Below are positions 1 to 64,000 of a DNA stretch of 64,000 bases, in pieces. The DNA is from Hymenobacter nivis (GTDB lineage: Bacteria > Bacteroidota > Bacteroidia > Cytophagales > Hymenobacteraceae). The position numbers and the translations under genes were made by a program. A model generated the notes under the pieces. That model worked only from the letters and a program-made list of their open reading frames with translations. It did not search any database and had not been told where the DNA came from. Each line of letters begins with the position of its first letter. Positions within the stretch are counted from its first letter, which is position 1. The stretch is from positions 3,162,001 to 3,226,000 of the forward strand of contig NZ_CP029145.1 of assembly GCF_003149515.1 (NCBI RefSeq), read 5' to 3'.

Positions 1-2
1 CC

Positions 3-629
3 GAAGCCATGTGCCTGACCGACGCGCAAGCCGATTTCGTCAGCGAGCTGCCCGACCTGGGGCCCTACCAGGCCGTGGGCATCGGCCCCGGGCTGGGGCA
101 GGCCGATGCCACCCGCGCCGTATTGGAGGAGCTGCTGCGGACGGCCAAGGTGCCGCTCGTCATCGATGCCGACGCGCTGAACCTGCTGGGTGCGCACCGC
201 GAGCTGCTGGAATTACTACCCGAAAACACCGTGCTCACGCCCCACATCGGCGAGTTCACGCGCCTCACCGAAAAGGCCCACGACGACTACCACCGCCTCG
301 ATTTGCTGCGCGCCTTCATCCAAAAACACCGCTGCGTAGTGGTACTAAAGGGCGCCTACACCGCCGTGGGGGCCCCCGATGGCCAGGTGTACTTCAACAG
401 CACCGGCAACCCCGGCATGGGCACCGGCGGCAGCGGCGACGTGCTAACGGGCCTCGTACTGGCCCTGCGCGCCGACCAGCGCCTGGGGCCCCTGCACGCC
501 ACCCGCCTCGCCGTGCTGGCCCACGGCCACGCCGGCGACCTGGCCGCCGCCGAAACCGGCGAGGCCGGCCTCATCGCCGGCGACCTGGTGGCGCACATCG
601 GGCCGGCCTTGCAGGCGCTGACAGTTTAG
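3..629 (+). CDS. nnr: ADP-dependent NAD(P)H-hydrate dehydratase, C-terminal part (cut by window edge)
   Basis: The reading frame enters from the left edge, so the start lies outside. The visible 200-odd residues are the C-terminal (S)-NAD(P)HX dehydratase domain, a ribokinase-like fold that repairs hydrated NADH/NADPH using ADP or ATP. Visible blocks are VIDADALNLL, LTPHIGEFTRL and NPGMGTGGSGDVLTGL; the last holds the glycine-rich nucleotide loop and the catalytic Asp (GSGD). Whether an epimerase domain precedes it, as in the fused YjeF/Nnr protein, cannot be seen. It converges on the UbiA-like gene, with a weak hairpin region between them. Confidence 0.9.
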   Translation, partial: EAMCLTDAQADFVSELPDLGPYQAVGIGPGLGQADATRAVLEELLRTAKVPLVIDADALNLLGAHRELLELLPENTVLTPHIGEFTRLTEKAHDDYHRLDLLRAFIQKHRCVVVLKGAYTAVGAPDGQVYFNSTGNPGMGTGGSGDVLTGLVLALRADQRLGPLHATRLAVLAHGHAGDLAAAETGEAGLIAGDLVAHIGPALQALTV

Positions 630-639
630 CCCGGGGCCC

Positions 640-706
640 CTGCCCGAGTTATCAGTTGCTAGCAATTTCACAACCAATTGACTAACAACAAGCAAATGAC
701 AACCCA
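640..706. repeat. Imperfect inverted repeat between converging genes
   Basis: GTTATCAGTTGCT (648-660) pairs imperfectly (11 of 13) with AGCAAATGACAAC (691-703). It lies between two converging genes and uses the same words as the longer hairpin at 37184-37309, so it probably belongs to the same family of intergenic hairpins. Confidence 0.45.
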
Positions 707-726
707 TCTACTTTTGCATGGCCCTT

Positions 727-1575
727 TCAGAAGATGAAATACGCCGCGGCTTGCACCAGCAGTACGCCGTCGGTGAGCAGGGCGAAGAAGTAATCGTCGC
801 GCGACTCATCGGCCGTGGCGATGACGGCGGCGGCCAGCGCACCGGGCAGCAGCACGGCCAGCGGGGCCGCGCCGCGCCACAGGCCCAGGGACATGGCCCC
901 GGCCAGCAGCGCCAGTGCCAGCCACCGGGCCACCGGCACTCCCAGCACCCCCGGAAACGTGCGGGTGCCCGCCGCCCGGTCGCGCCCGTAGTCGCGGATA
1001 TCGAACACAATGGCCAGGGCCAGCACCAGCAAAAACCGCTGGTCGAGCAAGCTCTGGGCCTCGGCCCAGGGGCGGTGCAGGGCCAGCACGGGCAGCCCCA
1101 CCGTGATGAGCGACCACACGCCAGCGATGAGGAACACCTTCAGCAGCGGCACATCGCGCAAGGCCACCGGACGGCCGCGCCACCGCCCTAGCGGCCACGA
1201 GTACAGCAGGGCCAGCGCCGCCAGCGGCACTAGCAGTGGCATATAGTGCCACCAGCCATCGGCAAAAAACAGGTAGGCGCCGCCCAGCGCGGCGGCAACG
1301 GCCAGCCCGGCCAGGGCTCCGCGGTGCCGCTGCTGCCAGGCCTTGCGGCCCGACGTACCGGCCGGCTCGCGGTGCTTGAAGGGCAGCACGGCGTCGAGGT
1401 TGTACACGAGCAGGGTGGCGGCAAATACCAGCGCCACCACGCGCCCGCCCGGGGCCCCGGCCGCGGGCCACAGCCGCAGGGTGGCCGCCGTTTGGGCGGC
1501 GGCGGCGGCGGCCAGCCAAGCGCTGCTGTAGAGCACGGCATCGAGCAGGCGCAGGGGCAACGGGCGGCGGACCAT
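727..1575 (-). CDS. UbiA-like prenyltransferase family membrane protein
   Basis: A very hydrophobic protein of about 282 residues with roughly eight or nine predicted membrane segments. The stretch FDIRDYGRDRAAGTRTFPG (about residue 195) looks like the second Asp-rich motif of UbiA-type prenyltransferases (DxRDxxxDxxxGxxTxP). The first motif, normally NxxxDxxxD, is only weakly present as YNLDAVLPFKHRE. UbiA enzymes attach isoprenoid chains to aromatic acceptors in the membrane, but no substrate can be assigned here. An ATG at 1575 is preferred over a GTG at 1581. It lies downstream of ppa on the same strand, separated by a hairpin. Confidence 0.6.
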   Translation of the reverse strand: MVRRPLPLRLLDAVLYSSAWLAAAAAAQTAATLRLWPAAGAPGGRVVALVFAATLLVYNLDAVLPFKHREPAGTSGRKAWQQRHRGALAGLAVAAALGGAYLFFADGWWHYMPLLVPLAALALLYSWPLGRWRGRPVALRDVPLLKVFLIAGVWSLITVGLPVLALHRPWAEAQSLLDQRFLLVLALAIVFDIRDYGRDRAAGTRTFPGVLGVPVARWLALALLAGAMSLGLWRGAAPLAVLLPGALAAAVIATADESRDDYFFALLTDGVLLVQAAAYFIF

Positions 1576-1586
1576 GGGCACAAAGA

Positions 1587-1624
1587 ACGGCCCTGAAGCA
1601 AGCGGCTGCTTGCCCCAGGGCCGT
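1587..1624 (-). terminator. Hairpin downstream of ppa
   Basis: ACGGCCCTG (1587-1595) pairs perfectly with CAGGGCCGT (1616-1624), and an inner AAGCA/TGCTT stem lies in the loop. It is 26 bp past the ppa stop on the minus strand, where a short T-rich stretch follows. A terminator is likely. Confidence 0.6.
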
Positions 1625-1649
1625 CGAAACAGGCAGCTAGCCGGCGTGT

Positions 1650-2201
1650 TTAGCGCTTGCCGTTGCCGTAGGTATCCTCATAGAGCTTGATGCTGGCGTC
1701 GATGATGCGGTAGGCATCTTCGCGGCCCATGAAGCGCTCCACGCTCACGTGCTTGTGTTCCAAGGCCTTGTAGTCCTCAAAGAAGCGCTGCATTTCCAGC
1801 AGCATATGCGGGGGCAGGTCGGCGATGTCGTTGTAATGGTTCACCGAAATGTCGTGGGCGGCCACGGCAATGATTTTGTCGTCCTCCTCGTCTTGGTCCA
1901 CCATCTGCATCACGCCGATGACCTTGGCCTCCACCAGGCACATGGGTACGATGTCGACCGAGCACAGCACGAGGATGTCAAGCGGGTCGTGGTCGTCGCA
2001 ATAGGTCTGCGGAATGAAGCCGTAGGCGGCGGGGTAGTGCACGGCCGAGAACAGCACGCGGTCAAGCTTCAGCAGGCCGCTCTCTTTGTCGAGTTCGTAC
2101 TTGCCCTTGCTGCCTTTGGGAATTTCGATGATGGATTGCACCGTGTGGGGGAGGTTGTCGCCGCGCGATACGTCGTGCCAAGGGTTAAAGTGGGAAGTCA
2201 T
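1650..2201 (-). CDS. ppa: Soluble inorganic pyrophosphatase (family I)
   Basis: A 183-residue cytoplasmic enzyme that hydrolyses pyrophosphate to two phosphates with Mg2+, pulling biosynthetic reactions forward. The family I signature DHDPLDI is present (about residues 71-77), with KYELDKESG and [12 protein letters not shown] before it and the acidic EEDDKIIAV stretch after it. Length fits the family. The ATG at 2201 gives the usual short N-terminus. It is monocistronic by appearance, flanked by a hairpin downstream and about 210 bp of non-coding sequence upstream. Confidence 0.95.
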
Positions 2202-2357
2202 TCAGGGATAAGAAAATGGAAAATCAAAAAGGGTAACGGGGCCTGACGAATGCAGCACATACCAGATGTACCCGGCCCCGTTGCCGGAACGGGGCACCAA
2301 GTTACTGGGCCCTGGCCGAATATGCCTCAACGCATAAACACGCCCCGGGTTGGGCCA

Positions 2358-2410
2358 GGCCCCATTCGTGGGGCCTTAATCCGGAGTTCCCAGGCCCGCC
2401 AAGGCCTGGG
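2358..2410 (-). terminator. Two hairpins downstream of the PafA-like gene
   Basis: CCCAGGCC (2389-2396) pairs with GGCCTGGG (2403-2410) directly after the TAA stop of the phosphatase gene. A second stem, GGCCCCA (2358-2364) with TGGGGCC (2369-2375), closes a four-base loop. No long T run follows, so termination is likely but not certain. Confidence 0.5.
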
Positions 2411-2412
2411 CT

Positions 2413-4161
2413 TTAGCGGCCCAGCACCTCGCGCAGCGGCGTGCCGGTGCACCCGCTGGGCTCCTGGATGTGCAGCCACTGGGCCACGGTGGGGGCAATG
2501 TCCACGATTTTTACCGGCGCGGCCGACTCGCCGGGCTTCACGCCCCAACCCCAGAACAGCAGCGGCACATGGGTATCGTAGGCCCAGGAGGCCCCGTGGG
2601 TGGTGCCCTTCACCACCGGAAAACCGTAGGCTTCGAGCCAGCCCGGCTCCAGCACGGCCAGCACGTCGCCCGAGCGCGGGGCGTAAAAGCCGTTTTCCTG
2701 GTACATGCCGGTGCTCTCGCTCCAGTGGCCGCGCTGGAGGTCGGTGGCGGTGAAGGCCTGCGCCACGTGGGGCAGGCGCAGCAGCAGCTCGGCCATTTCG
2801 CCCTGCACCTTAGCCAGGTCCAGGCCCTTCTGGGCCAGCAGCGGGCGGTTGAGGTACACCTGCTGGTTCTCGTAGTCGAGCACCCAGGCGCCGGGGCCGT
2901 GGCGGCGCACCAGGGCCTGCTGCAACGAATCGCGCATGACGTTGGGGCCCACGCCGCCGCCGGGCAACCGGTGGGCCTGCAAGAAGCCCGGCGACTGGTC
3001 GGCGGCGTGGTCGGCGGTGAGGAACACCAGCACCTGGCCTTTGCCCACGGTTTTGTCGAGGTAGTCGAGCACGCGGGCCAGGTCCTGGTCGAGGCGCAGG
3101 TAGGTATCCTCCGTTTCCACGGCCGTGGTACCGAACTGGTGGCCCACATAGTCGGTGCTGCTGAAGCTCAGGGCCAGGAAGTCGGTTTGGCCGCGCTGGC
3201 CCATCTGCTCGGCCCGGATGGTTTCGATGGCAAAATCGGCCGTGAGCGAGTTGCCGAACGGTGTGGAGCGAATCAGGTCCAGGTTTTGGGGCGTAGCCTT
3301 GGGCGCGGTTTCGCCGGTAGCTTTCAGCGTAGCGCTCACCGCGGCCGGCAGCCCGGCGCTGAGCCGAGGCAGGTCGTGCGGAAACACAGGTTTGTCCTCG
3401 CCCTTAAACGCGCCCTCCCAGGGCTCGTCGTCGGGCGTGCTTTCGGTGTACTGGGCCAGCGGCAGCAGCGTATTCCAGGGCTTGCTGAGGTACTCGGCGG
3501 CATGCCCGGCGGCGTTGAACTTGTTTACCCATTCGGGTAGGGCCTGGGTGTAAAACGTGCTGCTGATGAAGGCCCCGTTGGCGCCGTCGTACCAGTAGGC
3601 GGCGCTGGCCGCGTGCCCGGCTGGCAAAATGCTGCCCCGGTCTTTGATGCAAACGCCGATGGTCTTGCTCTGGAAATTGGTGGCCAGCCGCAGCTCGTCG
3701 GTAATGGTGGTGGTGAGCAGGTGGCGCGGGCTCTGCTGCCCGGCCGCCGCCGAGCCGCCCACCGCCTGCACGGTCTTGTCCTCGGTCACGTAGGTGCTTT
3801 TGCCGTCTTCGCGCACGTACCAGTTGTTGCCCACAATGCCGTGGTTGGCGGGCGTCGTGCCCGTGTAGATGCTGCTGTGGCCGGGGCCCGTGTAGGTGGG
3901 CACGTAGTTGTAGTGGCAGCTGGCGTAACTGAAGCCCTGCCCCAGCAGGCGCCGGAAGCCGCCGCTGCCAAACTTGTCCCAGTAGCGGTACAGGTAATCA
4001 TAGCGCATCTGGTCCACTACGATGCCCACCACCAGCTTGGGGCGCGGCACGGGCTTGGGGCCGGGCTGGGAGGCAAATGCAGGGCCCACCAGCAGCGCGG
4101 CGGCCAGGGACAAAGCGGAGGCAAGGATTTTTTTCAAAGGCTGGGGCGAAGGCACCACCAC
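2413..4161 (-). CDS. Exported alkaline phosphatase, PafA-like (phosphodiesterase/alkaline phosphatase superfamily)
   Basis: About 580 residues with a signal peptide (LKKILASALSLAAALLVG then AFA). The two-zinc phosphatase core is complete: VVDQMRYDY near residue 50 (metal ligand), PTYTGPGHSSIYTG near residue 90 (nucleophile Thr), STDYVGHQFG (Asp, His ligands) and LTADHAADQSPG (Asp-His). These are the hallmarks of Flavobacterium PafA, a periplasmic phosphate-irrepressible phosphomonoesterase. The frame opens with three GTG codons at 4161; a TTG at 4137 giving M-K-K-I-L-A would make a cleaner signal peptide. A TAnnTTTG element lies only about 15 bp upstream, so the leader is very short with either start. 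Confidence 0.88.
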   Translation of the reverse strand: MVVPSPQPLKKILASALSLAAALLVGPAFASQPGPKPVPRPKLVVGIVVDQMRYDYLYRYWDKFGSGGFRRLLGQGFSYASCHYNYVPTYTGPGHSSIYTGTTPANHGIVGNNWYVREDGKSTYVTEDKTVQAVGGSAAAGQQSPRHLLTTTITDELRLATNFQSKTIGVCIKDRGSILPAGHAASAAYWYDGANGAFISSTFYTQALPEWVNKFNAAGHAAEYLSKPWNTLLPLAQYTESTPDDEPWEGAFKGEDKPVFPHDLPRLSAGLPAAVSATLKATGETAPKATPQNLDLIRSTPFGNSLTADFAIETIRAEQMGQRGQTDFLALSFSSTDYVGHQFGTTAVETEDTYLRLDQDLARVLDYLDKTVGKGQVLVFLTADHAADQSPGFLQAHRLPGGGVGPNVMRDSLQQALVRRHGPGAWVLDYENQQVYLNRPLLAQKGLDLAKVQGEMAELLLRLPHVAQAFTATDLQRGHWSESTGMYQENGFYAPRSGDVLAVLEPGWLEAYGFPVVKGTTHGASWAYDTHVPLLFWGWGVKPGESAAPVKIVDIAPTVAQWLHIQEPSGCTGTPLREVLGR

Positions 4162-4175
4162 GGCGCCGAACCAGG

Positions 4176-4183
4176 CAAAGGTA
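4176..4183 (-). promoter_or_regulatory. Bacteroidota -7 element (TACCTTTG) for the PafA-like gene
   Basis: TACCTTTG on the minus strand matches the Bacteroidota -7 consensus TAnnTTTG and sits just upstream of the phosphatase start. No clear -33 TTTG/TTG was found. Confidence 0.55.
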
Positions 4184-4280
4184 CTGCCCGGTCTACGGCT
4201 GCATCCGCCCCCCGCCGTTAAGTTTCGTAGACCTTTTTGCCCATCGGGGGCCCCTCCTTTTTCCTAACCACTCCCGCTGT

Positions 4281-4972
4281 TTGCTACCTGCCCTCATTTT
4301 CGACATGGACGGCGTTATCGTTGATAATACCGCCTACCAAGCCCGCGCGTTCCATCTGTTATTCCGCGGCCTGGGCCTGACCACCAATACCCGCACTTTG
4401 CTGAAACGCCTGAACGGAATGCCCGCCACCGACATCCTCAAGTTGGTATTTCGCCACCCCGTACCCGCCAAGCAGCTTAAGGAATACGCCGCCCAGCGCG
4501 GGTTTCTCTACCGCACCTTAGTACTGGAGCAAGCGCCGCGAAACGCCCGGCCTCACCGCATTTTTGCAAGCCGCCCGCGCCGCCGGCCACCCCATCGGCC
4601 TGGGCACGGGCTCCGGGGGGGCCATACTGAGCTACATCCTCAACCACCCGGAACTGCGGCAGTATTTCGACGCGGTGGTGGGCGAAGACGACATCAGCAA
4701 GGGCAATAAGCCCCACCCCCGATACCTTCGCCGTGGTGGCCCAGAAGCTGGGCGTAGCGCCCGCCGACTGCGTAGTATTTGAAGACGCCGTGCTAGGCGA
4801 GCAGGCCGCCCACCGGGCCGGTATGCACTGCGTGGCCATCACGTCGTCGCTCCCCGCCAAGGCTTTTCAAGCTCCGTTGTTAGCCATCAAAGATTTCACC
4901 GGCCTCACCCCTGCCGGACTGCTGGCCGCCCGGCAGGCGCAGCTGGTGGGGCCCCGGCCGCCCCGCCGTTAG
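4281..4972 (+). pseudogene. HAD-family hydrolase (beta-phosphoglucomutase-like), broken by two frameshifts
   Basis: The full set of HAD motifs is present but in three reading frames. FDMDGVIVDN near 4300 is motif I. After a +1 shift at about 4531-4540 the frame continues with GLGTGSGGAILSYILNHPEL (motif II). A second +1 shift at the C5 run 4716-4720 leads into VVFEDAVLGEQAAHRAG (motif IV). Taking one C out of that run restores GNKPHPDTFAVVAQKLG across the junction, which covers motif III Lys. A TTG at 4281 is the likely start. Both changes add a base, so they do not compensate. Either this is a recent pseudogene or the assembly has two indels, one of them in a homopolymer. Confidence 0.8.
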
Positions 4973-4990
4973 CTGGGGCCCCTAGCGCAA

Positions 4991-5060
4991 TTTTCAAGTC
5001 AGTGTACAGTCCATATATATGGACGGCATGTAGAATGGAGCGGCACTCCGTTCTACATGC
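4991..5060. repeat. Solo repeat end plus two palindromes
   Basis: Bases 4991-5012 match the end of the long inverted repeat at 56934-57073 at 19 of 22 positions. They run into a perfect 16-bp palindrome, GTCCATATATATGGAC (5009-5024). Next comes a hairpin with 15-bp arms, GCATGTAGAATGGAG (5026-5040) and CTCCGTTCTACATGC (5046-5060), with one mismatch. This looks like a fragment of a dispersed non-coding repeat. Confidence 0.6.
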
Positions 5061-5119
5061 GAATGCCAAACGGAGCACCACTCCGCTACGGCACCAAGTA
5101 CACCGATTCGGAAACCGCT

Positions 5120-5665
5120 CTAGGCTTGCGCCCAGCCCGGCGCCACCAAGGCCCGCAACAGTTCGGGGGCCGTTGAATATTCGCCCAAATCGAGCGGCAG
5201 GAAATGCAACCAGAAGCGTCCCGGAGCCGCCGCCACGGCGGTGAACACGTACCCGGGCTCCTGCCGCAGGTTCACGCGCAGACCCGCGTAAGCGTCCACC
5301 AGCCAAATAGCCGTCGCCGAAAAGTTATATAATGCGTCGGCCCACAGCGCGTAGCGGCCCGGGGCCAGGCCGGCTACGCTCAGCGCCACCGTGGTCGAAT
5401 TGGTGAGTTGGGCCAGCGGCAAGGCATAGGCCACGGCTCCCGAGCGGACCGACAGCCGCAGGGCCCCCGCCGTATTTTCAGCCTCGCCCTCGAAGCGAAT
5501 CAGGGTGCCCGATGATAGGCCGTCGGGCCCGTGCAACGTCAGGTGCAGTTGTGGGCAGAAATCATCGTGCTCAATGCGGGCCCCTGGCGTGGCGTAGACG
5601 TTGGCTAAGAAACGAGGCGCGCGCGCCTGGGCACCAGCAATGGCCTCAAAAAACTGGTTTTGCAT
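5120..5665 (-). CDS. Hypothetical protein, 181 residues
   Basis: No family was recognised. The protein has no signal peptide or membrane segment. It looks beta-rich, with alternating hydrophobic stretches such as LHLTLHGPDGLSSGTLIRF and TVALSVAGLAPGRYALWADA that recall an immunoglobulin-like or jelly-roll fold. It starts at an ATG (MQNQFFEAIAGAQ) and ends in a conserved-looking helix before the stop. Codon use resembles the neighbours, so it is probably a genuine gene. It stands alone between the broken HAD gene and the long gap before the ATP synthase operon. Confidence 0.6.
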   Translation of the reverse strand: MQNQFFEAIAGAQARAPRFLANVYATPGARIEHDDFCPQLHLTLHGPDGLSSGTLIRFEGEAENTAGALRLSVRSGAVAYALPLAQLTNSTTVALSVAGLAPGRYALWADALYNFSATAIWLVDAYAGLRVNLRQEPGYVFTAVAAAPGRFWLHFLPLDLGEYSTAPELLRALVAPGWAQA

Positions 5666-6090
5666 GATCTAAGGAAGAGTGGCCTGCACCGAACGAATCT
5701 TGGCGAAAAGAAAATGGGCCTCCGGTTCCGCTTTTACCAGGGCCTAGACAGATCAGAAGTGGAGGCACCGCCTACTAGGCAAAGGCGGCTAATTGAGCAA
5801 TAGATGAAATATTTCGCTAAAATATGCATTTTTTGGCATTTTACCATTCCCAAACACGCATTTCTTAGCCAAATACAATAATTATTCTCCTTAGAAGGCA
5901 ACGTTCACGGAAGTTCACCCTACGAAATGGTTAGCGGGCGGCCCTATTTCTTTGGCCTCCCAGAGCAAAGTCCAAGTTCGAGCTACGCTACTTCAACTTG
6001 AGTTTTGTTCCAGGGGCCCGGCAGGATACCGAGCACAATCCTTCGCTACAGTGACAGCATCGCCCTAAGTGAGGGCAGTTCTAAAAGCAA
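5666..6090. other. Gene-free stretch
   Basis: No supportable gene in about 425 bp. Part of it (about 5790-5900) is AT-rich compared with the rest of the window. It may hold the promoter of the leftward hypothetical gene, but no TAnnTTTG element was recognised. Confidence 0.5.
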
Positions 6091-6122
6091 AAAGCCCCGG
6101 AACCAATCGGTTCCGGGGCTTT
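6091..6122 (-). terminator. Strong intrinsic terminator of the ATP synthase operon
   Basis: A perfect 14-bp stem, AAAGCCCCGGAACC (6091-6104) with GGTTCCGGGGCTTT (6109-6122), closes a 4-base loop. On the minus strand T-rich sequence follows. It is 19 bp after the atpG stop. Confidence 0.9.
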
Positions 6123-6140
6123 CCAGTAACGTACTCTTTC

Positions 6141-7025
6141 CTAACCAGCGGCCAAGGCTTCGGCACCACCCACTATTTCGAGAATCTCAGTCGTGATGGC
6201 CGCCTGGCGCGTCCGGTTATAAGTCAATTTCAGCGACTTCAGCAATTCGCCGGCGTTCTCGGTGGCCTTGTCCATGGCCGTCATCCGGGCCCCGTGCTCC
6301 GAAGCATTGCTTTCCAACACTGCTTTGTAGAGCTGGATTTTCAGCGACTGCGGGATGAGTGTTTGCACAATATCCTCCTTGCTGGGCTCGAAAATATAGT
6401 CCACGTTGCTCGTGGCCACGGCGGCGGCTGGCGCCTCGGCGGGCACCAGTGGCAACAGCTGCTCGGTGCGCACCACCTGCGTGGCCACGTTCCGGGACTC
6501 GTTGAACACCATCATCACCTCGTCGTACTCGCCATTGCGGAAGCCGGCCATTGCCTGCTCAGCTGCCACGCGCACCGTGTCGAACGAAAGCTGGGCAAAC
6601 ACGTGCGTGTAGTTTCCCACCAACGGGCCCCGGCGGGCAAAGTAGTCGTTCGCCTTCTTGCCGATGGCCATCACCGAAATGTTAGCCGCCGGCAAATTCG
6701 CGTAACGTTGGGCCACCAAAGCGGCCACACCTTTGAACACGTTGGAGTTGAATGCGCCCGCCAAGCCCCGGTCCGATGTGATGGCGATAACCAGCACCCT
6801 GCGCACCTCGCGCACCGTGCCGTATTCGCTAACCGTATCGTCGTCAATCGCGCGGGTCAGGTTGGCCAGAATTGCATTCAGGCGCTGGGCGTAAGGCCGC
6901 ATGCGCACGATGTTGTCCTGGGCCCGGCGCAGCTTAGCAGCCGCCACCATTTTCATGGCTTTGGTGATCTGTTGCGTGCTGCTCACCGATTGGATGCGCG
7001 AGCGAACTTCTTTTAAACTGGCCAT
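6141..7025 (-). CDS. atpG: ATP synthase F1 gamma subunit
   Basis: The central rotor shaft of F1, which couples c-ring rotation to catalysis in alpha3beta3. The N-terminus MASLKEVRSRIQSVSSTQQ followed by ITKAMKMVAAAKLRRAQ is the classic gamma signature, and the C-terminal helix ends in YNRTRQAAITTEILEIVGGA. At 294 residues it has the expected length. It is the last gene of the operon; 212 bp of non-coding sequence separate it from atpA and the strong terminator follows. That gap is wide for an ATP synthase operon and could hold an extra promoter. Confidence 0.97.
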   Translation of the reverse strand: MASLKEVRSRIQSVSSTQQITKAMKMVAAAKLRRAQDNIVRMRPYAQRLNAILANLTRAIDDDTVSEYGTVREVRRVLVIAITSDRGLAGAFNSNVFKGVAALVAQRYANLPAANISVMAIGKKANDYFARRGPLVGNYTHVFAQLSFDTVRVAAEQAMAGFRNGEYDEVMMVFNESRNVATQVVRTEQLLPLVPAEAPAAAVATSNVDYIFEPSKEDIVQTLIPQSLKIQLYKAVLESNASEHGARMTAMDKATENAGELLKSLKLTYNRTRQAAITTEILEIVGGAEALAAG

Positions 7026-7237
7026 TAATCCTTATTTAGTATACCCAGCAGTGGTAATGCATTCGCCGTTCAACGCGTGCCAGAGGTCGTTGACTCCCCG
7101 CGCAAAACCATCCCGGTGAGCAAACACGTTTAGAACAGACACCATCAGCACAACCCGCCAAAACGAGTTACCTGATTTCGGGGGTTTAGAGGTTGATGCC
7201 TTGTTCATGTAAGCACTGTTGAAATGGGATTCTTAAA

Positions 7238-8821
7238 TTACTTCGCAGCGTAGCGCGACGATACATCCTTGGCTACCTCGCGCATGGCCTTGATGCCTGC
7301 ATCTTCGAGCTTGCCGGCTTTGAGGGCCTTCAGCACGTCGGGGTAACGCGAGTTCATCGTTTGGGTGTACTCCTTCTCAAATTCGCGCACCTTGTTCACG
7401 GGCACCTTGTCGAGCAAGCCATTGGTAGCCGCGTAGATAATGGCCACCTGGTCTTCCACTTTCACCGGCGAGAACTGCGGCTGCTTGAGGATTTCCAGGT
7501 TGCGGCGGCCGCGCTCGATGGTGAGCTTGGTCGAGGCGTCAAGGTCGGAACCGAACTTGGCAAAGGCTTCCAGCTCGCGGAATTGGGCCTGGTCAAGCTT
7601 CAGCGTGCCCGACACCTTCTTCATTGACTTAATCTGGGCGTTTCCACCCACGCGGCTCACCGAGATGCCCACGTTGATGGCCGGCCGCACACCGGAGTTG
7701 AAGAGGTTGGTTTCGAGGAAAATCTGGCCGTCCGTAATCGAAATTACGTTGGTCGGGATGTACGCCGATACGTCACCTGCCTGTGTCTCGATCAGCGGCA
7801 ATGCCGTCAGCGAGCCGCCGCCTTTCACGATGCCTTTGATGCTCTCTGGCAGGTCGTTCATGTCGCGGGCAATGCTGTCCGAGGCGTTGATTTTAGCGGC
7901 CCGCTCCAGCAAGCGGCTGTGCAGGTAAAACACGTCGCCGGGGTAAGCCTCGCGTCCGGGAGGACGGCGCAGCAGCAGCGATACCTCGCGGTAAGCCACG
8001 GCTTGTTTCGACAAGTCATCATACACCACCAGGGCCGGACGACCCGTGTCGCGGAAGAACTCGCCGATGGCGGCACCGGTGAAGGGCGCGTAGAACTGCA
8101 ACGGCGCGGGGTCGGCGGCCGAAGCCGATACCACCACGGTGTAGTCCATGGCACCGCCCTTGGTCAGGGAGTTCACCACCTGCGCCACCGTCGAGGCCTT
8201 CTGGCCCACGGCCACGTAAATGCAAAATACGGGTTCGCCGCGCTCAAAGAATTCACGCTGGTTAATAATCGTGTCAATAGCCACGGCCGACTTGCCCGTC
8301 TGGCGGTCACCGATGATCAGCTCGCGCTGGCCCCGGCCAATCGGGATCATGGCATCGATGCTCTTGATGCCGGTTTGCAGCGGTTCGGTTACGGGCTGAC
8401 GGAAAATAACGCCCGGCGCTTTGCGCTCCAGCGGCATCTCGTACAGCTGACCCTGAATGGGGCCCCGGCCGTCGATGGGCTGGCCGAGGGTGTTCACCAC
8501 GCGGCCCACAATGCCTTCGCCCACCTTAATGGAGGCAATCTTGTTGGTGCGGCGCACGGTGGCGCCTTCGCGAATTTCGCTGTAGTCGCCGAGCATTACG
8601 GCGCCGACGTTGTCTTCTTCCAGGTTCAACACAAGGGCCTGGAGGCCGTTTTCGAACTCCAGCAATTCGCCCGACTGCGCCTTGGTGAGGCCGTAGATGC
8701 GGGCCACGCCATCGCCCACTTGCAACACGGTGCCGACTTCTTCCAGCTCGGCTTCGGACTTGAAATTGGACAGCTGCTGCCGCAAGATTGCGGATACTTC
8801 GTCCGGACGTACTTCTGCCAT
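7238..8821 (-). CDS. atpA: ATP synthase F1 alpha subunit
   Basis: Non-catalytic nucleotide-binding subunit of F1, 527 residues. The P-loop [13 protein letters not shown] (about residue 172), the N-terminal crown with [11 protein letters not shown], and the alpha signature [20 protein letters not shown] are all visible. It begins at an ATG 9 bp after the atpH stop, as expected in a translationally coupled operon. The partner beta gene is not in the window. Confidence 0.98.
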
Positions 8822-8830
8822 GATGCTGAT

Positions 8831-9391
8831 TTACAGTTTATTTTGATATGAATTTTCTTGCAGAGCGGTGCGCATCTTCCGCAGGCTGGAACGAACAGAT
8901 TCGTCGAGTTGCACGTCGCCCACCCGCAGCACGAAACCGCCAATCAGCGCCGGATCTACCTTTTCGGCTAGCTCCACACCGGAGTGGCCGGACTGGCGCG
9001 TTACCTCAGCGCGCATCTGCTCGCGCAGGGCGGGCGTGAGGGGCACGGCCGAAACAACTTCGGCCGTTTGGATGCCGCGCAATATGTTGTACTGCACCTT
9101 GAACTCCGCAGCGACGCTTTCCAACGCGCTTTCTCGGTTCTTATGGGTTAGGATGGTGAAGAAGCGCATGGTCATGTCCGTCACCTTACCCTGAAACAGC
9201 GCGGTGAGGATGGCCAGCTTCTTATCGTGCTTCACGATGGGGTTGCGCAACAGCAGGCGCAATTCGCGGCTGCCGCTCACTACTTGGTCCAGCAGGTCCA
9301 TGTCCTGCTTCACCAGTTCCAGCGTACCTTGCTCCTGTCCTAAGTCGAGGAGCGACTTGGCGTAGCGGGACGCTACTCGTTGGTCAGCCAT
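8831..9391 (-). CDS. atpH: ATP synthase F1 delta subunit
   Basis: Peripheral-stalk subunit that ties subunit b to the top of F1; 186 residues. The N-terminus MADQRVASRYAKSLLDLGQ and the C-terminal block DPALIGGFVLRVGDVQLDES (typical of the OSCP/delta family) are clear. It sits between atpF and atpA in the canonical order. Confidence 0.96.
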   Translation of the reverse strand: MADQRVASRYAKSLLDLGQEQGTLELVKQDMDLLDQVVSGSRELRLLLRNPIVKHDKKLAILTALFQGKVTDMTMRFFTILTHKNRESALESVAAEFKVQYNILRGIQTAEVVSAVPLTPALREQMRAEVTRQSGHSGVELAEKVDPALIGGFVLRVGDVQLDESVRSSLRKMRTALQENSYQNKL

Positions 9392-9487
9392 GTTGAGGGT
9401 AGCTAATAGCTATGGGCCGTTAACAAACGATTGGCCCCAGGGCCCGTCAGGAAACAGACCAAGTACCAACCGCTTTTAACCAGCGGC

Positions 9488-9982
9488 TTAGTTGAGTTTT
9501 ACTTCTTTCAGGTACGAATCCACAAGCTGCGTTTGGGCAGTCGGGTCAGCGAGTTCGCGGCGCAGGATACGCTCGGCAATGTCGAGCGACAGCTGGGCAG
9601 CGGTATTTTTTACTTCGGCCAAGGCCGCGTTCTTTTCGGTTTGGATGGCTTCACGGGCCTGCTGCACGATGTAGTTGGCTTCGCTGGTAGCGCGGGCTTT
9701 CTCAGTTTCGCGGTGCTGGTTGGCCGCAACAGTGGCTTCCTGCATCATCCGGTCGCGCTCTAGGCGGGCATCGGCCAGCAGTTTCTCGTTGCCGGCTTTT
9801 AGCTGCTGCATTTCAATCTTGGCTTGGTCGGCCATGCGCAACGCGCTTTCGATACTGTCCTCGCGCTCCTTCAGCGACCCCAGGATGGGCTTCCAAGCGA
9901 ACTTGGCCAGCAAAAGGAAGAGAATCAGGAAAATCAGGGTTTGCCAGAACAGCAAGCCAAATTCGGGGGTGATGAGCGACAT
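9488..9982 (-). CDS. atpF: ATP synthase F0 b subunit
   Basis: Peripheral stalk of F0, 164 residues. One N-terminal membrane segment (FGLLFWQTLIFLILFLLLA) is followed by FAWKPI and a long charged coiled coil rich in Ala, Glu, Gln and Lys, reaching to the C-terminus. This is the standard b architecture. It follows the c-subunit gene after about 180 bp that contain a GC-rich hairpin. Confidence 0.96.
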   Translation of the reverse strand: MSLITPEFGLLFWQTLIFLILFLLLAKFAWKPILGSLKEREDSIESALRMADQAKIEMQQLKAGNEKLLADARLERDRMMQEATVAANQHRETEKARATSEANYIVQQAREAIQTEKNAALAEVKNTAAQLSLDIAERILRRELADPTAQTQLVDSYLKEVKLN

Positions 9983-10104
9983 ATTATCAGCGATTTAACA
10001 GCCTGGCTAACAAAAGGGCAAGGGGCTTGGTGCTTCCAAGCTGCCCGTAATGGCACGCCTGGGCAGGGGCCCCGGCCCGTAACGAAGGAAAACCCGGCGC
10101 GGCT

Positions 10105-10148
10105 GGCCCCGGTCTACCGCAGTAGGCTAGGACCAGCCGGCCGGGGCC
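10105..10148 (-). promoter_or_regulatory. GC-rich hairpin between atpE and atpF
   Basis: GGCCCCGG (10105-10112) pairs with CCGGGGCC (10141-10148), with further GC pairing possible inside. It starts 12 bp after the atpE stop. In other bacteria, RNA structure near atpE helps keep c subunit in excess; a similar role here is inference. Confidence 0.45.
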
Positions 10149-10159
10149 CACTGATGCAA

Positions 10160-10420
10160 CTATTTTAGGTTCAGTGCGATGAGCAAGCAGACCACCACGG
10201 CAAACAGGGCCGCGCCTTCTATCAGAGCCGCTACAATCAGCATGGCGGTCTGAATTTTACCAGAGGCCTCTGGCTGACGGCCGATGGCATCCATAGCGCT
10301 ACCACCGATGCGGCCGATACCTAGGCCAGCGCCGATAATAGCCAAACCAGCACCAATGCCAGCACCCATTACGGCCAGACCAACAGAATTAACAACTTGC
10401 AGTAACAACGAGAGAAGCAT
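10160..10420 (-). CDS. atpE: ATP synthase F0 c subunit
   Basis: Proteolipid of the rotor ring, 86 residues in two membrane helices. Helix 1 carries the Gly-rich GAGLAIIGAGLGIGRIG, the polar loop is GRQPEA, and helix 2 carries the proton-binding Glu (residue 68) in ALIEGAALFAVV. No extra sodium-ring ligands are obvious, so a proton ring is likely. The start is the ATG at 10420 (MLLSLLLQ); a longer in-frame reading to 10489 would add an unlikely N-terminus. Confidence 0.95.
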   Translation of the reverse strand: MLLSLLLQVVNSVGLAVMGAGIGAGLAIIGAGLGIGRIGGSAMDAIGRQPEASGKIQTAMLIVAALIEGAALFAVVVCLLIALNLK

Positions 10421-10504
10421 GGTAAAAGGGAAGTGTGTTGAAAAAATGAAAACGCAAAAATAGGTACGGAGCGCCGCCCGGGGCCCCATCAGAAGATATT
10501 AATA

Positions 10505-11578
10505 TTAGTGAGCGGCTACGTCGGGGCGGGTGAGGCGGCCCAGGTTGGAGCCACCATGCAACTGTTCGGCGGTGCCAAAGTCTTCTTCGTGGTGGTGCTC
10601 TTCAACGGCTCCACCGATGTACATGGCCGTAAGCAACGTAAAGATGTACGCTTGCAGGATGGACACTAGCAGCTCCAATAGGCTGATGAACAGGCCGAAA
10701 GGAACCGATAGGAAGCCAGCCCCAGCCGAGCGAAAAATGAAAATCAGGCTGATGAAGCTGAGAATGATGATGTGGCCGGCCGTGATGTTGGCGAATAGCC
10801 GCACCGCGAGCGAGAAAGGCTTCACAATTATCCCGACCAGCTCAACCGGTATCATGATTATGTAGAGTGCCCACGGCACCCCGGGAGGCGCGAAGATGTG
10901 TCCCCAGTAGTTTTTGTTGCTGCTGAACAGGGTGATAATCAGCGTGAGGATGGCTAGCATGGCCGTTACGGCTACGTTGCCGGTCAGGTTGGCAGCCCCG
11001 GGCGTGAGGCCCAGCAGGTTGTTGAACCAGATAAAAAAGAACACGGTGAGCAGGTACGGCATGTAGCGCTCGTACTTGGGGCCGATGCTTTTCTTGGCTA
11101 CCTCATCGCGAATAAATACTACGAACGGCTCTAGGAACGACTGCAAGCCGGTAGGGGCCTGGCCTACGCGGCGGCGGTAGCCGCGAGCCACCGACGTGAA
11201 CACGAGTACCAAAACCAGGCTGCTCAGCATAAGAGCCACGACGTTTTTGGTAATGGAGAAATCGTATACTTTGCTGCCGTCCAGCGCGGTCAGGTGTTCA
11301 TGCTCGAGCTTAAGGTTTTCGTAGCTTTTGCCTTCGGTTATTTTTTCCGACGAAAACACCGACAGGCCTTTGCCCGGCTGGTAGGCGATGATGGGGAAAT
11401 AGCTAACGAAATTGCCGTTGTCGGTGGAGAACCAGTGCCATTCGTGGGAATCGGCGATGTGGTGCAAAATAACTTCCCCCGCGTTGAAGGCTTCGGCCGG
11501 CTCAGCGCCCTTGGCGGGCTCTTGGGCAAAAACCGGCAGGGTCAGCAGAAAAAGGAGAATCGATAGTAAATGCTTCAT
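10505..11578 (-). CDS. atpB: ATP synthase F0 a subunit, with signal peptide and periplasmic N-terminal extension
   Basis: Stator channel subunit, 357 residues, longer than the roughly 270 of Escherichia coli. It begins with a signal peptide (MKHLLSILLFLLTLPVFAQ) and about 110 residues of soluble sequence before the five-helix core, a layout common in Bacteroidota. The core has the essential Arg in FSLAVRLFANITAGH and the C-terminal helix LLVSILQAYIFTLLTAMYIG. The tail is His/Glu-rich (EEHHHEED). It lies upstream of atpE. Confidence 0.95.
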   Translation of the reverse strand: MKHLLSILLFLLTLPVFAQEPAKGAEPAEAFNAGEVILHHIADSHEWHWFSTDNGNFVSYFPIIAYQPGKGLSVFSSEKITEGKSYENLKLEHEHLTALDGSKVYDFSITKNVVALMLSSLVLVLVFTSVARGYRRRVGQAPTGLQSFLEPFVVFIRDEVAKKSIGPKYERYMPYLLTVFFFIWFNNLLGLTPGAANLTGNVAVTAMLAILTLIITLFSSNKNYWGHIFAPPGVPWALYIIMIPVELVGIIVKPFSLAVRLFANITAGHIIILSFISLIFIFRSAGAGFLSVPFGLFISLLELLVSILQAYIFTLLTAMYIGGAVEEHHHEEDFGTAEQLHGGSNLGRLTRPDVAAH

Positions 11579-11614
11579 TCAAACGGACTTAATATCACAA
11601 ACCGAAGTAACTAA

Positions 11615-12022
11615 CTACTGCTCCGGTACTTGTTTTTTTGAAAACGGCCGCAAGTTAGTTAAAATAGCCCAAATTTCAAAGCCAGCAAAGAGAAAGTACA
11701 ATATGAAGAAGGCGCCCAGGAAGGTGTAAGTGGCCCGTCCGGCGTGGGCCCCGCCGTTGTAGAGGTACGCTAGGACGGCCGCCAAGCCGGCCACCAACCG
11801 GAGCGCCACGGAGCCGAAATAGGCCGCCAGAAAATTATCGGGGTTGGCACGCACGGCCCGCGCTGTGATGGCCAAGCCGATGAAGGTGAGGGCCGCCAAC
11901 CCGGCGAACAGAGACGGCGCCAGCGGATGCACCGCGGCGGCCCCGAAGGCGGCATGCAGCCCGTAGAGGACCAGGCCCACAACGCAACAAAAGGCCACGA
12001 ATGGCCGCAAAAAAACGAACAT
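11615..12022 (-). CDS. AtpI-like small membrane protein of the ATP synthase operon
   Basis: A 135-residue protein with four hydrophobic segments, the second hairpin holding FLAAYFGSVALRLVAGLAAV. It sits between the AtpZ-like gene and atpB, the place of AtpI, an assembly factor for the c-ring and possible Mg2+ channel. Sequence similarity to classic AtpI is weak by eye; position and topology carry the call. Confidence 0.65.
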   Translation of the reverse strand: MFVFLRPFVAFCCVVGLVLYGLHAAFGAAAVHPLAPSLFAGLAALTFIGLAITARAVRANPDNFLAAYFGSVALRLVAGLAAVLAYLYNGGAHAGRATYTFLGAFFILYFLFAGFEIWAILTNLRPFSKKQVPEQ

Positions 12023-12035
12023 GACGGAGCTGGCG

Positions 12036-12287
12036 CTAGGCGTTGTTGGTGAGGGAGCGTATGACTTGGTAGAGGGCCACGAGCACGCCCGCCAGCATGA
12101 GCCCGATGGTGAACCACGGCGTTTTGGTGTGGTAGTGGCCGTCGAGCCACGTGCCGGCCCAGGCGCTGAGGCCGATGGTGGCCAGCATCTGAAAAGCGAT
12201 GCCCGAATACTTAGCCACGGTGCGCAGCCGGTCGTCGCCGGCAGGGTCGGATTCGGGCCCGGGGCCGGCGGTGGGTGGGAGGGGCAT
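12036..12287 (-). CDS. atpZ: AtpZ/AtpI family protein
   Basis: First gene of the ATP synthase operon, about 83 residues with two membrane segments (YSGIAFQMLATIGLSAWAG and PWFTIGLMLAGVLVALYQVI). The pattern around GTWLDGHYHTKTPWFTIG fits AtpZ, a small helper proposed to act with AtpI in ATP synthase assembly or Mg2+/Ca2+ transport. An upstream ATG at 12314 overlaps the -7 promoter element at 12312-12319, so the ATG at 12287 (MPLPPTAG) is the credible start. Confidence 0.8.
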   Translation of the reverse strand: MPLPPTAGPGPESDPAGDDRLRTVAKYSGIAFQMLATIGLSAWAGTWLDGHYHTKTPWFTIGLMLAGVLVALYQVIRSLTNNA

Positions 12288-12311
12288 GAGCGGGACGTGA
12301 AGGACGGGGCG

Positions 12312-12319
12312 CAAAGCTA
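12312..12319 (-). promoter_or_regulatory. -7 element (TAGCTTTG) of the ATP synthase operon
   Basis: TAGCTTTG on the minus strand fits TAnnTTTG and lies 25 bp before the chosen atpZ start. It also argues against the longer atpZ start. No obvious -33 partner. Confidence 0.6.
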
Positions 12320-12464
12320 CGGCCCAGACCGGCGGGGGTTTGGGAGGGGAAACGTAATTTTACCCGGCGGCCGCCGTTGGTATGGCGCGGGCGCGCGTTG
12401 CTGAGCGAACATTTCGGGGCCCCGGCGGCGTTAGGGCCCCAGCAGCCGGCTTTTTCCTTTTCTT

Positions 12465-15400
12465 TTGGCTTTGACGAATTACTCGCTGAATTTTCGCTGG
12501 CTGGCCTGGGCCGGGTTGCTGCTGGGCCTCGGGTGGCTGGCCGGCTGCGCGTCGAGCACCGGCGTGGTGGGCCACGCCATCAACAACGTGGCGGCGCGCG
12601 ATAATGCCTACTTCCTGGCCCGCGAGCAACTGCGCGCCACCGAAACCAAGCTGTACGCGGGGCGCGTGAACGACTACAACCAGCGGCTACCGCTGTTCCC
12701 GACGCTGGACAGCGCCAGCGTGCGGGCCAACCGGGCCGATTTGAATGGCATCATCAAGCGGGCATCGATGCCGATTCAGAACCGGCCAGGGTCGGACTGG
12801 ACCGACGACGCCTACCTGCTGGTAGCCTGGGCCCGGTTCTACGCGATGCAGTTTGACGATGCGGCGCTGACATTTAAATACGTGAACTCGACCAGCAAAG
12901 ACCCCAACGCCCAGCACGAGGGCCTGATTGGGCTGATGCGCACCTTCATGGCCACCGACCAGCTGGAGAGCGCCAAGGCCGTGTCGGACCTGCTGGACCG
13001 GGAGGTGGGGGCCCCGGCCGACGCCCGCGAGCTGTTCCTGACCCGCGCCGACTACTACCTGCGCACTGAGGAGCCGAAACTGGCCATTCCGCAGCTGGAG
13101 CGGGCCGTGCCGCTGATTGAAATCAAGAACGAGCGTTCGCGCACGCGTTACCTGCTGGCCCAGCTGTACCAGGAGCAGGGCGACGACAAGAAGGCAGTGG
13201 CGCAGCTCAACGACATCCTGGCCCACAACCCGCCCTACGAGCTGGATTTTTTCAGCAAGCTGCTGCTGGCGCAGGTGTCGGGGCTGGACGCGGAGAACAA
13301 GGCCCGGCTCGATAAGTACTTCGCCGGGCTGCTGAAGGACCCGAAGAACAAGGAGTACCACGACAAGATTTACTACGAGCTGGCGCGGCTGGCTTACCGC
13401 CAGAAAGACTACGCCGGGGCCCTGGCTCAGCTGCGCACCGCCGCCAAGGCCACTACCACCAACCGCTCCCAGAAGAGCTACACCTACCTGCTGGCCGGGC
13501 GCATCTACTACGAGAACTTGCAGAAATTCCGCCTCGCGGCGGCCTATTACGACAGCACGGTGCAGAACATGAGCCAGACGGCCCGCACTTACGTGGCCGT
13601 TAAGGAGCGGGCCGACATTCTGAAGGAATTTGCCAAGCAGTACACCATCGTCGAAACCCAGGACAGCCTCCAGGCGCTGGTGCGGCTCGACCCAGGGGCC
13701 CTCGACCAGCGCCTCGACCAGTACGCCAGCGCCGAGCTGACGGCCCGCCAGGTGGCGCTGGCCAAGAAGGTGCTGGCTGACAAGGACCAGGCCCGCGCCG
13801 CCGAGCTGGCCGGCCGGCCGAGCCTCAGCAACGGCAGCTCGCTGAGCAACTTGCCCAGCGGCCAGTCGGCCATCGACCCGCTGGCGTTTGACCCCACCGC
13901 CGCCGGCACCGGGGCCAAGTGGTACTTCGACAACCCCGCCACGCTGGGCACGGCGCGCGCCGATTTCCTGCGCAAGTGGGACAACCGCCGCCTGCAGGAC
14001 AACTGGCGCACCAGCAGCCAAGCCAACAGCGCCAACCCCGCGGCCAACGGCAGCGTGCCCGTCACCGTGACCGGCAACGGCGACACCCGCGTGAACCCCA
14101 CCACCGGGGCCCCCGATGGCCCCCGCGTGGCTCCCGCCGTGGATCCTGCCGCCGAAAAGCGGGACCTACTAGTGCAGTACCGCCAGACGCTGCCCACCAC
14201 GCCCGAAAAGCTGCAAGCGTCTAACAAACAGATTGAAGCGGCGCTGTACGAGCTGGGCAACATCTACAAAGAGCAGCTGAAGGAGCGCGACCAAGGCATT
14301 GCCACCTATGCCCAGCAGGTGCAGCGTTTCCCCCAGGGCCTCAACGCGCCCGACGCTTACTACCTACTGTATTTGCATTACAAAGCCCTGCCCGACGCCG
14401 CTAAAGCCGCTGGCTACGCGGCCGCTTTGCAGCGCGAATTTCCGCAGTCGCTCTACGCCAAGCTGATTGCCGACCCGCAGTACCGCGAGCACGAGCTGGC
14501 CCTGCATAAGGCCGTGGCCAGCCGCGTCGATTCGGCGTTTGTGCTTTATAAAAACCAGGAGTTCCGCAAGGCTTCGGGCGTGCTGGCGCGCACCGAGCGC
14601 CAATATCCCAAGAACGACCTCAGCGACCGGGTGGCGTACTTAAAAACGCTGCTCGTGGTGCGTACCCAGCCGCCGCTCACGGCCCGCGGCATGGTGGAGA
14701 AGTTCTATAAAGACTTCCCCGACAGCCCGCTGGTACCCGAGGCCCGCGCCCTGGCCAGCACCTACCAGCGGCAGGACGCCGGCCAAATCACCGGGGCCCT
14801 GGCCTCGATGGACAAGCCCGTAGTGTCGATATTCCGCCCCGGCGAAATCGACAGCCGGCTGCGCGTGTACTACAGCAACGATGAGTCGCCAGCCGCGGCC
14901 GTAACGCCCACGCCAGCCGCGCCCGCCCCGGTGGCGCCAGCGCCCCCCCCGGGAATAACGCCGGCTGCGGAGGCTCCCAAGGGCTCGCCAAAACCGACGG
15001 TACCGGCGCGGAGGGCCCCGAAGAATGCGCCCAAAGCAGCCGTAACGGGCGCGCCAGCAACAACTGCGCCCGCGCCGGTAGTGCCCAGGGCCGCCCCAGC
15101 GCCGGCCGCCGGCACCCCCACTCCCACTGGGGCCCCAGTGCCAGCCGCCGGCACCCCCACCACTGGGGCCCCAGCGCCGGCCGCAGGCACCCCCACTCCC
15201 ACTGGGGCCCCAGCGCCGGCAGCTGACCCGAACGCCGCTGCTGCGCCCGCGCCTGCCGCGCCTGCTACGGCCTATGGCACGCAGCTGAGTGCAGCCCACG
15301 CCGTGGTGCTGGTGTTCCCGAAGGGTACGCCGCCGGTGGCCAATTTAGATGCGGCGCTGGACGCGTACAACCACCGCTGGTTCCGCGACGTGAACTTGCA

Positions 15401-15635
15401 GGTGCAAGCCGGGGCCCTCGACGACAAACAGGACTTGCTGGTGGTGCGTGCCCTGGTGGGCGCCAAGGTGGCCCAGAGCTACGCCGTGAAGCTGCGGGGG
15501 CCCCAGTCGCCGCTGGGGCGGCTGCGCGGACAAGGCTTCCAGGTGCTGGTCATCAGCCTCGAAAACCTGGCGCTGCTGCAAAGCTCCGGCGACTTGGCCG
15601 GCTACCAGGCGTTTTTTCAGAAGGTGTACAAGTAG
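12465..15635 (+). CDS. T9SS periplasmic lipoprotein PorW/SprE-like, TPR protein
   Basis: A 1056-residue lipoprotein: lipobox WLAGC with Cys at residue 28, then a long run of TPR-like helical repeats (LLAQLYQEQGDDKKAVAQLN; YYELARLAYRQKDYAGALAQ). A Pro/Ala linker lies at about residues 805-940, followed by a small globular C-terminal domain. Size, lipobox, TPRs and linker match PorW/SprE, needed for type IX secretion and gliding, where it links the GldL-M motor to outer-membrane parts. The start is a TTG at 12465 (or 12471). It diverges from the ATP synthase operon. The family call is from architecture and could be another TPR lipoprotein. Confidence 0.75.
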   Translation: MALTNYSLNFRWLAWAGLLLGLGWLAGCASSTGVVGHAINNVAARDNAYFLAREQLRATETKLYAGRVNDYNQRLPLFPTLDSASVRANRADLNGIIKRASMPIQNRPGSDWTDDAYLLVAWARFYAMQFDDAALTFKYVNSTSKDPNAQHEGLIGLMRTFMATDQLESAKAVSDLLDREVGAPADARELFLTRADYYLRTEEPKLAIPQLERAVPLIEIKNERSRTRYLLAQLYQEQGDDKKAVAQLNDILAHNPPYELDFFSKLLLAQVSGLDAENKARLDKYFAGLLKDPKNKEYHDKIYYELARLAYRQKDYAGALAQLRTAAKATTTNRSQKSYTYLLAGRIYYENLQKFRLAAAYYDSTVQNMSQTARTYVAVKERADILKEFAKQYTIVETQDSLQALVRLDPGALDQRLDQYASAELTARQVALAKKVLADKDQARAAELAGRPSLSNGSSLSNLPSGQSAIDPLAFDPTAAGTGAKWYFDNPATLGTARADFLRKWDNRRLQDNWRTSSQANSANPAANGSVPVTVTGNGDTRVNPTTGAPDGPRVAPAVDPAAEKRDLLVQYRQTLPTTPEKLQASNKQIEAALYELGNIYKEQLKERDQGIATYAQQVQRFPQGLNAPDAYYLLYLHYKALPDAAKAAGYAAALQREFPQSLYAKLIADPQYREHELALHKAVASRVDSAFVLYKNQEFRKASGVLARTERQYPKNDLSDRVAYLKTLLVVRTQPPLTARGMVEKFYKDFPDSPLVPEARALASTYQRQDAGQITGALASMDKPVVSIFRPGEIDSRLRVYYSNDESPAAAVTPTPAAPAPVAPAPPPGITPAAEAPKGSPKPTVPARRAPKNAPKAAVTGAPATTAPAPVVPRAAPAPAAGTPTPTGAPVPAAGTPTTGAPAPAAGTPTPTGAPAPAADPNAAAAPAPAAPATAYGTQLSAAHAVVLVFPKGTPPVANLDAALDAYNHRWFRDVNLQVQAGALDDKQDLLVVRALVGAKVAQSYAVKLRGPQSPLGRLRGQGFQVLVISLENLALLQSSGDLAGYQAFFQKVYK
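15096..15222 (+). repeat. In-frame tandem repeat in the PorW/SprE-like linker
   Basis: Three imperfect copies of a 33-42 bp unit containing GGCACCCCCAC...ACTGGGGCCCCAG encode the linker peptide PAAGTPTPTGAP with small length changes. A low-complexity spacer that can expand or shrink by slippage in whole codons. Confidence 0.75.
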
Positions 15636-15697
15636 GACCCCGGGCGGCGGGCTGGTGCTCTTTTTGCTGACAGGCCCGCGGCCCGCGCCGTGGGCTT

Positions 15698-15705
15698 TAT
15701 TTTTG
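15698..15705 (+). promoter_or_regulatory. -7 element (TATTTTTG) for the penicillin-binding protein gene
   Basis: TATTTTTG fits TAnnTTTG and lies 26 bp before the ATG at 15732, a normal leader length. Confidence 0.5.
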
Positions 15706-15731
15706 CGTGTTGATTTTGCCCTTATTTGCTT

Positions 15732-18080
15732 ATGCCTGACTACTCTGCTGCTACGCCCCGCCGGTCCAATGGGGCCCCTGCGCCGGCCCGGCCGGGGCGC
15801 TACACGGCTTTTGTGCGCACGCTGTGGGTGCTGTTTGTGGGCGGTGCGCTGGTGGCCGGGGGCTACGTGCTGGCCGTGAACAGCAACTTCCTGAACCTGT
15901 TCGGGCGGATGCCGAACCTGAAATCGCTCGAAAACCCGCGCTCCGAGCTGGCCTCCGAAATCTACTCCGCCGACGGCATGCTGCTGGGCAAGTACTTCCG
16001 CGAGAACCGCACGCCCGCCGAGTACAAAGACCTGCCCCAGAACTTGATTGACGCACTGGTGGCCACCGAGGACGTGCGCTTCGAGCAGCACTCGGGCATC
16101 GATCCGCGCAGCATTGCGCGGGCGGTGGTAGCGCTGGGACACGGCGGCGGGGGCTCCACGCTCACGCAGCAGGTGGCCAAGGTGCTGTTCAAAACCCGGC
16201 CCGACCAGCCCAATACCCTGAACGACGGCCTGCTGAACGGCAGCGGCAAGGTGGGCATCCTGGTGGCCAAAACCAAGGAATGGCTGCTGGCCATCCGGCT
16301 GGAGCGCAACTACACGAAGCGCGAAATCCTGCGCATGTACCTGAACACGGTGGAGTACGGCTCGAACGCCTACGGCATCAATACGGCGGCCAAAACGTTC
16401 TTCAACAAGGCCCCGCGCCAGCTGACGACGCCCGAGGCGGCCACGCTGGTGGGCATCGTGAACGCGCCCGGCCGCTTCAGCCCCAAGGTGCACCCCGACC
16501 GCTCGCGCCGCCGCCGCAACTGGGTGCTGCGCCAGATGGCCAGGGCCCACTACATTCCGGCCGCCGAGCTGGCCGCCGACACGGCCCAACCCATCGTGCT
16601 GCACTACAACGTAGAAAACCCGGCCAAGGGCCTGGCCCCGTACTTCCGTACCGAGGTGGCCAAGTCGCTGCTGGCCTGGGCCCGCGAGACGGACCACGAC
16701 CTGTACGCCGATGGCCTGAAGATTTACACCACCCTCGACGCGCGGATGCAGGAGCACGCCGAAGCGGCCGTGAACGAGCACCTGGCCTTGCAGCAGAAGT
16801 GGTTTTCGGCCCACTGGAAGGGCCAGCTGCCCTGGCGCGACGAGAACGGCCAGGTCATCCCCAACTTCCTGAACACTGCCATGCGCCGCACCCAGCGCTA
16901 CAAGTCGCTGATGAACATCTACGAAGGCAACCGCGACTCGGTGAATTACTACCTGCGCAAGAAGTACAAAATGCAGGTGTTCAGCTGGCAGGGCGAGCGG
17001 GAAGTGCTGATGTCGCCGCTCGACTCGCTGGCCTACTACAAGCGCTATTTGCAGGCCGGCTTCATGGCCATGAACCCGCTGAACGGCCAGGTGAAGGCCT
17101 GGGTGGGGGGCGCCAACTTTAAGTACTTCAAGTTCGACCACGTGCGCCAGGGCAAGCGCCAGCCGGGCTCCACCTTCAAGCCGATTGTGTACACGGCGGC
17201 CATCGACCAGGGCTACTCGCCGTGCTACCCGCGGCCCGACGTGCCCACCACCTTCCCGGCCGTGGCCGGCCGGCCCCCCTACACGCCCCAGAACTTCGAG
17301 GGCAACTACTCAGGGCGCACCTTCACGCTGCGCCAGGCCCTGGCCCGCTCCATGAACTCCATCACGGCGTGGCTGGTGCTCAAGCTCACGCCCGAAGTGG
17401 TGGTGGGCTACGCCAAGCGCCTGGGCATCACCTCGCCTATTGATGCGGTACCGTCGGTGGGCTTCGGGGCCTCCGATTGCAGCATTTTTGAGCTTTGCGG
17501 GGTGTACGCCACCTTCGTGAACAAGGGCGTGTGGACCGCGCCAGTGATGGTGACGCGCATCGAGGACAAGAACGGCAACGTGCTGCGCGAATTCCAGCCC
17601 CAGACCAAGGAGGTGCTGAGCGAGGAAACGGCCTACATCATGACCAACATGCTGCAAGCCAGCACCACCGAGCCCGGCGGCACCAGCACCATCCTGCACA
17701 CGGGCTTCAAGTTCCCCTACGATATCGGGGCCAAGACCGGCACCACCTCCAACTACTCCGATGCCTGGTTCATGGGCATCACCCCCGACCTGGTCTGCGG
17801 CATGTGGATTGGCGGCGAGGACCGCAGCATCCACTTCCGCACCGGGGCCTACGGCCAGGGGGCCCGGCTGGCGCTGCCGCTCTACGGCATCTTCATGAAG
17901 AAGGTGTACGCCGACAAGGACATCGCCATCAACCGGGGCCCCTTCCCGCTGCCGGCCAAGCCGCTGAGCATCGAGATTGACTGCTCGAAGTACACCGGCG
18001 CGGCCCAGCGCGACACCATCCCGTATGACCAGAAAATGGCCCAGCCCGACCTGGAGGGCCCCAACAAGCAGGATATTTAA
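15732..18080 (+). CDS. mrcA: Class A penicillin-binding protein 1A (bifunctional peptidoglycan synthase)
   Basis: A 782-residue inner-membrane enzyme that polymerises glycan strands and cross-links peptides in the periplasm. One N-terminal membrane anchor (about residues 30-50) is followed by a glycosyltransferase-51 domain, with catalytic Glu113 in ATEDVRFEQHSG and GGSTLTQQ near 140. The transpeptidase domain has the active Ser480 in GSTFKP, the SMN motif at Ser540 and KTGT at Lys668. All catalytic motifs are intact. The ATG at 15732 is preferred over a TTG two codons upstream. Confidence 0.95.
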   Translation: MPDYSAATPRRSNGAPAPARPGRYTAFVRTLWVLFVGGALVAGGYVLAVNSNFLNLFGRMPNLKSLENPRSELASEIYSADGMLLGKYFRENRTPAEYKDLPQNLIDALVATEDVRFEQHSGIDPRSIARAVVALGHGGGGSTLTQQVAKVLFKTRPDQPNTLNDGLLNGSGKVGILVAKTKEWLLAIRLERNYTKREILRMYLNTVEYGSNAYGINTAAKTFFNKAPRQLTTPEAATLVGIVNAPGRFSPKVHPDRSRRRRNWVLRQMARAHYIPAAELAADTAQPIVLHYNVENPAKGLAPYFRTEVAKSLLAWARETDHDLYADGLKIYTTLDARMQEHAEAAVNEHLALQQKWFSAHWKGQLPWRDENGQVIPNFLNTAMRRTQRYKSLMNIYEGNRDSVNYYLRKKYKMQVFSWQGEREVLMSPLDSLAYYKRYLQAGFMAMNPLNGQVKAWVGGANFKYFKFDHVRQGKRQPGSTFKPIVYTAAIDQGYSPCYPRPDVPTTFPAVAGRPPYTPQNFEGNYSGRTFTLRQALARSMNSITAWLVLKLTPEVVVGYAKRLGITSPIDAVPSVGFGASDCSIFELCGVYATFVNKGVWTAPVMVTRIEDKNGNVLREFQPQTKEVLSEETAYIMTNMLQASTTEPGGTSTILHTGFKFPYDIGAKTGTTSNYSDAWFMGITPDLVCGMWIGGEDRSIHFRTGAYGQGARLALPLYGIFMKKVYADKDIAINRGPFPLPAKPLSIEIDCSKYTGAAQRDTIPYDQKMAQPDLEGPNKQDI

Positions 18081-18114
18081 GGACCCCCCGGGGGCCCTGG
18101 TCGGCGGCAGCCAA

Positions 18115-18397
18115 TTTAAATCGGGGGTCCGACCCCCGATTTTGGTCCTCAGAGGATCTATTTTCATCCTCCGAGGACCGAGATAGAGCCCAATTGGCCC
18201 GATTTCGGGGCTTAAACCCTTAAAATCGGTCCTCTGAGGGTCTATCTCGAACCAAATTGGCTCCAAATAGACCCTCGGAGGACCGATTTTGAGCTTCCGA
18301 GGCGCTAAATTGAGCTTCTGAGGACTGAAATCGGGGGTCGGACCCTCGAAACGGACCCTCCGAGGTCCGAAATCGGGGGTCGGACCCGCGATTTAAT
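18115..18397. repeat. 21-bp phased array of short palindromes
   Basis: Thirteen 11-bp palindromes or near-palindromes start at 18125, 18146, 18167, 18188, 18209, 18230, 18251, 18272, 18293, 18314, 18335, 18356 and 18377, exactly 21 bp apart. Perfect examples are GGGTCCGACCC (18125), TCCTCAGAGGA (18146), TCCTCCGAGGA (18167) and GGGTCGGACCC (18335 and 18377). Spacers are 10 bp and mostly variants of CCGATTTTGG or its reverse complement. Since 21 is a multiple of three, every frame reads as a degenerate heptapeptide repeat; no start, stop or codon pattern favours coding. It lies between mrcA and uvrC, both rightward. Confidence 0.9.
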
Positions 18398-18497
18398 TTT
18401 TCGGCTTGCCTTTTTAGGGGCCCCGGGGGTATTTGCGGCACAACGGGGCCGGTTTTGTCGTTCTACTCCGCAACTGTTTCCTTTCCCTCGCTTTCGC

Positions 18498-20309
18498 ATG
18501 GCCGCTTCCCCCGATTTACAAGCCCAAATCAACCACCTCCCCCACCGGCCGGGGGTGTACAAGTATTTCGACGACGAGGGCATCATCTACGTGGGCAAGG
18601 CCATCGACCTACGCAAGCGGGTGAGCAGCTACTTCAACAAGAACGACCACAACAAGAAGACCCAGCAGCTGGTGCGCAACATCAAGCGCCTGGAATTCAC
18701 GATTGTGGACTCGGAGTCGGACGCGTTTTTGCTCGAGAACAACCTCATCAAGCAGCACCAGCCCAAGTACAACATCCTGCTGAAAGACGGCAAAACCTAC
18801 CCCTACCTCTGCCTCACCAGCGAGCGGTTTCCGCGCCTGCTGCCCACGCGCAACAAGGTGGCCGACGGCTCGCGCTACTACGGGCCCTACGCCACGGGCA
18901 CGGCCATGAACGTGCTATTGGAGCTGATCAGGGCCCTGTACCCGCTGCGCACCTGCACCTACAACCTGGCGCCGGCCAACGTGGCGGCCGGCAAGTTCAA
19001 GGTGTGCCTGGAGTACCACATCGGCAACTGCAAGGGCCCCTGCGTGAACCTGGAGGACGAGGCCACCTACAACGGCTACATCACCCAGATCAAGCAAATC
19101 CTGAACGGCGATCTGCGCATTCCGAAGCAGTACTTCCGCGAGCAGATGGGCCGCGCCGCCCAGGAGATGCAGTACGAGCTGGCCCACCAGTTCAAGGTGA
19201 AATTGGACAAGCTCGACGCCTTCCAGGCCAAAAGCACGATCGTGAGCGACACGCTGACCAACATCGACGTGTTCGCCATTGCCTCGAACGAGAAGGCCGC
19301 CTTCATCTCCTACATGAAGGTGATGAACGGCTCCATCATCCTCACCCAGACCCTGGAAGTGACGAAGAAGCTCGACGAGCCCGACGCCGAAATCCTGGGG
19401 CCCCTGGTGATGCAGCTGCGCCAGGACTTTGAAAGCGAGGCCCGCGAAGTGCTCTCCAACGTGGCCCTGGAGCTGCCGCTGCCCGGCGTAGCGCTGGCCG
19501 TGCCCCAAATCGGCGACAAGCGCAAGCTGCTGGAGCTGGGCCTGAAAAACGTACTCTACCTGCGCAAGGAAAAGGAGAGCATGAACGAGCGTGGCAAGGA
19601 CCTGAACGAGGTGCGCATCATGGAAACCATTAAGAAGGACTTGCGCCTCAAGGACTTGCCCAAGCACATCGAATGCTTCGACAACTCGAACTTCCAGGGC
19701 GACAACCCGGTGGCGGCGATGGTGTGCTTCCGCAACGCCAAGCCTAGTAAGAGGGATTACCGCCACTACCACATCAAAACCGTGGTGGGCCCCGACGATT
19801 TCCAGTCCATGTACGAAGTGGTGCACCGCCGCTACCGCCGCCTCAGCGAGGAGGGCGCCAGCCTGCCCCAGCTCGTCATCGTGGACGGTGGCAAGGGCCA
19901 GCTCAGCATGGCCGTGAAGGCCCTGAAGGACCTGAACCTATGGGGCCAGATCCCGGTCATCGGCATCGCCAAGCGCCTGGAGGAAATCTACGTGCCCAAC
20001 GACCCGCTGCCCATCTACATCGACAAGCGGAGCGAGTCGCTGCGCCTGTTCCAGCGGATGCGCGACGAAGTGCACCGCTTCGGCATCACCTTCCACCGCT
20101 CCCTGCGCGACGCCGGCACCCTCAAAACCGAGCTAACCGATGTGAAAGGCTTGGGGCCCGTCACGGCCGAAAAGCTACTGAACAAGTTCAAGTCCGTGAA
20201 GAAGATCCGCGAGTTGAGCGAAGCCGAGCTAGTCGCCGAAGTCGGCAAAGCCAAAACCAAGGTGCTCCAAGCCTACTTCGACCAGCAGGAAGCCGAGCCC
20301 GCCGAGTAA
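18498..20309 (+). CDS. uvrC: Excinuclease ABC subunit C
   Basis: Makes both incisions in nucleotide excision repair after UvrB loading. The 603-residue protein has an N-terminal GIY-YIG nuclease (RPGVYKYFD...IIYVGKAIDL, residues 13-45), a UVR-like region for UvrB contact in the middle, the RNase H-like nuclease with catalytic Asp in IECFDNSNFQGDNPVAAMV (about residue 395), and a C-terminal helix-hairpin-helix (VKGLGPVTAEKLLNKF). Length is normal. The ATG follows the palindrome array by about 100 bp. Confidence 0.97.
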   Translation: MAASPDLQAQINHLPHRPGVYKYFDDEGIIYVGKAIDLRKRVSSYFNKNDHNKKTQQLVRNIKRLEFTIVDSESDAFLLENNLIKQHQPKYNILLKDGKTYPYLCLTSERFPRLLPTRNKVADGSRYYGPYATGTAMNVLLELIRALYPLRTCTYNLAPANVAAGKFKVCLEYHIGNCKGPCVNLEDEATYNGYITQIKQILNGDLRIPKQYFREQMGRAAQEMQYELAHQFKVKLDKLDAFQAKSTIVSDTLTNIDVFAIASNEKAAFISYMKVMNGSIILTQTLEVTKKLDEPDAEILGPLVMQLRQDFESEAREVLSNVALELPLPGVALAVPQIGDKRKLLELGLKNVLYLRKEKESMNERGKDLNEVRIMETIKKDLRLKDLPKHIECFDNSNFQGDNPVAAMVCFRNAKPSKRDYRHYHIKTVVGPDDFQSMYEVVHRRYRRLSEEGASLPQLVIVDGGKGQLSMAVKALKDLNLWGQIPVIGIAKRLEEIYVPNDPLPIYIDKRSESLRLFQRMRDEVHRFGITFHRSLRDAGTLKTELTDVKGLGPVTAEKLLNKFKSVKKIRELSEAELVAEVGKAKTKVLQAYFDQQEAEPAE

Positions 20310-20338
20310 CCTCGTGGCAACGGCCTCGGCCTAAAGCC

Positions 20339-20374
20339 AAGGGGCCCCCAGCATTGCTGCCGGGGGCCCCTTTC
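20339..20374. terminator. Bidirectional terminator between uvrC and gldN
   Basis: AAGGGGCCCCC (20339-20349) pairs with GGGGGCCCCTT (20362-20372). It lies between converging genes and a T-rich stretch follows on the plus strand. Confidence 0.8.
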
Positions 20375-20405
20375 TATTAAAACGTTCGGCTACGGAACTG
20401 GTGAC

Positions 20406-21392
20406 TTAGAAAGACCACAAGTTGTACTCGTACTCCACCAAATCGGCGGCTGTCTGCTGCGCGGCCAGAATGCCTTGCTGCTGCCCACCGTAGATGTCGT
20501 CGAGGCGCGCATCCCCGGCGTTCGACACCTTAGTAATGTAGGAGTTGAACAGCCACAGCTCAAAAGCATCGGCCAGGTTCTTGTGCTGGGCGTCGTTCTG
20601 GGAGTTGAACCAGATGGCGTTCTGCGGGTTGGCGCGGAACACCTTCACTAAATCGTTGTATTTAAAATAACCGACGGTTTTCTCGATTCCCGACACGTTG
20701 GACGGTAGCGTGGATGGCACAAGGATGCCGATAGTCTTGATGTCGTGGTACATACGCGACCGTTTCTTGTCAAAGATCATGTCCTCCTTTAGCTCTAACT
20801 GGTACAGGTCCTTGGCCCGATACTCGTTCACAGGGGACACTTTCACCACCGGCGCTGCGGCCACGGCGGGTACCGTCTCGTAAATTACCCTGCCGCGCTT
20901 GTCCTTGAGTGGCTTACCGTTGGCACCCAGCTTAGGCCGGCGCGTGGTAGCAGCGGTTGATTTTTTCTTAGCCGGGGCCCCCCAACCGTCATCGGCGGCG
21001 GCACCGCCGCCCAGGTCGCTCTCGCTAAAGCCAGCGGCTTTTTCGTCGGCGCTCAGTTCGTTGGTTTTATCAGCATACGACATGTTGGACGACACTTCGG
21101 CCGGGGTGAAGGTCGAGGTTAGCGAATCGTTGCGGTAGGCCTGGATTTCGCCCCGCTTCACGGCATCAAGGATGACGCGGCTAATTTCCTTGCCTTCCGA
21201 GAACATGGGCTTGTTCTGCTTCTCGCGCAGGTCTATGGCGCGCCAGATGCTTTTGCGGAACATTTGGTCGGACAGCGGAATCGGCCGGCGCGAGCCCGTG
21301 CTGCTGGCCGTAGTGGCCTGCTCCTGGGCCATAGCAGCGGTGCTGAGCGTCAGGCTGGCGGCCATAATGGCCAGAGTTTGGGTAGCTTTCAT
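20406..21392 (-). CDS. gldN: Gliding motility / T9SS protein GldN
   Basis: Periplasmic partner of GldK in the ring under the outer membrane of the type IX secretion system (PorN in Porphyromonas). 328 residues with a signal peptide, MKATQTLAIMAASLTLSTAAMAQ. The GldN-type core is seen in RRPIPLSDQMFRKSIWRAID, KRSRMYHDIKTIGILVPS and NDAQHKNLADAFELWLFNS. The ATG at 21392 is chosen since it starts the signal peptide; a longer frame adds 13 unlikely residues. It is the last gene of the gldKLMN block. An insert of about 65 residues rich in Ala, Lys and Gly near position 150 looks lineage-specific. Confidence 0.93.
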   Translation of the reverse strand: MKATQTLAIMAASLTLSTAAMAQEQATTASSTGSRRPIPLSDQMFRKSIWRAIDLREKQNKPMFSEGKEISRVILDAVKRGEIQAYRNDSLTSTFTPAEVSSNMSYADKTNELSADEKAAGFSESDLGGGAAADDGWGAPAKKKSTAATTRRPKLGANGKPLKDKRGRVIYETVPAVAAAPVVKVSPVNEYRAKDLYQLELKEDMIFDKKRSRMYHDIKTIGILVPSTLPSNVSGIEKTVGYFKYNDLVKVFRANPQNAIWFNSQNDAQHKNLADAFELWLFNSYITKVSNAGDARLDDIYGGQQQGILAAQQTAADLVEYEYNLWSF

Positions 21393-21454
21393 GTGAACGC
21401 GGGATAAGCGGGGATAGAAACAGCCGGTCAACGCCGGACCCGGATAGATTAGTA

Positions 21455-23041
21455 TTACAGCAGCGGAATGTTGAAAGTGCGCGATACGTTCACGGACTCC
21501 ACATTATTCTGGAAGTTCATGCGCTGCACGCCTTTCACTTCAATGTAGAGGCGGTCACCTTCGCGGTAAGCATTTACTACATCGCTCAGGTTAGCATCGG
21601 GGCCCGAAATCGTGCGGGTAGGGATAGCGGGGCGCTTGCCGCGCACCAGCGTCACCTCGTAGCTCGACACCCGGAAGCGGGCATCATCGGGCAGGAAGGT
21701 CAAGAAACCGGCGTCCGGCACAGCTTTCAGCGTCAACGAACGCACGGCAGTACCAGGGGTTCCTTGCTTCTCGTTGGCCTCACGGCCGCCTACGAAACAT
21801 TTGATTTCAGGCTTAGGAATGGGGCGCACCTGAAAGGTTTGCGAGCCAATGGCGTTGCCGCCGCTGCTCACGTTGAGGATTACCTCGCGGGCGTTGGGCA
21901 CCAGCGTCACATCGCCGAGCTTGCTGCCTGTAATGGTAGTAGCACCCGAAGCCGAGAAGCCGGGCTTGTACTGGGCCCCCAGGGCCGGCACGTTCACGGT
22001 CAGCTTGTTGCCGCACTTGAAGTACAGGGCCTGCACCGAAGCCGACTGAATCTGCATCACCGGCTTGGTGATGGTGTAAGGGACCAGCACTTTGAAGGTG
22101 GTGTCGCGGCCGTTCTGGTTGAAGCGAACCGTACCCGTCCACGAAGCCTTAGCATTGCCCGAAGCATCGAAGCTACCGGGGCGGGCCGTGAACTCTACTT
22201 TACCGTGGCCATCGGGGCCCACGGCCAGCGACGAGCCGTTCAGCGTCATCGACGGGTGGATGCTCGAAGCAGCGGCGGTCAGGAACAGTTCGGCCTTGTA
22301 CTTAGTGCCAGCGGCCACCGTGTTCGACTCAGCCGAAGCGAAAGCGCCGATCTTGTCAAATACAATGGTTTTAGCACCGACCTTCTGCGCTTGGGCCGAC
22401 AAGGCATCAGCCTCGTATTTCAGCACTTCGGTTTCTTTCTGCGACAGCACGGCGAGGGCCGCTACCAGCGGCGTATTCTCGAAGTTCAACTCGGCGAAGT
22501 CCTTGTTGGCCTGCTCGGGCATGGTTTTCACCAGCGGGTCTTCTTTACCGTCGAGCGCCAGCGGCACGGCCGAGGGCACATAGCCTTTGATGTACGAAGA
22601 GTAATCGTTCAGCTTGGCCTTCATTGGGTAAGCCAAGCCATTCTTGGTGCCCCCAATCATGGTGATGGCTACCTTATCCTCGGCGCTCATGTTCTTGTAT
22701 TCGGTAGCACCTTTCACGTTATCCGAAGCCGTTACCAGCTTGTCGCGGAGGTCGCGCAGGTAAGCCACCATCGTCTTGGTCTTTTCGCGGATTTCTTCGC
22801 TTTGAGCCAGCACGGCCTTGTCACGGGCCTGGTTTTGGTTTTTAACCACGGCGGCCTCAATGCCTTTTACCGTGCCATCGGCCGCCGCCGATGTTTTATC
22901 GTTCACACCAATTAAGCTGTCGTCGATGAACTTGAACTTCAGCAGAATTGCTGAGTTCACTTGCAGCGCAAGCAGAGCGGTTAGCACGAGGTACATCATG
23001 CCAATCATCTTCTGCCGCGGTGTTTCTTTTCCACCCGCCAT
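21455..23041 (-). CDS. gldM: Gliding motility / T9SS motor protein GldM
   Basis: Inner-membrane protein with one N-terminal helix and a long periplasmic arm of four domains that passes motor rotation to the GldK/GldN ring. 528 residues. The N-terminus MAGGKETPRQKMIGMMYLVL includes the conserved Arg9, which in Flavobacterium faces the GldL Glu in the motor. The periplasmic part starts with a helical bundle and continues as beta-rich domains to FQNNVESVNVSRTFNIPLL. It lies 55 bp after gldL and 62 bp before gldN. Confidence 0.96.
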   Translation of the reverse strand: MAGGKETPRQKMIGMMYLVLTALLALQVNSAILLKFKFIDDSLIGVNDKTSAAADGTVKGIEAAVVKNQNQARDKAVLAQSEEIREKTKTMVAYLRDLRDKLVTASDNVKGATEYKNMSAEDKVAITMIGGTKNGLAYPMKAKLNDYSSYIKGYVPSAVPLALDGKEDPLVKTMPEQANKDFAELNFENTPLVAALAVLSQKETEVLKYEADALSAQAQKVGAKTIVFDKIGAFASAESNTVAAGTKYKAELFLTAAASSIHPSMTLNGSSLAVGPDGHGKVEFTARPGSFDASGNAKASWTGTVRFNQNGRDTTFKVLVPYTITKPVMQIQSASVQALYFKCGNKLTVNVPALGAQYKPGFSASGATTITGSKLGDVTLVPNAREVILNVSSGGNAIGSQTFQVRPIPKPEIKCFVGGREANEKQGTPGTAVRSLTLKAVPDAGFLTFLPDDARFRVSSYEVTLVRGKRPAIPTRTISGPDANLSDVVNAYREGDRLYIEVKGVQRMNFQNNVESVNVSRTFNIPLL

Positions 23042-23096
23042 CAGGAATATCCTTTAGAAATGAGTAATAAGGAATAATTAGGATAAGACACTTCCC

Positions 23097-23903
23097 TTAG
23101 GCTTGGGCAGGAACGCGCATTGCGCTCAGCATATTGCCGTACACCCGGTTAAGCGAGGTCAGGTTGCCGGTCAGGTCGGCCACTTGCTTCTGGAACTGCT
23201 CAGTGTCCTTGCCGGCCTGGGTCATGTTGTCCATGGCCTTGCCCAGCGTACCGTAGAACTGGTTCATGGACTTGAGATGCGTGTTGGCGTCCTGCAATTC
23301 CATTTCGTACACCGCATTCAGGGCCCCCAGGTTCTTAGTCACGTTCTGCACCTGCTGGTGATACTCTTTAGCGTCGCCCGTAGCATCGGCCAGCGACGTA
23401 ATAGCCGCCGCGGTGTTCGAGTAAGCCACGTTGATTTTGTCGAGCGAATCGGCGGCGGTACGTACTTTCTTCGTGTACTCGTCGGTCACATTGGTAGCAT
23501 CGCCCAACTGGCCCAACTGAGCCGTAGTGGTGCTGAGGCGGTTCAGGCCCTGGCCCAGGTTAGCAAGGGCTTCGGGGGTTACGTTGGCGTTTTTCAGCAT
23601 GTCGTCCAGCTTACCAGTCAGGCCGTTCGGCTTGCTGTCGCGGAAACGGTTGTCATTGGTACTGGGGTCGTAGCCTTCGCTCAGTTCGGGGTACACCAGC
23701 GACCAATCGTGGTCGGATTGGTGGGGCTGGAAAGCGCTCAGGAAGAAGATAACGGCTTCCGTGCCCAAGCCCACCATAAGCATAATATCAGCACCTTTCC
23801 AGTGCAGAATTTTAAATAGTGCACCAATAATAACTACTGCAGCACCGATGCCATACACCTTGGGCATCACATCGTCATATAGAAAATTCTTTTTAGCGGC
23901 CAT
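23097..23903 (-). CDS. gldL: Gliding motility / T9SS motor protein GldL
   Basis: Stator-like subunit of the proton-driven T9SS motor, 268 residues. Two membrane helices (VYGIGAAVVIIGALFKILHW and ADIMLMVGLGTEAVIFFLSA) are followed by a long cytoplasmic coiled-coil tail. Glu49 in the second helix matches the conserved channel Glu of Flavobacterium GldL, so the motor should be functional. The tail has repeated helical segments (ANLGQGLNRLSTTTAQLGQL) suited to oligomer packing. Confidence 0.96.
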   Translation of the reverse strand: MAAKKNFLYDDVMPKVYGIGAAVVIIGALFKILHWKGADIMLMVGLGTEAVIFFLSAFQPHQSDHDWSLVYPELSEGYDPSTNDNRFRDSKPNGLTGKLDDMLKNANVTPEALANLGQGLNRLSTTTAQLGQLGDATNVTDEYTKKVRTAADSLDKINVAYSNTAAAITSLADATGDAKEYHQQVQNVTKNLGALNAVYEMELQDANTHLKSMNQFYGTLGKAMDNMTQAGKDTEQFQKQVADLTGNLTSLNRVYGNMLSAMRVPAQA

Positions 23904-23961
23904 CTTAGTAAAAGTTAAAGAAGTGTGGAAGGTTAATTGTGGGTTGGGTGGTTAATATAAA

Positions 23962-24981
23962 TTAGTTGAGCTTGGAATTGGAACCCATACCGATTTGAAT
24001 CATCGAGCAGCGGAAGCCGATGTAGGAGCGGGCCGAGTCTTGGTATTCGAAATTGCGGGTACCGGTTTCGAGGAAGTAAGCAATGTCTTTCCACGAGCCG
24101 CCGCGCACCACTTTGCGGGGTTCGTTGTCGTCGGGGTTGGTGGGGTTCAAGTCCCACACCACGGGCACCGAAGCTTCCATATAAGCATCGTCGCACCACT
24201 CGGCTACGTTGCCCGACATATCATACAAGCCGAAATCGTTGGGGAAGAACGAGCCCACTTCTGAGGTGTAGGCGTAGCCATCGCTGACATAGTCGCCGCG
24301 GCCGGGCTTGAAGTTGGCCAGCATGCAGCCTTTGGTATTGCGCAAGTAAGGGCCGCCCCAAGGATAGGTAGCGCCTTCGCGGCCACCGCGGGCAGCGTAC
24401 TCCCACTCAGCCTCCGAGGGCAAGCGGAAGTTGGGGTCGGCGGCATCGCCACGCTCTTCGCGGGTAGCGTTGCGGTATTTGGTGCGCCAGTTGCAAAAGT
24501 ATTTTGCCGCGAACCAATCCACGCCTACCACTGGATAATCGTCGAACGCCGGGTGGGTGTAGTAATATTCCAGCAGGGGGTCGCCCATGTGGTAGGTAAA
24601 GTCGCGTACCCACACCGTCGTGTCAGGGTACAATTCCGTCATCACGTATTCCTCACCGAGCACATCCAGCGAGTCCTGCTTGATTGCTTCGATGAACTGA
24701 CGGTATTTATTGTTAGTGATTTCCGTCTCGTCCATGTAAAAGCCGGCGATAGTCACCTGCTTGTTCATGTTCACCATCGACGCGGAAATGTCCTGGTCCG
24801 TCTGGCCCATATGAAAGGTACCGCCCGGGCAGGGTACCATTCCAAAAGGTACTTCTTGAGGATTGTAATAAGGCCGGTCCTGTGCGCCGACTAATTCGCC
24901 TTCGAAGCCCTTGCTAAAGCTGCAACCCCCCAAAAGGGCTCCAGAAAGCGCGAACAGGGATAATGCTAATAACTTATTCAT
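23962..24981 (-). CDS. gldK: Gliding motility / T9SS outer-membrane lipoprotein GldK
   Basis: Lipoprotein (lipobox LLGGC, Cys20) that forms the outer-membrane ring of the T9SS with GldN. 339 residues with the formylglycine-generating-enzyme-like fold: MVPCPGGTFHMGQTD, FYMDETEITNNKYRQFIEA, VGVDWFAAKYFCNWRT, LPSEAEWEYAARGGREGATY and VVRGGSWKD. As in other GldK proteins this fold is structural, not enzymatic. It is first of the gldKLMN block and has its own promoter element. Confidence 0.95.
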   Translation of the reverse strand: MNKLLALSLFALSGALLGGCSFSKGFEGELVGAQDRPYYNPQEVPFGMVPCPGGTFHMGQTDQDISASMVNMNKQVTIAGFYMDETEITNNKYRQFIEAIKQDSLDVLGEEYVMTELYPDTTVWVRDFTYHMGDPLLEYYYTHPAFDDYPVVGVDWFAAKYFCNWRTKYRNATREERGDAADPNFRLPSEAEWEYAARGGREGATYPWGGPYLRNTKGCMLANFKPGRGDYVSDGYAYTSEVGSFFPNDFGLYDMSGNVAEWCDDAYMEASVPVVWDLNPTNPDDNEPRKVVRGGSWKDIAYFLETGTRNFEYQDSARSYIGFRCSMIQIGMGSNSKLN

Positions 24982-25037
24982 GGGAGTAAAGAGTCGTGTT
25001 GAATTGGCAGAGCTATCGGTTTATGTTGTTCGGCTGG

Positions 25038-25045
25038 CAAATATA
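25038..25045 (-). promoter_or_regulatory. -7 element (TATATTTG) for gldKLMN
   Basis: TATATTTG on the minus strand matches TAnnTTTG, 56 bp before the gldK start. A TTGTG word about 20 bp further upstream could serve as the -33 element. Confidence 0.65.
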
Positions 25046-25222
25046 CAATTTCCAGCACAATTGCACAATAATTTTTTATCGCAGGTGTGAGCACCGCAAA
25101 AGCGTAAAAAATGTCCCGCAACAATTGATGAGCAGATTGGTGCAGTGGGTGCACCAGCAAAGGCGGGGCCATAAAGGGCCTTACCAAGTGAAAAACAGCG
25201 TTTTTAACGGTCGCTCGATAGG

Positions 25223-26218
25223 CTAGAAACTGTAGCGGGGCGTGCGGATGGCCGGCCGGAGAATCAATCCGGGCTTAGGCAGGCGGTACGAGAGCAAAAT
25301 TTCGTGGGAACTGAGGGCTCGCGCATCTTGATTAAATGCAACAAAATCAAAAGCGTAGCCTACGCGAATTGCATTGTCTTTAGCAAAGCTTAATCCAATT
25401 AAGCCCGAAACGGATTCTTGTAGCCTATAGTTTGCACCTATCCAATATTTATCATCAAGGGTGGCCCGTAGCCCTCCTTCAAAAGAATAATTTTTTGTGT
25501 TACCAAACTTGTTGCTCGATCCAGAATTGCCGGGCAGTACGGCCTTGGCTAGAATCGTGGGCGTAACAACAACGGAAGAAGATGCCTCAATATTGTATCC
25601 TGCCGTGAAATAAGCGTGATTTTCTCCTAAATAAGAAGGAACCGAATTGCCGTACTGGTTGGCGAAGTGATAAGTGGAGCGCAGTAAGTTGTTGGCGCTC
25701 AAACCGGCATAGAACTTTGGCGACTCGTACCAAATGCCGGCCCCCGCATCAAACTTGCGGTCGGACCCATTGTAAGGAATGTAAGGGTCGATGGGATCAA
25801 TGGCCACGAACGTACCCGCGCTGATGTAGGTGAACGTGCCCTGAATGCCGAAACCCAGCTTACCGGCCCCCAGCTTGACGTGCTGCGAATACGACAAAGC
25901 GGTGTTGGTCACCCGTACTTCCCCGGCTTGGTCGTAGCTCACGGCCAGCCCCACGCCGCCGTTGAGGGCCAGAATGGGCAGCGAGGCCGTAATCAAGCCC
26001 GTGCGGGGGGCTCCGTTGGCGTCGCCCCGGCTATTAGTGAGATTGTAGTATTGGTAGCGGCCGATCAGGTTAACCTCGCCCTGCCCCTTAATGCCGGCGT
26101 ACGCCGGGTTGAGGTACATGCCATTGAAGCCGTAGTGGGTGAACTGGGGCTGCTGTTGTGCCAGGGCCGGAGCTGCGCCACCGGCCAGTAGGAGAAGGGC
26201 AAGTAAGCTTTTTTTCAT
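25223..26218 (-). CDS. T9SS PorP/SprF family outer-membrane protein
   Basis: 331 residues with signal peptide (MKKSLLALLLLAGGAAPALA, cleaved at AQQQ). It has the family opening QFTHYGFNGMYLNPAYAGIK and many amphipathic beta strands, ending as a barrel. PorP/SprF proteins are outer-membrane partners of the T9SS that tether secreted adhesins or the PorE complex. Placement just upstream of gldK on the same strand is the usual context. The ATG at 26218 starts the signal peptide; the frame stays open far upstream without a credible start. Confidence 0.92.
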   Translation of the reverse strand: MKKSLLALLLLAGGAAPALAQQQPQFTHYGFNGMYLNPAYAGIKGQGEVNLIGRYQYYNLTNSRGDANGAPRTGLITASLPILALNGGVGLAVSYDQAGEVRVTNTALSYSQHVKLGAGKLGFGIQGTFTYISAGTFVAIDPIDPYIPYNGSDRKFDAGAGIWYESPKFYAGLSANNLLRSTYHFANQYGNSVPSYLGENHAYFTAGYNIEASSSVVVTPTILAKAVLPGNSGSSNKFGNTKNYSFEGGLRATLDDKYWIGANYRLQESVSGLIGLSFAKDNAIRVGYAFDFVAFNQDARALSSHEILLSYRLPKPGLILRPAIRTPRYSF

Positions 26219-26283
26219 GGGGTAGAAACCAAGGAAAGGAGAAATAGGCCACAGAGATACGCACAGACCATGGGATGTACGTT

Positions 26284-26291
26284 CAAATGTA
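26284..26291 (-). promoter_or_regulatory. -7 element (TACATTTG) for the PorP/SprF gene
   Basis: TACATTTG on the minus strand fits TAnnTTTG and lies 66 bp before the start codon. Confidence 0.6.
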
Positions 26292-26420
26292 AGGTTAATT
26301 CGCGGGCTCGTGACCTGGTACGGGGCCCAACGCAAAACGCCGAAAACAAAGTTTTCGGCGTTTGTGAAATTCTCATCAACGGTTAAAAAAACTGGCTCAA
26401 AGGAGGCCTGTTTTATTTTA

Positions 26421-27209
26421 TCAGGCCTGTTGATTGCGGCGAATATATGCCTCGATGGCCCCTGCCATAGAAGGCGCGTTGGGCATGGGGGCCTCGATGT
26501 CGAGCTCCAAGTTGGCATCGCGCACGGCCTTAGCCGTGGTGGGGCCGAAAGCTGCGATACGGGTACCGTCTTGCACAAAATTGGGGAAGTTGACGAACAG
26601 CGAGCTGATACCCGAGGGGCTAAAAAACGCCAGCACGTCGTACTTCACGTCCGACAAATCCGACAAGTCGCTGGCCACCGTGCGATAGATGACGGCTTCC
26701 GTAAACTTGAGGTTGTTGGCGCGCATAAACACCGGCAAGTCGTCTTTGCGAATATCAGAGCACGGGTAGAGAAAATTCTCGCCCTTGTGCTTTTTGATGA
26801 CGTCGAACAAGTCGGCCGCCGTGCGCGTGCCCACAAAGAGCTTGCGCTTGCGCAACACGATGTACTTCTGCAAGTAGTTAGCCGTCTGCTCCGAAATGCA
26901 GAAATATTTCATTTCGGCAGGCATCTCGATTTTGGCTTCCTGGCAAATGCGGAAGAAGTGGTCGACGGCGTTACGGCTGGTGAAAATCACCGCCGTAAAG
27001 TCCGCAATATTGATTTTATCGCGCCGAAAGTCTTTGTAGGAGACTGGTTGAACTTCGATAAACTCCCGAAAATCAACCCGAATGCCGTACTTCTCAGCAA
27101 GGGCCGAATACGGGGAAACTTCGGTAGTGGGCTTGGGCTGGGTTACCAAAATGCTTTGGATGCGCTTGGTGTGCCGGCCGATGCCCGGCGTGTCTGCACT
27201 CTCGGCCAT
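26421..27209 (-). CDS. hemD: Uroporphyrinogen-III synthase
   Basis: Closes and inverts ring D of hydroxymethylbilane in haem synthesis. 262 residues; two Rossmann-like halves are visible, with ADFTAVIFTSRNAVDHFF in the first and YDVLAFFSPSGISSLFVNF with IAAFGPTTAKAVRDANLELD in the second, all typical of HemD. The ATG at 27209 gives MAESADTPG. It follows the DUF4271 gene by 81 bp on the same strand; the pair is likely co-transcribed. Confidence 0.9.
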   Translation of the reverse strand: MAESADTPGIGRHTKRIQSILVTQPKPTTEVSPYSALAEKYGIRVDFREFIEVQPVSYKDFRRDKINIADFTAVIFTSRNAVDHFFRICQEAKIEMPAEMKYFCISEQTANYLQKYIVLRKRKLFVGTRTAADLFDVIKKHKGENFLYPCSDIRKDDLPVFMRANNLKFTEAVIYRTVASDLSDLSDVKYDVLAFFSPSGISSLFVNFPNFVQDGTRIAAFGPTTAKAVRDANLELDIEAPMPNAPSMAGAIEAYIRRNQQA

Positions 27210-27290
27210 ACAAGAAGAAAAGGAGTACTGCTAGAACGATAGAGGAAAGAAAACCTGGGCAAAGGCTGGGCGGGGGCCGCCCGGCAGCAA

Positions 27291-28499
27291 CTAAGTGGTA
27301 AACACCAACAGCCTTAGCAAAATGAGCAGGGGCAGTATTTCGGTAGCACAAAGGTAAGCAAACAAATGAAGATTAAGCAGTGACGCCCGCTGGTGCACGG
27401 TGTGCAACACCCGCAGCACGGTGCCCACCAGCACCAGCGCGATGACGGCCGCCGCCGTACCGGCCACTGCGGCGGGGTAGCTGCTGTTTAGGCCCAGGTA
27501 CAGGAGCAGCACAAAGGGCAGGAATAGCCCGGCCAGCAGCGTAGTGCGCAAAAACTCGCGGTATTGCACCGCTACCAACTCGCGCAAGTCGAAGGTGTAG
27601 GCCAGCAGCGACACGTACAGGTATTTGCCGAGCACGAAGCCCGCAATGAGGGCCGCGTAGAGCAGCACCCGCGCCACGATGGCGCGCTCGGGCACGGCCA
27701 CGAACTGCCGCACCAAGGGCAGGTTTTCGAGGCCCGTGTGCAACGCAATGAGCAGCAGCGCGAAAGAGAGCCCGAACAGCAACACCAGCAGCATATTGAG
27801 CAACGAAAATGCCGGCCGCGCCAGGAAGGTGCCTTGCTCGGGGGTGTTGCCGAACAGCTCGTCGAACCGGAACACGCGGGCCAAGCCGGGCTGGTAGGTG
27901 GCGCGCACCCCGCCGTAGAGCAGCCCCAGCACCAGCAAAAAGCTCAGCAGCACGTTTTGGCCCAGCGGGTCGGGGGCCCGAATCTGGGCGATTTTTGCAG
28001 TGGTGTCGGGAGGGGCGTCGGGAGGGGCGGCAGCTGCTGCCGTGAACGAGGCCAGGGCCGGACTGCCGCCGGGCTGCCACACGCCCAGCAGATGGGTGCC
28101 CGGGGCCAGACCCGCCGGCAGCCGCTGGGCCAAATCGAAGGTATAGGGCCCTATCTGGTCGGCGGTGAAGATGAGTTGGTTGTCAACAAATAGGCTCAGG
28201 CCGCGCTGGGCCGCGAAGGCCACCGGAAACGGCTGGCCGCGGCGCAGGCGTACGTACTGGTAGTAGGCATGGGCCGGGGCGTGGTAGCCGGGCAGGTACA
28301 AAATGAGGCGGTTGCGGCCCACGTCGTGGATGAGCCAGTCGGCGGTGAGGCCGGTGGGCGCGGCCGGGGGCAGTGGCAGGTACTCGGCGGCGCGGCCGGG
28401 CAGGGCCCCCAGCAGCAACAGCAGCAACAGTAGCCCCAACGCGCCGCGCTGCCCCCGCCCCGGGGCCCACCGACCAGCAACGAAGCGCGACACTGCCAT
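27291..28499 (-). CDS. DUF4271 domain membrane protein
   Basis: 402 residues. A signal-like N-terminus (GALGLLLLLLLLGALPGRA) and a periplasmic beta-rich part of about 140 residues are followed by seven or so membrane helices, the C-terminal half having the DUF4271 look (FDLRELVAVQYREFLRTTLL then FLPFVLLLYLGLNSSYP). Function is unknown. Bacteroidota often have this gene beside hemD, as here, which hints at a link to haem or envelope assembly but proves nothing. Confidence 0.75.
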   Translation of the reverse strand: MAVSRFVAGRWAPGRGQRGALGLLLLLLLLGALPGRAAEYLPLPPAAPTGLTADWLIHDVGRNRLILYLPGYHAPAHAYYQYVRLRRGQPFPVAFAAQRGLSLFVDNQLIFTADQIGPYTFDLAQRLPAGLAPGTHLLGVWQPGGSPALASFTAAAAAPPDAPPDTTAKIAQIRAPDPLGQNVLLSFLLVLGLLYGGVRATYQPGLARVFRFDELFGNTPEQGTFLARPAFSLLNMLLVLLFGLSFALLLIALHTGLENLPLVRQFVAVPERAIVARVLLYAALIAGFVLGKYLYVSLLAYTFDLRELVAVQYREFLRTTLLAGLFLPFVLLLYLGLNSSYPAAVAGTAAAVIALVLVGTVLRVLHTVHQRASLLNLHLFAYLCATEILPLLILLRLLVFTT

Positions 28500-28525
28500 A
28501 GCGTGGAACTAGATTGAGGCTGGAA

Positions 28526-29596
28526 TTAAACAGTAACGACCTCGCGGCGCAACCGGCTCTGGTACACGCCAATGAACACACTCAGCAGCACCGAGAAGCC
28601 CAGCAGAATACCGATGAGCGCCAGGTTACCGAGGTCGGCGAACTGAATCACGAACAGGATGACGAGCAGGTTGAGGACCCCCAGCAGCAGCACTGTGCTG
28701 ATTTGCGAGAAGCCCATGCCCAACAGGCGGTGGTGGATGTGGTTGCGGTCGGGCGCGAAGGGCGACTTGCCGGCTGCCATGCGCAGCACAAACACCCGCA
28801 GCGTATCGAATAAGGGCACGAACAGAATGCCCAACGCCACCGCCGGCGTGGCGCTGAACGGCAGCCGCGTGCCGGGTTGCCCGCCCAATTCAATGAACTG
28901 AATGGCCAGCACCGACACGATGAAGCCGCAGACCAGCGAGCCAGTATCGCCCATAAAAATAGGGGCCCGGTGAAAGTTGTAGCGCAGGAAACCTACCATG
29001 CCGCCCATCAAGCACACCGCTACAAAGGCGTAGTTGCTATACGCTTCGCCCCCGTAATGATAAAAGTAAAAGCCGAACGTGCCCATGATAATCAGCACGA
29101 TGGAACCGGCCAGGCCGTCGAGTCCGTCGATGAGGTTGATGGCGTTGGTGATGCCCACGATGGCGGCCAGCGTGAAGGCGTAGCTGACGCCCACCGGCAG
29201 GGTATAGATGCCCAGAATACCCTGAAAGCTGGTAATCCGCACGTCGGCCATGATCATGACGATGCCCGTGGCCAGCAGTTGGCCCACAAATTTCTTGAAC
29301 ACCGACATGCCCACCAGGTCGTCCTTCAAACCCACGAAGAACAGGATGATGCAGCCGGCCAGCAGCTCCTTCACGCCGTTTTGCAGGGGCCCGAAAATGG
29401 TGAGAGCCGACATGAAGCCCGCAAACACCGCCACGCCACCTAGCCGGGGCGTCAGCGACGAGTGCACGGTGCGCCCGTTGGGCGTGTCGAGCATGTTTTT
29501 AAGGTGGGCAATCTGGATGATGGACGGCACGGCGAACAGCGCCACTAAAAAGGCCCAGCCGGCCGACAGCACTAATTGAATAGCAACGGGATTCAT
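28526..29596 (-). CDS. wecA: WecA/MraY-like undecaprenyl-phosphate sugar-1-phosphate transferase
   Basis: Polytopic enzyme of 356 residues that loads a HexNAc-1-phosphate onto the lipid carrier to start O-antigen or capsule synthesis. Motifs: FVGLKDDLVG (Asp-Asp), NAINLIDGLDGLAG (NxxNxxDGxDGLA), FMGDTGSLVCG, and NHIHHRLLGMG, the HIHH loop that sets WecA-type enzymes apart from MraY. About ten membrane helices. It starts at an ATG, 49 bp before the small gene at 29645. The exact sugar is not decidable. Confidence 0.88.
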   Translation of the reverse strand: MNPVAIQLVLSAGWAFLVALFAVPSIIQIAHLKNMLDTPNGRTVHSSLTPRLGGVAVFAGFMSALTIFGPLQNGVKELLAGCIILFFVGLKDDLVGMSVFKKFVGQLLATGIVMIMADVRITSFQGILGIYTLPVGVSYAFTLAAIVGITNAINLIDGLDGLAGSIVLIIMGTFGFYFYHYGGEAYSNYAFVAVCLMGGMVGFLRYNFHRAPIFMGDTGSLVCGFIVSVLAIQFIELGGQPGTRLPFSATPAVALGILFVPLFDTLRVFVLRMAAGKSPFAPDRNHIHHRLLGMGFSQISTVLLLGVLNLLVILFVIQFADLGNLALIGILLGFSVLLSVFIGVYQSRLRREVVTV

Positions 29597-29644
29597 AGCG
29601 TAGAAGTAAGGAAGGAAAGGTAGCGGCCGGGGCCCCGCGGCCCG

Positions 29645-30067
29645 CTAGCTATGCAGCACGCCCACCCGGTCGCCGAGCAGGGCGATGGGAATAAAATTGT
29701 CGGCCACGATGGAGTCGGGCACGAAGATGTATTTCTTGTCGAAAATCTGCGCGCCGCGGTAGTAGCTCACCCAGTATTGGTTATTGAGGTGAAACAGGGC
29801 GGGGTCGAGGGGCTCGATGGGCACGGCCGTGCGGGGCGGCACCTCCTCGAACAGGTAGCGCAGCGTGGAGGTGCGCACCGTTTCGCCGTCGGGCTGCTGG
29901 CCGTAGCCGTGGGCGTTCACGATGACGCTGCGCAGCGGGTAGGCGTTGTGGTTGAGCAGGTACACCTGCCACACGGGCTGGCTGGCGGGCGTCAGGGCCC
30001 CGTCTTCGGCCGGGGCGATGGCCACCGACACGCCTTCCACGGGGTCAAAGGAGATGTCTTGCTTCAC
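29645..30067 (-). CDS. Conserved hypothetical protein, 140 residues
   Basis: A soluble-looking beta-rich protein (VWQVYLLNHNAYPLRSVIVN, YLFEEVPPRTAVPIEPL, QYWVSYYRGAQIFDKKYIFV). No signal peptide, no recognised domain. The start is GTG at 30067. It sits between lipB and the WecA-like gene on the same strand. The sequence looks well conserved in style and ends cleanly, so a real gene is likely, function unknown. Confidence 0.65.
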   Translation of the reverse strand: MKQDISFDPVEGVSVAIAPAEDGALTPASQPVWQVYLLNHNAYPLRSVIVNAHGYGQQPDGETVRTSTLRYLFEEVPPRTAVPIEPLDPALFHLNNQYWVSYYRGAQIFDKKYIFVPDSIVADNFIPIALLGDRVGVLHS

Positions 30068-30147
30068 AGGACCGCAGATTTAACGGATTTTAACGGATAA
30101 GAACAGGCTTTTTGGGGGTCCGCGTTGGGGCAGTGCCGGGGCCCCAA

Positions 30148-30900
30148 CTAGGCGGCGTCGAAAAGCTTCTGCAAATGAGGCAACAGACGCTCCTGCACTT
30201 CTTCCACCGCCACGGGGCGGCCCAGCTCCTGGGCCAGCGAGGTGACGGCCTTATCAGTAATACCGCAGGGCACGATGTGGCCGAAGTAGGCCAAATCGGG
30301 AGCCACGTTCAGGGCGAAGCCGTGCATGGTCACCCAGCGGCTGCACTTCACGCCCATCGCGCAGATTTTGCGGGGGTTGGGGGCCCCTTCTTCCCAGCCC
30401 AGCCACACGCCGGTGAGGCCCGCAATGCGGCCGGCGCGCAAGCCGTACTCGGCCAGCGTTTGGATGACGGCTTCCTCCAGCGTGCGCAGGTACCAGTGGA
30501 TGTCGGGCCGGAAATTGTCGAGGTCGAGGATGGGGTAGCCCACCAGCTGGCCGGGGCCGTGGTAGGTGATGTCGCCGCCCCGGTTGATGCGGTGGTAGGT
30601 AGCGCCGTGGGCGGCCAGCGCCGCTTCGTTGAGCAGCAGGTGCTCGGGCTTGCCGCTTTTACCCAGCGTGTAGGTGTGCGGATGCTGGCAGAGCAGCAGG
30701 TGGTTGGGGGTAGGCTGCGACGGCCGGCCGGCGGCAGCGGCCTCGCGGTTTTGATTTTTGATGGCCACAGTGGACGCCAACAGCTCTTCTTGCAGGGCCC
30801 AGGTGGGCACGTAGGGCACTAAGCCTAGCCGCTGCACGGCCAGCGCCCGGGCGGGCGGGGCGGCAATGGGCAGAGTGGGGGTGGCAGGGGCAGTGGTCAT
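30148..30900 (-). CDS. lipB: Lipoyl(octanoyl) transferase
   Basis: Moves octanoyl groups from acyl carrier protein to lipoyl domains, the first step of lipoate synthesis. 250 residues with RGGDITYHGPGQLVGYPIL, the catalytic Lys in KICAMGVKCSRWVTMHG and the acyl-thioester Cys in IVPCGITDKAVTSL. All key residues are intact. The ATG at 30900 is chosen; the frame continues upstream without a good start. It diverges from the YraN gene. Confidence 0.95.
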   Translation of the reverse strand: MTTAPATPTLPIAAPPARALAVQRLGLVPYVPTWALQEELLASTVAIKNQNREAAAAGRPSQPTPNHLLLCQHPHTYTLGKSGKPEHLLLNEAALAAHGATYHRINRGGDITYHGPGQLVGYPILDLDNFRPDIHWYLRTLEEAVIQTLAEYGLRAGRIAGLTGVWLGWEEGAPNPRKICAMGVKCSRWVTMHGFALNVAPDLAYFGHIVPCGITDKAVTSLAQELGRPVAVEEVQERLLPHLQKLFDAA

Positions 30901-30987
30901 CTGTGCGGATAAGTCGATAAGGATAGCTACTTGTGGGGCCCGGCGACGCGGCCCTACCTTCGCGCAGCCCGCAACGCCCACTCACCA

Positions 30988-30995
30988 CAAAGGTA
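30988..30995 (-). promoter_or_regulatory. -7 element (TACCTTTG) for lipB
   Basis: TACCTTTG on the minus strand, 88 bp before the lipB ATG, exact match to TAnnTTTG. It supports the shorter lipB start, since a start at 30981 would leave almost no leader. Confidence 0.5.
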
Positions 30996-31063
30996 CAAAC
31001 GGGCACAGAGTTCGGCCCGGGGCCCCAGCCTGGCACGGTTCGTTACAGCTTTTTCTTGTCCCA

Positions 31064-31423
31064 ATGCACGCCCCCCACGCCTTGGGCCAGGCCGGCGAAG
31101 CAGCCGCCGCCGAGTTCTATACCGCCCGCGGCTACGAGGTGCTGGCCCGCGGCTACCGCTACGGCCGCGCCGAGGTAGACCTGGTGCTGCGCCAAGGTAC
31201 CGCCCTGCTGGTATTTGTGGAAGTAAAAACGCGCTCCGGCGGCCAGTACGGGGCCCCGGAAACCTTCGTCTCGGCCCGCAAAAAGGAACTGTTCCGGCTG
31301 GCCGCCACCCACTTGCAGGAGGAGCTAGACTGGCGCGGTGACATTCGCTTCGACATCCTGGCCCTCACGCTGCGCCGCGGCGGCGGCTTCCTCATTGAGG
31401 CGTTTGAGGATGCCTTTTATTAA
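31064..31423 (+). CDS. YraN family (UPF0102) endonuclease-like protein
   Basis: 119 residues, the normal length. The Holliday-junction-resolvase-like core is visible: GQAGEAAAAEFYTARGYEVL, then YGRAEVDLVLRQGTALLVFV and EVKTRSG, giving the E...D...ExK pattern of PD-(D/E)XK nucleases. Cellular role unclear. The ATG at 31064 starts MHAPHALG. It converges on the lipoprotein gene at 31441 with only 17 bp between the stops. Confidence 0.88.
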   Translation: MHAPHALGQAGEAAAAEFYTARGYEVLARGYRYGRAEVDLVLRQGTALLVFVEVKTRSGGQYGAPETFVSARKKELFRLAATHLQEELDWRGDIRFDILALTLRRGGGFLIEAFEDAFY

Positions 31424-31440
31424 GCTGCGGGCTGGGGGCC

Positions 31441-32448
31441 CTAGCGGCCCTGGGCGCGTTTGGGCAGCACGTGGCCCGGGCGGGCCCCGGCGGGGGCCAC
31501 GGGCTCGGGCTCGCCACGCTTGTCGATGTTTTTCTCCTTGTCGTACACCGCCAGGCCGTCGCGGGTGAACTGCTTGAGTAGCTCGGGCTCCTCTACTTCG
31601 GGATCGTAGCCACTTTCGGGGTACTGGTATTCGAAGTGGCGGAAATTGCGTTTTACCGGCCAGTAGTTCGTCCACACACCCACGCGGCGGCCGTTCTCAA
31701 ACTGGCCCGACCACTCGCGCTGGCCCGTGGCGGTGTAGCGGGCGTAGTCGCCCTCCAGCTTGCCGTTCACGTAGGGCACCACTTCCTTCAGCATGGTGTG
31801 GCCGGCGTCGAAGTACGTGATGTTGGCGTCGCGCGGGAAGCCCATCTCGTAGTGGGTTTTGCTCAGCAGCGTACCGTTGCGGTCGTAGCGCTCCCAGCGC
31901 AAGTGCTTCACGCCCAATGCGTAGAAACCGGTTTCCATCACCTTGTTGTTTTGCAGCTTTTTGTAGGGCCCATGTAGAACCTTGGCGCCGGGATCCAGCT
32001 CACCAGCGGCGGCTTTGAATATTTTATGCTTCTTCGGGTCGTAGTAAAAGCGCGCCGGTGCCTGCACATTAGGCTGCTGAAAATACTTGAGGTAGTAAAA
32101 TATTTCGATGGCCTGGTTGCGGCCCTTACCCCCCGACTTGGCAAAGCCCCGCTTGACGCGCTCACCGAGGAAAATTTTCTTTTTCTTGGATGGCTTGCGC
32201 TGGGCGTCCTTCTCCTTGTCCTTGGCGGCGCGCTCCTCGGCCTTGCTCATGACCACGCGGCGAGCGGTGCTGAGCGAGGGGCGGCCGGCCACCGAATCGG
32301 CGGCGCGGGTGAGCGTATCGGCGGCCACAGCCATCGTCGCCGGGGCCACTTCGGGGCGCGAGTTGAAGGAAACGGGGTGGCGGGCGCAGGCGCCGGCAAG
32401 CGCCAGCAGCAGCACCAGCCATGGAGCACCCCAACGGAAATTTGGCAT
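31441..32448 (-). CDS. MORN-like repeat lipoprotein of unknown function
   Basis: About 335 residues. A lipoprotein signal (APWLVLLLALAGAC, Cys21) is followed by a Lys-rich stretch (AEERAAKDKEKDAQRKPSKK) and a region of short beta repeats resembling the MORN-like toxin-antitoxin WGR/YwqK repeats (GPYKKLQNNKVMETGFYALG, YVNGKLEGDYARYTATGQRE, WSGQFENGRRVGVWTNYWP). The ATG at 32448 is chosen since a -7 element at 32481-32488 puts the transcription start close to the alternative ATG at 32475. Such proteins are common at the Bacteroidota envelope; function unknown. Confidence 0.7.
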   Translation of the reverse strand: MPNFRWGAPWLVLLLALAGACARHPVSFNSRPEVAPATMAVAADTLTRAADSVAGRPSLSTARRVVMSKAEERAAKDKEKDAQRKPSKKKKIFLGERVKRGFAKSGGKGRNQAIEIFYYLKYFQQPNVQAPARFYYDPKKHKIFKAAAGELDPGAKVLHGPYKKLQNNKVMETGFYALGVKHLRWERYDRNGTLLSKTHYEMGFPRDANITYFDAGHTMLKEVVPYVNGKLEGDYARYTATGQREWSGQFENGRRVGVWTNYWPVKRNFRHFEYQYPESGYDPEVEEPELLKQFTRDGLAVYDKEKNIDKRGEPEPVAPAGARPGHVLPKRAQGR

Positions 32449-32480
32449 GAGCGGCACGGATTTTTTTCGCGGCATCAACG

Positions 32481-32488
32481 CAAAGGTA
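32481..32488 (-). promoter_or_regulatory. -7 element (TACCTTTG) for the MORN-like lipoprotein gene
   Basis: TACCTTTG on the minus strand, exact fit to TAnnTTTG. Transcription should start near 32475, which coincides with an ATG; either the message is leaderless there or translation starts at 32448. Confidence 0.6.
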
Positions 32489-32513
32489 GCCGGTTTCGTG
32501 CCCAGCTGGGGCC

Positions 32514-33323
32514 CTACCCCACCACCCGCCGGGTGGCCAAATCGAGCCGCTGGCCCGCTACCAGCAAGTGCGTGGTAAGCCCGTGGCCGCTGACGGGCTG
32601 CCGGGGCCCTGGGCCCACTAGGCTGATGTACTGGGCCGTGGCCGCGTCGAAAGCGAACACTACTTCGTCGCCGAATACTTCGGCGGGCTGGCCGGGGCGC
32701 AACAGTAGGCCGGTTTCTTCGCTCAGGCCCAGGCCCAGGCAAGTGGGGTGGGCCAGCACGGCGTGCAGCAGGCGCGGATAGCGGTGGCGCTCGGCAAAGT
32801 GCTGGTCGAGCACCACGCCCGGCAGCAGGCCCAGGCCGGGCACCACGGCCACGCCGCCGGGCAGCAGGCTGCGCCAGCCGCGGCCCTCCACCAGCATAAA
32901 CTCGGCTAGGCCGGCGGCCCCGGCGCTGGTGCCGGCCAGTATAAAGCCCTCGTCGGCCCGGCAGCGCTCTCTCAGGACGGCCAGAAACTCGGTGCCCAGC
33001 AGGAACTGGGTGAGGCGCTCCTGGTTGCCGCCGCTGATGAACACCAGCGCCGCCCGGCGCAGGCGGGCCAGCGTGGCCGGCGCGTCGGCGGGGTGGGTCT
33101 CGTCCACCTCCAAGTGGCCCACATTTGGGCAGCCGCGCGCCTCCCACGAGCGGGCGTAGGAGGCGGCGGTGCGAGCGGGGTTGGCGGTGCTGGCAGTAGT
33201 GAGCACCTCGATGGGGGCCCCGGGGTGGGGCAACAGGCCGGCCAGCAGCGCCACCAGGGCCTCGTCGGCCCCGCCGCCGTAGAGGGCCAGGGTGGCGCGG
33301 GGAGCAGCGGAAAGGTCGGGCAT
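32514..33323 (-). CDS. Cyanophycinase-like peptidase (family S51)
   Basis: 269 residues of the class I glutamine-amidotransferase-like fold. The nucleophile elbow GTSAGAAGLAEFML and the preceding VFISGGNQERLTQFL match cyanophycinase and related S51 peptidases, and HFAERHRYPRLLHAVL with GLGLSEETGLLL follows as in that family. Cyanophycinase cuts the Asp-Arg storage polymer; no cyanophycin synthetase is in the window, so the substrate may be different. No signal peptide. The ATG at 33323 gives MPDLSAAPRATLALYGGG. Confidence 0.82.
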   Translation of the reverse strand: MPDLSAAPRATLALYGGGADEALVALLAGLLPHPGAPIEVLTTASTANPARTAASYARSWEARGCPNVGHLEVDETHPADAPATLARLRRAALVFISGGNQERLTQFLLGTEFLAVLRERCRADEGFILAGTSAGAAGLAEFMLVEGRGWRSLLPGGVAVVPGLGLLPGVVLDQHFAERHRYPRLLHAVLAHPTCLGLGLSEETGLLLRPGQPAEVFGDEVVFAFDAATAQYISLVGPGPRQPVSGHGLTTHLLVAGQRLDLATRRVVG

Positions 33324-33490
33324 GGGGCAGCGGGTAAGCGGTAAGGGCGGCAAGATGGGCAGTATCGGGCAGATACTTGGGGCCCCGGCCGTGCGGGGCA
33401 TACGGCCTGGGGCGGGTTTCGGCGTAATTTCGTGGCGTAATCCCTTCATCAACCTTGCTTGCCTAGCGAAGCACTACCGCCCGTCCTGCC

Positions 33491-34873
33491 ATGATGCCAT
33501 TGTCGCCATCCGTGGAAACCATCACAACTCTGATTCAGGAGGGTGAATTTTTTAAGCTTAAGCAAATACTCCGCAACTTCCAGCCGGCCGAGTTGGTCAC
33601 GCTCATCGAGAACGAGGACGAGCGGGAGCAGCTTATCATTTTCCGCCTGCTGCCCTTGAGCCTGGCCACGGAGGTATTCGAGTACCTCGACCTGGACGTG
33701 CAGCGGCACTTCCTCGACAACCTGGCCCAGGACAAGATGGCCGACATTCTCAACGAGATGTCGCCCGACGACCGCACCACCTTGCTCGAGTTCCTGCCGG
33801 CCAATTTTGTGGCCGAGCTCATTCAGAGCCTGTCGGAGCCCGAGCGCAAGGTGACGCTGGAGCTACTCGGCTACCCCGAGTACTCGGTGGGCCGGCTGAT
33901 GACGCCCGACTACATCGCCATCCGCGAGAACTGGACCGTGCAGCAGGTGCTCGACTACGTGCGCCAGCACGGCGGGCAGTCCGAAACGCTGAACATGCTG
34001 TACGTGACCGACGCGCACGGCGTGCTGACGGACGACATCCGCATCCGCGAAATTCTGCTGGCTTCGCCCACCGTGCGGGTGCGCGACGTCATGGACCGCC
34101 GCTTCGTGCAGCTGCTGGCCGGCCAGGACCAAGAGGATGCCATCGACGTTTTCCGGCGCAACGACCGGGTGGCCCTGCCCGTGGTGAGCGACCAAGGCAT
34201 TCTGCTCGGCATCGTGACGCTCGACGACATTCTCAGCATCCGGGAGCAGGAAGACACTGAAGACATCCAGAAGTTCGGCGGCTCGGAGGCCCTGGAGGAG
34301 CCCTACCTCACCATGCCCCTGCTACGGCTGGTGCAGAAGCGCGCCGGCTGGCTCGTTATCCTGTTTTTGGGAGAGCTATTGACGGCCTCGGCCATGCAGT
34401 TTTTCGAAGGCGAACTGCAAAAGGCCATCGTGCTGGTGCAGTTCATTCCCCTGATTATCAGCTCGGGCGGCAACTCGGGCTCGCAGGCCACGTCGCTCAT
34501 CATCCGGGCCATGGCCCTCGGCGAATTCAAGCTCAGCGACTGGTGGCAGGTGCTGCGCCGCGAAATAGTGGGGGGCCTCCTGCTGGGCCTTATCCTGGGC
34601 ATAGTCGGCTTCAGCCGCATCGCCATCTGGCAGAGCATCACGCCCATCTACGGTCCCCACTGGGTGCTGGTGGGCCTCACGGTGGGCTTCGCACTGGTGG
34701 GCATCGTGCTGTGGGGCTCGCTGGCGGGCTCCATGCTGCCGCTCATCCTCAAGAAGCTGGGCCTCGACCCGGCCACGTCATCCGCGCCCTTCGTGGCCAC
34801 GCTGGTCGACGTGACGGGCCTCATCATCTACTTCTCGGTGGCGCTGCTGGTGCTCCGCGGCACACTTCTTTGA
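33491..34873 (+). CDS. mgtE: Magnesium transporter MgtE (copy 1)
   Basis: 460 residues: an N-terminal superhelical domain (ending LTLEL...YPEYSVGRLMTPDYIAI), two CBS domains that sense Mg2+ (about residues 135-255), a connecting helix, and five membrane helices with the pore region (LIISSGGNSGSQATSLIIRA, then ATSSAPFVATLVDVTGLIIY). Layout and length match MgtE, a Mg2+-gated channel. A second copy with the same architecture lies at 43412-44803 on the other strand. Confidence 0.94.
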   Translation: MMPLSPSVETITTLIQEGEFFKLKQILRNFQPAELVTLIENEDEREQLIIFRLLPLSLATEVFEYLDLDVQRHFLDNLAQDKMADILNEMSPDDRTTLLEFLPANFVAELIQSLSEPERKVTLELLGYPEYSVGRLMTPDYIAIRENWTVQQVLDYVRQHGGQSETLNMLYVTDAHGVLTDDIRIREILLASPTVRVRDVMDRRFVQLLAGQDQEDAIDVFRRNDRVALPVVSDQGILLGIVTLDDILSIREQEDTEDIQKFGGSEALEEPYLTMPLLRLVQKRAGWLVILFLGELLTASAMQFFEGELQKAIVLVQFIPLIISSGGNSGSQATSLIIRAMALGEFKLSDWWQVLRREIVGGLLLGLILGIVGFSRIAIWQSITPIYGPHWVLVGLTVGFALVGIVLWGSLAGSMLPLILKKLGLDPATSSAPFVATLVDVTGLIIYFSVALLVLRGTLL

Positions 34874-34880
34874 CAATGAA

Positions 34881-34953
34881 GCCGTTTAGGAAGTCGTCAG
34901 ACCGTCATGCTCATCTAGCGTTCAATTTTGAATTTCCAGACTTCCTAAACAGC
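34881..34953. repeat. Inverted repeat after mgtE copy 1
   Basis: GCCGTTTAGGAAGTC (34881-34895) pairs with GACTTCCTAAACAGC (34939-34953) with one mismatch, enclosing 43 bp. It begins a few bases after the mgtE stop and may end that transcript. Confidence 0.6.
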
Positions 34954-34957
34954 TTTA

Positions 34958-35036
34958 ATGAGTGAGTTAGCGAGTTGGTGAATTAAGGTAATTCCTGCTT
35001 TAAATTCACCAACTCACTCATTTACCAATTCACTCC
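34958..35036. repeat. Inverted repeat between converging mgtE and arfB
   Basis: GAGTTGGTGAATT (34972-34984) pairs perfectly with AATTCACCAACTC (35003-35015); related words (GAGTGAGTTAG, ACCAATTCACTC) flank it. Position between converging genes fits a bidirectional terminator-like element. Confidence 0.65.
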
Positions 35037-35434
35037 GGCCGCCGGCGGTTGGCTTTTTTATCGCTTTGGATCTTCTTGCCTTCCAGGCGCTTGCGCACGG
35101 CGCCACGGCTGGGCTTGGTGGCGCGGCGCGGCTTAGGGCGGTGCAGGCTTTTGAGCAACAGCGCGTGGAAGCGGGCCAGCACGATTTCCTTGTTGCGGAG
35201 CTGGCTGCGGTCGTCCTGGGCGGTGAGCAGCAGCAGGCCGTCGGCCGTGAGCTGGGGCCCCAGTTTTTCGAGGATGAGCTGCTTCTGCTCATCGGCCAGC
35301 ACCTGCGAGTCCAGCAGGTGCCAGCGCAACTCCACGCGGCTTTCCACCTTGTTCACGTTTTGGCCCCCCGGGCCGCTGGCGCGGCTGGTCTGGAAAACGA
35401 TTTCGGGCAGAAACGCGGCGGTGGGCGGCAGCAT
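35030..35434 (-). CDS. arfB: Alternative ribosome-rescue factor ArfB (peptidyl-tRNA hydrolase)
   Basis: 134 residues. The GGQ loop sits in TSRASGPGGQNVNKVESRVE, as in release factors, and the C-terminal tail is strongly basic (KKIQSDKKANRRRPE), the part that enters the empty mRNA channel of stalled ribosomes. There is no codon-recognition domain, which separates it from RF1/RF2. It frees ribosomes stuck at message ends. ATG at 35434. Confidence 0.93.
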   Translation of the reverse strand: MLPPTAAFLPEIVFQTSRASGPGGQNVNKVESRVELRWHLLDSQVLADEQKQLILEKLGPQLTADGLLLLTAQDDRSQLRNKEIVLARFHALLLKSLHRPKPRRATKPSRGAVRKRLEGKKIQSDKKANRRRPE

Positions 35435-35440
35435 GATTTT

Positions 35441-35513
35441 CAGTGAGTAGTTTATAGCCGTTCAGGCAGCCCGAACGACTGTTAAATGTTCATTGCTCAC
35501 TGATAACTGTTAA
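35441..35513. repeat. Hairpin-rich spacer between arfB and the FabH-like gene
   Basis: CGTTC and GAACG (about 35459-35477) form a small stem, flanked by CAGTGAG (35441) and CTCACTG further right, then ACTGATAACTGTTAACTA. The words belong to the same set as the hairpins at 37.2 and 60.8 kb. Confidence 0.45.
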
Positions 35514-36461
35514 CTATTTGGTTAGCAGCATGGCGCCGTATGAGTAGCCGCCGCCGAACACAGTGACGATGACGTTGTTGCCGGGGCGCAGCGTGTCCCA
35601 GACTTCGGCCAGGCCGATGGCGGCGCCGGCGCAGCCCGTGTTGCCCAGGCGCTGGATGTTGTTCACGGCCCGCTCGGGGTCGAGGCCCAGCTGCTTGGTC
35701 ACGTTCACCGAAATGCGCAGGTTGGCCTGGTGCGGGATGAGGTAGGTGAGGTCGTTGGCCACGAGGTGGTGGCGGTCGAGCAGCGTCTGCGTCACGCGCG
35801 TCATGTAGGTGCAGGCCTGCTGGAACACGTCGCGCCCGTACGGCATCACAATGCCTTTCTCCACCGGCTTCAGCGTCACGGCCTCGTCGGCCTTGCCCAC
35901 GGGGGCCGCCCCGCCGGTGATGACCTCGGCAATACGCAGCGGCTGGGGCCCCAGCGGCTCCTTGGTGATGAGCAGGGCCGCTGCGCCGTCGCCCCACAGG
36001 TGGCCGGCAATTGTATCTTCCTCGTTGTTGTAGGCCGTGTTGTGCTCGCTCACCACTACCAGGGCACGGCGGGCCTTGCCCATGGCGAAGTACCCTTCCA
36101 CAATCTCTACGGCGTTCAGCAGCGACGAGCAGGCCGAGGAAATGCTCACCGTCGGAATGTCGTTGATGTTGAGCGCGCGCTGCACAGCGTGGGCGGCGGT
36201 GTAAATGGTGTCGTGCGGGGTGTAGGTGCCGACCACAATCAGGTCGATGCTGGATGCGTCGAACGCCGGAATTTCGGCCAGCAGCGCCTGGGTGGCGGCC
36301 ACGGCCATGGTATTGGCGTTTTCGCCAGGACCCGCCTTGCGGCGCTCCCGGATACCGGTGCGCTCAGTGATCCAGTCGGAAGCCAGTCCGTTGAGGCGGG
36401 TGAAGTACTCGTTGGTGACGACAGCCGTCGGCAGGTAAGCGGCCACGTGGTGTAAATACAC
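35514..36461 (-). CDS. 3-oxoacyl-ACP synthase III family protein (FabH-like)
   Basis: 315 residues of the thiolase fold. The Cys-His-Asn triad is complete: Cys111 in SISSACSSLLNAVE, His in LIPHQANLRISV and Asn in QRLGNTGCAGAAIGLAE. FabH starts fatty-acid synthesis by condensing acyl-CoA with malonyl-ACP, but the family also has members in secondary lipid paths. The chromosome probably has another fabH near plsX, so this copy could be a specialised paralog. Start GTG at 36461 (MYLHHVAAYLP). Confidence 0.85.
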   Translation of the reverse strand: MYLHHVAAYLPTAVVTNEYFTRLNGLASDWITERTGIRERRKAGPGENANTMAVAATQALLAEIPAFDASSIDLIVVGTYTPHDTIYTAAHAVQRALNINDIPTVSISSACSSLLNAVEIVEGYFAMGKARRALVVVSEHNTAYNNEEDTIAGHLWGDGAAALLITKEPLGPQPLRIAEVITGGAAPVGKADEAVTLKPVEKGIVMPYGRDVFQQACTYMTRVTQTLLDRHHLVANDLTYLIPHQANLRISVNVTKQLGLDPERAVNNIQRLGNTGCAGAAIGLAEVWDTLRPGNNVIVTVFGGGYSYGAMLLTK

Positions 36462-36533
36462 GGAGGGTGGTAATTAGCGCGAGAAAAGACCGATATGGTC
36501 TCCCCATGAAGAAAAGCCAAAGCTAAACGGCCG

Positions 36534-36541
36534 CAAAAGTA
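36534..36541 (-). promoter_or_regulatory. -7 element (TACTTTTG) for the FabH-like gene
   Basis: TACTTTTG on the minus strand matches TAnnTTTG and lies 73 bp before the GTG start. Confidence 0.55.
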
Positions 36542-36657
36542 CGGGGCCCGGGCCGCCCCGGGTAGCAGCCGCCGCGCCCCAAGCGTATCAAAAAGGCCCT
36601 GTTGCGCGTTCAAACGCCCGATGCCGGGCGAAGTTCACCGGCGCCCGGTATAAGATT

Positions 36658-37182
36658 ATGGCCTTTTTTCGTCTCCTTTTGAAACCCAACACCTTGCTGC
36701 TGATACTGCTGGGGGCAGGACTGGCCCAGCCCGCCGCCGCCCAGAAGTACCGCACCGCCGCAGGCCTGCGCCTGGGCAGCCCCTACGGCATCACGGTGCA
36801 GCAGGCGGTGGCCTCGCGCGTGACATTGGAAGGCCTGGTGGGCCTGGCCTCACGCGAGATAACGGGCACGGTGCTGGGCGAGTACCACTTCGGCATTCTG
36901 GGGCGCAGCCTGAACTACTACCTGGGGGCCGGCGGCCACCTGGGCAACAACAAAGACACCGGCCGCTTCGGCGGCTTCGACGGCATCATCGGCATCGAGT
37001 ACAAAATTGCCTTCCTGCCCCTGGTACTCAGCTACGACTTCAAGCCGAGCGTAGAAATCCACAGCAACGACTGGGCGCGGTTCCCCTCGGCGCTGTCGGT
37101 GCGGTTCGTGCTATTCAAGCAGCGCAACAAAACCATCGGCGAGCGCACCCGGGGCCTGTTCGACAAAGTGCGGGGCCGCTAG
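36658..37182 (+). CDS. Small outer-membrane beta-barrel protein
   Basis: 174 residues with a signal peptide (TLLLILLGAGLAQPAAAQ) and then eight or so short amphipathic strands (YRTAAGLRLGSPYGITVQQ, VTLEGLVGLASREITGTVLG, LNYYLGAGGHLG, LPLVLSYDFKPSVEIH), matching the outer-membrane beta-barrel domain common in Bacteroidota. It ends with a basic tail (RTRGLFDKVRGR). Function unknown. It converges on the DUF3667 gene with a large tandem-repeat hairpin between. Confidence 0.75.
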   Translation: MAFFRLLLKPNTLLLILLGAGLAQPAAAQKYRTAAGLRLGSPYGITVQQAVASRVTLEGLVGLASREITGTVLGEYHFGILGRSLNYYLGAGGHLGNNKDTGRFGGFDGIIGIEYKIAFLPLVLSYDFKPSVEIHSNDWARFPSALSVRFVLFKQRNKTIGERTRGLFDKVRGR

Positions 37183-37183
37183 G

Positions 37184-37309
37184 GTTGTTAGTTGCTCGTT
37201 GTCAGTTGCTCGTTGTTAGTTGCTCGTTGTCAGTTGCTCGTTGTCAGTTGCTTGTTGTCAGTCAATCATTTACAAATTAACTAGCAACAAGCAACTGACA
37301 ACGAGCAAC
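37184..37309. repeat. 14-bp tandem repeat with inverted copies
   Basis: Six tandem 14-bp units run from 37184 to 37267: GTTGTTAGTTGCTC, GTTGTCAGTTGCTC, GTTGTTAGTTGCTC, GTTGTCAGTTGCTC, GTTGTCAGTTGCTT and GTTGTCAGTCAATC. Two inverted copies follow at about 37282-37309. The transcript from either side can fold into a long stem in several registers. It separates two converging genes. Confidence 0.9.
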
Positions 37310-38449
37310 TTAAAACAGGGCGGCGCCGGCCAGCCCCACGGCCAGCACCACCAGCAGCAGCACGCCGCTGTAGGCCGCACCCAGCAGCAGCGACTTCGCT
37401 ACCGTCTTGCCCCAGCTTTGCTGATAAAAAGTGTGCAGCGCCACCACGAAGTACACGATGGACGCCAGGCGGAGCAGGTTGCTCAGCCAATTTGGGACGT
37501 GCAGCTTATCGAGCCCAATGAGTAAGCCGATGAGAATGAACAAGAAGCACTGCATGTGGATGGTGAACACCAGGTGGCTGAGGTAGTAGCGGTGCTGCCG
37601 AAAATAAGCTCCCTTGAGCAGCAGCGCGGCCAGCGGCATCAGCAAAAACAGGAGGACGGAGCCCGCCCGCAGCGCCTGGTGCACAGTTTCCTCGCGGGTC
37701 GAGTCGCGCCAGCGCACCGCACGCCGCACCGCCAGCCGGCTGAAAAAGCTTGGCACTTCGCCGTAGCTGCGCAGCACCGAATCGGCCTGGGCCTCGGTGG
37801 GGTGCACCGGCAGTTTTTTTATTGCTGCGAAGGCAATTTGGATGCCCCCGCCATTGCGGGCCGCGGCCACCGTGCGCGCTTGTACACGCCGCGCAATCTC
37901 CAATACTTTCTGCTGTTCGGGCGTGGCCGGGGCCGCCGCTAGGCTGTCTACCGTGGTGGCCAAAGCCTTCCGAATGGCTTCGCTAGCATCTTTCCTGGCG
38001 GCTCGCCCGGCCTTGGGGCCCTGAAAGAACGTGATGCTGTCGTCATTGGCAACGAGCGCGGGAACGACGTTTTTTTTCGTGGCGGCGGGCTTCGCGATTT
38101 GTTCGGGGGCCTCTTCTTCTTCGTAGCTGAAAACTGTGCCCAGAAGCAGAAAAAAGACGAAGCTGATGAACACGTACAGCCGGATGGGTGGCACGTAGGG
38201 CACGCGCTGCCCGGCCAAAAAGCGCCGCGTCAGCTCGCCGGGCCGAAACAGCAGCAGCCCCGCCGTGCAGAACACCTTGCCGTCGGAGTGGAAGATGCCC
38301 TCCAGAAACTCCTCGACCACGTGCCCGAAGCTGATTTCAACGGCGTGGTTTTGCTACCCGCAGCGGGGGCAGAATTCGCAGGGCTCGCCGGGCACGAAAG
38401 TATAGTGGCAATTGGCGCAGTCGGCTGGTTGGGTAGCGTGGTGGGCCAT
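37310..38449 (-). pseudogene. DUF3667 membrane protein gene interrupted by an in-frame amber codon
   Basis: The protein starts at the ATG at 38449 with a zinc ribbon (ADCANCHYTFVPG then CEFCPRCG). The next codon, 38354-38356, is TAG, after which the same frame goes on for 348 codons: QNHAVEISFGHVVEEFLEG, then FRPGELTRRFLAGQRVPYVP and four C-terminal membrane helices. Zinc ribbon plus PGEL..RFLAGQR..Y is the DUF3667 pattern. A CAG-to-TAG change would explain it, restoring CGQQN. As written the protein would end after 31 residues unless a GTG at 38320 or suppression is used. Function of DUF3667 is unknown. Confidence 0.8.
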
Positions 38450-38689
38450 GAGCGCCAACGGAGGAAAAGGCCCCAGCCGCGGCGGCCGGTGGCCGGGCCA
38501 TTGGCGCAAACATATCGTGCGGGCCCATCCCGGCGCGGGCCGGGCCCCAGGGACCCCGGCCCGCTGGAAGCCGCAACCTGCGCCGGTACCTTTTCCGTTG
38601 AAAGTGCTTCATTACCTTGCCGTATCCAATGCCGGTGCTTCTGCCCGGTACGCCCGCCCCACTGGCCCTGCCGCGGCCTGTGGGGCCCG

Positions 38690-38932
38690 GGTTGGCTCGG
38701 GGCCCTGCTGGCGCTGGCTGTGTGGCCGGGCTTCCGCCCCTGGCTGCGCCGCACCTCAGAAAAGCAAGTCGCCCAGCAAACGCACGGCCAGTATCGGCTA
38801 ACCAGCAGCAGCTTGCGCGCCCGCTTGCTACCGCGGGCCATGCACCTGCGCGGCCTCGTGCTCGGCTCGCTGCACTTGCACGTGGGGGCCCCGGCAGCCG
38901 GCGCCCCACCCGGGGGCCCGCCCTACCAGTAG
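38690..38932 (+). pseudogene. Possible remnant of an AsmA-like protein gene
   Basis: In one frame a membrane-anchor-like segment (GWLGALLALAVWPGFRPWL) runs into QVAQQTHGQYRLTSSSLRAR and AMHLRGLVLGSLHLHVG, which resembles the N-terminus of AsmA-type envelope proteins. The frame then ends in low-complexity Gly/Pro/Ala sequence at a TAG. No start codon or downstream domain is found. The resemblance is by eye and weak. Confidence 0.25.
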
Positions 38933-39000
38933 AGGCCGGCGCGGCTGAACCACGGGGCGGTGCGGCACACCAGCGGCGGCTTCGGCCCGGCCGCCCCCCC

Positions 39001-39039
39001 CGCCCGCACGGAGGGCCCCGGGGGCCCTACGTGCGGGCG
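39001..39039 (-). terminator. Hairpin downstream of porin 1
   Basis: CGCCCGCAC (39001-39009) pairs with GTGCGGGCG (39031-39039), with an inner AGGGCCCC/GGGGCCCT stem. It starts 8 bp after the porin stop; no clear T run follows. Confidence 0.6.
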
Positions 39040-39046
39040 TCGCTCG

Positions 39047-40462
39047 TCAAAACTCAACGTGCACACGCAGCGCCACCACATGAATGGGGCCCTTGCGGTC
39101 GTGGTTGTAACCCGGATTTATGGCCAGCTGATAATCCGGCGTAATGGCGGCGTGGTACTTTGGAATATCAATGCTATAGTACAGCTCCGTGATGAACTCG
39201 GGAGCATAGTTCAGGGCCCCGTCGCCGAGCATGAAGCCGTAACCGCCAGCGGCCAAGTAGTTGCGGTGGCCGGGCGAAATACCGTTGACCACAGCGGCCA
39301 GCCCCAAGCGGTCGGTGGCGCGTTGCCAGCGGGCACCCGTGCTCACCAGGCCCAGGCTCAGGCTTTGGTCTACCTCCGTAAAAGCCCAGGTTTCATTCTT
39401 ACCATCATTGTAGCTCAGGCGGCCAAAGGCACCCAGCTCACTGCTCAGCTCCTGCTCCACATTGATGGCAAAGCCGGTTTTGCCATGGCTGGGGCCGCGC
39501 ACGCTGATAATGTTGGGCCGCCCTTCTACATAGGGCGACACCAGGGTTTGCGCGTAGCTGCCCATCGCCGCCACATTGTGGAAGCCCAGCACGCGCACCG
39601 TGCCCTGGTGGCCGCGCATATGGTAAGTTCTTGTAATTTCTACGGTTTCGCCGTGCGCTTTGGAGTAGTTGTAGTCGAGGGCTGGGCCGTTGGCATAGGT
39701 GGGCAGTAGTGCCGACGAGGCCCGCACCGCGAAACCGGGCACGATGTACTCGACAACGCCGCCCACGGTGTAGCCGCGGGTATTGGCGGCGTAGTCCCAG
39801 GCACCGGCACTCATCAGCGTCCAGTTCATAAACTGGGTGCGCGGGTCGTGCGAGTAGCTGTTCTGGTCGAAGTAGTCGGCCAGGCAGATTTTACCGGCCG
39901 TGATGCTGAGGTAGCGCACCGGGCGCGACCCACCCACCTGGTTGAGGTCGTCGTCGTCGTCCACCTCCTCAGGGCCCAGCGCAAAGCGCTGCTGCAAATA
40001 CAGGCGCGCCAGGTAGAGCACCGGCTCGGGCGAGCCCACCCGGAAGGTTTCGCCGTTGAGGGCGCCGCCCAGGCCCGAGGCGCTGCTCAGGCCATTGCCC
40101 CCCGATACCTCGGGGTTGAGGATGGCGGTAGCATTTTTCCAGAGCCGGCGGCCCAGGTACAGGGTCGTCGTGAGCGACGTCTTGGCGTTTTCACGCGGCT
40201 GTAGGCTTAGGCTATCCGAATACGGCGCCGAAAAATTGGCATGCCACTGCCGGATAATAGTTTGCTGAAAGTGCAGGCTCCAGCCGTGGTAGTCGTTGGG
40301 CTGGCCGTTGTCTACGTGCACCGGCTCCTGGGCCGAGGCCCCTGCCGGGGGTTTGCGCGGCGTGGCCGATGAGGGCGGCGTCACGGCGCCCTGGCCGTAG
40401 GCTGTGCCAGCGAGCAAGCTTAGGGCAGCTACCCACGGCACCCGCGAGAAGTAAAAAGACAT
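39047..40462 (-). CDS. OprB-like carbohydrate porin (copy 1)
   Basis: 471 residues, signal peptide ending TAYGQ, a Pro-rich linker, then a barrel. Typical OprB-family blocks: WSLHFQQTIIRQWHANFSAP, LNPEVSGGNGLSSASGLGG, ADYFDQNSYSHDPRTQFMNW and a C-terminal strand ending in VHVEF. Such porins pass sugars and other small solutes through the outer membrane. The ATG at 40462 starts MSFYFSR. It is followed upstream by a second, clearly homologous copy in the same direction, about 400 bp away. Confidence 0.85.
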   Translation of the reverse strand: MSFYFSRVPWVAALSLLAGTAYGQGAVTPPSSATPRKPPAGASAQEPVHVDNGQPNDYHGWSLHFQQTIIRQWHANFSAPYSDSLSLQPRENAKTSLTTTLYLGRRLWKNATAILNPEVSGGNGLSSASGLGGALNGETFRVGSPEPVLYLARLYLQQRFALGPEEVDDDDDLNQVGGSRPVRYLSITAGKICLADYFDQNSYSHDPRTQFMNWTLMSAGAWDYAANTRGYTVGGVVEYIVPGFAVRASSALLPTYANGPALDYNYSKAHGETVEITRTYHMRGHQGTVRVLGFHNVAAMGSYAQTLVSPYVEGRPNIISVRGPSHGKTGFAINVEQELSSELGAFGRLSYNDGKNETWAFTEVDQSLSLGLVSTGARWQRATDRLGLAAVVNGISPGHRNYLAAGGYGFMLGDGALNYAPEFITELYYSIDIPKYHAAITPDYQLAINPGYNHDRKGPIHVVALRVHVEF

Positions 40463-40864
40463 CAATTGAAAAGGCTAGAGGCGCGGGCAATATGCCCGGT
40501 AAAGGTAGGCCACTCGCCGGAGCCCGCACATTATTCACCTAATCTTCATGATATTAACTCACTTGCTGCACCGTGCCTTGCAAAAAAATATGGGCCGCGG
40601 TGAAATAGCTAAACTGCCCCGGCACATCCAAACGGGTAGCCACAAAGGTGGCCGGGGCAAAGCCAACAACTAACCCATGTACAAGCCCAGGATGCGAGTC
40701 GTCAGAAGCGCGTTGACCGGGCATGGGCCCCTGCTATTGCGTAACACCAGCTGCTGAGGACGAGCTACAAAACTGCGCGGTGGGAGCCGTAGCTGTAAGG
40801 TTTTTGGTGCATTCATAAAGTATAGCCAGCAGGAGTAGTACGGCGGGCCACGCTGCCCTGCTTC
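40463..40864. other. Spacer between the two porin genes
   Basis: About 400 bp without a supportable gene. A near -7 element, TACCTTTA on the minus strand at 40500-40507, could start transcription of porin 1. The rest shows nothing distinctive. Confidence 0.5.
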
Positions 40865-42277
40865 CTAAAACTCGACGTGCACCCGCATCCCCAGCACGTG
40901 CACCGGCCCCGGCAGGCGGTTGGTATTGTAGCCGGGATTAAAAATAATTTGATAGTCAGGGCTTAGCGCGGTGTGGTAGCGCGGAAAGTCAATGCTGTAA
41001 TACACCTCCCCGATATACTCCAGGCCGTAGGCGAGTTGGCCATCGCCAAGGATAAAGCCCGAGCCGCCGGCGGCCAGGTAGGCGCGGTGCTCGGGCGAGA
41101 GTCCGTTGACCACGGCCGCCGCGCCGAGGCGGTCGGTGGGGCGCTTCCAACGCGCACCGGTGCTGGTGGCGCCCACGCTCAGGCTATGGTCAATTTCGGT
41201 GAAGACCCAGGTTTCGTTGTGGCCATCGTTGTAGCTGAAACGGCCAAAAACACCCACCTCGGGGCTCACTTCCTGCTCGGCGTTCACTACGAAGCCGTAT
41301 TTGGTGCGGCCGTTGGTACGCACGGACGTGATATCGGCGCCATCGGGGCCAATGTCGCGCACGGCCAGCCGGTAGCTGCCCATCGCGGCCTGGTTGCGGA
41401 AACCCAGCAGGCGCACCGCCCCTGGGTGGCCGCCCAGGGTGTAAGGCTTGGTCAGCTCCACGGTCAGGCCCTGGGCCGTGCCGTAGTGATAGTCGAGGAT
41501 AGCGCCGTTGGCATCGGTCGGCATTGAAGTAATAGCCGCGCGCAGGGCCATTTCGGGGGATACGTACTCCAGCACTGCGCCCACGGTGTAGCCACGCACG
41601 TTGGCGGGGTAATCCCAGCCGCCGGCGCCCATCAGGCTCCAGTTGAAGAATTGCGTGCGCGGGTCGTGCGCGTAGCTGTTCTGGTCGAAGTAGTCGGCGA
41701 TGCTGAACTTACCCACGTTCAGGGCCAGGAAGCGCTTGGGGCGCAGGCCAGCCACTTGGTTGAGGTCGTCCTCAAATTCCTCGCCCTGCTCGGCGCCTAT
41801 CGCCCACAGCTGGCGCAGGTAGAGCCGCGCCAGGTAAAGCTGCGGCGCGGGGTCACCAATGCGGAAGGTTTCGCCGTTGGTCGGGCCGCCGATGCCAGTG
41901 GCCCCACTCAGGCCGCTGCCGCCGGCCACTTCGGGGTTGAAGTACACGGCTGCCCCCTTCCACAGCCGCCGCCCAACGAAGAGCGTCGAGGTGAGCGAGA
42001 GCTTGGCACTCTCCCGCGCTTGCAAGCTCAACGGCCCTTCGTAGCGCGGGCTCAAGTCATTGTGCCACTGCTTGATAATAGTCTGCTGAAAGTGAACGCT
42101 CCACTTCTGCGACTTGTCGTCCGGATTGAAATGAATGGGCTGCTGGGCCGAGGCCGCCGCCGGTTGCTGGGTCGGTAACTTGTCAGAGGGTGGCGTAACC
42201 CCACGTTGGGCCAGGGCACGACCTGCCAGCAGTGCCAACGCGCCTGATACCAGTACCCGCGAAAAGTACAAATTCAT
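40865..42277 (-). CDS. OprB-like carbohydrate porin (copy 2)
   Basis: 470 residues, colinear with copy 1 over its full length: WSVHFQQTIIKQWHNDLSPR, FNPEVAGGSGLSGATGIGG, ADYFDQNSYAHDPRTQFFNW and the same C-terminal VHVEF. Signal peptide ends ALAQ. The two differ most in loops (for example the acidic DDDDD patch of copy 1 is GEEFEDD here), which suggests different selectivity. ATG at 42277. Tandem duplication of an OprB-type porin is the simplest reading. Confidence 0.85.
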   Translation of the reverse strand: MNLYFSRVLVSGALALLAGRALAQRGVTPPSDKLPTQQPAAASAQQPIHFNPDDKSQKWSVHFQQTIIKQWHNDLSPRYEGPLSLQARESAKLSLTSTLFVGRRLWKGAAVYFNPEVAGGSGLSGATGIGGPTNGETFRIGDPAPQLYLARLYLRQLWAIGAEQGEEFEDDLNQVAGLRPKRFLALNVGKFSIADYFDQNSYAHDPRTQFFNWSLMGAGGWDYPANVRGYTVGAVLEYVSPEMALRAAITSMPTDANGAILDYHYGTAQGLTVELTKPYTLGGHPGAVRLLGFRNQAAMGSYRLAVRDIGPDGADITSVRTNGRTKYGFVVNAEQEVSPEVGVFGRFSYNDGHNETWVFTEIDHSLSVGATSTGARWKRPTDRLGAAAVVNGLSPEHRAYLAAGGSGFILGDGQLAYGLEYIGEVYYSIDFPRYHTALSPDYQIIFNPGYNTNRLPGPVHVLGMRVHVEF

Positions 42278-43411
42278 ATAGGTAAAAAATAAAGAGGTAT
42301 GTTGTGAGCCATGTAAGACAAGGCACGAGGTTAAATTTTCACGCTTAATTTATTTGATAACCAGCGAGTTGTGTAAATTCCTTCTCTACCTCGGCGATAA
42401 CCGGACTGATTGTAGCCGAAGCCACTGCCTCGCCTGTTGGCTACCGGCTGCGTTGTAGCCGTTTGCTTCACTCCGGTCGCCAACCAAGCACCGGTGTTGC
42501 GGGCCTCGGTAAGCCGAAGGGTGGCCGTAGCCAAGCTTCTGCTTTGCGCGGAGGACCACCTGCGCCAAGCCGTTTTTTAGGGGCCGGGCAGCTTGCACCT
42601 CCTGGTCCGGCCGGGGGGCAGGGGAATCGTGCACTCATTTTGGTACCAAGAGCCGCTACGCACACTTTTCACCAGCTCTCCGAAGCGGGCGCCTATACCT
42701 CAGTAGATCAGCCGCTTGTGCTCGACGGTGGGGCCGGGCCGGAAATAACGTCAACCAGCCGCACCAAGACTTACGCAAGGAGAATTTCGCCCAGGGTTGC
42801 TACCCTGCCAAACTCCGCGCGAAATAGTTACTGGCATGCCGCATACGATACATATTTTTGTATTTCAAGGAGATAAGTCATAAAAAAGAAAAAAGCAACG
42901 GCACAGCAAGCCCAGGGCCACCGGTAATGGCCACAATGGAAAGCGGTAAAAAGCGCTGAAGTAGCCTCGCCCTGGCCACCAGCTGCGAATCAGGTAGCGT
43001 TCAATTGTGGCGAGAACGGCTCAAAGGTAACAAATCTTTTAGCATAGACTAAAAATATTTTTAGTCTATGCTAAAATATTCGTTAAGAGCTTTGGCAAAA
43101 ACGTGATTTTGGATGCCCCGGCGGTCCTCGGCAAAAATAGACGGCCACCGCAGGCCCGAAGTCAGCATACCAGTCGGAACGGCCTGCCCAAGCAGGCTTA
43201 CCCAGCGCACAAACTGATTAGCAATCAGCCTAATGCAGGTTGTAAATTATCAACTGTCGGTTCTTAATTTTAGATAATATCCTGACCAGTAACAGATCGT
43301 TAGGATCACCACACTGGGGCGTTGATTCTGCTAATCAATTCCTTACTACCGACGGGCCGCCCCGCTGGGGCTACTGGGTGCCCAGTTGCATAAGTCCCAA
43401 TTCACTCATTG
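42278..43411. other. Long gene-poor region between porin 2 and mgtE copy 2
   Basis: About 1.1 kb without a convincing gene. Short open frames exist at 42331-42876 on both strands, but none has a recognisable domain or typical codon pattern. The stretch 43020-43090 is AT-rich and holds a perfect 40-bp palindrome. GACTTACGCA near 42770 matches ten bases of the IS end at 49361 but no second end was found. It may be a degraded region. Confidence 0.5.
43037..43076. promoter_or_regulatory. Perfect 40-bp palindrome
   Basis: TTTTAGCATAGACTAAAAAT (43037-43056) is followed directly by its exact reverse complement (43057-43076). There is no loop, it is AT-only at the centre, and it lies in a gene-free zone. 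It could be a dimeric repressor site, a replication or partition site, or an ended mobile element; the sequence does not decide. Confidence 0.7.
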
Positions 43412-44803
43412 TCAAAGAAGCGTGCCGTGCAGAAACAGATAGGCCACTGAGAAGTAGATAACCAACCCCGTCACATCCACGAGTGTGGCGACGAAGGGCG
43501 CCGACGAGGTAGCCGGGTCGAAGCCGACCTTTTTGAGCAGCAGCGGCAGCATGGAGCCGGCCAGTGAGCCCCACAGCACGATGCCCACCAGCGCAGAGCC
43601 CACGGCTAGGGCCAGCGCCACCCAGTGGGGGCCGTAGTCGCGCAGGTGCAGGCCCTGCCACAATGCAATGCGAATGGTGCCTACCATGCCCAGGATCGCA
43701 CCCAGCGCCAGGCCAGTCAGCAGCTCGCGGCGCATTACCTGCCACCAGCGGCCCACGGTCACTTCGCCCAGGCTCATGGCCCGGATAATAAGCGAGGTGG
43801 CCTGGGAGCCGGCGTTGCCGCCGCTGCTGATGACCAGCGGCACGAACAGGGCCAACACCACGGCCTTTTCGATTTCGCCCTCAAAAAACCCCATCGCCGT
43901 GGCCGTGAACATCTCGCCCAAAAACAGTACCACCAGCCAGCCGGCGCGCTTCTTCACCATTTTGACCAGCGGTATTTCCAGGTAAGGCTCGTCTAATGAT
44001 TCGGAACCGCCGAGCTTTTGAATTTCGCGGGTGTCTTCGCGCTCACGCAGAGCCAGGATGTCGTCGAGCGTTACGATGCCCAGCAGCATGCCCGCCGCGT
44101 TGGTCACGGGCAAGGCCACGCGCTGGTAACGGCGGAAGTCGGCCAGAGCCGCGTCCTGGCTTTGCAGGGCATCGAGGCACACGAAAATATTGTTGCGCAC
44201 CTGCTGCACGCGGGCCGTAGGCTCGGCCACCAGAAACTCCCGAATGTGCACGTCGTCGAACAGCTTGCCCTGCTCATCCACCACGTAGAGCATCGTCACG
44301 GTCTCGGCGCTGGCCCCATGCCGCCGGATGTAGTCGAAGACCTGGGTCATGGTCCAGTTATCGCGCACGGCGATGTAGTCGGGCGTCATCAGGCGGCCCA
44401 CGCTGTCGTGCGGGAAGCCCAGCAGCTCCAGTGTCACGCGGCGCTCGTCGGGCGAGAGGCGCTCGACCTGCGTTTTGACGAAGGCCGCCGGCAGGCGCTG
44501 GAACAGGCCCGTGCGGTCGTCGGGGGCCATGTCGTTGAGCACGTCCGTGACCTGCTCGGGCGTAAGGTGGCCCAGCAGCTGGTTTTGGGCGGCCGGGGCC
44601 AGGTAGCCGAACACGGCCGCCGCCTGGGCCAATGGCAGCAGCCGAAACAGCACCAGGAACTGCGCTTCCGGCAGCCCAGCAATAAGACGGGCCAGCTCGG
44701 GCGCGGGCCAGTTTTGCAGCGCCCCCTTCAGGGCCCTAAAATCGTGCTGGGCCAGCAGCTTGCGGACGTTGTCGGCGGGCGTGGCAATGGTATAAAGTGC
44801 CAT
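43412..44803 (-). CDS. mgtE: Magnesium transporter MgtE (copy 2)
   Basis: 463 residues with the same order as copy 1: N-terminal superhelix (VTLELLGFPHDSVGRLMTP), two CBS domains, and the five-helix channel (LVISSGGNAGSQATSLIIRA, ATSSAPFVATLVDVTGLVIY). Domain lengths match closely and both end in HGTLL or RGTLL with identical bases around the stop (CTTCTTTGACAATGA). The ATG at 44803 (MALYTIATPADNV) is chosen; upstream codons overlap the terminator of the next gene. Confidence 0.93.
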   Translation of the reverse strand: MALYTIATPADNVRKLLAQHDFRALKGALQNWPAPELARLIAGLPEAQFLVLFRLLPLAQAAAVFGYLAPAAQNQLLGHLTPEQVTDVLNDMAPDDRTGLFQRLPAAFVKTQVERLSPDERRVTLELLGFPHDSVGRLMTPDYIAVRDNWTMTQVFDYIRRHGASAETVTMLYVVDEQGKLFDDVHIREFLVAEPTARVQQVRNNIFVCLDALQSQDAALADFRRYQRVALPVTNAAGMLLGIVTLDDILALREREDTREIQKLGGSESLDEPYLEIPLVKMVKKRAGWLVVLFLGEMFTATAMGFFEGEIEKAVVLALFVPLVISSGGNAGSQATSLIIRAMSLGEVTVGRWWQVMRRELLTGLALGAILGMVGTIRIALWQGLHLRDYGPHWVALALAVGSALVGIVLWGSLAGSMLPLLLKKVGFDPATSSAPFVATLVDVTGLVIYFSVAYLFLHGTLL

Positions 44804-44836
44804 AAATAACGAAGGGAAATCTTTTTCTCGCGCATA

Positions 44837-44885
44837 CGCAAACGGGCCCCAAATCGCCGTTTCGGCAGCCTGGGGCCCGTTTGCG
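44837..44885 (-). terminator. Strong hairpin after the M13 peptidase gene
   Basis: A perfect 15-bp stem, CGCAAACGGGCCCCA (44837-44851) with TGGGGCCCGTTTGCG (44871-44885), 16 bp after the peptidase stop on the minus strand, in front of mgtE copy 2. Confidence 0.8.
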
Positions 44886-44900
44886 GAGGTAAGCCACAAC

Positions 44901-46949
44901 TTACCAGATTTTTACCCGGGCCGAGTCGGGCAGGTAGAGCTTCTGGCCCGGCTTCACCCCAAAGGCTTCGTAGAAAGCGGGCACATCGGCCATGGGGCCG
45001 TTCACGCGGTACTGGGCCGGCGAGTGCACGTCGGTGAGCAGCTGCGAGGCCAGGGCTTCGTCGCGCTCGTGCATCTGCCAACCCAGGGCATAGCCCAGGA
45101 AGTAGCGCTGCGTGGGCGTGAGGCCGGCCACTTTTTTGCCCTCTTTGTACTCCTTGGTTTTCTTGAACGCGTCGAGGCCGATGACGATGCCGCCGAGGTC
45201 GGCAATGTTTTCGCCGGCCGTGGCCTGGCCGTTGATGTGCATCGAATCAAGCAGCGTATAGCTATTGAACTGCTTGACAATCACGGCTACACGCTGGTTG
45301 AAGCGCTTGCGGTCGTCCTTGCTCCACCACTCGTGCAGGTTGCCGTGGGCGTCGTACTGGCTGCCCTCGTCGTCGAAGCCGTGGGTCAGCTCGTGGCCGA
45401 TGGTGCTGGCTCCGGCGTAGCCGTACACCAGCGCGTCGTCGGCATCAGCGTCGAGCAGCGTGGGGATGGCGAAGGCGGCGGCGGGCAGCACAATCTCGTT
45501 GTTTGAGCCGTTGTAGTAGGCGTTGTAAGTCTGGGGCGTCATGCCCCACTCGGTGCGGTCCACGGGCTTGCCCAGCTTGTGCAGCTGGTAGTTGTACTGC
45601 CACTGGTTGGCGCGCATTACATTGGCTGTCAGCGAGCTGCGGTCGATGGTCAGGTTCGAGTAATCCTTCCACTTGTTTGGGTAGCCCACCTTGGGCGCTA
45701 TTTTGTGGAGCTTGTCCAGGGCCACCACTTTGGTGGGCGCGCTCATCCAATCCACCTTCTGGATGTGCTCGGCGAAGGAGGCCACCACGTTTTTCACCAA
45801 GGTATCGTAGCGCGCTTTGGCCTCGGGCTTGAAGTACTCCTTCACAAACAACTGGCCCAGGGCGTCACCCAGCGCATCTTCCTGCATGTCGAGCACGCGC
45901 TTCCAGCGGGGGCGCATGGCCTTAGCGCCGCGCAGCGTGGTACCATAAAACTTAAAGTTCTCCTCAACAAACGGTTGGCTGAGCGTGGGCGAATACTCGC
46001 GGGCCACCTGCCAGGTGAGATAGGCTTGCCAATCGGCCACGGGCTTGGTCTTTAGCAGCTGGCCCACCGTTTGGTAAAACTCGGGCTGGCCCACGATGAC
46101 GGTATCAACGCGAGGGGCCCCCAGCTGGCCGAACCAGGTTTGCCAGTCGATGCCCGGCGTCAGCTTATCGAGCTGCGCGACGGTCATTTTGTTGTAGTTT
46201 TTGTAAGGGTCGCGCAGGGCTTCCAACTTGCGCGACGACTTAGCCAGGCTCGTTTCCAGGGCCATGACCCGCGCCGCATTTGTCTTGGCGGCGGTTGAGT
46301 CCTGGCCCAGCAGCTTAAAGGTGCTGGCCACGTGGCGCAGGTAGGCGCGGCGGATATTTTTGGTGCGGGTGTCGGTGTTGAAGTAGTAGTCGCGGTTGGG
46401 CAGGCCCAGGCCGCTCTGATAGAGATGCAGCGCCATCTTATCGCTGTTTTTGTCGTCCTGGCTCACCCGGGGCCCAATCAGGGCCCGCACGCCCAGCTGG
46501 ATTTCGTGGGCGATGACGGCCGGCACCTCGGCCACCGTTTTCATCGCCGCAATGCGGTCCAGCTCGGACTTGATGGGTCCGTAGCCCAGCTTATCAGCCT
46601 TCACCGAATCGATGCCCACGGCCCAGAAGTCGCCAATTTTCTGCTGGTTGCTGCCGGCCGCTGCGTTGGCCTTCGCTGCCTCGATGCTGGTTTGGCGCAG
46701 GCGGGCGTAAATTTCCTTCTGCACCTCAATGCCGATGCCCGCGTTGCTTTCCGACGCCGGAATCGGGTGGTTCTTGATCCACGTGCCGTTGGCGTAGCTA
46801 AAAAAATCGTCGCCCGGGGCCACCGTGGTATCGAGGGCGGCGCGCAGCAAATCGGGCTTGGCGCCGGCGCCAGCCCCGGTGGGCGACGAGTTGCAGGCGG
46901 CGGCCAGGGCCGCCAGCAGCGGCAGGGCCAGGATGTTTTTGTTTATCAT
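44901..46949 (-). CDS. pepO: M13 family zinc metallopeptidase (neprilysin/PepO-like) lipoprotein
   Basis: 682 residues with lipobox ALAAAC (Cys19), so anchored in the envelope. The N-terminal M13 domain is long and helical. The catalytic domain has NAYYNGSNNEIVLPAAAF, the zinc site STIGHELTHGFDDEG (HExxH) and GENIADLGGIVIGLDAF, giving the third ligand Glu and the Asp. These peptidases cut short peptides in the periplasm or outside. The conserved C-terminal CxxW is replaced by ...DSARVKIW, common in lipoprotein members. Confidence 0.95.
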   Translation of the reverse strand: MINKNILALPLLAALAAACNSSPTGAGAGAKPDLLRAALDTTVAPGDDFFSYANGTWIKNHPIPASESNAGIGIEVQKEIYARLRQTSIEAAKANAAAGSNQQKIGDFWAVGIDSVKADKLGYGPIKSELDRIAAMKTVAEVPAVIAHEIQLGVRALIGPRVSQDDKNSDKMALHLYQSGLGLPNRDYYFNTDTRTKNIRRAYLRHVASTFKLLGQDSTAAKTNAARVMALETSLAKSSRKLEALRDPYKNYNKMTVAQLDKLTPGIDWQTWFGQLGAPRVDTVIVGQPEFYQTVGQLLKTKPVADWQAYLTWQVAREYSPTLSQPFVEENFKFYGTTLRGAKAMRPRWKRVLDMQEDALGDALGQLFVKEYFKPEAKARYDTLVKNVVASFAEHIQKVDWMSAPTKVVALDKLHKIAPKVGYPNKWKDYSNLTIDRSSLTANVMRANQWQYNYQLHKLGKPVDRTEWGMTPQTYNAYYNGSNNEIVLPAAAFAIPTLLDADADDALVYGYAGASTIGHELTHGFDDEGSQYDAHGNLHEWWSKDDRKRFNQRVAVIVKQFNSYTLLDSMHINGQATAGENIADLGGIVIGLDAFKKTKEYKEGKKVAGLTPTQRYFLGYALGWQMHERDEALASQLLTDVHSPAQYRVNGPMADVPAFYEAFGVKPGQKLYLPDSARVKIW

Positions 46950-47104
46950 AGGGCGGCGGCGTAGGGCCCCGGGCGGGGCGCGGTTTTCGGTTCGGCAATG
47001 TTAAGCCAAAACCCGCCCCCGGGCCCTCTTTGTTGCTGGCCGCTAGATGAAGCGCCGGTGTTTTGCGTACACGGCGCATCGCCCACCCCTACCCGCTTTT
47101 CGCC

Positions 47105-47536
47105 GTGTCGCTCCGCTTGCTGCTGCTACTCAATTTTGCCCTGGCCGCCTACCTCACCGGCCTCATCTGGACGGTGCAAGTGGTGCACTACCCCGGCTTC
47201 GCGCTGGTGGGCAAGGCCGAATTTCCGCGCTACCACGCTGCCCATACCCAGCGCATGAGCTACGTGGTACTGGTGCCCATGGTGCTGGAGCTGGCCCTGG
47301 CGGCGTGGCTGGCCTGGGCCGGGCGCGAGGCCCTGCCCCGCGGTGCCGGCTGGTGGAGCCTTGGGCTAGTAGTGTTCGTCTGGGCCGTCACATTCTTCGT
47401 TTCCGTTCCGTTCCACAACCGCTTGGAGGCCAACGGCTACGACTACATTACCATCGACGGCTTGGTGCGCACCAACTGGCTGCGCACCCTGGCCTGGACG
47501 GCCCGGCTGACGCTGCTGGGCTGGCTGCTGAAGTAG
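47105..47536 (+). CDS. Small integral membrane protein, unknown function
   Basis: About 143 residues with four membrane segments (LRLLLLLNFALAAYLTGLIW, MSYVVLVPMVLELALAAWLA, WSLGLVVFVWAVTFFVSVPF, LAWTARLTLLGWLL). Between the third and fourth lies FHNRLEANGYDYITIDGLVR, charged and probably cytoplasmic, the best-conserved-looking part. The start may be GTG at 47105 or TTG at 47063; the GTG gives a compact N-terminus. No name assigned. Confidence 0.65.
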   Translation: MSLRLLLLLNFALAAYLTGLIWTVQVVHYPGFALVGKAEFPRYHAAHTQRMSYVVLVPMVLELALAAWLAWAGREALPRGAGWWSLGLVVFVWAVTFFVSVPFHNRLEANGYDYITIDGLVRTNWLRTLAWTARLTLLGWLLK

Positions 47537-47546
47537 GGCCCCCGGC

Positions 47547-47578
47547 GCGGGCTACCGGCTTTTCCGCCGGCAGCCCGC
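47547..47578 (+). terminator. Hairpin after the small membrane protein gene
   Basis: GCGGGCTACCGGC (47547-47559) pairs with GCCGGCAGCCCGC (47566-47578), one mismatch, six-base loop, ten bases after the stop codon. Confidence 0.65.
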
Positions 47579-47641
47579 TAATCGTTGCATGTATGGGTAA
47601 ATCCGGGCGCGGTTGTTCAAAAGCAAGCCGTTCGGCGATTA

Positions 47642-47673
47642 CCGGGCAGCCGGCGAAAAAGCCGGTTGCCCGG
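47642..47673 (-). terminator. Hairpin after the DUF4286 gene
   Basis: CCGGGCAGCCGGC (47642-47654) pairs with GCCGGTTGCCCGG (47661-47673), one mismatch, loop GAAAAA. It is close to the DUF4286 stop and converges with the previous hairpin. Confidence 0.6.
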
Positions 47674-47688
47674 CCCGATTTGCCTTGG

Positions 47689-47991
47689 TTATGCCACTAT
47701 TTCGAGCGTGGTGCGGAACGAGGCGTACTTGCCGGCGAAGCGCCGGTCCATGTCGGCGCGCAGGGCTGGGGCGAAATGCGCCTGGTAGGCTTCGAGCTGC
47801 TCCAGGCTCAGGCAATAATATTGAGAGGCGTAGGTAATGCCGTCGTCCTCTTCGTTGAGCAAGCGGCAGAGCTGGCTTTTGATGAAGCAGCCGGTGGCCA
47901 TCACCTCCGGCATGTGGGTGTCGCGCATGTAGGCCACCCATTCGTCGGCCACGGCGGGCTCCAGGCTGGTCGTAACGTTGTAAAGAATCAT
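47689..47991 (-). CDS. DUF4286 family protein
   Basis: A 100-residue cytoplasmic protein of dimeric alpha-beta barrel type: MILYNVTTSLEPAVADEWVA, YMRDTHMPEVMATGCFI, ITYASQYYCLSLEQLEAYQ. It matches the small DUF4286 family of Bacteroidota in length and pattern, where the conserved W..YM...HiPevm block is diagnostic. Function unknown. Confidence 0.85.
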   Translation of the reverse strand: MILYNVTTSLEPAVADEWVAYMRDTHMPEVMATGCFIKSQLCRLLNEEDDGITYASQYYCLSLEQLEAYQAHFAPALRADMDRRFAGKYASFRTTLEIVA

Positions 47992-48093
47992 AACAAACTA
48001 GAAATCAGTAATTACGGGTAGGTGTCAACAAAAGGCTGGCCTACGCAGCGCGCGAAGCACGTGCGGCGGGGCCCACCTTCCAAAAAAGTGGCC

Positions 48094-48534
48094 TCAGACC
48101 CGCATGGTATCAAACTGGAAATCGTTGATGCGGGCCTGGATGTCGGCGGGCGAAAGCTTCTCTTTGGCCGCGGCCTGGGCCAGGGCGGGCAGTTCGGCGT
48201 CGCCGGCCAGGCGCAGGCGCAGAATCTGCTTCAGCGACAGGTCTTTTTCGAGCGGGGCAAACCGCTGGCCACTTACCTCAAAGTAGCGCTGGCGCACTTC
48301 GAGGCGGCAGATGCGGTCTTGCAGTGTGAGGGCGTAGTGCTGGCGCAGCATGAGCAGCACGCCCAGGCCCACCACTGCCAGGGCCCCCACCGTGAACCAC
48401 AGGCGGGCAATCTGGTCGTCGTCGCCGGCCACGTGTACGTAGCGCGTTATGCCGTAGCCTGCCAAAATCAGGGCCGCGGGCAGGAGCACAAAGTGGTGCC
48501 AGAGATATAATTGAACGGGGTTTTTGGCAGCCAT
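48094..48534 (-). CDS. DUF6526-like membrane protein
   Basis: 146 residues with two membrane helices near the N-terminus (LWHHFVLLPAALILAGYGIT and LWFTVGALAVVGLGVLLML) and a cytoplasmic helical tail (QDRICRLEVRQRYFEVSGQR ... ALAQAAAKEKLSPADIQARI). The HFVLLP opening and the LRLRLA...AL...L..A..E pattern fit DUF6526. Function unknown. Confidence 0.65.
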   Translation of the reverse strand: MAAKNPVQLYLWHHFVLLPAALILAGYGITRYVHVAGDDDQIARLWFTVGALAVVGLGVLLMLRQHYALTLQDRICRLEVRQRYFEVSGQRFAPLEKDLSLKQILRLRLAGDAELPALAQAAAKEKLSPADIQARINDFQFDTMRV

Positions 48535-48566
48535 AACGGAAGTGAAAAATCAATGACAAACGGGCA

Positions 48567-48594
48567 ATAAAAAACCCCGGCACCGGGCCGGGGT
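48567..48594 (-). terminator. Terminator after the coiled-coil exported protein gene
   Basis: ACCCCGG (48574-48580) pairs with CCGGGGT (48588-48594); on the minus strand a T run follows (AATAAAAAA on the plus strand). It lies 25 bp past the stop codon. Confidence 0.75.
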
Positions 48595-48618
48595 CTTCCC
48601 TACGGACAAGGGATGGGC

Positions 48619-49044
48619 CTAGTTCGCGGCCTTGGCGGCTTGTTTCTGAGCTTTTTCCATCTGTTTGGCGGCTTTGGCTTGCTGCTTGGCAGCCTTTTCC
48701 TGGCTCTTGGCAGCCTTTTCAGCCGTGCGCTGCTGCTTCATTTGCTCCTTGGCTATTTTTGCCTGGGAGCGCTGAGCGCGCATCTGGCTTTTCTGGTCTT
48801 TCAGCATACGCTCCTGCTCCCTGTAAGCATTTTTGCTTTCGCGGGTGGCCTGGCGGGCGTTGTCGGCCTGGGCCTGCTGCTGCTTGTAAGTATCGCGCGC
48901 ATCGGCGGCGCTGGGCAACGGCGCAGCCACGGTCGTAGCGGGGTCGCCCGTAGTAGTCGTGGTTGTGGTAGCGGGAACGGTGGTTTGGGCGCGGGCGGCG
49001 GTGCCGGCCATCACCAAAGCGGCCAATACAAAAATCTTTTTCAT
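48619..49044 (-). CDS. Small exported Lys/Gln/Ala-rich coiled-coil protein
   Basis: 141 residues. Signal peptide MKKIFVLAALVMAGTAARAQ, a Thr-rich linker, then an unbroken charged helix made of near-repeats (KQQQAQADNARQATRESK, EQMKQQRTAEKAAKSQEK, KQQAKAAKQMEKAQKQAAK). No domain recognised. Probably periplasmic; such Lys-rich helices bind acidic surfaces, but this is inference. The ATG at 49044 starts the signal peptide. Confidence 0.7.
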   Translation of the reverse strand: MKKIFVLAALVMAGTAARAQTTVPATTTTTTTGDPATTVAAPLPSAADARDTYKQQQAQADNARQATRESKNAYREQERMLKDQKSQMRAQRSQAKIAKEQMKQQRTAEKAAKSQEKAAKQQAKAAKQMEKAQKQAAKAAN

Positions 49045-49358
49045 AGCAGTTGAATGATGCAACACAGAGATGTTGCCTGCCCTATACGCAGAGGCTTAAT
49101 CCGAAGTTTAGACAATGTACTATAGAGAGATTTTTCGTTCACCTGCACAGTCGCGCAGTCCTTACCAACTCGGCAGACGAGAAAGTATAAACAAAAATAT
49201 ATTTCTTTAATTAATTCAAAACTGTATTTTCATAGCCCTCCATCAGTAGTTGTGACACATTCTTTTACTTTTTCTCATTTAAATGGGTATAGTCAGCATA
49301 TCTCTTGCACTTCCTTACTGCAGCAAGGATAATCATCAAGATGAACGGGCTTTTTTCT
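49045..49358. other. AT-rich gene-free stretch before the insertion sequence
   Basis: About 310 bp of lower GC than the rest, with no supportable gene and no clear promoter. It borders the IS, whose insertion target looks AT-rich. Confidence 0.5.
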
Positions 49359-50426
49359 ATAGGACTTACGCACTTTGAGGTAATTTAGGCAAAAACGCGC
49401 GCTCATACTGACTCAAACCACTTACATCGAGTGCCTGCTCAGTACGCCCACTAACTACACCTGTACGCATTTGGCGGCCCATCTGCCCGACGTGAGCCAC
49501 GACCAGATAAACCGGTTTTTGCGTACGTATATACTGACCATCAACTAGTTGCGTGAATTAGTTGCGCCTTTACTCCGCGACTCCCCCGAGGCTTTTTTGC
49601 TCGTTGACGACCGTGTGCAAGACAAGTGCTACAGCCACTTCATCGGCGTGGCCAAGCGCCAGTACGCGGGCAACGCGCATGGCATGGTCACCGGCATCGG
49701 GCTGGTCAACCGGGTGCACAGCAGCGGCGAGGCGGGCGATTTTCTGCCCCTGGACTACCGCGTGTACGCGCCCGATGCCCACGGGCAAACGAAAAATGAC
49801 CATTTCCTGACCATGTTTGACGAGGTAGTGGCCGAATATAAACTACTAGCCCGCAATATTTTATTCGATTCCTGATACGCGGGCAGCACGAATTTGAAGC
49901 GCATTCACCGCGCGGGGTGGACGTTTTTCACGACCCTGAAAAGCAACCGCTTGGTGAACCTGGCCCAAGGAGAGCGGCTACCAAGGCCTCGACACGCGCG
50001 AACCGCCGCCCCAGGGCTGGGGCCAGGGCGTGGAAATATGCCTCAAAGAAGTGCCCTTTGGGGTAAAGCTCTCCAAGCTGGTGGCCACGAACGGCGACAT
50101 TGAATGGATCATGACCAACCACTTGGCCGCTCACTTAACGCGCGGAATGGTCATTGAGGCCGTGCAGGTGCGCTGGCAGGTCGAGGAATTTCACCGCAGC
50201 TTCAAGCAACTAACCGGGTCGGAGAAATGCCAGTGCCACAAGGCCACGGCGCAGCGCAATCGTTTGACTTGTTGCTAGTTGGCCTGGATATCGCTCCACC
50301 AACACGCCTGCCGGCTGGGGCAAACGATTTATCAGGCCCACCAACAGCAATGGGCGCCCTACCTGCGGCAGTTGCTCCAAAAACCCCTCATTCCAGCACT
50401 TGTGTAGTCGAGTGCGTAAGTCCTAT
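49359..50426. mobile_element. Decayed insertion sequence with intact terminal inverted repeats
   Basis: ATAGGACTTACGCACT (49359-49374) is repeated exactly inverted as AGTGCGTAAGTCCTAT (50411-50426). TCT flanks both ends (49356-49358 and 50427-50429), a possible 3-bp target duplication. The 1068-bp element contains one degenerate DDE transposase gene reading rightward. Confidence 0.85.
49384..50407 (+). pseudogene. DDE transposase remnant (IS4/IS701-like)
   Basis: Reading through defects gives an almost full transposase: THLAAHLPDVSHDQINRFLR, FLLVDDRVQDKCYSHFIGVA, LFDS(stop)YAGSTNLKRIHRAG, VNLAQGE, then after a +1 frameshift GYQGLDTREPPPQGWGQGVE and VRWQVEEFHRSFKQLTGSEK. In-frame stops occur at 49546-49548 (TAG), 49873-49875 (TGA, probably from TGG) and 50276-50278 (TAG), and an extra base lies at about 49968-49976. 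The DDE residues are still visible (VDDRV, FDS, EEF). It cannot encode an active enzyme. Family placement is by motif style only. Confidence 0.85.
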
Positions 50427-50617
50427 TCTACATTGTGTGGTTTGTAGCCAACGGCGAACCAAGCACTTCATTCGCTGCTACTTCGGGATATATTGCTAAA
50501 TCTGCCGCCACCTTTGAGGCAATCTATTTTGAATGAGTACTTAAAGAACGTTTCTTCGCCCTTTTACCCAGGGCCCCAGCAGCACCTTCGGCCTTGAAAA
50601 CGAATCGCTTTATATCA

Positions 50618-51628
50618 ATGAGAGTAAGCATCATTGTACCTATCTATAAGGTCGAACCTTACGTTGAAGCGTGCATTCAATCGATTATTGATCAGACCCA
50701 CAAGAATATAGAGTTGATTCTTGTGAACGACAAGACGCCCGATGCTTCGTTCGAGCTAGCAAAAGCGGTGGTGGCCCGCAACAACTACAACGCGGTATTT
50801 ATCGAGCACGAGAACAACAGCGGGTTATCGGCGGCGCGCAACAACGGTTTGGCCGTGGCCACCAGTGAGTTTGTGCTATTCGTGGACAGTGACGACATGC
50901 TAGAGTCCACCATGGTAGCGGAAATGAGCGAAAAAGCGCAAATTCCGGAGGTTGATATCGTGGTTTGCAATATGTACCGCGTCCCCTTTAACCAATCGCG
51001 GCCCCCCAAAGTGTGGGCATATCACACTCAAGGGTTAGTAGATAGTGAGACGGCCGTGAAAGCCGTTCTGGGTTTTAAGGAACGGATGTACGTCTGGTCC
51101 AACTTGTACCGCAAATCCATCTTCGACACTATCAAATTCGTCGAAAACGTTTATTACGAAGACATTATCATCCAACCTATGCTTTGGAAAGCCACGCGAA
51201 AAATGTATTTCCTAGCCAAGCCGCTGTACAACTACTTTGAACGCAGCGGCTCCATTACCACCACGCTGGGCGATTTAAACAAGTACGTGAGCATCCCAGC
51301 GTGCTTCAGCCAGATGGAAGCGAGCTTTTTTCAGGACCCCAAGGTGAGCCAAGAGATCCGCGGCGATCTGTTGTTATTCATGCATACTTGGGTTAGAAAC
51401 TTGACGCTGACCATTTTGTCGGCAGGCTTGCCGTATAGCCAAGTAGGCCGCATCCTGAAGAAATACCAGGAGTATCTAAAGGTTTCCAACATCCGACGGC
51501 TGGGGTTTGGCCAAAATCGACGGCTAGCAATTTTTCTACTCATCCTGAAATTCAGCCCTTACCTGTACTGGAAACGGTTTTCTTCCCAGTTGCTCGCCCC
51601 TAAATTAGGTGCCTTTAAGGTAAAGTAG
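50618..51628 (+). CDS. Family 2 glycosyltransferase
   Basis: 336 residues of the GT-A fold. MRVSIIVPIYKVEPYVEACI and IELILVNDKTPDAS form the nucleotide-binding start, NSGLSAARNNGLAVATSEF follows, and FVDSDDMLE is the metal-binding DxD. The C-terminal half has the acceptor region with YEDIIIQPMLWKATRKMYFL, the usual ED motif. Likely role: adding a sugar in surface polysaccharide. The ATG at 50618 is better than a TTG at 50594. Its GC content looks lower than the neighbours and it stands alone beside the IS, so it may have been acquired. Confidence 0.9.
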   Translation: MRVSIIVPIYKVEPYVEACIQSIIDQTHKNIELILVNDKTPDASFELAKAVVARNNYNAVFIEHENNSGLSAARNNGLAVATSEFVLFVDSDDMLESTMVAEMSEKAQIPEVDIVVCNMYRVPFNQSRPPKVWAYHTQGLVDSETAVKAVLGFKERMYVWSNLYRKSIFDTIKFVENVYYEDIIIQPMLWKATRKMYFLAKPLYNYFERSGSITTTLGDLNKYVSIPACFSQMEASFFQDPKVSQEIRGDLLLFMHTWVRNLTLTILSAGLPYSQVGRILKKYQEYLKVSNIRRLGFGQNRRLAIFLLILKFSPYLYWKRFSSQLLAPKLGAFKVK

Positions 51629-51684
51629 GTTTCCACTCCTAACCGACAGCAATCTGTGGGAGTTTTTAACTCGGCAGCTTCTAA

Positions 51685-52668
51685 TTATTCTGTTGCCAAA
51701 ATACTTTCGTGCTGTTTGAGTTTTAGCGGGTCGGGGCAGCCGCTGTGGCAGCCACCGGGCAGTTCGCTGTCCTCCACCTGCACAGTGGTGTGGTGAATGT
51801 GGAACTCGCGCAGCAAACCGGCCGACAAGTTGGCCAGCCAAGCGGCATCGGCCCCGCCAGGGCGCACCAGGTGGGCCGTGAGGGCGGCGTCGTGGCCATC
51901 GCTACTCAGGCTCCAGATGTGCAGGTCGTGCACGCTCTGCACCTGCGGCTGCCGCACCAGAAAGGCTTGCACGGCCTCCAGGTCGATGCCGTCGGGCACG
52001 GCTTGCAGGCCCAGGCGCACGGTGTCGCGCAACAGGCCCCACGAGCCCACGGCAATCACGCCAAGTAAAGCCAAGCTAATGATCGGGTCGAGCCAGGCCC
52101 AACCGGTGAAGTAGGTAATGGCTCCGCCCACCACCACACCCGCGCTCACCAGCGCGTCGGTGAGCATGTGCAGGTAGGCCCCACGCACGTTCACATCGCC
52201 CTTTTGCCCGTGCCGAAACAGCCAGGCCGTTAAGCCGTTGACCGCAATACCTAGCCCGGCCAGCAGCATCACCGAGCGGCCATTCACCGGGGCAGGATGG
52301 CGCAGGTGGTCTACGGTTTCCCATAAAATAAAGCCCAGCGCTGCGTAGAGCAGCGCCGCGTTCAGTAGGGCTGCCTGAATGGTGGCGCCCCGGTAGCCGA
52401 AGGTGTAGCGCGCCGTGGCCGGGCGGCCCGCCAGCCAGGCCGCGCCCCAGGCCAGGGCCAGGGCTAGCACGTCGCTCAGGTTGTGGCCGGCATCGGAGAG
52501 CAGGGCCGCCGAGTTGGCCGACAGGCCCCCGATGACTTCGACTACGATGAAGGCCGAATTGAGGGCAATGCCTCCGGCAAAAGCGCCGCTGAACGCACCC
52601 CCGGCCGGCGGCGTGGCATGCACATGGCCGGCGTGGTCGTGGCCGGCGTGGCTATGGGAATGGCCCAT
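51685..52668 (-). CDS. Cation diffusion facilitator (Zn2+/Cd2+/Co2+ efflux)
   Basis: 327 residues. The His-rich N-terminus (MGHSHSHAGHDHAGHVHA) is followed by six membrane helices with the metal sites LLSDAGHNLSDVLALALAW (helix 2) and HMLTDALVSAGVVVGG (helix 5), then a cytoplasmic metallochaperone-like domain (VQSVHDLHIWSLSSDGHDAA). This is the CzcD/ZitB type, using proton antiport to remove zinc and related ions. The ATG at 52668 is chosen since the upstream extension has no homologous character. It neighbours an importer and a Fur regulator. Confidence 0.93.
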   Translation of the reverse strand: MGHSHSHAGHDHAGHVHATPPAGGAFSGAFAGGIALNSAFIVVEVIGGLSANSAALLSDAGHNLSDVLALALAWGAAWLAGRPATARYTFGYRGATIQAALLNAALLYAALGFILWETVDHLRHPAPVNGRSVMLLAGLGIAVNGLTAWLFRHGQKGDVNVRGAYLHMLTDALVSAGVVVGGAITYFTGWAWLDPIISLALLGVIAVGSWGLLRDTVRLGLQAVPDGIDLEAVQAFLVRQPQVQSVHDLHIWSLSSDGHDAALTAHLVRPGGADAAWLANLSAGLLREFHIHHTTVQVEDSELPGGCHSGCPDPLKLKQHESILATE

Positions 52669-52837
52669 GGGTAATGGCAATGAAGCGAGGTACGAAGGAA
52701 AGCAGTGCCCCGCTAACCACAGGACCCGGCGGCGAAGTTCGGCGCGGGCAGGCAATAGATTTGCGAGGCGGGGCCCCAACCGGAGCCCCTGCCGCACTTT
52801 TGCAACCTTGTTGTTATCCCCTTACTTGCTTGTTGTT

Positions 52838-53278
52838 ATGGCGCTGCTTCCTACTTTCACCATCAGCACCGATCCGGCCCGGCTCGACGTGGCCGCCGTC
52901 CACCGCTACCTCAGCGCGGAGTCGTACTGGGCCCGGCACATCCCCTACGATACGGTAGCGCGGGCCCTGGCCAACTCGCTTTGTTTCGGGGCCTACGCCC
53001 CGGACGGGCGCCTGGCTGGCTTCGCCCGCGTCGTTACGGACCGGGCCACGTTTGCCTGGCTGTGCGACGTGTTTGTACTGCCCGAGTTCCGGGGCCGGGG
53101 CCTATCCAAACAGCTAGTAAGCACTATGCTGGCCCACCCCGATTTGCAGAACCTGCGCCGCCACCTGCTAGCCACGCTCGACGCCCACGGCCTCTACCGG
53201 CAACAAGGCTACACGCCGCTAAAAAACACCGAGCGCTGGCTGGAAATTGCGCACCCCAACCCGTACCCAGCTCCGTAG
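52838..53278 (+). CDS. GNAT family N-acetyltransferase
   Basis: 147 residues of the GNAT fold. Motif A is CDVFVLPEFRGRGLSKQLVS, giving the acetyl-CoA pyrophosphate loop (RGRGLS); motif B contains ATLDAHGLYRQQGYTPL. The substrate is unknown. The first residues (FTISTDPARLDVAAVHRYLS) fit a subgroup acting on small molecules. ATG at 52838. It diverges from the CDF gene. Confidence 0.88.
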   Translation: MALLPTFTISTDPARLDVAAVHRYLSAESYWARHIPYDTVARALANSLCFGAYAPDGRLAGFARVVTDRATFAWLCDVFVLPEFRGRGLSKQLVSTMLAHPDLQNLRRHLLATLDAHGLYRQQGYTPLKNTERWLEIAHPNPYPAP

Positions 53279-53282
53279 CAAC

Positions 53283-53388
53283 TGTAGCGCGGACTTTGTA
53301 GTCCGCGGCGCTGCCCGGTCGCTGCCCGATAATCAACAGAACGAAGCGAGAGCCGCGGACTGCAAAGCCCACGCTACAGTTGCGTTAC
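53283..53388. repeat. Composite inverted repeat with internal hairpins
   Basis: A 27-bp arm at about 53283-53309 and its counterpart at about 53361-53387 match at 23 of 27 positions when inverted. The left arm has its own hairpin, CGCGGACT with AGTCCGCG around TTGT. It lies in the short gap between the GNAT gene and the end of the TonB receptor gene, and looks like a dispersed intergenic repeat. Confidence 0.75.
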
Positions 53389-53392
53389 AGCC

Positions 53393-56044
53393 CTACTTGA
53401 AGCTCAGCGGTACCACTACTTTGAAGCTCACCGTGCGGCCCATGTTGAAGACGCCCATGCGGCCGGTGGTGTAGTTGAGGTCGGCGTATTTGAGCCGGCT
53501 GAGGTGACTTTGGTAGGCCACGTCGAAGAGGTTGTTGGCCGTGACGAAGAGCGAGAACAGCGTGCGGCCCCGGGCATCGGCCACATCGGTGCCCACGCCG
53601 GCGTTGAAGAGCGTATAGGCGGGCGTAGCAGTTTCGGTACCGAAGGCCGAAAAATACCGATTTTGAGCAAAAGTATGCTCCATTTGGAATCGCACATAGC
53701 TGTTGGTGAGGCGCTTGCCCTGGCGGCGGAAGTTACCGCGCAGCTCCGATTGCAGGCGGTCGGCGGGGATGAAGGGCAGGTAGCGTTCGGCGTCGCCCAC
53801 GCCCAGCTGGCGGGCGCGCACCATCGAAAACGAGTTCTCGAAGTGCAGCCAGTCGAGCGGGTGCGGGTGCACATCAAACGTAGCCTCGCCGCCTATCAGA
53901 CGGGCGCGGCCCTGGGCGTACTCGTATACGCCCACGCTGGGGCTTTCAGGCATGGCCACGGTCATCGAGTCGGTGCCGGCGCGGTTGAGGATGCGGCGCG
54001 TAAAGATGTAGTTATCAATGCTGTTCTCGAACGCGTCCACGGTCAGGCGCACGTGGTCGGTGGCGTAGCTGATGCCGCCATCCACCTGCAAGCTGGTTTC
54101 GGCCTTGAGGTCGGACTGACCAATTTCGTAGCGAATCGTGCCCTCGTGGCGGCCGTTCGAGCCCAGCTCGGCAATGTTGGGGGCTCTGAAGCCGCGGGCC
54201 ACGTTGGCCTTCACCGTAAGGCGGTCGCTCAGGTTGTAGGCCGCGCCCAGGCTGCCGCTGTAGTTCTTAAACGTGCTGCGGAAGCCGCCAAACTTAGTTT
54301 CAGAGTCGGGGGCCCCAGAAGTGGTGGGCCGGCCGTTGGCGTCCAAAAACAGCGCATCGGCCCCGAGGCGGCGCACGTCGTAGCGCAGGCCCCCGCTGAG
54401 GTCGAGGTTACCGATGGTTTTTTTGGCCACGCCAAACACGCCGGCCTCGTTCATCACGTAGCCCGGGATGAGGAATTCCTGGCCCAGGTTGCGGTTTTGC
54501 TGGTGCAGGCCGCTGGTGCCCACGGTCAGGTTCCAGCCGGCCATTTCGGGCAGGTAGTAGCGCAGGGCATAGTCGAGGGTGCGGAGCTGGAAGTAGAGGT
54601 TGGTTTCGGCGGGGTCGAGGGCGTTGCCGAACTCGCGGCGCAGGTTCTGCTGGTAGTTCACTTGCAGCGCCAGCCGGGCCCCGCGGTCGCCAAGGACGAA
54701 GCTATTGTCGGTACCAAATCGCAAGTGGTTGATTTGCTGGCGCGGCACGGCCAGCTCGTAGCCACTGAACCCAGTGTTGGCCACCGGCACCGAAAACAGG
54801 GCCCCGGCGATGGCGTAGTCGCGCACGAAGCGCCCGCTGGCCGAGTCGCGCCGGCCATCAATCAGGCCCAGCTGCTGGTTGAAGGTACTGAAGGTGAGGT
54901 GCGAGTAGCCCCAGCTTTTGTTCAGGCCCACGTAGCCGTTGGCGTCCCACTCGTTAAAGCCCGAGTTGAAAACGCGGCCGTCGTAGCGATTTTGGTAGTC
55001 ACCGGCCACTTTGCGGGTCCCGCGGGCTAGCCAGTTCAGGCCATTGAGGTTACCCGCGTTTTCGAACGAGTAGCCCTGCTGGCGGTTGTTGGTCTGATAG
55101 TTGGCCGTAGCCGAGCCGATGATGTGGCCCTCGGCGATGGGCTCGGGGGCCAGGAAATTGATGACGCCGGCCATGGCATCGGAGCCGTACAGCAGCGAGC
55201 CGGGGCCCTTGATAATCTCGACCCGGTCGATGCTGAACTCGTCGATTTCGATGCCGTGCTCGTCGCCCCACTGCTGGCCTTCCTGCTTGGCGCCGTTGTT
55301 CAGGGTCGTCACGCGGTTATAGCCCAGCCCGCGCACCACCGGCTTGCTGATGGCGGCCCCGGTGGTGATCTGGCTCACGCCCGGCGTGTGGGCGATGGCG
55401 TCAATCACGTTGGTGCCCGAGGTTTGGTTGAGGCGGGTGCGGTCGATGACGGTAGTGGGCACCGGCGAGCGGCGCGCCTCGGTGGCCGCCGACACGCCCG
55501 TGACCACCACCTGGCCAATTTCGGTGGCCGCCGGGCTCAGCTTCACGGCCAGCGGCTGGCCCGCGCCCGTATCCAGGGTTAGGCTCACGGTGGTATAGCC
55601 CAGCGAACGAATTTGCACCCCGAACCGGCCCCGCGGCAGGTTGGCAAAGCTGAAGTTGCCGGCCACGTCGGTAGCCGTACCCTGCTTGAGGTCGGTGAAG
55701 AGCACGGTGGCGCCCGGCACGGCCTCGCCGGTGGCGGCGTCCGTCACGCGGCCGGTGAAAGCCGGGCTAGCCGCGGGCCGGGCCCGTGGCGCGGAGACCG
55801 TGGTTTGGGCCCCGACGTGTTGTGCTAACCCACTTAATAGCAATGTATTGATGATCACCAGGCGCAAGCCGTTGCGGGCCCCCAGGGCAGATTGAAAACC
55901 TATCCGCGGCCGGCCAGCTACCGCGCAAGAGAGCCCCGGCCAAGGGCCAAGGCCTCCCCGCAATTTCCCTAAAACCAACCGGGAGAAGGCAGAAGCTGCC
56001 AACCGCGGCAAAGCGTACTTATTGAGTCGTGCAGGAATACCCAT
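53393..56044 (-). CDS. TonB-dependent outer-membrane receptor, probable metal or metal-chelate importer
   Basis: Up to 883 residues. A carboxypeptidase-regulatory-like domain (FTGRVTDAATGEAVPGATVL) is followed by the plug (IDAIAHTPGVSQITTGAAIS, VEIIKGPGSLLYGSDAMAGV) and a 22-strand barrel ending in VSFKVVVPLSFK. The plug start region near QWGDEHGIEIDEF is acidic and His-bearing, suggesting metal handling. The first 59 residues are atypical; the true start may be TTG 55867 or GTG 55858, which begins the signal peptide LRLVIINTLLLSGLAQHVGA. Metal specificity is inferred from the neighbours and the His-rich gene upstream. Confidence 0.85.
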   Translation of the reverse strand: MGIPARLNKYALPRLAASAFSRLVLGKLRGGLGPWPGLSCAVAGRPRIGFQSALGARNGLRLVIINTLLLSGLAQHVGAQTTVSAPRARPAASPAFTGRVTDAATGEAVPGATVLFTDLKQGTATDVAGNFSFANLPRGRFGVQIRSLGYTTVSLTLDTGAGQPLAVKLSPAATEIGQVVVTGVSAATEARRSPVPTTVIDRTRLNQTSGTNVIDAIAHTPGVSQITTGAAISKPVVRGLGYNRVTTLNNGAKQEGQQWGDEHGIEIDEFSIDRVEIIKGPGSLLYGSDAMAGVINFLAPEPIAEGHIIGSATANYQTNNRQQGYSFENAGNLNGLNWLARGTRKVAGDYQNRYDGRVFNSGFNEWDANGYVGLNKSWGYSHLTFSTFNQQLGLIDGRRDSASGRFVRDYAIAGALFSVPVANTGFSGYELAVPRQQINHLRFGTDNSFVLGDRGARLALQVNYQQNLRREFGNALDPAETNLYFQLRTLDYALRYYLPEMAGWNLTVGTSGLHQQNRNLGQEFLIPGYVMNEAGVFGVAKKTIGNLDLSGGLRYDVRRLGADALFLDANGRPTTSGAPDSETKFGGFRSTFKNYSGSLGAAYNLSDRLTVKANVARGFRAPNIAELGSNGRHEGTIRYEIGQSDLKAETSLQVDGGISYATDHVRLTVDAFENSIDNYIFTRRILNRAGTDSMTVAMPESPSVGVYEYAQGRARLIGGEATFDVHPHPLDWLHFENSFSMVRARQLGVGDAERYLPFIPADRLQSELRGNFRRQGKRLTNSYVRFQMEHTFAQNRYFSAFGTETATPAYTLFNAGVGTDVADARGRTLFSLFVTANNLFDVAYQSHLSRLKYADLNYTTGRMGVFNMGRTVSFKVVVPLSFK

Positions 56045-56205
56045 ACTTAGTTGTGTTATTTAAATGCGTGGCCATCAGCAGTAAAACCTGCGCAAAGCAG
56101 CGTGCAAACCGCCCCAGGCGCCAAGCCGGCGGGCACGGTAGATGGCCCCGGAAAATTAAGTGAGCGGCAGGTGCCCCAGGGCCCGCGCCAAATGATGCGG
56201 CGGCG

Positions 56206-56559
56206 CTACGCCACCGGGGGCCCCCGCAGGCAGCGCTGCGCCGCCACGACTTCGGCCCACACCGACGCCGCGAAGGGCGTGAGCACCCCCACCACGGCCG
56301 AGCGCCGGGGCCCCGGCACCACCAGCGGCGCCGCCGGCTGGAAAGCCGCGTCGTAGAACGACTCTTCGTGGCAGTGCCGGTGCTGGCCACTCAGCAGGGC
56401 CTTGCCCTTAGCGGGGCCAAAGCTGGCGCGCCGCGCTGGCTCGGCGGTGGTGTGCGCGTGGGCGTGCAGCGCCAGCACCCACGCCTCCGGCGGCAGCACC
56501 CGCACGAAGCAGAGCAGCAGGAAAGCAGCACAGAGTTGGCGACGCAACGGCACGGGCAA
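56206..56559 (-). CDS. Small His-rich exported protein upstream of the TonB receptor
   Basis: About 117 residues. A hydrophobic N-terminus (LCAAFLLLCFVRVLPPEAWV) leads into LALHAHAHTTAE and QHRHCHEESFYDAAFQPA, two His/Cys clusters. Bacteroidota often carry such a short His-rich protein next to metal TonB receptors, presumably to carry or sense the metal in the periplasm. The start is unclear: TTG 56559, GTG 56553 or TTG 56547; the longer frame to 56622 overlaps the promoter element and is unlikely. It is 161 bp before the receptor frame. Confidence 0.6.
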   Translation of the reverse strand: MPVPLRRQLCAAFLLLCFVRVLPPEAWVLALHAHAHTTAEPARRASFGPAKGKALLSGQHRHCHEESFYDAAFQPAAPLVVPGPRRSAVVGVLTPFAASVWAEVVAAQRCLRGPPVA

Positions 56560-56619
56560 CGTAGGTGAGGGGCTGGCGGCGGCCCACGCGGCCCGCAGGC
56601 CGGCAGCCCACCGGGGCCC

Positions 56620-56627
56620 CAAAGGTA
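56620..56627 (-). promoter_or_regulatory. -7 element (TACCTTTG) for the His-rich protein and TonB receptor
   Basis: TACCTTTG on the minus strand matches TAnnTTTG. The half-site TGCAACATAATTGCG (56634-56648) lies just upstream, in the core promoter, where a repressor would block polymerase. Confidence 0.65.
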
Positions 56628-56753
56628 TAACACTGCAACATAATTGCGCTAAGTTTTGGTGGGAGCGCTACTTTTTGGCAACTAGCCAGCATTGCCCCTA
56701 ACTCGTTAGTAAACACTAACACTACATAATTAAACGACCCTGCAAATCGGAAT

Positions 56754-56786
56754 TTCCATAAATGCAACATAGTTGTATTTATGGAA
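56754..56786. promoter_or_regulatory. Near-perfect 33-bp palindrome, candidate Fur/Zur-type operator
   Basis: TTCCATAAATGCAAC (56754-56768) and GTTGTATTTATGGAA (56772-56786) are reverse complements except for one base, with centre ATA. The core TGCAACATAGTTG repeats in altered form at 56634-56648. It lies in the AT-rich intergenic zone of the metal island. Binding by the Fur-family protein encoded about 1 kb away is a hypothesis. Confidence 0.65.
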
Positions 56787-56933
56787 CCCTACTCATCTCT
56801 ATAAGGCCATGGCCGCCGGCAACGCCGTGGGCGCGGGCTTAAGCAAGCTGCCCGTTGGCAGGGTGCGGCGCTGGGCGGCACGAGGGGCCAACGGCTTGCC
56901 ACTGGCGCGGGCCACGCAAGTACGCTAGAGCGT
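56787..56933. other. Gene-free stretch with one short open frame
   Basis: A 39-codon frame opens at the ATG at 56808 and ends at 56927 but has no recognisable feature. Otherwise nothing is seen. Confidence 0.4.
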
Positions 56934-57073
56934 TTTTCAGGTCCGTGTACAGCCCGGTCCGCCGGCTTTTTCAGCTGGCCGACTACTTATCGCCAGGGAG
57001 AACAAATGGCTGCTAATCAACCGGTCGGTCGGCTGAAAAAGCCGGCGGACCGGGCTGTACACGGACCTGAAAA
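56934..57073. repeat. Long inverted repeat with 42-bp perfect arms
   Basis: Arms 56934-56975 and 57032-57073 are exact reverse complements over 42 bp; pairing extends about 8 bp further inward with two mismatches. The loop is about 40 bp. The end word TTTTCAGGTCCGTGTACAGC recurs in altered form at 4991-5012. No coding sequence inside, so it resembles a MITE-like element or a dispersed hairpin repeat. Confidence 0.85.
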
Positions 57074-57173
57074 CTACCATAGGGGCCCCAGTATACTTGC
57101 GCGGCCCGCGCCAGCAGAGAGCTTGTAGTCGTATTTTTACCGACTGCCCCGCCCTGATATTTATTTCCCACCC

Positions 57174-57641
57174 ATGCTCCTCCCCGTTGTCGATTCGCTC
57201 GTGGCACAGGCCGACGCGGAGCTGCGCCTGCTGCGCTTCCAGTGGGCGATACCATCGGAGGCCCACACCCGGCCGGCGTTTATGCGGGGGCTGGCCTTGC
57301 TGGCCCAGCACCAGGCCACCCGGGTGCTGGTTGATTTCACGGGGATGCCGCCCACCTCCGTCACCGAGGAAATCTGGCTGGCTCAGCACTGGCTGCCGGG
57401 CATCCCCCGGCAGGCCTGCCTGCTGCAAGCCGCGATGGTATTCGACAATGAGTACGATTTGCACAACTGGGCCAAAATGGAAAATATGCTGGGCCCCAGC
57501 CACTTGCGCAGCTTTCAATTTCAATTCTTCGACGACGCAGCTGCTGCCTTGCATTGGCTCACTGGCTCCGACGCGGCCGTGCGGCGCCTGCAAGCCGAGT
57601 GGACGGCCGGGCCGGGCCCTACTGGGGCCCCGCCGGCCTGA
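57174..57641 (+). CDS. STAS-like domain protein (paralog A)
   Basis: 155 residues of alpha-beta character with no membrane segment. It shares with the gene at 58352 the sequence of blocks LLRFQW, a regular helix, RVLVDF, WLAQHWLPGI, NWAKMENMLGP, FQFQFFDDAAAALHWL and LQAEW. The layout recalls STAS/SpoIIAA-type regulatory domains, where a strand-helix unit binds a partner or a ligand. A signalling role is likely but unproven. ATG at 57174. Confidence 0.6.
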   Translation: MLLPVVDSLVAQADAELRLLRFQWAIPSEAHTRPAFMRGLALLAQHQATRVLVDFTGMPPTSVTEEIWLAQHWLPGIPRQACLLQAAMVFDNEYDLHNWAKMENMLGPSHLRSFQFQFFDDAAAALHWLTGSDAAVRRLQAEWTAGPGPTGAPPA

Positions 57642-57711
57642 GCCCCCGGAAACCCTTCGCGGCCGGCGGTGGTTTTGGTGGGGCGGGGCAGCGCACACCG
57701 CCCCTTGTCCG

Positions 57712-57719
57712 TAGTTTTG
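57712..57719 (+). promoter_or_regulatory. -7 element (TAGTTTTG) for the Fur-family gene
   Basis: TAGTTTTG matches TAnnTTTG and ends only four bases before the ATG, so the transcript may start at or next to the start codon (leaderless). Confidence 0.5.
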
Positions 57720-57723
57720 ACCC

Positions 57724-58167
57724 ATGCCCCCCGCCGCCTCTGCCCCCGACCGTCTCGCTCAAACCATCATCCGCCACGGGCTGCGCCAAACGCCCGTGCG
57801 CCGCGCCGTGCTGGCCGCCCTGGCGGGCAAAGGCTACGCCCTCACCGGGGCCGAGATTGAGCAGGAAACGGGGCCCGGCACCGACCGCATCACCCTGTAC
57901 CGCACCCTCAAAAGCTTCGAGCAGAGCGGCCTCATCCACCGCGTCATCGACGATTCGGACGTGCTGCGCTACGCGGCTTGCTCCATTGAGTGCAGCGCCG
58001 GGGCCCACTTCGACAACCATGTGCACTTTAAGTGCAGCACCTGCGCCCACACGTATTGCCTGAGCCAGGTGGCCATTCCGGCCGTGACGCTGCCCGGCGG
58101 CTTCCAGGCCAAGCGGCGCGACTACTTACTTTCGGGTACGTGCCAGCTGTGCCAACCCGCTGGCTAA
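57724..58167 (+). CDS. fur: Fur-family metal-responsive repressor
   Basis: 147 residues. An N-terminal winged helix (HGLRQTPVRRAVLAALAGKG, then DRITLYRTLKSFEQSGLIHR as recognition helix) is followed by the dimer domain with HFDNHVHFKCSTCAHTYCL and GTCQLC, the two CxxC pairs that hold a structural zinc. The HxH cluster is the regulatory site. It could sense Fe, Zn (Zur) or Mn; the adjoining zinc-type CDF and His-rich protein favour Zur, but iron cannot be ruled out. It sits between two STAS-like paralogs. Confidence 0.9.
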   Translation: MPPAASAPDRLAQTIIRHGLRQTPVRRAVLAALAGKGYALTGAEIEQETGPGTDRITLYRTLKSFEQSGLIHRVIDDSDVLRYAACSIECSAGAHFDNHVHFKCSTCAHTYCLSQVAIPAVTLPGGFQAKRRDYLLSGTCQLCQPAG

Positions 58168-58351
58168 ACCCGATTGGCCGAGCCGAGCGGCTTACCGACC
58201 GGGTTTTTCACCCCGTTGGTCTAGATAGTAAGGCCCAGAAGGGGGTTTTTTCAGTAGTTGAGGCCCTAAAGCGGTGCATTATTTTATGCGGGCCGTTGCG
58301 TACTATTGCATTCATCTAGCTGGGTCCTGCGCTGTTAGGCGCTGTTTCTAT

Positions 58352-58855
58352 ATGATTATCAACGAAATTGGCGAGCTGCTGATGCAGTACAGCGAGCCCT
58401 TGAGCTTGCTGCGCATCAATTGGGCCGCGGGCCGCGACATGAGCCAGTTCCGTGGGGCCCTAACCCAGGCCCAGGCAGTTGCCCAGCGCCTGGGCGTGCG
58501 CCGGTGCCTGTTTGAGTTGGACGCCTTGCCCGACATTTCGGCCTACGACCAGGCATGGTTGGCTATCCAATGGATTCCAGGTTTACTACAACTACCACTA
58601 CAACAAGTGGTTATCATGCTATCGCCCCGCCGCATCTACAACCACCAAGCGGTGGAAAACCTCTTGCTGGTGGGCCGCCCGTTCATCAAATTCGACGTGC
58701 AGTTCTTCTCGCATCCGGTGGCCGGCTTGCGCTGGCTGACCGAATACTCGCCGCTGGTGCCTGAGCTACTAGCGGAATGGGACGAGGCCTTCGGGCCCAC
58801 GCCCCCGCCGCCGGGCGGCGTGCAGGAGCCCCGCGCCTACTACTACCGCCCCTAA
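58352..58855 (+). CDS. STAS-like domain protein (paralog B)
   Basis: 167 residues, homologous to the gene at 57174 over most of its length: LLRINW, RRCLFELDALPDISAYDQAW, LAIQWIPGL, FDVQFFSHPVAGLRWL, LLAEWDEAF. It ends in a Pro/Tyr-rich tail. The two copies flank the Fur gene and read in the same direction, so the three may form one functional unit. ATG at 58352; a GC-poor 180-bp spacer precedes it. Function unknown. Confidence 0.6.
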   Translation: MIINEIGELLMQYSEPLSLLRINWAAGRDMSQFRGALTQAQAVAQRLGVRRCLFELDALPDISAYDQAWLAIQWIPGLLQLPLQQVVIMLSPRRIYNHQAVENLLLVGRPFIKFDVQFFSHPVAGLRWLTEYSPLVPELLAEWDEAFGPTPPPPGGVQEPRAYYYRP

Positions 58856-58983
58856 GGGCCCCTGCGCTGTCAACCTGACAGCTTTTTTCGGCTTGGAACG
58901 CGCTTTGAAGCGGCCCCGGTGGCGGCTCGCCCCGGCGTGCCCGGCCAAAATTTCCATTTCGCCCTCATTCAACTTATTCTGCC

Positions 58984-60813
58984 ATGCAGGAAACCGGCTC
59001 CATCTCGATCCACACCGAGAACATCTTCCCGATCATCAAGAAGTTCTTGTACTCCGACCACGAAATCTTCCTGCGCGAGCTGGTGAGTAACGCCGTCGAC
59101 GCCACTCAAAAGCTGCAGAGCCTGGCCCGCCAAGGCGAGTTTCAGGGCGAGCTGGGCGAACTGAAAGTGCGCGTGACCGTGGACAAGGAAACCCGCAAAA
59201 TCACGGTATCGGACCACGGCTTGGGCATGAGCGCCGAGGAAATCAAGAAGTACATTAACCAGATTGCTTTCTCCGGGGCTACCGAGTTCGTGGAGAAGTA
59301 CAAGGAAACCGACGCCACGGCCAAGGATCAGATCATCGGGCAGTTTGGCCTGGGGTTCTACTCTTCCTTTATGGTAGCCAAGGAGGTCGAAATCTGGTCG
59401 CAGTCGTACCAAGAAGGGGCCCTGACGGCGCACTGGACCTGCGACGGCAGCACGTCGTACACCATCGACGAGCCCACCGGCGAGCACGCCAAGGCCGAGC
59501 GCGGCACCGACGTGGTGCTGCACGTGGCCGACGACTCGGACGAGTTTCTGGAAGTGGAGCGGCTGCGCACCATCCTCACCAAATACTGCAAATTCCTGCC
59601 GGTGCCGATTGAGCTGGAAGGCCAGCTCATCAACGACACCACCCCCATCTGGACGAAGCAGCCCAGTGAGCTGACCGACGAGGACTACCTGAAGTTTTAC
59701 CAGGAGCTGTACCCAATGTCGATGGACGCGCCGCTGTTCTGGATTCACCTGAACGTGGACTACCCATTCAACCTGACCGGCATCCTGTACTTCCCCAAGG
59801 TGAAAGACGAGCTACAATTCTCGCGCAACAAAATCCAGCTCTACTCGCACCAAGTCTTTATCACCGACGAGGTTAAAGATGTGGTACCCGAGTTTTTGAT
59901 GCTGCTGCACGGCGTGATTGACTCGCCCGACATTCCGCTGAACGTGTCGCGCAGCTTTTTGCAGGCCGACGCGGCGGTACGCAAAATCAACACTTACATC
60001 ACCCGCAAGGTGGCCGACAAGCTCGGCGACTTGTTCAAGAAGGACCGCGCCGGCTACGAGGCGAAGTGGTCGGACATTGGCATGTTCGTAAAGTACGGAA
60101 TGCTGTCGGACGAGAAATTCTATGACCGTGCCAAGGACTTCGTGCTGCTGAAGAACGTGGCCGGCAAGCTGTTCACCCTCAGCGAATACACCGAGCACGT
60201 CCAGGCTAATCAGCAGGACAAGGACGGCAACACCGTGGTGCTGTACACTAACGACGCCGAGGCCCAGCACGGCTTCGTGGTCGCTGCCCAGGAGCGCGGC
60301 TACGACGTGCTGAACCTCGACCAGGTGCTCGACTCGCACTTTATCGGCCAGCTGGAGCAGAAGCTGGAAAAAACCAGCTTCAAGCGCGTGGACGCCGACA
60401 CGGTGGGCAAGCTCATCGAGAAGGACGAAGCCACCGAAAGCGTGCTCAGCGAGGACGACCAGACTAAGCTGGCGGAGGCCTTCAAAACGGCCATTGCCAA
60501 CGACGCCATGCACGTGAAAGTGGCCGCCCTGAGCCCACAAGATGCGCCGGTGGTCATCACCCAGAACGAGTTCATGCGCCGCATGAAGGATATGCAGCGC
60601 ACCGGCGGCGGGGGCGGTATGCAGATGTTCGGGGCCTTCCCCGAGAGCTTCGACGTGACCGTGAACGCCAACCACCCCGTGGCCCAGCGCGTGCTGGCCG
60701 AGGGCGGCGAGCAGCTGGCCCGGCAAGCCTTCGACCTGGCCCGACTGGCCCAGGGCCTGCTGAAAGGAGAGGCCCTCACGGCCTTCGTAAAGCGCAGCAC
60801 CGAACTGCTGTAA
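58984..60813 (+). CDS. htpG: Molecular chaperone HtpG (Hsp90)
   Basis: 609-residue cytoplasmic Hsp90. N-terminal ATPase: EIFLRELVSNAVDATQKL, VSDHGLGMSAEEIKKYINQI and the lid GQFGLGFYSSFMVA. Middle domain and C-terminal dimerisation domain follow with the expected order (IDSPDIPLNVSRSFLQADAA). Like other bacterial HtpG it lacks the charged linker and MEEVD tail of eukaryotic Hsp90. ATG at 58984. A tidy hairpin follows. Confidence 0.97.
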   Translation: MQETGSISIHTENIFPIIKKFLYSDHEIFLRELVSNAVDATQKLQSLARQGEFQGELGELKVRVTVDKETRKITVSDHGLGMSAEEIKKYINQIAFSGATEFVEKYKETDATAKDQIIGQFGLGFYSSFMVAKEVEIWSQSYQEGALTAHWTCDGSTSYTIDEPTGEHAKAERGTDVVLHVADDSDEFLEVERLRTILTKYCKFLPVPIELEGQLINDTTPIWTKQPSELTDEDYLKFYQELYPMSMDAPLFWIHLNVDYPFNLTGILYFPKVKDELQFSRNKIQLYSHQVFITDEVKDVVPEFLMLLHGVIDSPDIPLNVSRSFLQADAAVRKINTYITRKVADKLGDLFKKDRAGYEAKWSDIGMFVKYGMLSDEKFYDRAKDFVLLKNVAGKLFTLSEYTEHVQANQQDKDGNTVVLYTNDAEAQHGFVVAAQERGYDVLNLDQVLDSHFIGQLEQKLEKTSFKRVDADTVGKLIEKDEATESVLSEDDQTKLAEAFKTAIANDAMHVKVAALSPQDAPVVITQNEFMRRMKDMQRTGGGGGMQMFGAFPESFDVTVNANHPVAQRVLAEGGEQLARQAFDLARLAQGLLKGEALTAFVKRSTELL

Positions 60814-60817
60814 GAGA

Positions 60818-60890
60818 TTGGTTACTGATTGTCAGTTGTTGGTCAACCTGTTGCATAAATCCTGTTAACTGATAACCAGTAACCAACAAC
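60818..60890. repeat. Imperfect inverted repeat after htpG
   Basis: GGTTACTGATTGTCAGTT (60820-60837) pairs with AACTGATAACCAGTAACC (60868-60885) at 16 of 18 positions. It uses the same GTTRTCAGTTG-like words as the hairpins at 0.65 and 37.2 kb. Confidence 0.65.
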
Positions 60891-60896
60891 TAATCG

Positions 60897-60933
60897 AAAA
60901 GCCCCGTGGCCGGACTGGCCGCGGGGCTTTTTT
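60897..60933 (+). terminator. Intrinsic terminator after htpG
   Basis: AAAAGCCCCG (60897-60906) pairs with CGGGGCTTTT (60922-60931), with a GGCC stem inside, and the plus strand continues with a T run. Confidence 0.85.
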
Positions 60934-60967
60934 ATGGGTAAATGCCGGGCTCGACGTAGCTTGCTGT

Positions 60968-62584
60968 ATGAAAGCACTTCTTGCCATTGCCTTGCTGGCG
61001 GGCACGTTGGCGGCCACGGCCCAGCCAATTAAAACTCCGACTACGGGCCTGCAAAACAACCAGGTGAAAGTTATCAGCGGCGCGCTGGCCGGCAGCGTAG
61101 CCACCAGTGGCATCCGCGAGTTCAAGGGCGTACCCTACGCCGCGCCGCCGGTGGGGCCCCGGCGCTGGCAGGCCCCGCAACCGGTGCAGCCGTGGGCCAA
61201 CGTGCGGCCGGCCACCCAGTTTGGGCCCCGGGCCATGCAGCTGCCGCTGTTCGGCGACATGAACTTTCGCTCGAACGGCGTGAGCGAGGACTGCCTGTAC
61301 CTGAACGTGTGGACGGGCGCCAAGTCGGGCCAGGAGCGCCGGCCGGTGCTGGTGTATTTCTACGGTGGGGGTTTCGTGGCCGGCGACGGCTCGGAGCCGC
61401 GCTACGACGGCGAAGCCATGGCCAAGCGGGGCATTGTGGCCGTGACAGTGAACTACCGGCTCGGCGTGTTTGGCTTCATGGCCCACCCCGAGCTGACCCA
61501 GGAATCGCCCCACCACGCCTCCGGCAACTACGGCTTACTCGACCAGGCCGCGGCTTTGGCCTGGGTGAAGGCTAATATTGCGGCCTTCGGCGGCGACCCG
61601 CAGCACGTCACCATCGCCGGCGAGTCGGCCGGCTCGTACTCGGTGAGCGCCCAAATGGCGTCGCCGCTATCCAAAAATCTGCTGGCGGGCGCCATCGGCG
61701 AGAGCGGCTCGCTGCTGGGATTACAGCCGCTGCCCACGCTGGCCCAGGCCGAGCAGACCGGTGTGGCTTTCGGCGCCGCGGTGGGGGCCCCCACGCTGGC
61801 GGCGCTGCGGGCCCTGCCGGCCGAGCAAGTGCTGGCCGCCACCGGCAAACCAGACGCGCCTCGCTTTTCACCCAACGTAGACGGGTATTTCCTGCCCCGC
61901 TCGCCCACTGAAATCTTTAGTGCCGGCCAGCAGGCGCACGTACCGCTGCTGGTAGGCTGGAACTCGCAGGAAATGGGCTACCAGATGCTACTGGGGCCCA
62001 ACCCGCCCACGGCGGAAAATTACCAAGCCGCCGTACAGAAGCTGTACGGTGAGCGCGCCGCCAGGGCCCTAAAGCTCTACCCCGCCGCCACGGCCGAGCA
62101 GTCGGCCACCGATTTGGCCAGTGACCGGTTCATCGCCTACAGCACTTGGAAATGGGCCGACTTGCAGACCCAAACCGGCGGCCGGCCCGTGTACCGCTAC
62201 CTCTACGCCCGCCCCCGCCCGGCTTTGGTGCCCGAGCTAGGCAATGCCACGCCCGGCCTGGCGGGCGGCGTCATCAAGGGCGGTGCGGGGGCCCCGGCGC
62301 CGCCGGCCAAGGGCGCGGTGCACTCAGCCGAGATTGAGTACGCGCTGGGTAACCTGCCCACTAACAAGGTATTTGCCTGGACGCCCGACGATTACAAAGT
62401 ATCGGAGCAGCTGCAAGCCTACTTCGCCAACTTCATCAAAACCGGTAACCCCAACGGCCCCGGCCTGCCCGCGTGGCCGGCCGCCCAGCAGGGCCCCGGC
62501 GGGCAGCTGCTGCGCGTGGACGTGAACACCCGCGCCGAGCCCGACCAAACCCGGGCGCGCTACCTCTTTCTGGAGCAGAAATAG
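60968..62584 (+). CDS. Exported type-B carboxylesterase/lipase
   Basis: 538 residues of the alpha/beta-hydrolase fold. Signal peptide MKALLAIALLAGTLAATAQP. Family blocks: EDCLYLNVW, the oxyanion loop YGGGFVAGDGS, the nucleophile elbow TIAGESAGSYSVSAQM (catalytic Ser), and the His in KGAVHSAEIEYALGN. The catalytic acid lies in between. Such secreted esterases act on short-chain esters; the natural substrate is unknown. ATG at 60968. Confidence 0.93.
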   Translation: MKALLAIALLAGTLAATAQPIKTPTTGLQNNQVKVISGALAGSVATSGIREFKGVPYAAPPVGPRRWQAPQPVQPWANVRPATQFGPRAMQLPLFGDMNFRSNGVSEDCLYLNVWTGAKSGQERRPVLVYFYGGGFVAGDGSEPRYDGEAMAKRGIVAVTVNYRLGVFGFMAHPELTQESPHHASGNYGLLDQAAALAWVKANIAAFGGDPQHVTIAGESAGSYSVSAQMASPLSKNLLAGAIGESGSLLGLQPLPTLAQAEQTGVAFGAAVGAPTLAALRALPAEQVLAATGKPDAPRFSPNVDGYFLPRSPTEIFSAGQQAHVPLLVGWNSQEMGYQMLLGPNPPTAENYQAAVQKLYGERAARALKLYPAATAEQSATDLASDRFIAYSTWKWADLQTQTGGRPVYRYLYARPRPALVPELGNATPGLAGGVIKGGAGAPAPPAKGAVHSAEIEYALGNLPTNKVFAWTPDDYKVSEQLQAYFANFIKTGNPNGPGLPAWPAAQQGPGGQLLRVDVNTRAEPDQTRARYLFLEQK

Positions 62585-62621
62585 GGCCCCACCGGGGCCC
62601 CGGGGTAGCCACGCCGGGGCC

Positions 62622-63536
62622 CTATTTCAGGTTTTTGGCCACTACAAATATCCGGTCGCCGAAGCGGCCGGTGAGCTTGTTGAGGTAGTAGGTGGGGTAC
62701 TGGCCGGCCAGCTTGCTCACCTTCTCAATCATGCTGCCGCCCAGGCGGATGTGCTTGGGCGGCTTCACGGGGTTCAGCAAATCGACGACTTCAAACCCGT
62801 TCTTCTCCAGCATCTTGCGGATAGTATTGGGCGTGAACTCGAACAAATGGTAGGGCGGAATATCCATCTTGCGCTCCTTGCCTAGGGCCCCGTAGGCGGC
62901 AAAGCCCAGGCGCACTGAGGGCAAGTTCAGCACCGACGGCAGGGCCAGCACCAGCAGCCCGCCGGGGCCCAAAATGCGGTGGAACTTGGCCAGCGTGGCC
63001 GAGGGCGAGCGCAAGTGCTCCAGCACGTCGCCCATGTAGGCCAGGTCGAACTGGTCGGTGTGGAAGTCCTCGGTGGTTTCGATATTACCGGTCACCACGG
63101 GCAGGTGCAGCTCGTGGCGGGCGAATTCTGCCGCGTGCTCGGATATTTCGAGGCCGTGGGTGGTCCAGCCCAGGGCTTGCAGGCTTTTGAGGGTGTAGCC
63201 GGGGCCACAGCCCACCTCCAGGTAGCGAAATTGCCGGCCCGGGTAGTGCGCCAGCACATAGTCGGTGAACTTGTCGGGCCGCAACTGGTTTAAGGCTTCG
63301 TTCTTCTGCCCGTCTTCGATGAACTTGACGTCCTGCTGGGTACGGTCGTAGTTGGGCCGGTCGGTGAAGTATTCTTTGCCGTAGAGCCGCTCCAACTGGG
63401 CCGGTGTGGGCTGCGGTTCGAGGAACATCAGCTCGCAGCGACGGCAGCGGGTGCCTTGCAGCTTTTGGCCCTCAAATTCGTAGTAGAAAGGCAGCTTTTT
63501 AAAATCGGAGCTGCCGCACAAGTCGCAGGTACGCAT
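62622..63536 (-). CDS. SAM-dependent methyltransferase with N-terminal zinc ribbon
   Basis: 304 residues. The N-terminus has CDLCGSSDFKKL and GTRCRRCELMFLEP, a four-Cys ribbon common in a group of class I methyltransferases from polysaccharide clusters. The SAM site is YLEVGCGPGYTLKSLQALGW, followed by THGLEIS and DLAYMGDVLEHLRSP. Substrate unknown, perhaps a sugar or lipid. ATG at 63536. Confidence 0.88.
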   Translation of the reverse strand: MRTCDLCGSSDFKKLPFYYEFEGQKLQGTRCRRCELMFLEPQPTPAQLERLYGKEYFTDRPNYDRTQQDVKFIEDGQKNEALNQLRPDKFTDYVLAHYPGRQFRYLEVGCGPGYTLKSLQALGWTTHGLEISEHAAEFARHELHLPVVTGNIETTEDFHTDQFDLAYMGDVLEHLRSPSATLAKFHRILGPGGLLVLALPSVLNLPSVRLGFAAYGALGKERKMDIPPYHLFEFTPNTIRKMLEKNGFEVVDLLNPVKPPKHIRLGGSMIEKVSKLAGQYPTYYLNKLTGRFGDRIFVVAKNLK

Positions 63537-63654
63537 GGAAATAGCGCGAACTTGCTGGTTTGCGCCATTGCCCAATCAATTCTGGTACAACAACGCGGGG
63601 ACGCGCATCACAAAGGTCGCCCCACTTTACGTAATTAGCTTAGCTCCTTTCTTT

Positions 63655-64000
63655 ATGCTCGATGTTCTTGTAATTGGGGCCGGCCCCGTGGGCCTGGCCT
63701 GCGCCCTCGAAGCCCAGCGCCGCGGCCTGCAAGTGGCCGTAGTGGACAAAGGGGCCCTGGTGAATTCCATCGTGGGCTACCCCTACAACATGGAGTTTTT
63801 CTCCACGCCCGAGCTGCTCGAAATCGGCGGCTACCCCTTCCCCACTTTCCACTACAAGCCCCTGCGCGAAGACGCCCTGGACTACTACCAGCGCGTGGCC
63901 CGGTCCGAAAACCTGGCCCTGCGCCTGCACGAGGAGGTACTGAGCCTGACCGGCGAGCAAGGCAATTTCTTGGTAACGACCAATAAAGGCGTCATTCCGA
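63655..64000 (+). CDS. ypdA: YpdA-like bacillithiol disulfide reductase, 5' part (cut by window edge)
   Basis: The first 115 residues are visible. MLDVLVIGAGPVGLACALEA is the FAD-binding GxGxxG start, followed by RRGLQVAVVDKGALVNSIVG and YPYNMEFFSTPELLEIGGYP, the YpdA/thioredoxin-reductase-like pattern. YpdA reduces bacillithiol disulfide with NADPH; Bacteroidota that make bacillithiol carry it. The rest lies outside the window. ATG at 63655. Confidence 0.85.
   Translation, partial: MLDVLVIGAGPVGLACALEAQRRGLQVAVVDKGALVNSIVGYPYNMEFFSTPELLEIGGYPFPTFHYKPLREDALDYYQRVARSENLALRLHEEVLSLTGEQGNFLVTTNKGVIP

Follow-up and report, generated by a model that had tools for sequence, protein, structure and literature searches.

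A palindromic tandem array on a 21-bp lattice between mrcA and uvrC of Hymenobacter nivis, and its possible relation to arrays beside an uncharacterised gene family

The window, that is, the whole stretch of 64,000 nucleotides analysed here, belongs to the 5.03-Mb, single-contig genome of Hymenobacter nivis. A class A penicillin-binding protein gene (mrcA-like) and uvrC are separated in it by a 417-bp spacer, which is mostly filled by a tandem array, hereafter the focal array, that begins 34 bp after the mrcA-like stop codon and ends 100 bp before the uvrC start codon. The sequence-only reading of this DNA had placed the array between these two genes, and Pfam matches on both of them confirm the placement. 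The features of the locus are as follows.

15726..18080, + strand: class A penicillin-binding protein gene (mrcA-like), upstream; Pfam Transgly (1.5e-53) and Transpeptidase (1e-24)
18115..18397, no strand: orphan palindromic tandem array on a 21-bp lattice; 13 units, each an 11-bp dyad plus a 10-bp spacer (YCGAWWTCGR type)
18118..18142, no strand: left terminal dyad, AAATCGGGGGTC-C-GACCCCCGATTT, with all 12 pairs perfect around 18130; on paper it resembles a terminator
18251..18261, no strand: unit 7 (ACCAAATTGGC), centre of an array-wide inverted repeat (unit-shuffle p=0.014)
18370..18403, no strand: right terminal dyad; 11 of 12 pairs around 18382, then AATTTTT
18498..20309, + strand: uvrC, downstream; Pfam UvrC_RNaseH_dom (1.2e-55) and GIY-YIG

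The units of the focal array start at 18125, 18146 and so on to 18377 (18125+21k) with zero drift. Thirteen dyads on an exact lattice were what the sequence-only reading had described, and this geometry holds: mean arm pairing over the 13 units is 4.31 of 5, at eight other periods even the best lattice of 8 units reaches just 2.5-3.0, and when the right arms were shuffled among units and the score was maximised over all phases, pairing was 2.93 ± 0.24, with none of 300 shuffles as high. Self-identity is 0.49 at lag 21 and 0.54 at lag 42, against 0.19-0.27 at lags 18-20 and 22-24. Because the units are only about 50% alike, TRF splits the array into two low-scoring pieces. The dyads are real, but only 5 of the 13 11-mers are perfect (5/5), seven pair at 4/5 and one at 3/5. 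Their sequences do vary, as had been noted, but not freely: each 11-mer belongs to one of three palindromic types that recur, GGGTCNGACCC, CCCTCNGAGGG and GCCAANTTGGC.

On paper, the focal array also forms one long hairpin around unit 7 (RNA MFE -176 kcal/mol, z -12.9), the z of the RNA fold being about -13 on both strands. A whole-array hairpin was considered as a general property of such arrays and rejected, its significance being limited to the focal array and own array 2 and not extending to most others. A consensus terminator scan of the focal array gave 2 sites, compared with 1.0 in shuffles; the end dyads are terminator-like, and the left-end type recurs on other arrays of sequence class A, to which the focal array belongs. 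An Rfam search of the focal array returned nothing at gathering score, only sub-threshold matches to generic hairpins.

BLAST of the focal array found matches in 10 of 101 genus genomes. With a covariance model of the lattice (73 columns), at least 16 of 120 Hymenobacter genomes proved to contain strong arrays, and other Cytophagales families were matched as well, which shows that 21-bp dyad arrays extend to relatives of the genome in which they were noticed; in an exact pattern scan, matches were clustered only in Hymenobacter records, and single matches in other phyla look like chance. A sequence-blind scan covered 1.66 Mb drawn from four genomes and a further 200 kb of E. coli; genes were called, here and in the context analysis below, by a home-made codon-usage caller. 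Twelve of 17 non-coding tandem arrays have a period of 21 or 42 in unrelated sequences (binomial 7e-14), and the E. coli stretch yielded one array, of period 49. A genome carries only a few arrays, and their occurrence is patchy. Those of class A have almost no phase breaks (two one-base shifts, in L106 and L139) despite about 50% unit divergence, and a recent block duplication of 126 bp is seen in L013. At the mrcA-uvrC spot of a sister species, whose uvrC is 97% identical, there is a 21-bp array of another sequence class, B in place of A, which amounts to turnover in place. Judged against a limited search of the open-access literature, this class of arrays is apparently undescribed.

Over 14 arrays, the arms of the 11-mers pair at 3.11 of 5, against 2.35 ± 0.09 after within-array shuffling, and a pair-count across arrays gives 71% paired alignment cells against 51%. 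With unit type controlled by leave-pair-out classification, the values are 2.94 and 2.72; with type and array both controlled, over all arrays, they are 2.94 and 2.89 (p=0.066). The focal array alone, its 13 units shuffled within type only, pairs at 4.31 against 3.73 (p=0.005); in other sequence classes, covariation beyond shuffles is slight or absent. The compensatory-change test thus has two outcomes: arms covary beyond within-array shuffles, but the residual within type and array is weak. The dyad covariation is real, but it is mostly a mixture of three palindromic unit types; since so little is left once type and array are controlled, symmetry is therefore passed on mainly through a few palindromic unit types, with ongoing compensation modest at most. 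Free compensatory evolution was rejected as the main cause of the dyads, the residual being small after sorting into the three types. The earlier suggestion that symmetry and phase matter rather than sequence is partly supported: at orthologous places the 21-bp period is common to arrays of unrelated sequence, and the arms covary, so that symmetry and above all phase are better conserved than sequence. The mixture of types qualifies the part on symmetry.

Intergenic arrays are enriched between convergent genes (11/32 against 40/303, p=0.004) and depleted between divergent genes (3/32 against 90/303, p=0.013). Ten arrays lie 3' of members of one uncharacterised family, and other recurrent sites are an FtsX-like/response-regulator site and an OmpA/kinase site. 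Arrays are found within genes as well. In an alpha-2-macroglobulin-like (A2M-like) protein, the linker between YRVVA and DGEENTLPV is variable in all species read (6-94 aa), holding in-frame array heptads in six species and being Lys-rich in others; in the linker of an OpuCA-like ATPase, in-frame heptads occur in three species, of class A in one and of another class in two. Insertion of the array as a transposon with target duplications was tried and rejected: the homologous linkers are variable in all species, and no clean empty site could be read.

The in-frame copies in the A2M-like and OpuCA-like genes favour a decayed or strand-symmetric heptapeptide-coding repeat, in which 21 bp would be kept as seven codons. 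Heptad repeats are indeed present in all six frames of the focal array, as had been pointed out, but all six also hold stop codons, as do several other arrays, and the homologous arrays in the two genes keep an open frame whereas the focal array does not. Moreover, distant arrays beside the gene family described below have periods of 22, 43 or 44, not multiples of 21, and the within-type pairing excess is absent from in-gene arrays and present in the others. A decayed heptapeptide gene at the focal locus, which the sequence-only reading had offered as an alternative, is not supported in view of the stop codons, and we regard the coding explanation as very improbable.

Among the genes that flank arrays are members of an uncharacterised protein family, all-helical and about 158 aa long; the sequence-only reading had missed this association. 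With an array defined by a best lag of 21 or 42 and a score of at least 0.50, such an array lies 3' of the gene in 65 of 77 Cytophagales members (44/48 in Hymenobacter, 21/29 in other Cytophagales) and in 73 of 93 members when other orders (8/16) are included; 3 more members in other orders show 3' arrays of period 22, 43 or 44 (L443, L445 and L450). Because the screen reports whichever of 51 lags scores best, it was also applied to 5' flanks and to random genes. An array was called in 1 of 53 family 5' flanks (0/29, 0/8 and 1/16) and beside 7 of 535 random long genes, which were drawn from three of the same Hymenobacter genomes (Fisher 9e-67 for 65/77, the genomes being related and the counts thus not independent events). 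Independently of the flank screen, lattice-model matches outside the genus adjoin a family gene in three genomes (G152, G453 and G263). This association of gene and array (65/77 against 7/535) holds independently of any mechanism.

The linked arrays differ in sequence between species, with CGATTTCG, GAACGAGTTC, TTATTGCCCGTTCGG and GGTACCTTCGGAAGGTACC types as examples; 24 of 65 have a palindromic unit consensus (p<0.05; 3 expected), and several are not palindromic. In many linked flanks the edge of the array bears terminator-like A-stem-T hairpins that keep to the lattice, and an indicative terminator scan placed a terminator-like hairpin ahead of the array in 16 flanks from outside the genus. 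Family members are present in 44 of 120 Hymenobacter genomes, in 23 of 129 genera in an order sample and in 18 of 177 genera in a class sample. Of the 15 genomes in which class A arrays are dispersed, 14 have the gene, compared with 30 of 105 others; one genome (G002) has some arrays and no detected family gene. When orphan arrays were compared by shared 9-mers with the linked arrays of their own genome, 11 of 26 ranked in the top 3 (2.05 expected), a sharing that may be explained by common ancestry.

The focal genome carries three family genes (at 2,078,149, 2,401,306 and 3,086,025), each with its own 3' array, and the array behind the first of them is the second place in this genome matched by BLAST of the focal array. 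Because the focal array is of class A, as is that linked array, yet lies about 94 kb from the nearest family gene, it is best described as an orphan array of the gene-linked kind.

Family members have no Pfam or NCBIfam match, and no recognisable DNA-binding or catalytic domain was found in the protein. The AlphaFold model is all-helical (pLDDT 89), with one helix of 55 residues; a PDB sequence search gave no credible match, and in a fold search the best PDB matches had E>2 or Z of about 4, none of them confident. PADLOC returned sub-threshold matches only, and the family is absent from PLSDB plasmids at E 1e-5.

In these arrays as a class, the period is fixed at two turns of DNA, which is 21 bp, or 22 bp in some distant members; the sequence is free, and units tend to be palindromic. 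Their home is directly 3' of the ~158-aa family, with similar arrays also standing alone at permissive places that recur, namely 3' spacers and flexible protein linkers. Period, place and gene linkage are thus conserved, and the letters are not. We tentatively propose, as an explanation that falls somewhat short of probable, that the focal array is an orphan copy of this gene-array module, whose protein would read spacing or structure rather than sequence. The ~158-aa protein, probably as an oligomer, would bind or maintain the array at the DNA level, recognising the two-turn spacing together with dyad or hairpin structure; duplication and copying would replace unit sequences but preserve the lattice. 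Orphans such as that between mrcA and uvrC may be copies that have dispersed, or may serve the same protein as secondary platforms; lying between a stop codon and the next gene, they would be tolerated. In favour of the module are the link between gene and array, the period common to unrelated sequences, the turnover at mrcA-uvrC, the excess of palindromic consensus units, the BLAST match behind a family gene, the frequency of the gene in genomes with dispersed class A arrays, and the hairpins ahead of arrays outside the genus, which speak for the DNA level rather than a 3' UTR. Against it count the negative domain and fold searches with the protein, the distance of about 94 kb between the focal array and the nearest family gene, the arrays of G002, the incomplete match of orphan arrays to the linked arrays of their own genome, and the linked arrays that are not palindromic.

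The main rival to this module is neutral growth driven by palindromes, in which functionless tandem repeats arise by slippage from a palindromic seed, nascent-strand template switching keeps palindromes and register, and the 3' flank of the gene family is nothing more than permissive. Recent block duplications such as that in L013 fit this explanation, as do the array-wide inverted repeat, which exceeds unit shuffles in the focal array and own array 2, and the settings of the arrays, which avoid promoters (the divergent and convergent counts above) and occupy disordered linkers. However, slippage does not select one period, and 21/42 is found in unrelated sequences; class A arrays are nearly without phase breaks for all their unit divergence; and a permissive flank does not account for the excess over random genes. 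Neutral growth accounts for register and symmetry and not for the gene link, and we consider it unlikely.

A less likely account still is an RNA-level element, in which clustered intrinsic terminators or 3' mRNA hairpins insulate neighbouring genes. The 3' location and convergent enrichment, the A-stem-T hairpins at the edge of many linked arrays and the strong focal fold on both strands are in its favour. Against it, a terminator-like hairpin already stands ahead of the array in the 16 out-of-genus flanks, many arrays are not palindromic, in-frame copies within genes would terminate those genes, no Rfam family was found at gathering score, and an ordinary terminator does not need a 21-bp lattice. 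Because of those 16 flanks and the arrays in coding linkers, a role at the DNA level seems likelier than one at the RNA level.

The sequence-only reading had itself named a protein scaffold as possible, which in general form would be a putative platform for a nucleoid protein unrelated to the 158-aa family. The geometry of the array agrees with that proposal, 21 bp being two helical turns, so that the dyads would lie on one face; however, the proposal leaves the strong tie to one gene family without explanation, and the arrays are few per genome and patchy. We find such a platform quite improbable.

Several known systems resemble these arrays in part. Iterons and centromere-like arrays (Rep-iteron, ParR-parC) consist of sites spaced by roughly two helical turns and lie beside the gene of the protein that binds them. 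The family gene likewise adjoins an array of ~20-22 bp period (21/42 in the 65 of 77, some 22/44), but the Hymenobacter arrays are chromosomal, multi-copy and always 3', protein binding is only putative, and array sequence changes while the protein stays ~75% identical. A structural match of the family protein to Rep or ParR was not found, an absence that proves nothing. Rickettsia palindromic elements are palindromic repeats located both between genes and in frame inside genes, as Hymenobacter-type arrays are; unlike them, the latter form a tandem 21-bp lattice in many unrelated sequence classes. REP/BIME elements with RAYT (REP-associated tyrosine transposase) tie short palindromes to one protein family (PMC2817692, PMC3733652, PMC3116915). 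They share dispersed intergenic copies, often 3' of genes, whereas the Hymenobacter arrays are fixed 21-bp tandem lattices in few copies per genome, their linked gene is not a Y1-type tyrosine transposase (no Pfam match; all-helical model), and there is no constant GTAG/CGTC-tagged palindrome, linked arrays differing completely between species. In PARCEL palindromic coding repeats, each 75-bp unit encodes 25 aa and a protein motif is conserved (PMC2996958); the likeness lies in tandem repeats with dyad symmetry and sequence variation, and the difference in a 21-bp unit that is mostly non-coding, with stops in all frames of the focal array.

Extended beyond the focal locus, the module would become a Bacteroidota-wide family that maintains arrays beside its own gene and at satellite sites, recognised by two-turn periodicity and dyad structure, not by sequence. 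This wider claim is more doubtful than that for the focal array; it would mean that phase and place are conserved without the letters. If true, bacteria carry chromosomal arrays defined by geometry, missed by profile and BLAST searches and tied to a protein family without assigned function, and these would offer a concrete way into two questions: by what means a protein might maintain or read periodicity in DNA, and how repeats come to lie in frame in protein linkers.

Other repeats were observed in the course of the analysis. A 39-bp coding repeat (Pro/Ala/Thr-rich) lies at 15093-15259 of the window, in a 1056-aa ORF upstream of mrcA. At 37184-37310, after a gene stop, there is a 14-bp tandem repeat (GTTGTCAGTTGCTC x5.6), with an inverted copy downstream; a related array in the sister species (G052) is nearly perfect. 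An AT-rich 21-bp array of GCTATTTTAGC type occurs in a GC-rich genome (G000:C1, about 362985-363195, in L235), and a similar one in H. ruricola flanks a homologous small gene. Finally, two other Cytophagales genomes (G252 and G176) carry nearly identical, apparently recent 21-bp arrays (L115, 2966-3151, and L430).
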